From positions 1 to 29,710 of IMG/VR virus record IMGVR_UViG_3300013113_000124: DNA of 29,710 nt, one strand, 5' to 3'. The notes beneath the pieces were generated by a model that saw nothing but the letters and a program-made list of their open reading frames with translations, was not told the origin of the DNA and searched no databases. The translations under genes were made by a program, and so were the position numbers. This stretch comes from a virus. Below are positions 1 through 29,710 of this stretch, piece by piece (the first letter of the stretch is position 1; every line of letters starts with the position of its first letter).

Positions 1-1
1 T

Positions 2-121
2 GATAATTCAAAACATCCAATTATTCTATTTATAGAAGATGTAATTTTTGATGTGATTGAAGAGATTAATTCAATAGAAAATGTTAATGTAGTGTATTCT
101 AGCAAACGGAAGAATAAGTAA
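2..121 (+). CDS. C-terminal fragment of an unknown plus-strand protein
   Basis: An open frame enters from the left edge and runs 39 codons to a TAA stop, ending in a basic tail (SSKRKNK). The readable part has alternating hydrophobic and acidic residues (IILFIEDVIFDVIEEI) that look like ordinary protein. It is the only plausible plus-strand gene in the window and converges on the amidase gene, leaving about 100 bp of AT-rich DNA (122-222) in which I see no clear terminator or gene. Function cannot be told from this fragment. It could be a phage gene from an opposing operon or flanking host DNA. It could also be a chance open frame, because AT-rich DNA rarely stays open by accident but 39 codons is short. 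Confidence 0.45.
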   Translation, partial: DNSKHPIILFIEDVIFDVIEEINSIENVNVVYSSKRKNK

Positions 122-222
122 TATCAATTTTTATATGATTTTTAGATGATTTAAGACACTTTTACCTATGATATAGTATATTGTTATAGATAATTAATTA
201 TAATAGCTTAGAACGCTTTATT

Positions 223-690
223 TTACATAAACAAATATGAATCAAAATTGTAATAATCTTCTTGAGCATCAAAGTTAGGACAAGATTTACTACTAAAGTC
301 GTTATGTCCATATAACATAGATTGAGGATGTTCTTGTTGAATATTAATTACTAATGCAGCTAACGCTTTCTTTTGAGCATCTGTTCTGTTATCTACTGGG
401 TTATCTTTATCATTTAAACCACCAACCCAACAAATACCAATACTACCAGTATTTTGTCCATAACAGTGACTACCTATCAAATCTAATGGTCTACCAGTTT
501 CTATTTTACCATCACGTCTAATAATAAAATGATATCCACAATCTGACCAACCATAACCTAATGGTTTAGGGTCTGTATGCCATTTACGAATCTCTTTAAC
601 ACCAATATCCATATCTTCATATGTATCACTACAATGTAAGATAATCTTATCAATATGTCTTTTAGTCGTTATCTTCATCAAATAATCCAT
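223..690 (-). CDS. N-acetylmuramoyl-L-alanine amidase (endolysin, T7-lysozyme-like)
   Basis: Predicted zinc amidase that cuts the amide bond between MurNAc and the peptide stem of peptidoglycan, releasing progeny at lysis. The Amidase_2 fold fills the whole 155 residues. Zinc ligands are His19 (in LHCSDT), His129 (in GHNDF) and Cys137 (in KSCPNFD). Tyr53 (in CGYHF) and Lys135 match the catalytic Tyr and Lys of T7 lysozyme, and the 8-residue His-Cys and 2-residue Lys-Cys spacings agree with it. There is no cell-wall-binding domain and no signal peptide, so a holin or other export route is needed. The gene overlaps the preceding small gene. Met5 (start at 678) gives a more typical family N-terminus (MKITTKRHIDKI) and may be the true start. 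It is the last gene of the late operon. Confidence 0.93.
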   Translation of the reverse strand: MDYLMKITTKRHIDKIILHCSDTYEDMDIGVKEIRKWHTDPKPLGYGWSDCGYHFIIRRDGKIETGRPLDLIGSHCYGQNTGSIGICWVGGLNDKDNPVDNRTDAQKKALAALVINIQQEHPQSMLYGHNDFSSKSCPNFDAQEDYYNFDSYLFM

Positions 691-853
691 TAATATAGTA
701 GTACACTTCAGTATGAGTTAATTCAACATTACCCATATCATCATTATTAACAAATACTTTTACTATTTGTCCTTCTGGTGTTTTTTCTAAAAACTCAAAT
801 TCTACTTGCTCACCACATAGTATTGATATATCTATGTACTTTAATAATTCCAT
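662..853 (-). CDS. Small acidic protein of unknown function in the lysis region
   Basis: A 63-residue acidic protein (ending LFDEDND) with no recognised domain, no membrane segment and no signal peptide. Its ATG overlaps the stop of the preceding membrane-protein gene in a TAATG junction, and its 3' end overlaps the amidase start, so it is tightly embedded in the lysis end of the operon and probably translated by coupling. The position suggests a lysis accessory or regulator, but nothing in the sequence proves that. The alternating hydrophobic and charged pattern (FEFLEKTPEGQIVKVFVNND) suggests a small beta-rich fold. Confidence 0.7.
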   Translation of the reverse strand: MELLKYIDISILCGEQVEFEFLEKTPEGQIVKVFVNNDDMGNVELTHTEVYYYINGLFDEDND

Positions 854-1530
854 TAATAATTAATTGATTTAAATCTACCGTTAAGTGTTTCAAATGTTGT
901 TTCCATATCTCTAGGTAATATATCAATACCAAAAGCCCACATTTCAAATATAGCTAATAATCTTCTAGTATTGTTATGATATGTAGTACTACTAAATATT
1001 GAATTGATTCTATTCTCAAATCCTTGTATAACATCATATCTGAACGTTTCAAATAAATCTATAACATAATCAATATCATCATTAGATATACCTCTATTTG
1101 CCCAGTCTGCTTTAATTTTATCTATGTAAGTAGAATGCATTTCAGTTTGTAAGGCTATGATATATTGTTTAAATGCGTCTGGATTCATACCTTCTATATC
1201 CTCATTTAATATATCTTTAAATCCTTTACTACAAACCTCAATCTTGTATTTAGTAAAATCTTTACACATCTTACTTTTAGTAATATCATATTCACCGTGA
1301 GTATAAAACTTCTTTATTTTTATTTCATTCTCTACTCGTATACACGTACTAAATAAATCGTGATGTTCTAAAGACTTTGTAGTTAATTTATTTTTTAGAT
1401 TGAATAATCTGTTTATCCAAACTGGAATGTCTTTTTTAAACATATACATAGTTGAGAGTAATCCTAACAATATTGCTGAGAATACTCCATTACCTACGTT
1501 ATCCGCTAATATATTAAAAAGACTTTCCAT
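853..1530 (-). CDS. N-terminally membrane-anchored protein near the endolysin (lysis candidate)
   Basis: About 225 residues with one hydrophobic segment near the N-terminus (GVFSAILLGLLSTMYMF) followed by a basic stretch and a long, mostly helical, soluble domain with several Cys residues. This is a single-pass layout with the bulk probably cytoplasmic. I chose the ATG at 1530 because it forms a TAATG overlap with the stop of the preceding gene; an in-frame ATG at 1539 would add three residues. Its place between the connector gene and the amidase makes a holin-like or other lysis role possible, but it is larger than usual holins and has only one clear membrane segment. A role in host membrane remodelling or superinfection exclusion is equally open. 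I do not recognise the family. Confidence 0.75.
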   Translation of the reverse strand: MESLFNILADNVGNGVFSAILLGLLSTMYMFKKDIPVWINRLFNLKNKLTTKSLEHHDLFSTCIRVENEIKIKKFYTHGEYDITKSKMCKDFTKYKIEVCSKGFKDILNEDIEGMNPDAFKQYIIALQTEMHSTYIDKIKADWANRGISNDDIDYVIDLFETFRYDVIQGFENRINSIFSSTTYHNNTRRLLAIFEMWAFGIDILPRDMETTFETLNGRFKSINY

Positions 1531-2102
1531 TATCCACAAGTACCGTTATCATCACAAGTGTAGCAGTCGCTACCTAAATCATTACCACTCAAGTAGATAC
1601 CAAAGTGAAAGTTTTGTCTTGATGGTCTAATCTCATCAATAGCACTATTTCCATTAATATATTCTGGGTATGTAACTCCGCTATCTTCCATTAAGAATTT
1701 AGTAAGTCTATCAGCCATATATTCAGCGTTATCTCTTACTAATCCTCTAAGGTAGTTTACTTCATTTAATTCAGCATAATCACTATTATCTGAGAACTTC
1801 TTAGATACAGATTTGTTAGTTATTTTAAAGTTAAAGAATGGTAACGCATCATATGTTACATAATGAACTAATGTAGGTTGAATATATTCTTCAATTAAAG
1901 TCTTAATTCTTGTCGATACTGTACCAGTTCTAATTTCGGATTTAACTACATCAAATAAATTAGTACCTAAAATCTTCTCAATCCATTTATTTTGTCCTGT
2001 GATGATGTGAGGTATAATTAACTCATTATCTACATTAAGATTAACTACAGTGTTTCTCTTGTAGTAATCCGTAGTCATCATTAAAATATCTTTAGTTGGC
2101 AT
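1530..2102 (-). CDS. Putative head-tail connector (adaptor) protein
   Basis: A 190-residue, mainly helical protein directly downstream of the portal gene, the usual place for a head-completion or adaptor protein. The N-terminal half (PHIITGQNKWIEKILGTNLF, then IQPTLVHYVTYDALPFF) resembles the adaptor-type proteins found beside portals in Bacteroidota phages, which stack below the portal ring to close the capsid. The C-terminus is unusual: it ends in a short cysteine-rich tail (DCYTCDDNGTCG) that could bind metal or form disulphides. Its stop overlaps the next start as TAATG. The call rests on position and general resemblance, since there is no diagnostic motif. Confidence 0.65.
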   Translation of the reverse strand: MPTKDILMMTTDYYKRNTVVNLNVDNELIIPHIITGQNKWIEKILGTNLFDVVKSEIRTGTVSTRIKTLIEEYIQPTLVHYVTYDALPFFNFKITNKSVSKKFSDNSDYAELNEVNYLRGLVRDNAEYMADRLTKFLMEDSGVTYPEYINGNSAIDEIRPSRQNFHFGIYLSGNDLGSDCYTCDDNGTCG

Positions 2103-2114
2103 ATTATTCTGTTA

Positions 2115-3641
2115 TTATTTATTATTATTTGCTTTTTCAATTTGGTTAATCTTTCTTTCTGTCCAGTTTTTCATAGCATCACCACCCCATAATAAATAAG
2201 ATATAGTTCCACAAGCTTCTGGCTCTTTTGGATTATAATATTCTTCTGCTCTTGATAAGTAACTGAATGTTCTTTTAATTACGTTAAAAGATAAACCTCT
2301 TTTATTTGCAATATCCTGTGCTCTTTGTTTTCCAACATCTGTAGCACATTTATTACCCGACTCCTCATTTAATCTAATACCTCTTTTAGCGTTATTTACA
2401 GCCGCCTCTGGATAGTCAGCATAAGTTTGTAACATAATATCTTCATTCAAAACTACTTTAGATAACTTAGAATCTTCAGATTCAATCTCATCATCAGATT
2501 TAACATCATCCATTTTAAATTCAATAGTCTTTTTAAGTGTAATATCACCATCAATACCGTTAATAGTCAATACTCTATTATAAGCTCTCTCCAATAAGAT
2601 TTGGTATGCATCTATAACATTCTTCTGGAATTGTAATTCAGCCTCTAAAATCTCATCTGAGGTACCTAATTTACCAGCTGTCTCTTTTCCTACTGCTGCA
2701 CTAGATGCTCTATGACCTAAAATAATATTAGTTGTGATTTGTTCTTCTAAATCTTTATATCTTTCATCAGAATCATTTAAAGATAATGGAGTGATTTCTG
2801 GTAACTGTTCTCTATCATCAGATACAGTTAAGATAATTTTACCAGCATTAGGTGAACCTTGGTATTGATTCTCTAATTTACGCTGTAATTGCTTCATCTC
2901 TTCATCAGATGGTGCTCCAATAAGGTTAATCATCATTGAAGGTGAGAAACCATTTTTTACATTGTTAAGATGCCAATTAGAAACCTCAGTATCTAATGCA
3001 ATATATGTAGCTGCAGCTTGATAATCTGGTAAAGGATAGCTATCTTCTGTTTGAGGTCTATACATTGGACACCAAACTAACTGTGTAGCTTCTTTAGTAT
3101 GCTCAGTAGAGAACCCTTGAACTAATACAGGCTTATACTTTTCCTTTCTTTCTTGTGACCAATCACTTGATATTAAGTAATACTCAACACCTTCATCTTG
3201 TAATTTAGCCATTTCTGAATCATCATCTAGTTCTTTTACACGTCTAACTCTAGACCAATCCATATATTGTATTCTAGCTATCTTAGTTCTATCCTTAGAC
3301 CAAGTAATTAAGAAGCAGAAACCACCATATAACGTTAAATCAAAAGCATTCTTATATACAATATCATCTAATGTCTCAGAGCCGTTTAAATTAGCTATAA
3401 ATTGCTTCTCTTCTATTGAGTCATATTCCCAACCTTTAGATGCTGTCATATTAGCTTTCTTAGTTAAGATAGCATTATGTTTAGCTGACTTGTTCATCAT
3501 CTCAGCTAAGATAGCTGGATAATCATTGTTAGCACCATATAAGATATAATCTTTATTATTAACTTCCTTAAATTCTGGAGTTTCAACTTCTATTGCTTTA
3601 GCAGCAATAAACTTCATTTTACTATTTTTATTATCTTTCAT
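2115..3641 (-). CDS. Portal protein
   Basis: A 508-residue portal, the dodecameric channel at one capsid vertex through which DNA is packaged and ejected and to which the tail joins. Recognisable features are the early loop YGANNDYP, the LYGGFCFLI strand, the region around MYRP with a following acidic loop, and a long helical C-terminal half with an RKLENQYQGSPNAGK segment. Length is normal for HK97/SPP1-type portals. The C-terminus carries an extension with a WGGDAMKNWTERKINQIEK helix. The gene lies after the capsid genes and 21 kb from the terminase in transcription order, which is unusual because portal normally follows the large terminase. It is followed at 12 bp by the putative connector. 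Confidence 0.85.
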   Translation of the reverse strand: MKDNKNSKMKFIAAKAIEVETPEFKEVNNKDYILYGANNDYPAILAEMMNKSAKHNAILTKKANMTASKGWEYDSIEEKQFIANLNGSETLDDIVYKNAFDLTLYGGFCFLITWSKDRTKIARIQYMDWSRVRRVKELDDDSEMAKLQDEGVEYYLISSDWSQERKEKYKPVLVQGFSTEHTKEATQLVWCPMYRPQTEDSYPLPDYQAAATYIALDTEVSNWHLNNVKNGFSPSMMINLIGAPSDEEMKQLQRKLENQYQGSPNAGKIILTVSDDREQLPEITPLSLNDSDERYKDLEEQITTNIILGHRASSAAVGKETAGKLGTSDEILEAELQFQKNVIDAYQILLERAYNRVLTINGIDGDITLKKTIEFKMDDVKSDDEIESEDSKLSKVVLNEDIMLQTYADYPEAAVNNAKRGIRLNEESGNKCATDVGKQRAQDIANKRGLSFNVIKRTFSYLSRAEEYYNPKEPEACGTISYLLWGGDAMKNWTERKINQIEKANNNK

Positions 3642-3650
3642 AATCTTTAA

Positions 3651-4073
3651 TTATTCGTAAGCGATGTATGTATCTGTATCTGTTTCAGTATTACCAGTAT
3701 AACTAAATACTGTTGGTTTAGTCTCACCACTCAAGTATAACTTACCAGTCTCAACGATACCAGAAGCTAAATCTGGGTCTAAATTAGTTGCACTTTCTTG
3801 TTGGTAAACATTATATTTATAGTAACCTACAGGTTCCAAATCAATACTTATAGTAGTACCAGTCAATGTTTCTGTACTAGCACTTACAGTTATGTCAAAC
3901 ATATTATAACGGCAAGTATTTGTAGATAAATCTTCTGGTACAAAAAACTTAGCTTCTCTAGTATCGTCACTAATAAATTCAAACAAAAAGTTAGTCGTTC
4001 CAGTTAGTGTTACATTCTCTGTTAGAGTAAGTACTATATCAGTATTAATACTATCTTGATTTAAATATATCAT
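3651..4073 (-). CDS. Putative beta-rich structural protein
   Basis: A 140-residue protein rich in Thr, Ser, Tyr and beta-forming residues. It has the layout of a two-part beta-sandwich: an N-terminal strand pair (NTDIVLTLTENVTLTG), a middle YYKYNVYQQES region, and a C-terminal part (GIVETGKLYLSGET). I know similar proteins next to capsid or portal genes in flavobacterial phages, where they are taken as minor virion proteins, but the exact role is unknown. A decoration or head-completion protein would fit. Its start has the TATAATATG context seen at several genes here. Two hairpins lie just upstream, so its expression probably depends on read-through from the tail tube gene. Confidence 0.6.
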   Translation of the reverse strand: MIYLNQDSINTDIVLTLTENVTLTGTTNFLFEFISDDTREAKFFVPEDLSTNTCRYNMFDITVSASTETLTGTTISIDLEPVGYYKYNVYQQESATNLDPDLASGIVETGKLYLSGETKPTVFSYTGNTETDTDTYIAYE

Positions 4074-4113
4074 ATTATAATAATGTTAATGTGTGTTACT
4101 TGTTTATATAAAC

Positions 4114-4142
4114 ATAAAAGGGCACTACAGAATGTAGTACCC
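4114..4142 (-). terminator. Intrinsic terminator after the tail tube gene
   Basis: A 10-bp stem (4120-4129 pairing with 4133-4142, one G-U pair) closes a 3-nt loop. On the minus strand it is followed by TTTT. It sits 50 bp after the stop of the tail tube gene and 41 bp before the next start. The T-tract is short (TTTTATG), so it may be leaky, lowering expression of the portal group relative to capsid and tube. Confidence 0.75.
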
Positions 4143-4152
4143 AGTTTTATGA

Positions 4153-4172
4153 AAATCGTAGAAATACGATTT
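4153..4172 (-). promoter_or_regulatory. Second hairpin between tail tube gene and terminator
   Basis: A perfect 8-bp stem (4153-4160 with 4165-4172) and a 4-nt loop, which reads GAAA on the plus strand and TTTC on the minus strand. It lies between the tail tube stop and the terminator at 4114-4142. In the minus-strand transcript the two hairpins are stacked 10 nt apart. It may protect the 3' end of the abundant capsid and tube messages from exonucleases, or act as a weak terminator itself, since TTTTC follows. Confidence 0.55.
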
Positions 4173-4191
4173 ATAGTAAGGAAGGTATTTC

Positions 4192-4707
4192 TTAGCTTAC
4201 AGGTAATGCAGCGAATGCAGCATCAGTAATTTGTCTAGCTGGAGATGGCTCTTTAGCAGTAATTGATACTGTAACACCATTTAAGTCTCCAAATGCTTTA
4301 CCAGCTGAAGCAGAAGATGCAGTTAAATCAGCACCATTTTGCTCACCGATAAACCAGTAAGTACCGTTTTGGTCTTTTACAATCACGAATAAAGTAGATT
4401 GAGATAATAACTTTAAAGTATTTCTCAAGTCAGCAGTATTCTTAGTAAAGATTAAAGAAACAATTTGCTCCCAGAAGTTAGTACCGTTCTCAATTGAGTG
4501 GTTACCATTTTGAACAAACTCAGCTTGCTCTTGTCTTTGCTCGAATGTGTAAAAGTTAGGTGAATCAGTTACACCAGTAATAGCATCAGTACTTGCATCA
4601 TATGCAAAACTAGTTGCACCAGAAAAAGAACCAATATATACTTCTTGTACACCACCTAAGTTATCTTTACAACCTAAAGCATATCCGTTATTAATTAAAC
4701 AACTCAT
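4192..4707 (-). CDS. Putative major tail (tube) protein
   Basis: A 171-residue protein predicted to stack as rings forming the tail tube. It follows the major capsid gene and is flanked by terminators, as expected for a highly expressed virion protein. Sequence features that fit tube proteins of Bacteroidota phages are an N-terminal Cys/Gly-rich start (MSCLINNGYALGCKDNLGG), a central FYTFEQRQEQAEFVQNG strand region, a YWFIGEQNGADL segment, and a C-terminal FGDLNGVTVSITAKEPSPA motif, where such proteins often have a GxxNGxxxTxxxxEPxPA pattern. The separation of the tube gene from the tape measure by four head genes is unusual. A minor capsid role is the main alternative. Confidence 0.65.
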   Translation of the reverse strand: MSCLINNGYALGCKDNLGGVQEVYIGSFSGATSFAYDASTDAITGVTDSPNFYTFEQRQEQAEFVQNGNHSIENGTNFWEQIVSLIFTKNTADLRNTLKLLSQSTLFVIVKDQNGTYWFIGEQNGADLTASSASAGKAFGDLNGVTVSITAKEPSPARQITDAAFAALPVS

Positions 4708-4734
4708 AGTATTTTAAATTTTTTAATATTATTT

Positions 4735-4765
4735 TTTATAAAAAAGGGGAGGACTTTCCCTCCCC
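4735..4765 (-). terminator. Strong intrinsic terminator after the major capsid gene
   Basis: A GC-rich 7-bp stem (4746-4752 GGGGAGG with 4759-4765 CCTCCCC) and a 6-nt loop stand out sharply from the AT-rich background. On the minus strand the stem is followed by five Ts and a further AT run. It lies 28 bp after the capsid stop and before the tail tube gene, so the tube and portal genes need read-through, antitermination or an extra promoter. Confidence 0.85.
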
Positions 4766-4792
4766 CTATAGTTTCTTGAATCTAATTATTTA

Positions 4793-5704
4793 TTAGATAC
4801 GTACAATTCTCTCTGGAAATGCAACTTGGAAACCAACTTTCATCTTTTGAATAACTTTTACGTCATCTTCGTGCTCGTCGTAAGAAATTTTAAAGTTCTC
4901 ACCGTCATTCAATAAGTCAGTACCCATATAAAGGTTAGAAGCTTCAGCTAAGATAGCTTTACCTGTAACCATACCACCAAGACCAACAACTTCTACATTT
5001 GCAGAACCAGGAACTGGTTGTCTAAATTCTCCACCTTGGTTTTCAGCACCAGTGTAGTGGAATAAGTTAGCATCTCTTAATGCTTTAGCGTAAGTTCTGT
5101 AATCTGCGATAGATAAGAAAACTTTTAAATCATCAGCTTCAGCAACATCTTCTGGCAATGCAGAAACCATTGCATCGATAGCATCAACGATACCAGCAGC
5201 ATCTAAAGTTTCTCCAGTTACAACAGTAACATCACCTTCAGCTTCGATAATCTTAACAAAACCATCACATAATGATAATTCGTTAGATACAGGCAATGAA
5301 ACATCACCTCTCCAAGCTAATTTCTCGATGAACTTAGAAGTTTGTCCTACAACTTCTTCAGCGTATAATGCTTCAAAAGGAATAGATTCGTTATAAGAAC
5401 CTGGTCTCATAGCAGCTTGAGTGTAGTAAGCTTCCAAATCATTTAAACATAAAGATTCGTTTTTCTTAATATCACAAACTGAGATAGTTCTTTGAGTTAA
5501 TGCAGTCGTTCCAGAAGCATTAAATCCACAAGCACCTGCTTGCCATACTTGAGTAGAACCCAAGATGTTAATTGTAGCAGAACTTTTAATACCTGGTTGT
5601 ACAGAAATTACATTAACAGTTCTAGCATCCATTAATCCTCTACGGATTAAATCCATTTTTTGTTCGTCAACGTATGCTGACAATCCACTTAAATCAAAAG
5701 CCAT
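4793..5704 (-). CDS. Major capsid protein (HK97-fold)
   Basis: A 303-residue protein that forms the capsid shell. It has the composition and layout of HK97-type capsid proteins from flavobacterial phages: an N-terminal arm (FDLSGLSAYVDEQKMDLIRR), a central segment (DIKKNESLCLNDLEAYYTQA), an A-domain-like region with LKVFLSIADYRTYAKALRDA, and a C-terminal KVGFQVAFPERIVRI strand. No long N-terminal delta domain is present, which fits with the separate scaffold gene upstream. The protease-scaffold-capsid order and the strong terminator after the gene both support the call. Several Cys residues (for example ACGFNASG, VCDIKK) are not typical and may matter for stability. Confidence 0.88.
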   Translation of the reverse strand: MAFDLSGLSAYVDEQKMDLIRRGLMDARTVNVISVQPGIKSSATINILGSTQVWQAGACGFNASGTTALTQRTISVCDIKKNESLCLNDLEAYYTQAAMRPGSYNESIPFEALYAEEVVGQTSKFIEKLAWRGDVSLPVSNELSLCDGFVKIIEAEGDVTVVTGETLDAAGIVDAIDAMVSALPEDVAEADDLKVFLSIADYRTYAKALRDANLFHYTGAENQGGEFRQPVPGSANVEVVGLGGMVTGKAILAEASNLYMGTDLLNDGENFKISYDEHEDDVKVIQKMKVGFQVAFPERIVRI

Positions 5705-5746
5705 TTTAAATTAGTTTTTAAAAAATTATTATTTCGTTTTTATTTA

Positions 5747-6454
5747 TTACTTTTTACGGTATTTTGCTAATTCTAATAATGCATTAGTATTAGACTTTTT
5801 AGTAGTTGAACTACCTTTAGATAATTTAACTTCTTTATCTGCTGGTTCTTCAGCTAATTTAGAGAATTTTTCTTCTAAAGAATCGATAGCTGACATTTTC
5901 TCTGCCATATCTGAGATTAACTTTTCTAACGCTTCAATACGCTTAACCATATCTTCAGCATCTTCAACATCATCCTCAGCTTTAACTTCCTCTTCAGTTT
6001 CATATTCTTTTTCCTCTTCTTCCTTAGCCTCTACTTCTTCTTCTTTTTCTTCAGCCTTAGCTTCTTCTTCTTCTTCAGCTTCAACCTCTTCTTCTTTTTC
6101 TTCTTCTTTAGCTTCTACTTCCTCTGAAGCCATTTCTTCTTCTGCTGGTTCAGCTGGAGTTTCTTCTTCAGTCTCTTCAACCTCTACCTCTTTAACTGAA
6201 ACAATAATACCAGCCTCATCAACTGTTATTACTTTATCTTCAATTACGTGCTCACCTGCTGGTGCTGCAGTCTCAGAACCATCCTCACCTACTACAGCGA
6301 TTGGAGTACCTTCAACTAATTCAGCTCCTTCTGGAATTTTAACTTCTACACCTTCTTTAGTTGTGTAGTTAATCATTTTTACTTCCTCATCATTTGATTT
6401 CTCAACTTCTGAGAACATTGCTTTAACCTTATCAATAAAAGTTTTCTTTTCCAT
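5747..6454 (-). CDS. Acidic capsid scaffold protein
   Basis: A 235-residue, strongly acidic, low-complexity protein between the protease and major capsid genes, the classic scaffold position. It should guide capsid assembly and then be degraded by the protease. The layout is a short N-terminal helix (KTFIDKVKAMFSEVEK), a small beta region (about 25-80), a Glu/Lys/Ala-rich stretch (about 82-160) with KEEEVEA-like repeats, a coiled coil (about 165-205, AEDMVKRIEALEKLISDMAE), and a basic C-terminus (LLELAKYRKK) suitable for binding the capsid protein. The Glu run is encoded by TCT/TTC triplets on the plus strand, which may vary in length by slippage. Confidence 0.82.
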   Translation of the reverse strand: MEKKTFIDKVKAMFSEVEKSNDEEVKMINYTTKEGVEVKIPEGAELVEGTPIAVVGEDGSETAAPAGEHVIEDKVITVDEAGIIVSVKEVEVEETEEETPAEPAEEEMASEEVEAKEEEKEEEVEAEEEEEAKAEEKEEEVEAKEEEEKEYETEEEVKAEDDVEDAEDMVKRIEALEKLISDMAEKMSAIDSLEEKFSKLAEEPADKEVKLSKGSSTTKKSNTNALLELAKYRKK

Positions 6455-6506
6455 AATAAATTGTTATATTAATATAAATGTTGTTTACTTATTTTTGTAT
6501 AATAGT

Positions 6507-7154
6507 CTATTTCAATAATTTAGATACCATATCATACTTATCATTATCAGTAAGTTCCTCATTATTAAGTACTTCCTGTATCTTATTGTATACTAGTTCA
6601 GTAGTATCTTCAGCAGACATTTCGACAATCTTACGACCAAATACACCTTCAATAGAGAACCCCATAACTTGACCATCTTTTACCATTTGCCATAAGTCAT
6701 CATTATCTACTTTGTAAGAAACCATCCAAGTTCCTTTAGGTATATCTTTAAATCCTAATGCATTAGCTTTATCATTATTAGGGTCTGTAACAATCCAAGA
6801 CTCAACAACAGTAACATCTCTCATACCAACTTCGTGTTCGAAATTAGTTGATTTAGTTTTACCGAATTTAGCAAAAATCTCTTGTGCTTTCTCTATAGTA
6901 TCTTCTGTAAAGAATACAAAGTAAGGATTACCTTGAGCATCTACTCTAATAATCTCTTGATTAGGTACCATTGCTGGTCCTGTAACAATACGTTTTTCAG
7001 TATCAGACGCTTTAAATTCATATTTCTTTTTATCAGCGTTGAAATACATAAAGTCCTTTTCAATTGCTGGTTCAGAAACAAATGATATAATATCTAGACC
7101 ATTATCGTGGTCTTCTTCGTCTATAAATAATTCAATTAGTATTTTCTTTTCCAT
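6507..7154 (-). CDS. Prohead maturation protease (XkdF-like serine protease)
   Basis: A 215-residue protein matching the XkdF-type putative phage serine proteases that process scaffold and capsid during maturation. Landmarks are the FVSEPAI start region (residues 25-31), RIVTGPAMVPN (55-65), a YFVFFTEDTIEKA stretch, NFEHE with candidate catalytic His107, a VVESWIV strand, KGTWMVSYKV (140-149), and QVMGFSIEGVF with candidate nucleophile Ser167. Family length is about 200 residues, so it is complete. It is the first gene of the head group and lies directly after the tape measure gene. It ends with TAG, one of the few non-TAA stops here. The catalytic residue assignment is my inference from position. 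Confidence 0.85.
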   Translation of the reverse strand: MEKKILIELFIDEEDHDNGLDIISFVSEPAIEKDFMYFNADKKKYEFKASDTEKRIVTGPAMVPNQEIIRVDAQGNPYFVFFTEDTIEKAQEIFAKFGKTKSTNFEHEVGMRDVTVVESWIVTDPNNDKANALGFKDIPKGTWMVSYKVDNDDLWQMVKDGQVMGFSIEGVFGRKIVEMSAEDTTELVYNKIQEVLNNEELTDNDKYDMVSKLLK

Positions 7155-7170
7155 ATTATAAATGTTATTA

Positions 7171-9084
7171 TTAACTTAATTCGCTTAATCCTTCTATACT
7201 CTTTATTGTATCCTGTGATTTAGTAATTTCTGATTCTGTAACATATGCTCTAATTGGTATGTTAGCACCAAATCTTTCAGCACCTGCAGTTACCCCTTGA
7301 AAATCAACATCAGTATTAACCTCTGGTGACGGAGCACTAGCAGTAGCACCTGCACCACCAGCATCAACATCTGGGGCTGGAGCTTTAAGTAATTTAGAAG
7401 CCTTAGCTATATTACCAGCAATTCTAATAGCACCTGCAGCAAACTGTGCAATACCAGCAGCACCAAATGTAGCACCATTTAACGGGTTAGCTTCAGATGA
7501 TTTAGTTAACGATGAAATAGCTTGTGCTGTATCAATACCTATTTGAGTTAATGCTGCAGCTTTTTGTATTATTTGAGCTTCCTTAGAACCTTCTTTAGCT
7601 ACATCTAAAGCTAATTGGAATCCACCATCTATAATAGCAGCTTTATTATCTTGATAAGTCTTCTCTATTTCCTCTTTTTGTTTAGTTAACTTCTTTTCGT
7701 CGTCTATTTCTTTCTTACGTTTTTCTTCAGCTGCCGCAGCATCTGCCTCTTCTTGCTCTCTTCTAGCATCTCTTCTTGCCGCTTCAGCTTCAAGTCTAGC
7801 TACCTCTAATGCATTTTCTTGGTCTAAGAATATTTGATTCTCTTGAAGTCCTAATTCTTTTAACTTCTCAAGTTTCATTTGTTCAGCCCTAATCTTAGCC
7901 TCAGCTAACTTAACAGCACTTTCTTCTAATATACTATCCTTATTTAATTGATTCTCAATTAATGCAGCTTCTTTATCAAATTGTTCTTTACGTAAATTTA
8001 CGTCATTAGTAATTTGTTCTGCTCTAATACCAGCATTCTCATTACGTAATTCAGCTAATTCAATCTCCTTTTCAGTGATAGCATCTAATATTTCAGTACC
8101 CTCACCTTCTAATGCTGCTCTATCTTTTAATAATTGTAATTCTTTTTGTGCTAAAGATACTGCTTGATTAACACGATTAGCTTCGATTTTACCTAACTTC
8201 TCGTTAGCAGCTATCCTTTCCTCTAATGATTTAGATTCATCATCTCTAATAACCTTTAAACTCTCTAATTGAGCTAATGATTTAGCGTTCTGTACTTCTT
8301 GTTCTCTTCTAGCTTTTGTTAATTCTTGTTCTCTACGAGTTAATTCAGCTAAAGCATCACCCATTCTATCAGCTTCTTCTACAACTTCTACTATAGCTTC
8401 ACCTATTGATACAGCAGTATCTATTATTTCATTACCAGCTTTCTTAAATACCTCTACATTTTCATCTAATTTAGCATTTACTTCATCTAATCTCTCAGTT
8501 AATTTAGCTGCTTCATCAGCATCACCAGTCCATTCATTCCAAGCTATACGAACTTTTAATATACCCTTTTCAATACCAAGTATAAGACTACTCCATACTG
8601 CCATATAAGGGTCGAATACGGTTGTTTTAAGAAAGTCAAACCCAGCTTCTATACTAGAAACAACATTATCCCAAGCTTCACCTGGTTTTTCTATAGCAAA
8701 TAATATAGCATCAAATACAGCAAAGAAAGCTTTTTGTAATGGTAATAATAAACCTTTAAGATAAGCAAAACCTTGACCCATCTTATTTGATGCTTCTTCA
8801 TTATTAGCAAACATTTCACTTAATGCTTTTACAGCTACTACAACAGCAGCAATAACAGCACCAATTGGATTAGCTATTACAGCTTTAAACCCTTGTAATA
8901 AACCACCAACACCTTGTTTAGCTGCACCAAACGCACCTTTTAATCCTCCAGTATTCTTATTTAAATTACCAGTAGCTTCAGCGGCTTCATTAGCACTATC
9001 AGCTACACCATCAAATGCACCCTCTACTTCATTGGCACCATCTACTTTATATTTTACGTCTACTTGAACTTTCTTCTTAGCCAT
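7171..9084 (-). CDS. Tail tape measure protein
   Basis: A 637-residue protein that sets tail length and helps DNA enter the cell. It begins with a Lys-rich segment and Ala/Gly-rich helices, has one hydrophobic segment (about residues 68-88, with AVIAAVVVAVKAL) that may insert in the host membrane, then a long charged coiled coil (about 240-480, rich in Glu, Lys, Arg and Ala). The C-terminal part is Ala/Gly-rich and amphipathic (about 500-590, with AALTQIGIDTAQAISSL). At about 0.15 nm per residue it predicts a tail near 95 nm. It is short for a tape measure and has no visible lysozyme or peptidase domain. It starts in a TATAATATG context. Confidence 0.85.
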   Translation of the reverse strand: MAKKKVQVDVKYKVDGANEVEGAFDGVADSANEAAEATGNLNKNTGGLKGAFGAAKQGVGGLLQGFKAVIANPIGAVIAAVVVAVKALSEMFANNEEASNKMGQGFAYLKGLLLPLQKAFFAVFDAILFAIEKPGEAWDNVVSSIEAGFDFLKTTVFDPYMAVWSSLILGIEKGILKVRIAWNEWTGDADEAAKLTERLDEVNAKLDENVEVFKKAGNEIIDTAVSIGEAIVEVVEEADRMGDALAELTRREQELTKARREQEVQNAKSLAQLESLKVIRDDESKSLEERIAANEKLGKIEANRVNQAVSLAQKELQLLKDRAALEGEGTEILDAITEKEIELAELRNENAGIRAEQITNDVNLRKEQFDKEAALIENQLNKDSILEESAVKLAEAKIRAEQMKLEKLKELGLQENQIFLDQENALEVARLEAEAARRDARREQEEADAAAAEEKRKKEIDDEKKLTKQKEEIEKTYQDNKAAIIDGGFQLALDVAKEGSKEAQIIQKAAALTQIGIDTAQAISSLTKSSEANPLNGATFGAAGIAQFAAGAIRIAGNIAKASKLLKAPAPDVDAGGAGATASAPSPEVNTDVDFQGVTAGAERFGANIPIRAYVTESEITKSQDTIKSIEGLSELS

Positions 9085-9105
9085 ATTATATTAATATGTT
9101 ATTTC

Positions 9106-9570
9106 TTATAATGTTTTTAATGTTAAATAAAGGTCTTCAATTTCAACTGAGTTAATTTTATACTCACCTTTATTAATTTTCTTTAATTTGAAATATGGTC
9201 TAACTAACTTTATAACATAATATCTTCTATATGCTTTAAATTTAGAATACCCTGTTAATAACATTAATTCTCTATAGATTACATCAACCTTATCATTAAC
9301 GTAACCTAATCTATAACAATAATCGTGTATGAAATTATCTAATCTAGGTTCTCTACTATCTTTAACTGCAGTGGCACCATCGTAACCTTTAGTTTCCCAA
9401 AACCTACTATTCCAAGCTATCTTAAATAAATTAAATGCTTCTATTGGTAACTTATTTACTTGCATTTCTCTAATAAAAGATTCTAGTATCCATTCTTCAT
9501 TAAAGTGTGGATACCTTTTAAATGAACATAGTCCATACTTTACATTAAAACCGTCGTATATCTTAACCAT
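9106..9570 (-). CDS. DUF1353-like protein upstream of the tape measure
   Basis: A 154-residue basic protein. The middle part resembles DUF1353, a family often found in tail regions of phages: an IHDYCYRLG motif (His82-Asp83), a KVDVIYRELMLLTG helix with Asp96, and a following aromatic, basic helix (KAYRRYYVIKLV). The family is of unknown function; the conserved His-Asp and Asp look like possible metal ligands. The first 60 residues (with HFNEEWILESFIREMQ) are not recognised. The gene sits where tail assembly chaperones usually lie, just before the tape measure, but I see no frameshift signal. Its start codon lies only 3 nt after the T-tract of a terminator, so expression may be unusual. Confidence 0.55.
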   Translation of the reverse strand: MVKIYDGFNVKYGLCSFKRYPHFNEEWILESFIREMQVNKLPIEAFNLFKIAWNSRFWETKGYDGATAVKDSREPRLDNFIHDYCYRLGYVNDKVDVIYRELMLLTGYSKFKAYRRYYVIKLVRPYFKLKKINKGEYKINSVEIEDLYLTLKTL

Positions 9571-9573
9571 ATC

Positions 9574-9596
9574 AAAAAAAGGGGCATTTAAGCCCC
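9574..9596 (-). terminator. Intrinsic terminator ahead of the tape measure group
   Basis: The 5-bp stem GGGGC/GCCCC (9581-9585 with 9592-9596) with a 6-nt AT loop is followed on the minus strand by seven Ts (9574-9580). It follows the stop at 9621 by 24 bp. The ATG of the next gene (9570) begins 3 nt past the T-tract. It separates the tail-fibre block from the tape measure and head block. Confidence 0.8.
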
Positions 9597-9620
9597 ATAT
9601 AAAACGTTATTTATATTATT

Positions 9621-10115
9621 TTACAATGCATCTATTGCACCATCTCCATTTGCGTGATAACCTCTATGGTTCTTAATGTCACCAAATATTGAAGGAATTA
9701 ATAATGAAGCAAATGCTTGGAAGTTTCTAGTATAATCATCTAATCTTTTAACTGGTTTAGACTCAATAGTAGTTACTTCTTCACCCGTTTCTTCATCAAT
9801 AGATACAACTTCTACATCTTCATACATAGTGTTACCTTGTTCATCTACTTTATATACTGGGTATCCATCTAAATCTGAAAATACTTTACCGTCAGCAATA
9901 GAATACTCAAAATAAGGCTTGGTTACACTTGGTATTAAATCAAAAGTATCTTCATCTACCTTTAATAATACATAGTATTGTACCTTAATATTATTATTGT
10001 CATCATATTTAAATGACTTGATATATACGTATTCATCTAATCCGTATATCTGTCCTCCAGTAGCACTTAATGCTTCTGGTTTTAATTTTCCTAAATTTAA
10101 TTTCGTTTGATTCAT
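9621..10115 (-). CDS. Acidic protein of unknown function in the tail region
   Basis: A 164-residue protein with many Asp and Glu residues and a beta-rich look (EYVYIKSFKYDDNNNIKVQ, YYVLLKVDEDTFDLIPS). A conspicuous acidic insert (EDVEVVSIDEETGEEVTTIE) lies around residues 110-130, and the C-terminus ends in a His/Gly segment (IKNHRGYHANGDGAIDAL). No domain is recognised and there is no signal peptide. It is the last gene before a strong terminator and lies two genes before the tape measure, which is the usual place of a tail assembly chaperone. That role is possible but unsupported by sequence motifs. It could equally be a minor virion protein of the preceding fibre block. Confidence 0.55.
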   Translation of the reverse strand: MNQTKLNLGKLKPEALSATGGQIYGLDEYVYIKSFKYDDNNNIKVQYYVLLKVDEDTFDLIPSVTKPYFEYSIADGKVFSDLDGYPVYKVDEQGNTMYEDVEVVSIDEETGEEVTTIESKPVKRLDDYTRNFQAFASLLIPSIFGDIKNHRGYHANGDGAIDAL

Positions 10116-10128
10116 ATCTTAATTTTTT

Positions 10129-10794
10129 TTACATTAACATTAAAAAGTCTCCCCCAGTAGTATCGGGAGTAGTACTTAATCCTAAAATCTCAACCCTATC
10201 ATTAGTTACACTCCCAAAAGTTGAAGTTGTTCTAATATTATATGTTCCAGCAGCAAAACCAGCTGCAGCTGATACCGCACCAGTTCCAACTTGTCTGTTA
10301 GTATTATGAGTAGTAAAACTTCTATTACTTCCCTGTGGAATTTGGATTGTCAAAATAGCGTTTATAGAACAAGCTGTTGCCATAACTCTACTGTCCTCAG
10401 ATACAGTTATAGTTTTAGTATTTGGAGTTGACGAACCATTCGATGTACCGAAGTTTCCTATCCCTGCACTACCAGTAAAGTATCTTGCACCGATTGAAAT
10501 CGGGTTCCATTGGTTACCAGTAAAGTTAATTCGTAAGGCATTATTACCAGTATTAGGGTTTAGAATATAAAAGAAAGCCATACGCTGACTCAATCCACTT
10601 CTGTTTCTAATATACAACTGAGTCATTGGAACTCCATCATATGTACAACCTGCAAAATTAACAGTATTAGCCATTGTTAATTGAACAACTAACAACCTAT
10701 CACTACCAGCAGCAACATTAAAGTTAAACTGATAAAAGTTATTACCTGGTGTAGGGTTTAACCCTGCATAATTTACATTTACTGGTGCTGCCAT
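10129..10794 (-). CDS. Putative beta-sandwich virion surface protein
   Basis: A 221-residue protein rich in Asn, Thr, Gly and Ser, with alternating beta strands and no charged helices. It looks like a lectin- or sandwich-type domain. The pattern DRLLVVQLTMAN, then FAGCTYDGVPMTQL, then FYILNPNTGNNALRINFTG is one I associate with secreted or surface beta-sandwich domains, in which a strand is followed by a YDG(V)PMT-type turn. It lies in the block of tail-tip accessory genes and may bind host glycans. There is no tail-attachment module like the one on the neighbouring three genes. The start lies in a TATAATATG context and the stop is 13 bp before the next start. Confidence 0.5.
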   Translation of the reverse strand: MAAPVNVNYAGLNPTPGNNFYQFNFNVAAGSDRLLVVQLTMANTVNFAGCTYDGVPMTQLYIRNRSGLSQRMAFFYILNPNTGNNALRINFTGNQWNPISIGARYFTGSAGIGNFGTSNGSSTPNTKTITVSEDSRVMATACSINAILTIQIPQGSNRSFTTHNTNRQVGTGAVSAAAGFAAGTYNIRTTSTFGSVTNDRVEILGLSTTPDTTGGDFLMLM

Positions 10795-10795
10795 A

Positions 10796-11077
10796 TTATA
10801 ATTGGTTTATATCAGTTATCTGAATTAATCCAGAGTCAGTTATATCTTCAATTTGAAACCTAGCTTCATATGTAAATGAAGTACTAGAAAAGAATGTACT
10901 AACACTAACCTCCCCTAATTCTAATTTATTTCTATTAGTAGCTAAAAAAGCCCCTAAACTAACATCATAGTCATTATTAATTTGATTCATTATACTATTA
11001 TCAGTTGTATAACCAACGTCAGTATGTTTAAGGTTATCTGTACCCTCTAACTCTATTTTAGTTATTATTATAACCAT
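10796..11077 (-). CDS. Small protein of unknown function in the tail-tip block
   Basis: A 93-residue protein with a beta-strand-rich pattern (MVIIITKIELEGTDNL at the start; STFFSSTSFTYEARFQIED near the end) and no recognised motif. It is tightly placed between the putative fibre gene and the beta-sandwich gene, with its stop 1 bp before the next ATG. This spacing and its composition suggest a small virion accessory or fibre-assembly protein, but there is no direct evidence. Confidence 0.5.
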   Translation of the reverse strand: MVIIITKIELEGTDNLKHTDVGYTTDNSIMNQINNDYDVSLGAFLATNRNKLELGEVSVSTFFSSTSFTYEARFQIEDITDSGLIQITDINQL

Positions 11078-11088
11078 AATTTATTATT

Positions 11089-12240
11089 TTAAACTTCTTC
11101 TTTAACAGCAACAACATCCCACTTAGAATCATTACTATTATAAATGCAACCAACATAAATCTTTTTATTTGGTGTTGTTGTAGTTGGTAATGTAACACCT
11201 ATTACTTCATATATTGTGTTCCAAGTTAATGTGTGACCAGTTCCATTATCCTCTATACGAATAATTAACTTTTGTCCTTGTACTGGAGTACCACTTGGTG
11301 CAGCAATAGTCATATTTGTAGCTAAAGCTGTTACAACTACTTGGTCATCTTCATCCGCATTTGGAGTTAATGTTGCCGTTGATGTAGTTTCTTGAACTGA
11401 TGGATTTAAAATAGTTGACTTATCAACCTCTTGAGGAATACCATTAGCATCTCCTACCCAAATATTATCTGTTGATAAGTTAGGTAACCCTGCTGTTCTC
11501 GCTGTATTAAATACAAATATCTGCCCTCCTGTTGCATCAACTTTTAAAACCTTAGCAATCCTTTGAATTAATGAACCACTACCTGTAGGTCTAACCTTTG
11601 TAAGTCCTCCCGTAGTAGTAGACATATATAAAGCATCATTAACAGCCCAAGTTTCTCCGTTAGGGTTTAATGTAGTAACAGCAGATGTTGTATTTACACC
11701 TTCTAATTTACCAAAAGTTATGATATTTTTAGGGTCAGTACTATTAAAAGGCTCTGACGTAAATCCAATTACTGGCATAGTTGTAGAACTATTAGCATTT
11801 GCTACTTCTACTGTATGAACATCAGAATCAAATCCTACTAAATATACTGGTAATCCTTTTGCGATTGTACCAGCACTATCTTTTTTACCGCTAATTGAAA
11901 TTATTGAAGGTTCTTTATTAAGTTCAAGTTGTAAACTTATTGCATTTCTATCTGAAGTCCAAGTTCCAGATACATATACGTATATTCCTTGAGGATAATA
12001 AGTACCACCTACAGTAGCTGGTAACCAAGAAGTACCTTCAGAATTAGCTACATAAGCTAAATCGCCTTCACCCATACCAGTTACAGTACCTAAATCAGTA
12101 TAATTATCCGCAGTATATAGAAATGGTTGGGCACTACCTCCGCCTCCAGTTCCACCACTAAATACTACACCAATATTACCATCGGCATCAATATTTACGT
12201 TCTTAAAAAAATCGTATTGGTTATTTATGTTTGTACTCAT
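11089..12240 (-). CDS. Putative tail fibre with shared attachment module
   Basis: A 383-residue protein predicted to be a tail fibre or tail-tip protein. Residues 5-27 carry a module (YDFFKNVNIDADGNIGVV) shared with the next two upstream genes, followed by a Gly-rich linker (SGGTGGGGS). The middle (about 80-260) resembles a fibre domain found in many marine and Bacteroidota phages: KKDSAGTIAKGLPVYLVG, then IGFTSEPF, WAVNDALYMSTTTGGLT, and a GGQIFVFNTAR strand. A C-terminal beta domain (from about residue 290) contains GQKLIIRIEDNGTGHTLTW. Receptor binding is plausible but inferred. It is encoded immediately after the 59-residue gene with the same module, 1 bp apart. Confidence 0.65.
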   Translation of the reverse strand: MSTNINNQYDFFKNVNIDADGNIGVVFSGGTGGGGSAQPFLYTADNYTDLGTVTGMGEGDLAYVANSEGTSWLPATVGGTYYPQGIYVYVSGTWTSDRNAISLQLELNKEPSIISISGKKDSAGTIAKGLPVYLVGFDSDVHTVEVANANSSTTMPVIGFTSEPFNSTDPKNIITFGKLEGVNTTSAVTTLNPNGETWAVNDALYMSTTTGGLTKVRPTGSGSLIQRIAKVLKVDATGGQIFVFNTARTAGLPNLSTDNIWVGDANGIPQEVDKSTILNPSVQETTSTATLTPNADEDDQVVVTALATNMTIAAPSGTPVQGQKLIIRIEDNGTGHTLTWNTIYEVIGVTLPTTTTPNKKIYVGCIYNSNDSKWDVVAVKEEV

Positions 12241-12241
12241 A

Positions 12242-12421
12242 TTACGCTTTATATATTTTTAAATATCCTTCTGGGGTAAGACTTAATTTTTGAAAAGTAT
12301 TATGTTGATTAACTCCTTTTTCAACAGGATTAACTTTACCCTCAAGTAATACAATTATATTTCCATTCTCATCTAAGACTATCTCTTGAAAAAATCTCTT
12401 TGCATTAGTTATACTTGCCAT
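12242..12421 (-). CDS. Small tail-tip protein carrying the shared attachment module
   Basis: A 59-residue gene read from the gap between two fibre genes. Its N-terminus (KRFFQEIVLDENGNIIVLL) matches the module at the start of the flanking 129- and 383-residue proteins (FFKN.N.D..GNIGVV), which makes it very likely a real gene rather than a chance frame. The rest (VEKGVNQHNTFQKLSLTPEG) is short and has no recognised domain. It ends with TAA 1 bp before the start of the 383-residue gene. It may be a stub that occupies or caps an attachment site, or the remnant of a fibre that lost its C-terminal domain. Confidence 0.75.
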   Translation of the reverse strand: MASITNAKRFFQEIVLDENGNIIVLLEGKVNPVEKGVNQHNTFQKLSLTPEGYLKIYKA

Positions 12422-12454
12422 AAAATAATAATATTAATTAAATGTTATTGTTCA

Positions 12455-12844
12455 TTAATCTGGTTTATACCAAAAGGTAACAAACCCTCTGTTTATGGTT
12501 GCATCATCATAATTAACATTTTGAAAGTTTCCACTTGGAATCCTAACAAGTATTATAGTAGCTGAATTACTTCCATTAATCATTCCAGAATTGTTTATAT
12601 TCGTTAAAGCATTTTCGCCATCATCTATTATTTCGGCTTCTACTTGTCTAATAGTTTTCCACTCAGTAGCTGATAAACCGTGACTAATAAATATTGTACC
12701 ACTACCTGGGTCATTCATATTCCAAGAACCTATTTCTATTTCTTTAAACTCCCATATAGTATCTGCACTTAATACTACGCCAATATTTCCATTTTCATCT
12801 AAGTTTATATTCTTAAAGAAATCTTTTTGATTATTTACACTCAT
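12455..12844 (-). CDS. Small tail-tip protein with shared attachment module
   Basis: A 129-residue protein whose first 25 residues (NNQKDFFKNINLDENGNIGV) match the N-terminal module of the two genes downstream. The remainder is a different, beta-rich domain (TIFISHGLSATEWKTIRQ; SATIILVRIPSGNF; GFVTFWYKPD). The shared N-terminus and variable body suggest a common adaptor used to mount several small proteins on the tail tip. The function of the body is unknown. It follows the large tail-tip protein by 30 bp. Confidence 0.68.
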   Translation of the reverse strand: MSVNNQKDFFKNINLDENGNIGVVLSADTIWEFKEIEIGSWNMNDPGSGTIFISHGLSATEWKTIRQVEAEIIDDGENALTNINNSGMINGSNSATIILVRIPSGNFQNVNYDDATINRGFVTFWYKPD

Positions 12845-12874
12845 AATTTATTTATTTTTTATATAATATTTTTT

Positions 12875-15800
12875 TTAATCTGGTATATAAGTTATTCTAA
12901 TTCTAACACTCGCTGCATTATATAACGCACTAGTCACATAATCGGATGTTGCATTAAAGTTAATTTGTACATCTGTAGTGTTAATCAAATAATGACCTCC
13001 AATATCTGTAAATGTACCAAAAGAATGATAATTTAACTCTTTCCAAATTGCCCCAGTATTATCTGCGATTAATATACATACATCTAATATGTTAGAAACC
13101 TCTTGAGTGGTTAAAGTATGTGTATAGTTTAATTGACTACCTAATAAGGTATTTATATTGACTGGAGCTAATAGTACATTCAATATCTTTTCCGCACCTT
13201 CACCTCCAACTTGTGTTGAACCGTCTGGATTAATAGTTAATCCATTAATAATACTTGTATTACTTTCAGTTACTTCTTGCTCATCACCAATTACTGTAAC
13301 ATTAACTAATCCTGGTGATACTACATTACCATTACCTTGAACATTAATATTACTAGAACCACCACCTACGTTGTTATCATTACCAGTTACAGTACCAGAA
13401 ACATTTTCACCAACGTAGTTATTTTCACCTAATACCATAACATCTTTAGAAAATACAGTATTAGTTACACTACTCTTAAATGGACCACTTCTCATTCCAT
13501 CAGTAGGACTAATTAAACCAGTAATTAAATCAGTACCTATAGCTGTAAATAAACCGTCATCTGTAATACCAGTAATTGCTGTTACAGTTGGTGTAAAGTC
13601 ACTACCCTTATCAATCTTAAGTAACTCAACCTTTGTTAAACCTTCTTCTAATGGCTTGTAATCGATTATCTTATTAATTACATAGTAAGAGTCCTTTACA
13701 AAAATACGAGGGCTTAAATTGTCCTTAATTTTGTTTATATCAGTTTCTGTTAATCTAAAATAAGATGTAACTAATCTACCAGTTGATATCTGATTAATAT
13801 AATTCCTCCAATATCTATTAAATAAGTTATTATTAGTTAAATCATTTAATAATACACCATAAGCTTCATAGGTTACTTGTCCAAAGTGAGTATCTCCAGT
13901 TGGATTATATGGGTCATCCCAGTGTCCAGCATATGGATAATCTGCATAAGTAACACTAGTACCAGACCAATCTATCGTAAATTTATCTTCCAATAAAACA
14001 CCGTCACCATCTTTAACTGGTACTTTACCACCATAATAAGTGACAACTGGATTACGTTTACCTACAGCACTATTTACCGCTGGTACAACAACTCCATTCT
14101 TAGCTCTATATACCAATGGTGCACTTGAAAACATACTTTCAATTTTCTTAGTGCCCTTAACAAAATCATTATCAAACGTTATTTTCTTTTGTCCATATAT
14201 ATCACCAGTATTTCTAGTATAAACTTCATTCCATTTTTGATTATCTGCAGCTACAGCTGAGTTATCTGGCTTATATGTAAATAATATTTCCTTATTCTGT
14301 AGCTCAGTTAAGAAACTAATTTGGTCTTCACTAGAATAATCTTTCTTTTGTGTCCAATCTAATACATCAGTATTCGAATAAAATTGGTCTCTAGTCTCTA
14401 ATATAAGCGTTCTAATCTTACTTGGATTAGGTCTTATATATAGATTATATCTTTTTATAATATCTCCTATAAAATCTCTTTGTTTAATAGATTTTGGTAT
14501 AAATAAATTTAAATCGATATCATCACCATACTCAATATTTTGTATTAATGAAGTCTTATTGAAGAATACTGAATCAATACCACTATCCATAACTTTATTA
14601 GCTATAAAATCAATAGTAACTGGTTCAATAGTACTTGCACCTGGTAATGAATACCAAGCAAATGGTACAACAGAGTCTAATGCATATTTAACAAATACTC
14701 GTCTACCAGGTTCAACCTTAGCAGTTATATTAAATGTTAAATCATTATCTAATGTTTGTGTACCAACAACCGTAACAAATTCACCTACCTCTCCTAATTC
14801 TAGTGAACTACTAGCAATTACGGTACCATCATCATAAAGTAGATAAGCTTTAACGTTAACTGGTAAACTTAAAACTTGTGTTCTAGGTTCACCAGGTGCT
14901 TTCTTATAAAGTTCACAAAGATTAGATGCTGTATAATTAACAGTAAATTTTTGTTTTAAAGTAAACGTATATATACTAGTCTTTGATGATATGAAAGTAG
15001 ATGCTGGGTCACCACCAACTGTATCATTAGGAACATAATTACCAGTATTATCAAAAATAACCTCGTCGTAATCAAATGCCTTAGTAGTGTCGAAATCGTT
15101 AACAAGCGTTTTAAGCTCGTTTTTAGTTCCAGATGCAATAGTTACTGAAGAGCCTGTAAAAGACGCTCTAAACTCTCTAGAAATAGCTTCAGATTTACTT
15201 ACCTCTGGTTCATTACCATCCCAAAGAATTAATTCATTAGGAAAGTATTCATCATTATCCATAAAATCACCTTCTAAAGTATAGCCAGCTTCACTAGCTA
15301 TCTGATTTAATATACCTTTAGAATATAATGCTGGCTTGAAATCACTTACTTTATAACCTCTATCAACTTTATCTAATGTAGGATATTGATATATATCATT
15401 AAATGTATTAGCAGTCCACGCATTTTCTATAGTAGTCTTATCATATGTATGTGTATATGCTGATAATTCTAAATCAGTTAGTTCTTTATCACCTAATTGT
15501 TGGAAGAAATCAATACTTGAATCGAATAATATTATATTATATTGAATTAAGTTACCTTCTAAATCGGTATTATTTAATTTCTTAACACTTTTAAGTTGTA
15601 AATAACCTTCAATTAAAGGACTTGAATCTTGTAATAATACAGCATCAACCCTTAAATTAGGGTCATACTTATCGAACGTAGTTTTAATATCAAATAGATG
15701 TCCGAATATTTCATTATTATTCTTAGTACCAGGTACAGTAAATGTCTTTGAGAAGTTACCATTCTTCTTTTCGATGTTTCTAACGTCATCAATTGAGTAA

Positions 15801-15892
15801 TTCATATTGATACCTACATTACTATCTTCTAAGTCGATATAATGCTTCTCACCACTTTGGTCTGTTACTAATAATTCTACCTTACTTACCAT
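12875..15892 (-). CDS. Large tail-tip/baseplate-like protein with beta-roll segment
   Basis: A 1005-residue structural protein. The N-terminus (KVELLVTDQSGEKHYIDLED, then NFSKTFTVPGTKNN) is characteristic of large tail-tip proteins I know from flavobacterial phages. In those phages it follows the 500-residue tail protein, as here, and the two probably form the tail tip or hub. The middle has beta-rich domains and a segment (about 540-620) with many Lys and aromatic residues. Residues of about 815-875 form a glycine/asparagine-rich stretch (LGENNYVGENVSGTVTG, NDNNVGGG, NVQGNGNVV) that looks like a YadA-type trimeric beta-roll. The C-terminal part from about 905 may be a head or chaperone domain. 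Exact role is inferred. Confidence 0.7.
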   Translation of the reverse strand: MVSKVELLVTDQSGEKHYIDLEDSNVGINMNYSIDDVRNIEKKNGNFSKTFTVPGTKNNNEIFGHLFDIKTTFDKYDPNLRVDAVLLQDSSPLIEGYLQLKSVKKLNNTDLEGNLIQYNIILFDSSIDFFQQLGDKELTDLELSAYTHTYDKTTIENAWTANTFNDIYQYPTLDKVDRGYKVSDFKPALYSKGILNQIASEAGYTLEGDFMDNDEYFPNELILWDGNEPEVSKSEAISREFRASFTGSSVTIASGTKNELKTLVNDFDTTKAFDYDEVIFDNTGNYVPNDTVGGDPASTFISSKTSIYTFTLKQKFTVNYTASNLCELYKKAPGEPRTQVLSLPVNVKAYLLYDDGTVIASSSLELGEVGEFVTVVGTQTLDNDLTFNITAKVEPGRRVFVKYALDSVVPFAWYSLPGASTIEPVTIDFIANKVMDSGIDSVFFNKTSLIQNIEYGDDIDLNLFIPKSIKQRDFIGDIIKRYNLYIRPNPSKIRTLILETRDQFYSNTDVLDWTQKKDYSSEDQISFLTELQNKEILFTYKPDNSAVAADNQKWNEVYTRNTGDIYGQKKITFDNDFVKGTKKIESMFSSAPLVYRAKNGVVVPAVNSAVGKRNPVVTYYGGKVPVKDGDGVLLEDKFTIDWSGTSVTYADYPYAGHWDDPYNPTGDTHFGQVTYEAYGVLLNDLTNNNLFNRYWRNYINQISTGRLVTSYFRLTETDINKIKDNLSPRIFVKDSYYVINKIIDYKPLEEGLTKVELLKIDKGSDFTPTVTAITGITDDGLFTAIGTDLITGLISPTDGMRSGPFKSSVTNTVFSKDVMVLGENNYVGENVSGTVTGNDNNVGGGSSNINVQGNGNVVSPGLVNVTVIGDEQEVTESNTSIINGLTINPDGSTQVGGEGAEKILNVLLAPVNINTLLGSQLNYTHTLTTQEVSNILDVCILIADNTGAIWKELNYHSFGTFTDIGGHYLINTTDVQINFNATSDYVTSALYNAASVRIRITYIPD

Positions 15893-15894
15893 AT

Positions 15895-17412
15895 TTATCC
15901 TCTTTGTGATTTATTCTTAATTGCATACTCAAAGCTAATTGTATAATTAATTAACTTATCGTTTTGTCTTTTCTTAATTTCGTATGTATTAGTTGTTATA
16001 TTAATAGCAATATAATCACCATCTTCATTTTGTATGTATACATTTGGTGATTCTAACATATCTAATACCATACTAGCCATAGTTTCAGTTAACCAATCAG
16101 ATGTACAAGTAACCGTTTCAGTAATTACCTTATCATAATTAGTCATACCTCTATCATATGTAGTATATCCCCAAGCATCTGATACTGAATCATATGTACC
16201 ATAGTTTTGAGAATAGTTACTTCTTTTAACACTGTTCTTTTGTCTAGAAACCTTATTGAAAGTTAATGGTAAGTAACTACCTAACTTATCCATATAAAAG
16301 AATCTAATCTTATCATATCTACTACAATCATCTACTATATCATATCTAATAGTTTCACTTAATGGATTTAAAAGACCATCACTAAAATACCACTCTATAT
16401 AAGTTGTATTAGAATCAAGTATTGGTAATGATATAGGACCACTAACACGATTTATTAACCCTGTTGATTCAAGTAAATCCTTCGGTCCTAATTTATTTTG
16501 ATTTATAAAATGTTGTCCAGATGGAATGTGACCATTTGGTGTTATAAATGTTCCATTATCAGTTTTAAAAGTAATGTATGGTGATTTAGGTAAACCCATA
16601 TAACTATTAACCCATACTCTATCTTCTAATGTTATATCAAATTGTGTAACATTATCTAATAATAATTTAGTTGATGTAGTGGAACTTGTTGATAATAAAT
16701 ATTCTGAACTATCCCAATTTCTAAAATCTTGATGTGATAACACTCCATTGAATGAATAGAATGTAGTAGCTGACAATGGTAAGTCTTGTACTATTGTTCT
16801 AGTACCTCCAGATGTTAATGTAGCTGTACCAGGGTTAGCTGGTGTACTTAATAAAAATGGACCATCCACAACTATAGTGTATTCGTCGGGTGTGGCTATA
16901 ATAGTCCATTGGTCGTTATATTCGGGATTAATATATCCTGGGTCTTGAACAATATCAATAACATCACCAACAATAAAAGGGTGTTTATCTGTTGAATTAC
17001 TATGGAATCCTAAATCATTAGGTGAATAAGTACCATAAAAATTATTATCAAGAAATCTCCATTTAGGATTTTCAAATACTTCTTTAATTTGAACAGACCA
17101 TTTAAGTCCTTCGTTTAATACTTTACTAGATACATCATTTACATCCGCTGGATAAAATGATGTTGTTATGTAATTCTCTATATGTCTATGTACATCTAAT
17201 ACACCATATCCTTCTGGATTAGGTAATATAGTTAATGTACTAATTAATTCGTATTCTGGCTCACTATCAACACCCTTATATAATTCTACTATCCATTTAA
17301 AATTATCACTAATAATATTAGGTGATTCTAATACTAAAATAGTTTCATTATAAGTCGGTGTTAACCCTGTTGGTGATACCTTAATCTCTGTTGTCGTACC
17401 AGTTAATATCAT
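15895..17412 (-). CDS. Putative tail-tip/distal tail protein
   Basis: A 505-residue protein next to, and 2 bp from, the large tail-tip protein. The early part (TYNETILVLESPNIISDNFK and KWIVELYKGVDSEPEYELI) and the YGVLDVHRHIENYITTSF segment fit a protein family found only in phages of Bacteroidota as far as I know, tied to the tail tip. A central region (about 150-290) has Ig-like or beta-barrel patterns, and the C-terminus (about 330-500) carries YGTYDSVSDAWGYTTYDRG and a basic, structured end. No enzymatic motif is seen. It most likely contributes to the tail tip or adaptor complex together with the following gene; the distal tail role is inferred from position. Confidence 0.62.
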   Translation of the reverse strand: MILTGTTTEIKVSPTGLTPTYNETILVLESPNIISDNFKWIVELYKGVDSEPEYELISTLTILPNPEGYGVLDVHRHIENYITTSFYPADVNDVSSKVLNEGLKWSVQIKEVFENPKWRFLDNNFYGTYSPNDLGFHSNSTDKHPFIVGDVIDIVQDPGYINPEYNDQWTIIATPDEYTIVVDGPFLLSTPANPGTATLTSGGTRTIVQDLPLSATTFYSFNGVLSHQDFRNWDSSEYLLSTSSTTSTKLLLDNVTQFDITLEDRVWVNSYMGLPKSPYITFKTDNGTFITPNGHIPSGQHFINQNKLGPKDLLESTGLINRVSGPISLPILDSNTTYIEWYFSDGLLNPLSETIRYDIVDDCSRYDKIRFFYMDKLGSYLPLTFNKVSRQKNSVKRSNYSQNYGTYDSVSDAWGYTTYDRGMTNYDKVITETVTCTSDWLTETMASMVLDMLESPNVYIQNEDGDYIAINITTNTYEIKKRQNDKLINYTISFEYAIKNKSQRG

Positions 17413-17445
17413 ATAACTATAATATTATGTTGGTATAATTGTTTT

Positions 17446-17799
17446 TTACTTGAAGTTTTTAAATTTGAAACTATATTCTACACTATCTGTGGAATCGAAG
17501 TCATCTGGTATGTTAATAAAGTAACCGTTAATCATTAATCCAATTAAGTCATCTTCTATTTTAGCGTATTCTTTAGACTTAAATACATCTTCAGATACAT
17601 CATACGGTATATCAAGATACTGTAGATAATCCATAGCCTTAACATCGATATCTAAATCACCTTTCTTACCAATCTTAATCTTAGTTTCAAAAGACCTAAC
17701 AAGGGCACCTGTGTCAACAAGCCCCTTCTTATTAATCTGTTTTTGATATAGCCTAGTTATCCTTATAGCTATCTTTCTTATTTCGCTTTTAACGCTCAT
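17446..17799 (-). CDS. HK97 gp10-like tail-completion protein, second paralogue
   Basis: A 117-residue protein with the KKGLVDTGALVRSFETK motif of HK97 gp10-like neck and tail-completion proteins. It aligns without gaps over about 65 residues with the 103-residue product at 23543-23854: matching positions include GLV.TG, S...K, DV.A.DY..Y and F.S..Y..I. The extra C-terminus (INIPDDFDSTDSVEYSFKFK) is specific to this copy. It is placed among the tail-tip genes rather than neck genes, so this copy may have a new role. Its ATG overlaps the stop of a 20-codon frame upstream in a TAATG junction. Confidence 0.65.
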   Translation of the reverse strand: MSVKSEIRKIAIRITRLYQKQINKKGLVDTGALVRSFETKIKIGKKGDLDIDVKAMDYLQYLDIPYDVSEDVFKSKEYAKIEDDLIGLMINGYFINIPDDFDSTDSVEYSFKFKNFK

Positions 17800-17861
17800 T
17801 ATATACTCTTATTTCCATTACCTTCATCTGTTGAAGCTGTTATCGTTATATTTGCGTTCAT
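17799..17861 (-). CDS. Possible 20-residue coupled leader peptide
   Basis: A 20-codon frame (MNANITITASTDEGNGNKSI) fills most of the 88-bp gap between the second spike and the gp10-like gene, and its TAA overlaps the next ATG as TAATG, the same junction used by several certain gene pairs here. It may be a leader that couples translation of the gp10-like gene. It is too short to judge by composition and could be chance. Confidence 0.35.
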   Translation of the reverse strand: MNANITITASTDEGNGNKSI

Positions 17862-17887
17862 AATTATTTTATTATCCTATTTTTAAA

Positions 17888-20002
17888 TTATCCTATTTGT
17901 CCGTTACCGTAAGCATCTAATGTATTAGTATTACCAAGTGTAACTGTACCAAAGTCAATACCTGTACCTACTTCACCAGCTAATACATTATACATATAAA
18001 CCGTACCACTATCACTAAATACTATATTCTTAACTGATGGGTTAGTAACAATTGCTTCACAGTCAGTCATATACATATCACCATCAGAAGAACGAATTTG
18101 TATCTGCATTGCTGGACTCGTATTACTAGCATTTTTACAAACAGCAGTTAAGCCTTTAATTCTAAACGCAGTAATAGAACTTCCTTGTTGGTCATAAAAA
18201 GCGGGTTGGTTAGTAGCGTTAGTCACACAAGTAACATCTTTAATATTATAACCGCTTTGTGAGTTCTGTGTTCTAAGGGTATATAACGCTGTGCCACCCT
18301 CTGAATAAAAATAACAGTTGTGTATATCTTTAATATAAGCTCCATTCATTGCTATACCCGTTCCATAATGATAACCTTTAACATTTTGAATATTAATAAA
18401 ATTACCCGATGCTCCGCTACCTATTGCCATAGCTGCATTTGCTCCGCTTGTACATATGTACGTATTATCCCAAAACTTACAGTTTCTTCTGATTGAAATC
18501 ATTGTGTTGCTAACAGCATCGCCTGTAATGGTACAACCTCTAATCTCTACGGCTTGAGAGCCTACTTGCCCGCCCGTGGTTACGGTTATGTCGCAATTTA
18601 TAAAATTACTTCTTCCAAATTTAGTGATAACTTTAGCATTCTTAACTCTTTGATTAAAACCAGCAAAATTAACATAACTATTAGTTGACTCTAAAATACC
18701 ACCATTACAATTTAATAAATAAATTATTGCATTATTCACAGACGTAATATAAGTATTATCATCAAAAAATAATTCCATAGAACCACCACCTGGGTTAGCT
18801 CTAAAAACCGCTCCAGTAGAAGTTGAAACTGAAGTTCCATTAGATTCAATCTTTATATTATTTAAATAGAATTTTTTGTTATTTCCAGAACCTACAAAAA
18901 ACAACGCATACTCAGTACCAGTATCAGAAGTGTGGGTAATCTTATGTCCATTACCATTTATAGTAAAACTAGTGTTTGCTCCTGCGGGTAATGTAACTGT
19001 GGTTGTTTGTGTTATATCAGAGTGTAAATAAACTACACCATTAGCACCAGCATCGTTAACTGCTGTTTGTAAATCACTATAAAAAGTAGGTATACCACTA
19101 CTATCATTAACTGATATTAAACCACCTGTAACAGCACCAATAGTCAAATCGGTTACAACACCTAAGTTATCTTTATACCGTCCTTTAAGCTCTCCAGAAT
19201 CGATATGGAAAGAGAATGAATCATCCACTAATGTACCATCAGCTATTGCAGTTGTTTCTGCTTTTTGTATTAAGTAGTCGTTAATTAATGTTTCTCCTTG
19301 TAAGGAAATATCTTCAGTACCTATTCTTGAAGAACTACCAATTGTTAACCACTGAGAAGCACCAAAACCATTCATATAAAAATTGGTGTCAAATTCTCCC
19401 ATTATTTCGTGAATCGTATTTGAAGATAAAACCCATTTTAACGTTGGTCTGTTTGGCTCTAATTGTAAATACGTGTTTATGTTGGTAGGATAATAAAATT
19501 TGTAGTCATTAGCTTTAACGCTAAAGCTCCCGCCTTCGTGCCTTAAGTGGTAAGTTCCTCCCGTTCTTCTTAATTTTAACAGGTTATTGTCGTCTATTTC
19601 TGTGTTAGTAATAAATCCTTTTTCATCTATTTTAAAAACACTTGAACCCGTTCCTAAAACTTGAAAAACAGGCTCTTGATTTCCTGTGTAACTTGTACCG
19701 TCAATTATTACCCCCCCGTTAGTTTGGTCTAAACAATCAAAAGTTAAAGTATCCGTTAACGTTGCAATTCTTCCACTTCCTATTGTACCATCAGCTGTGT
19801 ATATATTATCAGTTACACCTCCTTTTTCGAATACAGCTATTACATCACCAGATGAATCCTTATAATAAGGTAAATCATCATCTAAATTATAAAAGTAAGT
19901 ATCATTAGCTATACCAGCCCAGTCAGCTGAAGTATCAGTAATAACTGAATAACTAATACCCTTTTCGGGTTTTGGGTTAAAATTTATATTTTGTATCGCC
20001 AT
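17888..20002 (-). CDS. Tail spike/fibre with parallel beta-helix (second copy)
   Basis: A 704-residue virion protein predicted to contact the host surface. The N-terminus (MAIQNINFNPKPEKGISYS) is a short head; a DNIYTADGT block lies near residue 65. Residues about 230-290 carry a segment (DISLQGETLINDYLIQKAE, GRYKDNLGVVTDLTIG) that also occurs in the larger spike next door. From about residue 300 to the end, short repeats rich in Asn, Gly, Thr and Ile (FYSDLQTAVNDAGANG, NKKFYLNNIKIESNG, GSMELFFDDN) form a pectate-lyase-like beta-helix. No catalytic signature for polysaccharide cleavage was seen. The C-terminal ending (LDAYGNGQIG) is shared in pattern with the first copy (SDPYGNITI). The gene probably arose by duplication. 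Confidence 0.72.
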   Translation of the reverse strand: MAIQNINFNPKPEKGISYSVITDTSADWAGIANDTYFYNLDDDLPYYKDSSGDVIAVFEKGGVTDNIYTADGTIGSGRIATLTDTLTFDCLDQTNGGVIIDGTSYTGNQEPVFQVLGTGSSVFKIDEKGFITNTEIDDNNLLKLRRTGGTYHLRHEGGSFSVKANDYKFYYPTNINTYLQLEPNRPTLKWVLSSNTIHEIMGEFDTNFYMNGFGASQWLTIGSSSRIGTEDISLQGETLINDYLIQKAETTAIADGTLVDDSFSFHIDSGELKGRYKDNLGVVTDLTIGAVTGGLISVNDSSGIPTFYSDLQTAVNDAGANGVVYLHSDITQTTTVTLPAGANTSFTINGNGHKITHTSDTGTEYALFFVGSGNNKKFYLNNIKIESNGTSVSTSTGAVFRANPGGGSMELFFDDNTYITSVNNAIIYLLNCNGGILESTNSYVNFAGFNQRVKNAKVITKFGRSNFINCDITVTTGGQVGSQAVEIRGCTITGDAVSNTMISIRRNCKFWDNTYICTSGANAAMAIGSGASGNFINIQNVKGYHYGTGIAMNGAYIKDIHNCYFYSEGGTALYTLRTQNSQSGYNIKDVTCVTNATNQPAFYDQQGSSITAFRIKGLTAVCKNASNTSPAMQIQIRSSDGDMYMTDCEAIVTNPSVKNIVFSDSGTVYMYNVLAGEVGTGIDFGTVTLGNTNTLDAYGNGQIG

Positions 20003-20030
20003 TTTATTTAATTATTTTATTTAATTATTT

Positions 20031-23000
20031 TTATATAGTAATATTACCGTAAGGGTCACTAGTAAACGGATTTGATAAAGTTACATTTGCGTTAATTGGT
20101 GTTGTAGCACCTTTAAAAGTACAGTTAGAAACCGTTACAGATTCTGCATCCGCTGAAGTTATACAGTTGGCACCAGCGTTTACAACTTCAAAGGTACAAT
20201 TCATAAAATCAGCATTACCACCGTCAATACCAGTAATATCAACAGCGTGTCCAGCAGTAGTATCTAGTAAACAAGTAAAATTACAATTCTTAAATACCGA
20301 GTCATTACGACTCGACAAATCAAATAAATTAGGTCCTTCAGCATCTGTAGCTATAAAACTAACATTTTCAAATCTGTTATCAGCTCTAATAGACATAATG
20401 TTACCGCTAGTCTTTCTACTTTCTAGTTTTCCGTTTGTAACTTTACAATTCTCAAAGAAACCCATATCTAAACTACCAGCTATATTAAGAACATCAAAGC
20501 TAGAAAATTCTACTCCTACTGTATCGAATACAACTCCATTTTCACATACAATATTAAAATTACTAAAAACGTGCCTTGTTGCACCATAATTTCTAATTCT
20601 TATAGCTGAACCACTTTCACTTTCTATAGTAAAGTTTGTTATAGTTTTATCTCCTGTTACTGATGGTTGTAAAGCAATACCAGTCCCAGATATTAAAGTA
20701 AAGTCAGTAGCAAACCCCGCAGCATTAGGCATACTCAAACAAGAACCACTACCTGCTTTTGCTGTGAAGTTTTTACAACCGTAACCCGAAATATATGCTG
20801 TTCCAGTAGAAGTGTTTTCTACATAGAAATTTTCAACAGTAAAATAACCGTTAGTATTTAATGTTGGTAATGTACCTCTACCTATGAACCTTGAACCACC
20901 AAATAATAATTTATTAATACCACTGTAAGCAGTAGTGAATGTAGTAACATTTGAATCTATAACCATATCACTCATTAAAACATCAAATTGTTTCATATAT
21001 ATAGCCTCACCACTTGTAGCGTTAGTTCTTAATATTCTACCATTTATAAACCTTACAGTTTGAACAACTGCGGTGGAACCATCATTAAAATTAAAAACTT
21101 TAGTGCTATCAGATTGATTATTGCTAATAGTAAATCCATTAAAATCAATAGTTAATGTATCAAAGTTATAACCATTACCAACACCAGTACCAGCTTGATT
21201 AATTTCTATAGCTGCAGTTAAATCAATGTCTGAATGTAATTTAACAACGTTGTTACTTCCACTTGTTTTACAAGTTTCTAAAGCAGTTTGTAAATCTGTA
21301 AAGTATGTTGGTTCACCAGCATCTGAATCTAGAATAACTTCTATAATCCCAAACTCAGTTGAACCGATAGTTAAATCAGTAACAACTCCTAAGTTATCTT
21401 TGTATCTTCCTTTAAGTGCTCCACTATCAATATAAAAACTATATGAGTTATCAATATGACAAGCATCAGATACTGCAGTTATACTAGCTTTTAAAACTAA
21501 TTCATCATTGATTAATGTTTTACCTTGTAGGGATATATCTTCACAAGCTAATGGTGCTACTCCTCCTACAACAAAATTTCTGTTTGACGCAAAGCCTGTC
21601 TTAAAAAAAGTTGTATATTCACCAGTACTACCACCAGCTAATCCTATTCTATGGATTTCGGTATCTAAATTATTAATAAAATTAACCCCATTTTGGTCAA
21701 ATTTTGTTCTTGTAGTTGTGCTTGTTTTACCAATTTGGATGTTTCTTATTGTGCCGTGATACCAATAACCAGTCTGATTTGCCTCAACTCCGAAGAAAGT
21801 AGAATTTTTTATTGACCCGTTTACTAAAACATCACCGTCCTCATCAACACTAAAAGCCTCTCCCGCAGGTTTGTTTATAACAAATATTTTATCATTACTA
21901 GCTGTAGCACTACCGTCTATTGTTAATATATTACCATCTGTGTCAATAGTTCTATCTCCAGTTAATGTACCATCAGCAGTATAGATATTATCAAAACTAA
22001 TAGCAGTTATTGAATCTTCAACAAACTTCTTAGTGATTAATGAGTTATCTGTCCATCCAGCTGAATAATCAGCAGCGTATTCTATACCTTTAGTGATTGC
22101 TCTAGTATCCGTAAATGTCGTATCAGTACTTGTAAAATTTAAATCAGTTGTTGGTCCGTATAACAGTAATTTAGTATTATCAATAGTAATACCATTAGTT
22201 GTTGTTCCATCGGTATGACTTATTATAATATTATTATCGGTTAAAATAACTTGATTATTAGTTGACCCGCCATCGGTATGATAAAGTGAAGCTTGATTAT
22301 CTGCAATAGTAGATATACTATTTTGTCCAGTAGAAGTATCAGTAGATGATATCACTGCTTGAGAATTAATAACATCTATAAAAGATGTCTTATTTCCACT
22401 AATATCTGTAGCTTCTGATTTAGTTTGATTAGAATTAATAGTAAATGTATTAGTAAAATTACCTGTAACATCAGTAGCTGTTGTTATTACACTATTAGGG
22501 TTATAAGAACTATTTATTGAACCAAATCCTGCAGTGGTAAAAGTTTGATTTGAGGTAACTGAATTAATATTAAAAGATGATAATCTACTTGAAGCATCTC
22601 CTAAGTTTAATACCTTATTATCACCGAACATAGTTCTATCAGAAGTTAAAGTACCATCAGCAGTATAGATATTATCAAAACTAATACCAGTTAATACTGA
22701 GCTAATATCTACGCTGTAAGCGTCACTTAAATCTGTTCTATCAAATGATATCACACTACCATCAAAAGTGGCTCCAGTCGTATAAGAATTAGTGTCATCC
22801 TTTAATGCTGTTAAATCAGTTAATACTATTACACCATCATTTCTAGTTAACTCTAAATTATTAGTAGTATTATTAAATGTACCACCAGTTACGAATGTAT
22901 CTCCAGTTAATGAAGATGTATCTATTGATATTATTTTAGTATTACCAGAAGCTGTAGCCACTTCAATTGGATATACACCTATAACATCCTCTACGTATGT

Positions 23001-23534
23001 AGCATCACATATAGCATTATAACCATCACATTCACCACCAGGGAATGAGAATCCTTCAATCTCAGCCATTGGTAAACCACACCAGCTATTAATTAATGGT
23101 GTTTTAAATGATAGTTCACATACCCACCCAGTTACTTCTTCATCGAACTCTTCTGTAAATGGTTCAAAATCAATATCATTAATAATGTTTAATTTACTAT
23201 TGGTATAGTAAGGATGACTTTTAAACTCAGTTATGATATCTTTTAATATATCTATACCATCTGATAATACTTCCTTTTCATTAGACTCGTCTTTATTTAC
23301 TAAATCGAATATTCTAATCTCGAAATCTATTTCAAATGTTTTATAACCTATGTTATTATCTGATTCAGTCATCAATGCTGATACTGGATTAATCCATAAT
23401 ACAGGATGCATCTTAGCTTCACTAGCACCTACTTCCCAATTGTCTCCATATCCAAAACCATTTATTTGGTAATGTCTATTAGCAGCATCTTTGAAAACAG
23501 TTATTAATTGATTTATTGTTTTTATTTTAGCCAT
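20031..23534 (-). CDS. Giant tail spike fused to a tail-completion domain
   Basis: A 1167-residue protein. Residues 1 to about 170 (TINQLITVFKDAANRHYQING, YKTFEIDFEIRIFDLV, WVCELSFKTPL) look like the tail-terminator or completion proteins that follow gp10-like genes, and this domain is fused to a spike. Then come Thr/Ser/Asn-rich fibre repeats (about 200-520) with two FDNIYTADGTL blocks encoded by near-identical DNA. A segment at about 663-725 (DISLQGKTLINDELVLKAS, GRYKDNLGVVTDLTIG) is shared with the neighbouring spike. From about 745 to the end, beta-helix repeats (NFDTLTIDFNGFTISNNQS, FMNCTFEVVNAGANC) resemble pectate-lyase folds. The fusion joins a neck-type domain to a host-binding spike, which is unusual. 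Confidence 0.72.
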   Translation of the reverse strand: MAKIKTINQLITVFKDAANRHYQINGFGYGDNWEVGASEAKMHPVLWINPVSALMTESDNNIGYKTFEIDFEIRIFDLVNKDESNEKEVLSDGIDILKDIITEFKSHPYYTNSKLNIINDIDFEPFTEEFDEEVTGWVCELSFKTPLINSWCGLPMAEIEGFSFPGGECDGYNAICDATYVEDVIGVYPIEVATASGNTKIISIDTSSLTGDTFVTGGTFNNTTNNLELTRNDGVIVLTDLTALKDDTNSYTTGATFDGSVISFDRTDLSDAYSVDISSVLTGISFDNIYTADGTLTSDRTMFGDNKVLNLGDASSRLSSFNINSVTSNQTFTTAGFGSINSSYNPNSVITTATDVTGNFTNTFTINSNQTKSEATDISGNKTSFIDVINSQAVISSTDTSTGQNSISTIADNQASLYHTDGGSTNNQVILTDNNIIISHTDGTTTNGITIDNTKLLLYGPTTDLNFTSTDTTFTDTRAITKGIEYAADYSAGWTDNSLITKKFVEDSITAISFDNIYTADGTLTGDRTIDTDGNILTIDGSATASNDKIFVINKPAGEAFSVDEDGDVLVNGSIKNSTFFGVEANQTGYWYHGTIRNIQIGKTSTTTRTKFDQNGVNFINNLDTEIHRIGLAGGSTGEYTTFFKTGFASNRNFVVGGVAPLACEDISLQGKTLINDELVLKASITAVSDACHIDNSYSFYIDSGALKGRYKDNLGVVTDLTIGSTEFGIIEVILDSDAGEPTYFTDLQTALETCKTSGSNNVVKLHSDIDLTAAIEINQAGTGVGNGYNFDTLTIDFNGFTISNNQSDSTKVFNFNDGSTAVVQTVRFINGRILRTNATSGEAIYMKQFDVLMSDMVIDSNVTTFTTAYSGINKLLFGGSRFIGRGTLPTLNTNGYFTVENFYVENTSTGTAYISGYGCKNFTAKAGSGSCLSMPNAAGFATDFTLISGTGIALQPSVTGDKTITNFTIESESGSAIRIRNYGATRHVFSNFNIVCENGVVFDTVGVEFSSFDVLNIAGSLDMGFFENCKVTNGKLESRKTSGNIMSIRADNRFENVSFIATDAEGPNLFDLSSRNDSVFKNCNFTCLLDTTAGHAVDITGIDGGNADFMNCTFEVVNAGANCITSADAESVTVSNCTFKGATTPINANVTLSNPFTSDPYGNITI
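21967..22002 (-). repeat. 36-bp direct repeat inside the giant spike, copy 1
   Basis: These 36 bases recur exactly at 22651-22686 in the same orientation and in the same reading frame, encoding an IYTADGT block in both. A diverged third version occurs near 19785-19815 in the next spike gene. The repeats are 684 bp apart and could recombine to delete or add 228 codons in frame. Confidence 0.85.
22651..22686 (-). repeat. 36-bp direct repeat inside the giant spike, copy 2
   Basis: This is the second exact copy of the 36-base sequence at 21967-22002, within the same gene and frame. Exchange between the copies would change the length of the fibre region by 684 bp without breaking the frame. Confidence 0.85.
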
Positions 23535-23542
23535 AATTAATG

Positions 23543-23854
23543 TTATCTATTATATCTATTAACGAATTTTCTAAACTCTATTAAAATTGTTTGGTATCTT
23601 GATGAATTAAATGCATTATTTAATATATTGAAATCGCCGTTAACATATTTAAAATAATCTACTGCGTCTACATCAACATTCATTTGTTGCATAGAACCCA
23701 TAGATACTTTACATTTAATACTACCTATCATTTTACCAGTCTTAACTAAACCTTGTCTACGAATCTCGTCTTTAATGATTTTATCGATTTGACTAGCAAA
23801 CTTTCTATAAGCTCTTCTAGTTTCTGATAATCGTATTTCTTCGTTATTATTCAT
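23543..23854 (-). CDS. HK97 gp10-like neck/tail-completion protein
   Basis: A 103-residue basic protein with the RRQGLVKTGKMIGSIKCK motif typical of HK97 gp10-like proteins, which join the head to the tail. It is followed at 8 bp by the spike whose N-terminus looks like a tail-terminator domain, reproducing the usual gp10-like/terminator pair. The DVDAVDYFKYV segment and the NSSRYQTILIEF ending match the second paralogue at 17446-17799. There is no catalytic motif. The presence of two paralogues in one phage suggests duplication and specialisation, one for the neck and one for the tip. Confidence 0.68.
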   Translation of the reverse strand: MNNNEEIRLSETRRAYRKFASQIDKIIKDEIRRQGLVKTGKMIGSIKCKVSMGSMQQMNVDVDAVDYFKYVNGDFNILNNAFNSSRYQTILIEFRKFVNRYNR

Positions 23855-23884
23855 CGTTTATGTAATAATAATATTAATTGGTAG

Positions 23885-24649
23885 CTATCGTTTATGCTTT
23901 TGCATCATTTCTCTTCTTCTTCTCATACTATCCTCATAATCTTGTTTCTCCTTCCAATAACTTAATAGATTTAAACAGTTGATATAATTCTGTTTATATA
24001 TCTCATCAAACTTAGTTATATCTCCGTCAGCAAGTCTTTCTATTATTGAGAACCATCTAAATTTAGGATTCATTGATGGTGCACCTATATCAAATCCTTG
24101 GTCATCATCGTCAGATTTAGATTTACCGAATAGCCCAGAAAAGTTATTTAATAATATAGAGTTCCAATTATTATAGTTTAATACTAAATTCATAGCCTCT
24201 AATACAGATAATTCATTATTAAATAATTCTATCCTATCATTGATTATCTTAATATCAAATTCTTCATCCTCTGGTCTTAGTATAATAGATAGTATTGAAG
24301 GTATAGCACTGAACTGATTTAGTTTCTTATCATCAATTAATGTTTGTATTGATATATATTCACCTATTGTTATACTATTTAGGTCAATGATTTTAAACGT
24401 GGTATTAGCTATCTTAATCTCTTTCTGGATAGATGTATCCATTTCTTTATTTAAGAACTTTAGATGCGATGCTACGGTCATTATAGAGTCTTCTGACCAC
24501 TTATTTATTTCTTCTATTGTGATACCTTCATTAAATACATTGATAATATCTATATAAAAAGATAAATCATCACTATAAATTAACTTAGATATCTTTATAA
24601 ATTCATCTATAGTTACTTCCTCCCAACTACTCGGTATATTAATTTTCAT
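23885..24649 (-). CDS. Protein of unknown function after the large terminase (possible tail assembly chaperone)
   Basis: A 254-residue, mostly helical protein. The early pattern (WEEVTIDEFIKISKLI, then DIINVFNEGITIEEINKW and ASHLKFLNKEM) resembles the N-terminal helical repeat of tail assembly chaperones found in several phages, although I would not rely on it. Other parts include SILSIILRPEDEEF, a Gly-rich FGKSKSDDDDQGFD linker at about 175-190, and a basic C-terminal tail (SMRRRREMMQKHKR) that may bind nucleic acid or the portal. It sits between the large terminase and the gp10-like gene, where other phages have portal or neck genes. The start has the TATAATATG context. Confidence 0.5.
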   Translation of the reverse strand: MKINIPSSWEEVTIDEFIKISKLIYSDDLSFYIDIINVFNEGITIEEINKWSEDSIMTVASHLKFLNKEMDTSIQKEIKIANTTFKIIDLNSITIGEYISIQTLIDDKKLNQFSAIPSILSIILRPEDEEFDIKIINDRIELFNNELSVLEAMNLVLNYNNWNSILLNNFSGLFGKSKSDDDDQGFDIGAPSMNPKFRWFSIIERLADGDITKFDEIYKQNYINCLNLLSYWKEKQDYEDSMRRRREMMQKHKR

Positions 24650-24659
24650 ATTATATTAT

Positions 24660-25976
24660 TTATGCTACTCTTATTCCGTTAGTACTTATATATTGGAATA
24701 CCATACCATATGCAATAGCATCAGCGTAATCGGGTGAATGCCCTAATACTTGTTTCATTTCAGCCTTACTATTAATTTCCATCTTACTATCTAAGTTTAA
24801 CCTTTCCTTTCTTTCTACAATAGATAATTCATCTTCAATCTCTTTCTTGAATTTATCTGTTATCATTTTAATACTACCCTCTCTTATTAACTCACCTAAT
24901 TTATAATATAATTGAGTTTTAAGGTTCTTATAATTTTCTTTCTTATATGGAGTACCATTATTAATAATACCCCTAGCTGTTCTAAGATATTGAGATAAGT
25001 AATTACCTACACCATCACTATCATATGCTATATTCCTTGTTTGTACATTATATCTATTAGCAGTAGATTTAATAGTATCCAATACATTAGCACCTTGGTC
25101 TACCTTGATAATATCAATAACATTTAATCCTTCCCAAACTATAAGTACACAGGCATCTTGTTTGAATGCTATATCAGCTGATATTCTTCTAGTAGTATCT
25201 TTTTTCTCTGTTGGTATTGAATGGTCATACATCTCTTGTATATCACTATATGATACTAAAGCATTAGGATTGTCTCCTACCTCCCATTTACCGTGAAGTA
25301 ACCTTTCTACTTCATTAGGTGATAACGTTAATCTAAGGTTCTTTAAATAGTCTTCAGATAGATATGGATTATCTAATGCTGTAGCTTTAATAAACTTTCT
25401 CCATTCTGGTAATTTATTTTCCTTATCAGATACATAGAAATCATCATATAAGAAATTACGACTTGGGTTACAAGTCATTAATAATATTGGTTTAATACCA
25501 TATTGTTTATTCTTCCATCTACCTAATCTAGATTGAAGTACTTGTTTACCTTTAACTTCTGTTTCACCTGCTTCATCAATAACTGCAAAGCTAAGTAATA
25601 GACCTCCTAGACGTGTATAGTCTGGGTCAGATGGAAGATATCTTAATTCTTGTAGTACTATCTCACTACCATTAAAAAACTTTATCTTACCGTCTATTTG
25701 ATTATAATTATAATGTTCTTGAGTTAATCCAAAATTAGGAAATACTTCTGATATAAGGGTAACTACTGTTGTCTTCTTAAGCGTAGTTAATTCGTTACGA
25801 CATAAACCAATTCTAATACCAGGATACTCTAAGCATTTGATAGTCATTAATGCTGACATAAGATACGTCTTAGCTGCACCAATACCACCACCAAATAATA
25901 CTTCTAATGTATTATCATCATCAAAAGCACTAAATACTAAATCCTGTTTATGTGTTGGTTTAAAATCTATTACCAT
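24660..25976 (-). CDS. terL: Terminase large subunit
   Basis: The packaging motor: an ATPase that drives DNA into the prohead plus a nuclease that cuts the concatemer. It has 438 residues, normal for the PBSX/terminase_3 type. A Walker A loop lies at residues 29-37 (GGGIGAAKT, Lys36), and Walker B at AVIDEAGE (Asp134, Glu135). A coupling motif lies at LLMTCNPS (165-172). The RNase H-like nuclease has acidic residues at SADIAFKQD (Asp268), AYDSDGVGN (Asp319 or Asp321) and HSPDYADA (Asp416, Asp419). The ATG overlaps the small terminase stop as TAATG, so the two are translationally coupled. The signature is complete. Confidence 0.95.
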   Translation of the reverse strand: MVIDFKPTHKQDLVFSAFDDDNTLEVLFGGGIGAAKTYLMSALMTIKCLEYPGIRIGLCRNELTTLKKTTVVTLISEVFPNFGLTQEHYNYNQIDGKIKFFNGSEIVLQELRYLPSDPDYTRLGGLLLSFAVIDEAGETEVKGKQVLQSRLGRWKNKQYGIKPILLMTCNPSRNFLYDDFYVSDKENKLPEWRKFIKATALDNPYLSEDYLKNLRLTLSPNEVERLLHGKWEVGDNPNALVSYSDIQEMYDHSIPTEKKDTTRRISADIAFKQDACVLIVWEGLNVIDIIKVDQGANVLDTIKSTANRYNVQTRNIAYDSDGVGNYLSQYLRTARGIINNGTPYKKENYKNLKTQLYYKLGELIREGSIKMITDKFKKEIEDELSIVERKERLNLDSKMEINSKAEMKQVLGHSPDYADAIAYGMVFQYISTNGIRVA

Positions 25977-26455
25977 TACTTACCTTTTTTCTTATCCTTA
26001 TCTTCTGGTTTAACATAATTGATTACAATACCCTTATGCTCGATTTCACTCTTCTCAGCAGCATATGTACCTAAAATCTTAGATAGTTGGTCTAAGGCTT
26101 TAAGAGATGTATTGTACTGTTCTTTATCCTTTGTCTTCTTAAGGATTTCTTCTAGTTCTTTTAATATTCTTTCTCTGTCCATAATTAATTCTTTATCCAT
26201 CTTATCATTAAGCTCTTTGGTTCTCTTATTTAAGTAGTAAGAGAAATAAGGTTCATTATATGTTCTATAAGCATTTGAACTAATGATAGCTTTACTCTTT
26301 ACCTTTGGTTTATATGTTTTACGATATGCATCAACGTAATCTCCAGATTTTAAATAATGATTAACCATACGTTCTATATTACGTCTTTTGGTCTGATACT
26401 TAATACCAAACCTCTTAGCCATATAATCATTATCATCCTTCTTTTTATTGTACAT
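25976..26455 (-). CDS. terS: Terminase small subunit
   Basis: A 159-residue, basic, helical protein predicted to recognise packaging DNA and recruit the large subunit. The DNA-binding end is Lys/Arg-rich (MAKRFGIKYQTKRRNIERM), the middle has a helical AYRKTYKPK region like the helix-turn-helix of TerS, and a coiled helix (DRERILKELEEILKKTKDKE) precedes the ALKALDQLSKILGTYAAEK-like C-terminal segment that often ends small terminases. The gene directly precedes terL with a TAATG overlap. The upstream 40-residue membrane protein also overlaps by TAATG. A Met at residue 12 is an alternative start. The middle is too diverged to place the helix-turn-helix with confidence. Confidence 0.8.
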   Translation of the reverse strand: MYNKKKDDNDYMAKRFGIKYQTKRRNIERMVNHYLKSGDYVDAYRKTYKPKVKSKAIISSNAYRTYNEPYFSYYLNKRTKELNDKMDKELIMDRERILKELEEILKKTKDKEQYNTSLKALDQLSKILGTYAAEKSEIEHKGIVINYVKPEDKDKKKGK

Positions 26456-26577
26456 TACTTCCTTATTACTTTAATCACTTCCTTAACATAACCATATACT
26501 GTAGCAAATGGTAGTACTATTGGTAATGCAATGGTCATAAATGTTATTGTAATTATCTTCCCTATAATCTTTTTCAT
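26455..26577 (-). CDS. 40-residue single-pass membrane protein
   Basis: A 40-codon gene in the gap before the small terminase gene. It starts with basic residues (MKKIIGK), has one long hydrophobic helix (IITITFMTIALPIVLPFATV), and ends in a basic tail (KEVIKVIRK). The TAA overlaps the terS ATG as TAATG and the start is in the TATAATATG context, both good signs of a real gene. A holin-like or membrane-targeting role would fit a short, basic-ended, single-helix protein, but this is inference and it lies far from the amidase. Confidence 0.62.
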   Translation of the reverse strand: MKKIIGKIITITFMTIALPIVLPFATVYGYVKEVIKVIRK

Positions 26578-26585
26578 ATTATATT

Positions 26586-26798
26586 TTATTTTAAAAATGT
26601 ATTATTATAATTTTTCATCTTCTCCCAAACGTTTCTTATTACTCTACTACATCTAGAACAGATATAACCCTTATCATTATAAATGTATCTATATAAATCA
26701 TACATAGTTGATACATCTCCACCGTTAAGTTTAGTACGTGATGCAATATATTTAACTTGCTCAATTTGCTCCTCTGTTAATTCCTCTGGTTTTTTCAT
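26586..26798 (-). CDS. Small protein with a C-x-x-C motif
   Basis: A 70-residue protein (MKKPEELTEEQIEQVKYIAS at the start) with a mixed helical N-terminus and a CSRCSRVIRNVWEKMKN region at about residues 48-62. The CxxC pair may bind zinc or form a disulphide. I have seen similar short proteins with a late cysteine motif near terminase genes in phages of Bacteroidota, with no known function. It overlaps the upstream membrane protein gene by ATGA, so it is probably coupled to it. Confidence 0.62.
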   Translation of the reverse strand: MKKPEELTEEQIEQVKYIASRTKLNGGDVSTMYDLYRYIYNDKGYICSRCSRVIRNVWEKMKNYNNTFLK

Positions 26799-27049
26799 AA
26801 TTGAATATCGTTATTCATTAAATAATTATCAAACAAATAAGCCAGTATCGATAAGATACCAGCTATTCCTATACTACCTGTTATAAACAAAGCTGTCCAA
26901 AACATAGTGCATTTTGGACAATCTAATATATACTTTGGTATTAGTAGGATTCTTTTTTTATTCTTAAGTATTAGGTTTAATATTTCTATAAAGTCATAAA
27001 AATGTATTAGTAACCACCATACTCCTATAGTATTAATTATCCCTTCCAT
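26795..27049 (-). CDS. Small membrane protein with CPKC motif
   Basis: An 84-residue protein with an amphipathic or hydrophobic N-terminus (INTIGVWWLLIHFYDFIEIL) and a clear C-terminal membrane helix (TALFITGSIGIAGILSILAYLF), separated by a basic linker. A CPKCTMFW motif lies just before the second helix; a CxxC followed by FW recalls DUF1360-type small membrane proteins, but I would not assign the family firmly. The topology, with one or two membrane helices, would allow a holin or an accessory to phage entry. It overlaps the sigma-like gene upstream by 17 bp and the CxxC protein downstream by ATGA. Confidence 0.6.
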   Translation of the reverse strand: MEGIINTIGVWWLLIHFYDFIEILNLILKNKKRILLIPKYILDCPKCTMFWTALFITGSIGIAGILSILAYLFDNYLMNNDIQL

Positions 27050-27653
27050 ATTTTAATAATGTTATTATTTCTTTAATGTTCTCTATGTCTTTGTTATACT
27101 TAGTTTTAATATCGTTTAAGATAACTTTAACTACTAAATGAACATAGGTATAATGTATATTAGTTTCCTCACCAATCTTTCTATATGACATCTTCTTGAA
27201 ATAATACTTCTTAAATAGTTCTACTTTATACCACTCTGTTAATCCCTTATTAGCCTGTCTATTTAAGTAACATCTAATCTTATTATCTAACTTCTTTGTT
27301 AACTTCTCTAGCTGTGCTTGTAAAGCTATCTGCTCACTAGTGTCATCATAGGTTAATAAGTCTTTATTGAATGTATCACCATTATCATTTACTTCGTCAT
27401 CTAACATCAAAGATTCTTTAGTCTTATTCTTATTATACTTAGAGTACTTATAAATGAAAGTATAGTATGCTGTATTGTATATGTACTTAAGGAAGTACTC
27501 ATCGTCAGTGATTGGAGTATCTATATTCTTATCAGCTAATATTAAATATAACTCTTGCATTAAATCATCACTATCTTCTATATTGTATCTAACAGTAATT
27601 GTCTTCTTTATTGTTTCGTAATTTGTTGTAAATACATTTATTAACTTATTCAT
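27033..27653 (-). CDS. Sigma-70-like transcription factor, probable late-gene regulator
   Basis: A 206-residue protein with sigma-like layout. A region-2-like segment near the N-terminus (residues 29-38, DDLMQELYLI) is followed by a linker, and the C-terminal half ends in a region-4-like helix-turn-helix (about 150-182, YYFKKMSYRKIGEETNIHYT). This resembles small extracytoplasmic-type sigma factors and related phage regulators in Bacteroidota. It lies at the head of the run leading to terminase and structural genes, so it may direct host RNA polymerase to late promoters. A regulatory helix-turn-helix that does not bind core polymerase is the main alternative. The 8-bp overlap with the upstream gene suggests coupled translation. 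Confidence 0.68.
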   Translation of the reverse strand: MNKLINVFTTNYETIKKTITVRYNIEDSDDLMQELYLILADKNIDTPITDDEYFLKYIYNTAYYTFIYKYSKYNKNKTKESLMLDDEVNDNGDTFNKDLLTYDDTSEQIALQAQLEKLTKKLDNKIRCYLNRQANKGLTEWYKVELFKKYYFKKMSYRKIGEETNIHYTYVHLVVKVILNDIKTKYNKDIENIKEIITLLKYGRDN

Positions 27654-27927
27654 ATTCTTCTATTGTCTGTTTAGCTGTCGTTATTACATTATTTAAGAAT
27701 GCTTGAACCTCAGTAAATGGTTCATCTATAATATCACATATCATATCAGTAAACTCATCTCTTGAGTGCTCTAATTCATCTAACATTATTTTACAATCTT
27801 CGTACTTCTCAACATCTTCTAAATGTTTTACCGTCATATGTGTTGCAAGACATTCTGATAAAAACTTATCATATAGGTCGAATGTAGTCATATCAAAACA
27901 TATTTTATCGTATAGGCTCAATTCCAT
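27646..27927 (-). CDS. Small acidic helical protein of unknown function
   Basis: A 93-residue acidic protein with predicted helices (FDLYDKFLSECLATHMTVKH, then EVQAFLNNVITTAKQTIEEY) and four Cys residues. No domain is recognised. It overlaps the sigma-like gene by 8 bp and follows the nuclease-like gene by 1 bp, so it is in a single translation unit with them. It could modulate the sigma-like factor or the host, but there is no evidence for either. Confidence 0.6.
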   Translation of the reverse strand: MELSLYDKICFDMTTFDLYDKFLSECLATHMTVKHLEDVEKYEDCKIMLDELEHSRDEFTDMICDIIDEPFTEVQAFLNNVITTAKQTIEEYE

Positions 27928-27928
27928 T

Positions 27929-28384
27929 TTAATTAATTTTATTATCTATATTTATTTTATATTCCATTACTGGCTTATCTACATATTCATTATTACCATC
28001 GTTAGCAGTGTTCTTAGGACATTTCTTGATACTAACTGTACTCGTTGCTAGTGACATATCAATTAGAAATAATCCGTCTTTAAACTTAACTAAGAATACT
28101 GGTCTAAAATCCATAAAAGGATATTTACTTTTGAAGTCAACTACTACATTGAACATATTATTAACTTTCATTAATTCTAAAATAGTAGTATTGTATTTAT
28201 AAGAATAACAATCTCTTGTTTTAACTTCAGCTATACAGATAGTAGCACCAGATTGGAATGTGAAGTCGTATGTTGAATATCCTTCGTTTAGTACTTTACG
28301 AAGTTGGGTACTACCACTTGTAGCACCCGTAAACTCTTTTATTGTTTCTAACTCTTGGTTGATGTGCTCATTAAACGTTTTCAT
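27929..28384 (-). CDS. Putative PD-(D/E)XK nuclease
   Basis: A 151-residue protein with a possible PD-(D/E)XK nuclease core: a strand with Asp40 (GYSTYDFTF), a turn, then a strand with AEVKTRD (Glu53, Lys55), followed by a helix with Lys73 (ILELMKVNNMF). The Asp-Glu-x-Lys spacing is typical of the family and the layout recalls small phage nucleases of the VRR/RecB-like type. Such a protein could help phage DNA replication, recombination or packaging, or degrade host DNA. The C-terminal third (CPKNTANDGNN) is not recognised. The call rests on motif spacing only; a structure prediction would decide it. Its start overlaps the coding end of the upstream small gene by 14 bp. Confidence 0.5.
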   Translation of the reverse strand: MKTFNEHINQELETIKEFTGATSGSTQLRKVLNEGYSTYDFTFQSGATICIAEVKTRDCYSYKYNTTILELMKVNNMFNVVVDFKSKYPFMDFRPVFLVKFKDGLFLIDMSLATSTVSIKKCPKNTANDGNNEYVDKPVMEYKINIDNKIN

Positions 28385-28544
28385 CTTCTTCTAAGTCCTC
28401 AAAAACATTATCTAGCATCATTATTAAACCTAGCTGGTTTAACTTATGATTCATCTTGTCAAGCGTCTCTCTATTCGCTTTTTGTAAGGTATTTAGATTT
28501 TCAATCTTACCCATTATCTTATTAAAAAATTCTTTCTCAGTCAT
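28371..28544 (-). CDS. 57-residue coiled-coil protein in an apparent gap
   Basis: Found by reading the 165-bp gap between the nuclease-like gene and the helix-turn-helix gene. It encodes 57 residues in one frame and forms a heptad-like helix (FFNKIMGKIENLNTLQKANR then DKMNHKLNQLGLIMM), with an acidic C-terminus (EDLEEDEN). The stop lies 14 bp inside the next gene, an overlap consistent with its neighbours. It is probably a small coiled-coil protein, perhaps an oligomeric regulator. Confidence 0.65.
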   Translation of the reverse strand: MTEKEFFNKIMGKIENLNTLQKANRETLDKMNHKLNQLGLIMMLDNVFEDLEEDENV

Positions 28545-28549
28545 ATCTA

Positions 28550-28909
28550 TTATCTATTTAAAAGGTTATATTTTGTATCCATTAATTGTTCGAACTCTTC
28601 ATCAATCTGATTTAATCTATTTAATAATTTAATCTTTTCTTCTTGTAAATCAAGTTCTCTATTCAATACCGAAGTTATTCTATTCTTTAATTTAATTAAC
28701 TTCTTATTCTTATTGTAATAGTGTTGTGGATAAGGGATGTAATCTTTATCACCATTGATGTACTTCTCTTTGTGTAATTTTACGATTCTACCGATTACAC
28801 TTTTTGAATAAGGTGTTTCAGCTTCAATCTCTTTAATTTTTAATCCTTCTACGAAGTATAAGTCTATGACTTCTAACTTCTGTTCTAATGTTAATTTTGT
28901 ATTTCTCAT
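28550..28909 (-). CDS. Helix-turn-helix protein with C-terminal coiled coil
   Basis: A 119-residue protein. Residues 1-50 form a short helix-turn-helix domain (LTLEQKLEVIDLYFVEGLKI, then KEIEAETPYSKSVIGRIVKL); a basic linker (YYNKNKKLIKLKNR) and a coiled coil (ELDLQEEKIKLLNRLNQIDE) follow. The fold could be a small transcriptional regulator, and its place at the start of this gene run with a repeat-rich leader directly upstream supports a regulatory job. A terminase-small-like or transposase-derived DNA-binding protein is an alternative, because this kind of helix-turn-helix also occurs there. The first residues and start region are similar to those of the lipoprotein gene upstream (both begin with AATACAATGAGAAA). 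Confidence 0.65.
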   Translation of the reverse strand: MRNTKLTLEQKLEVIDLYFVEGLKIKEIEAETPYSKSVIGRIVKLHKEKYINGDKDYIPYPQHYYNKNKKLIKLKNRITSVLNRELDLQEEKIKLLNRLNQIDEEFEQLMDTKYNLLNR

Positions 28910-28919
28910 TGTATTTGTG

Positions 28920-28966
28920 AAGAGCTTTAGTGCTTGCTTCTATATGATAAATATGCACGAGCTTTT
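28920..28966 (-). promoter_or_regulatory. Imperfect inverted repeat in the leader of the HTH gene
   Basis: Arms at about 28920-28933 and 28955-28966 (with AGCT and GTGC elements pairing across to GCAC and AGCT, and a small bulge) could fold into a hairpin with a 21-nt AT-rich loop. It lies within 60 bp of the start at 28909, so it may form in the mRNA leader or be a regulator site. There is no T-tract, so it is not a terminator. Supported by pairing only. Confidence 0.35.
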
Positions 28967-28993
28967 ACAAAAGGACTAATATTTTTATTTTTT

Positions 28994-29056
28994 TAGATGA
29001 ATGGTTATTATGACTAGATGAATGGTTAATATTATTAGATAAAAAAATATACTATA
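28994..29056. repeat. Array of three 21-bp phased direct repeats (possible operator)
   Basis: Two exact copies of the 14-mer TAGATGAATGGTTA start at 28994 and 29015, and a diverged third (TAGATAAAAAAATA) starts at 29036, all exactly 21 bp apart. Two helical turns per unit put the sites on the same face of the DNA. The array sits between the lipoprotein terminator and the HTH gene, a natural place for a promoter or operator. It could bind the HTH protein itself or a host factor. No consensus Bacteroidota promoter (TAnnTTTG at -7) was found with confidence. Confidence 0.6.
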
Positions 29057-29088
29057 ATAATATGTTTAGGTGTCAGTAAATTTTATGT

Positions 29089-29120
29089 AAAAAAAAGAGG
29101 TACCTAATTAAAGATACCTC
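29089..29120 (-). terminator. Intrinsic terminator after the lipoprotein gene
   Basis: An 8-bp stem (29097-29104 with 29113-29120, one G-T pair) and an 8-nt AT loop are followed on the minus strand by eight Ts (29089-29096). It lies 23 bp after the stop of the lipoprotein gene. It separates that gene from the leader of the HTH gene, which therefore needs its own promoter. Confidence 0.85.
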
Positions 29121-29143
29121 CTTTTATATGGCAAGAAATTTTG

Positions 29144-29518
29144 TTAATAAATGTATTCTCCATTAATAGACATTATTTTATCATATGTAAAATTAAAGTG
29201 CTCTTCTTCTAAAAGGGGATATTCTGATTTATCTAACCTAATTTTAACTTCATCACGATAGTTAAGTCCAACATCATCACCTTCTTCAATAGTTCTACCA
29301 TCAACATATAAAACTCTAAGTCTAACGTTATATGCACATTCAACTAATTCACCTTCTAAAGTATAAACACAATTAGAGCCATTACCTATTGAATAACCAG
29401 TGTATATATGATTTTCATAAGGTTTTTTAATCTCATAATCAAATTCTCTTTTCTCACAAGATGTTAATGTAGTTATTGATATTAATAATCCTAATGTAAT
29501 TGTTTTTAAGTTTCTCAT
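29144..29518 (-). CDS. Phage-encoded lipoprotein (possible superinfection exclusion)
   Basis: A 124-residue protein with a lipoprotein signal: MRNLKTITLGLLISITTLTS followed by Cys21, a classic lipobox (LTSC). The mature part starts EKREFDYEIKK, with charged residues immediately after the Cys. In Bacteroidota, acidic residues at these positions can direct lipoproteins to the outer face of the outer membrane. The rest is beta-rich with two more Cys residues (NCVYTLEGELVECAYNV), which may form a disulphide. It stands alone between two terminators, unlike the coupled genes around it. Such isolated lipoproteins in phages often block superinfection by masking receptors, but here that is inference. 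It could instead be a lysis (spanin-type) protein. Confidence 0.8.
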   Translation of the reverse strand: MRNLKTITLGLLISITTLTSCEKREFDYEIKKPYENHIYTGYSIGNGSNCVYTLEGELVECAYNVRLRVLYVDGRTIEEGDDVGLNYRDEVKIRLDKSEYPLLEEEHFNFTYDKIMSINGEYIY

Positions 29519-29570
29519 TGTATTTAATTTAATTATAGTTATTATCTTATTTATGCTTGTTATGTTGTCT

Positions 29571-29600
29571 AAAAACCCTACAGCTTTACTGACTGTAGGG
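29571..29600 (-). terminator. Strong intrinsic terminator at the right end
   Basis: A perfect 8-bp stem (CCCTACAG at 29576-29583 with CTGTAGGG at 29593-29600) and a 9-nt loop are followed on the minus strand by five Ts (29571-29575). It terminates the gene that enters from the right edge and isolates the lipoprotein gene, whose promoter must lie in the short AT-rich stretch 29519-29570. Confidence 0.9.
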
Positions 29601-29607
29601 AAATGAG

Positions 29608-29625
29608 AGCTAGTATCACCTAGCT
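29608..29625 (-). promoter_or_regulatory. Small hairpin just upstream of the right-end terminator
   Basis: A perfect 6-bp stem (AGCTAG at 29608-29613 with CTAGCT at 29620-29625) and a 6-nt loop lie 7 nt before the terminator stem in the minus-strand transcript. Stacked hairpins at a 3' end can protect a message from exonucleases. It lacks a T-tract, so it is probably not a separate terminator. Confidence 0.5.
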
Positions 29626-29647
29626 ATTACAACAAAAACAAACTTCT

Positions 29648-29710
29648 TTAATATTTTATATTGGTTATGATATCTTCGATTCTACTTGGAATGTGATGTA
29701 CTTTCTTAAG
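29648..29710 (-). CDS. C-terminal fragment of an unknown gene at the right edge
   Basis: A minus-strand frame enters from the right and reads LKKVHHIPSRIEDIITNIKY before a TAA stop, followed within 50 bp by a strong terminator. The terminator supports a real gene ending here. Twenty residues are not enough to recognise the protein. Confidence 0.5.
   Translation of the reverse strand, partial: LKKVHHIPSRIEDIITNIKY

Follow-up and report, generated by a model that had tools for sequence, protein, structure and literature searches.

What does a short N-terminal sequence do when it is shared by three adjacent genes that otherwise look unrelated? This question is raised by one viral record of 29,710 bases, the whole of which was analysed and is called the window here; its long genes sit on the minus strand. 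The first-pass annotation had placed open reading frames of 129, 59 and 383 residues side by side between 11089 and 12844, and all three are present there on the minus strand, with these lengths. They are referred to as A129, B59 and C383, and the shared sequence as the module. We propose that the module serves as a docking tag to which interchangeable appendage bodies are joined, and that B59, which would consist of two modules, is its adaptor. Based on comparison of sequences and on predicted structures, we give this reading a probability of about two in three. The three genes and their parts are as follows.

12455..12844, minus strand: A129, module and knob-domain protein, 129 residues (open reading frame; module HMM match at residues 2-23)
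12770..12841, minus strand: A129 module, residues 2-25, SVNNQKDFFKNINLDENGNIGVVL (N-terminal alignment, module HMM)
12458..12763, minus strand: A129 knob domain, residues 28-129, IGSWNM...HGLSATEWKT...NRGFVTFWYKPD (homology to hub C-terminus; AlphaFold beta sandwich)
12242..12421, minus strand: B59, short tandem-module protein and putative adaptor, 59 residues (family of 54-60 residue proteins; AlphaFold model)
12347..12415, minus strand: B59 module 1, residues 3-25 (N-terminal alignment, module HMM)
12248..12310, minus strand: B59 degenerate module 2, residues 38-58 (aligned position in family A1/A5; helix-strand-strand topology in the model)
11089..12240, minus strand: C383, module and fibre-body protein, 383 residues (open reading frame; body matches tail fibre proteins)
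12160..12231, minus strand: C383 module, residues 4-27 (N-terminal alignment, module HMM)
11926..12135, minus strand: C383 second shared domain, residues 36-105, NYTDL..GDLAYV..GTYYP.GIY (common to L006, L023, L024, L025 and L043)
11410..11901, minus strand: C383 middle domain, residues 114-277 (79% identity in the 100-kb contig L017; cyanophage tail fibre proteins)
11092..11409, minus strand: C383 C-terminal fibre domain, residues 278-383 (phrog_3030, E 1e-20; phage P19250A tail fibre, 48%)

The shared N-terminus was assessed by ungapped BLOSUM62 alignment of the first 60 residues. The scores were 103 for A129 and C383, 71 for A129 and B59, and 50 for B59 and C383, and none was reached in 1000 shuffles (p<0.001 per pair). 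The similarity on which the first-pass annotation rested was therefore borne out, and the bodies are unrelated, as it had also claimed. When A129 was searched against the whole record, the only matches besides itself were the N-termini of B59 and C383 (E 5e-8 and 4e-4, respectively), and no other protein of the window was found to carry the module. Starting from the N-termini of A129, B59 and C383, an iterated profile search of open frames in related viral loci reached convergence with 77 hits; the similarity thus persists in a profile comparison. The consensus, (I)NNQYDFFKxVNLDxxGNLGV, covers about 22 residues, and the conserved stretch starts before the FF pair, as (I)NNQYDFFK.

Pattern scans of the viral collection located a long module-bearing protein in 19 distinct viral cassettes, and the module is thus not confined to the window. 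In every fibre-type protein found, the module is N-terminal. The cassettes were those of the window and of L006, L007, L023, L024, L025, L026, L027, L030, L032, L033-L035, L043/L044, L045, L055, L058, L070/L071, L073, L074 and L075; in L011 the module is worn and has no companion gene of the B59 type. Three divergent tail-hub lineages are spanned. A hub tree built to see which lineages carry the module had good support at few branches, with long branches coming together. Numerous proteins that start with the module lie beside tail genes and have varied C-termini, as the plug-in idea of the first-pass annotation had led one to expect. The module turned up in none of 50,697 phage records and in no sequenced phage isolate, and a pattern scan of prokaryotes (one genome each of 84,980 species) gave no credible match. 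The sole genome match in that scan lay within a glycosyltransferase-like protein and was dismissed as a chance match.

The level at which the module is conserved was examined by comparing the window with the lineage of L007, L027 and L034. The module is 76% identical between them, a figure inflated by the use of module patterns to find some of the contigs; L058, which was reached via its short protein, also gives 76%. In the same comparison, identity is about 31% for the tail hub and for a 505-residue tail protein, 34-37% for the portal and about 53% for the putative capsid protein, and the module is also better conserved than the tape measure. Where two modules have identical residues, the codons differ in a median of 46% of cases. 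This indicates conservation of the protein and not recently copied DNA, which argues against an explanation at the DNA level, in which the conserved 5' sequence would serve mainly as a recombination hook through which fibre genes are swapped, with no protein module. Bodies are swapped often, as such a hook would allow, but the tandem copy in the short protein and its predicted fold would be unexpected, and we consider this explanation highly improbable.

The first-pass annotation had described the 59-residue protein as almost only the module. This description falls short, and the tandem make-up of the protein was overlooked: B59 belongs to a family of 54-60 residue proteins whose members hold two modules, one after the other. 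In L024, L025, L026 and L074, the profile detects both modules within a single protein of 55-60 residues. The last 30 residues of each companion were also scored with a model made from the modules of long proteins only, with 200 shuffles each. No shuffle was as good in 16 of 19 companions, and the signal was weaker in L030 (6/200) and L033 (2/200). In the window copy, the second module was not significant by sequence (36/200 shuffles as good). The second half of B59 aligns position by position with its relatives, and its AlphaFold model has a helix-strand-strand order in both halves (helix 6-11 and strand 23-26; helix 38-44 and strand 53-56) at middling confidence (pLDDT 77, pTM 0.55; four other models 50-56). 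The short family as a whole diverges too much for its alignment to serve in a pattern scan, and closer subsets were used instead.

A profile search against the PDB with the double-module family gave only chance-level matches (BamA, E 0.15), and a Foldseek search of the PDB with the B59 model gave nothing below E 5. The viral library yielded one 59-residue relative, A0A516L5E8, at 58% identity. B59 matches phrog_31269 at E 0.007, a match that is missing in 10 of 11 relatives.

In all 19 fibre cassettes, the double-module gene lies directly 5' of the module fibre gene; in L073, the contig contains only the second half of the companion gene. The gap between the two genes is -1 to 26 nt (usually 0-26) in all but L055, where a 123-codon open reading frame (L055:3428-3799) sits between them and may resemble homing endonucleases of the NUMOD4/HNH type. 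This tight pairing suggests joint synthesis and assembly. The companion would then be a joint or adaptor that is produced along with the fibre. The module itself would be a small docking unit, which the B59 model predicts to be a short helix leading into a beta hairpin, and it would attach exchangeable bodies, receptor-binding or accessory, to the virion.

A module that is small and N-terminal would also be compatible with a folding, trimerisation or assembly tag, for example one recognised by a chaperone, that plays no part in keeping the fibre on the virion, and the bodies are fibre-like and probably oligomeric. However, a free-standing double-module protein with no body is hard to account for in this way, and in other contigs the A129 body does without the module, being carried on another anchor or fused to the hub. 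We regard such a tag as improbable. Both it and the recombination hook are less likely than docking to the hub or assembly of modules with one another, which are weighed below.

Removal of the first 32 residues left 21 module proteins in 13 groups without detectable similarity, and removal of the first 110 residues left 20 module proteins in 16 groups. C383 is composed of the module, a second shared domain (N100), a middle domain and a C-terminal domain. L073 has the module, N100 and the C-terminal domain without the middle domain, L070 has the module joined directly to the C-terminal domain, and L018/L019 have the middle and C-terminal domains on another N-terminus. This domain shuffling among module fibres is in frame. 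In C383, both the middle and the C-terminal domain have matches among the tail fibre proteins of isolated phages, and the C-terminal domain also matches phrog_3030. With a body homologous to annotated tail fibre domains, and located in the tail gene block between the hub and the chaperone-like and tape-measure genes, C383 is a probable tail fibre protein. The tail fibres of cyanophage S-PRM1 and Methylophilaceae phage P19250A (phrog_3030) are like C383 in these two domains but have other N-termini and no module. The L030 module protein has a ConA/LamG-like lectin domain near its end. Judged by such similarities, the module-borne bodies look like receptor-binding appendages.

In the window, a 1167-residue protein (20031-23534) has a conserved N-terminus of about 155 residues, which in L032 is a free-standing protein of 162 residues, and a long fibre-like body. 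This body and a 704-residue protein (17888-20002) resemble genes of L017, a 100-kb contig from the same sample, which suggests fibre exchange between unrelated phages. In L060:6683-8519, three consecutive proteins of about 200 residues have differing bodies and a common N-terminal hairpin-like motif, DGTGxGFGAKVDEEGRLHV. This is an analogous plug-in that is apparently different from the NNQYDFF module.

The body of A129 belongs to knob family A3, with the motif IGDWNM...HGLSATEWKT...NRG. In L005, L006, L011 and L030, the homologue of the 1005-residue hub ends in a knob of this type, and in L007, L008, L009 and L012 the knob is carried on other anchors. Exchangeability therefore applies in both directions. 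The knob is covalently attached in some hubs and is a separate module-bearing protein here, which supports, without proving, the notion that the module may replace a covalent link in the same structure. The knob was modelled by AlphaFold as a beta sandwich (pLDDT approximately 86-96 over residues 31-129). Its best Foldseek match had an E value of 0.08, and its VIA structural neighbours had Z values of 4.5-5.8, a range called common, with an rmsd of about 3 A over 74-84 residues. These include the R1 pyocin fibre knob (Z 5.8) and the H-type lectins discoidin II (5.3) and Helix pomatia agglutinin (4.7), at 7-10% identity, a weak fold resemblance from which no membership is claimed. In the hub, residues 780-900 or so resemble trimeric YadA-like beta-roll adhesins (9gh4, E 2e-5; CbpF, E 9e-4). 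The C-terminal domain of the window hub (approximately residues 891-1005) differs from the knob of the L005, L006, L011 and L030 hubs; the L055 hub has the window's version and is split into two frames.

The genes that flank the three in the window are listed here.

15895..17412, minus strand: 505-residue tail protein, conserved upstream of the hub (conserved in relatives)
12875..15892, minus strand: tail hub-like protein, 1005 residues (homologue gp45 in Nonlabens phage P12024S)
9106-9570, minus strand: tail assembly chaperone-like gene (downstream of the cassette, beside the putative tape-measure gene)
7171-9084, minus strand: putative tape-measure protein (downstream of the cassette; phrog_1158, E 3e-4; gp49-type homology with the neighbouring 9106-9570 entry)

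Most cassettes sit among hub or 505-residue protein genes and chaperone-like or tape-measure genes, which favours the tail, probably near the hub, as the main site of attachment. The nearest isolates, the Nonlabens (Persicivirga) phages P12024S/L (Inhavirus), have the hub (gp45), the 505-residue protein (gp44) and the tape measure (gp49) in the same order but, unlike the window, have neither the module nor the short companion. The window also has paralogues of 117 and 103 residues (17446-17799 and 23543-23854; score 76, 0/1000 shuffles), two copies of a putative tail or neck completion protein in one genome.

This setting makes it possible, if doubtful, that the 1005-residue hub, or the 505-residue protein, has a socket at the tail tip that receives the module, with the short protein as a cap or spare plug that has no fibre. 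Nine contigs have the cassette immediately after the hub (the window, L006, L024, L026, L030, L044, L045, L055 and L070), L007 and L034 have it between the 505-residue protein and the hub, and four relatives have the A129 knob fused to the hub. However, a socket fits poorly with identities between lineages of about 76% for the module but about 31% for the hub and 505-residue proteins, and the short protein is a double module and not a lone plug. Furthermore, the hub-bearing relatives L005, L012 and L013 and the Nonlabens phages have no module. L013 does have an A129-like protein of 131 residues, whose N-terminus bears an equivocal resemblance to a divergent module, with 16 of 1000 shuffles as good under one model and 350 of 1000 under another.

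The position of some module proteins also speaks against a hub socket. The L058 cassette lies after portal and connector genes, and other module proteins lie near the terminase. The latter form a second family of 210-240 residues, encoded between connector or portal and terminase genes, outside the fibre cassette.

L062:2975-3649: module protein of the second family
L064:4564-5223: module protein of the second family
L037:6001-6723: module protein of the second family
L063:3626-4258: module protein of the second family

These proteins are made up of the module, a heptad-like stretch, a Pro/Cys-rich linker and a conserved C-terminus. L063 also has an open reading frame of 106 residues (5362-5682, minus strand) that resembles about five degenerate module cores in tandem (NNKYDFF, SRDFYK, NENDFYK, NEASFMS and GNQYKFY; 0/1000 shuffles as good). 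With module proteins encoded outside the tail genes as well, a site at the tail tip is not the general rule. Of the plug-in system first proposed, the exchangeable bodies hold up and the tail tip as a general site does not. Proteins located away from tail genes had been named as grounds for abandoning the idea; some exist, though they do not clearly count as such.

A strongly constrained module next to a poorly conserved hub is easier to understand if the partner is also conserved, for example if modules are partners of one another. By bridging or polymerising hairpins, the double-module protein might then form a homotypic joint or collar on which the fibre is carried, with another protein contacting the virion. 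Double and single modules strictly co-occur, the module exceeds the hub, the 505-residue protein, the tape measure, the portal and the putative capsid protein in conservation, and the L063 protein has several module cores in tandem. On the other hand, the discovery of some contigs by module patterns inflates the apparent conservation, and we put this forward as a tentative explanation, about as likely as the hub socket. It is also conceivable, though rather unlikely, that a homotypic clip system is centred on the double-module protein, in which the modules on fibres, on adaptors and on the remote coiled-coil-like proteins co-assemble. If this were true, one module type would decorate several virion sites and any body could be added via 22 residues.

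The preferred reading, a docking tag with its own adaptor, has a parallel in characterized phages. Conserved N-terminal docking peptides are present on second receptor-binding proteins of E. coli K1-5/K1E, Salmonella SP6 and the KP32/KP34 Klebsiella phages; they bind an adapter protein in K1-5/SP6, and docking is only proposed for the Klebsiella phages (Latka et al. 2019, PMC6872550). The two systems are alike in having a short conserved N-terminus on side-by-side proteins with unrelated C-terminal bodies. However, the known peptides can be 7 or 11 residues and act on an anchor or adapter with a T4gp10-like branching domain, whereas the module described here has about 22 residues and a predicted fold, recurs in tandem and has a companion made of two modules. 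No Pfam hit to a T4gp10-like domain was obtained in the hub, 505-, 704- or 1167-residue proteins, and no sequence relation was seen between the module and the K1-5/Klebsiella docking peptides.

These results provide a 22-residue signature that marks virion appendage proteins in uncultivated phages, which probably infect Bacteroidota, and that is useful where fibre bodies are too divergent to annotate. They also suggest that a docking tag can be minimal and naturally portable and come with its own adaptor, and they make it testable how phages gain and exchange host-recognition bodies without refitting the tail.
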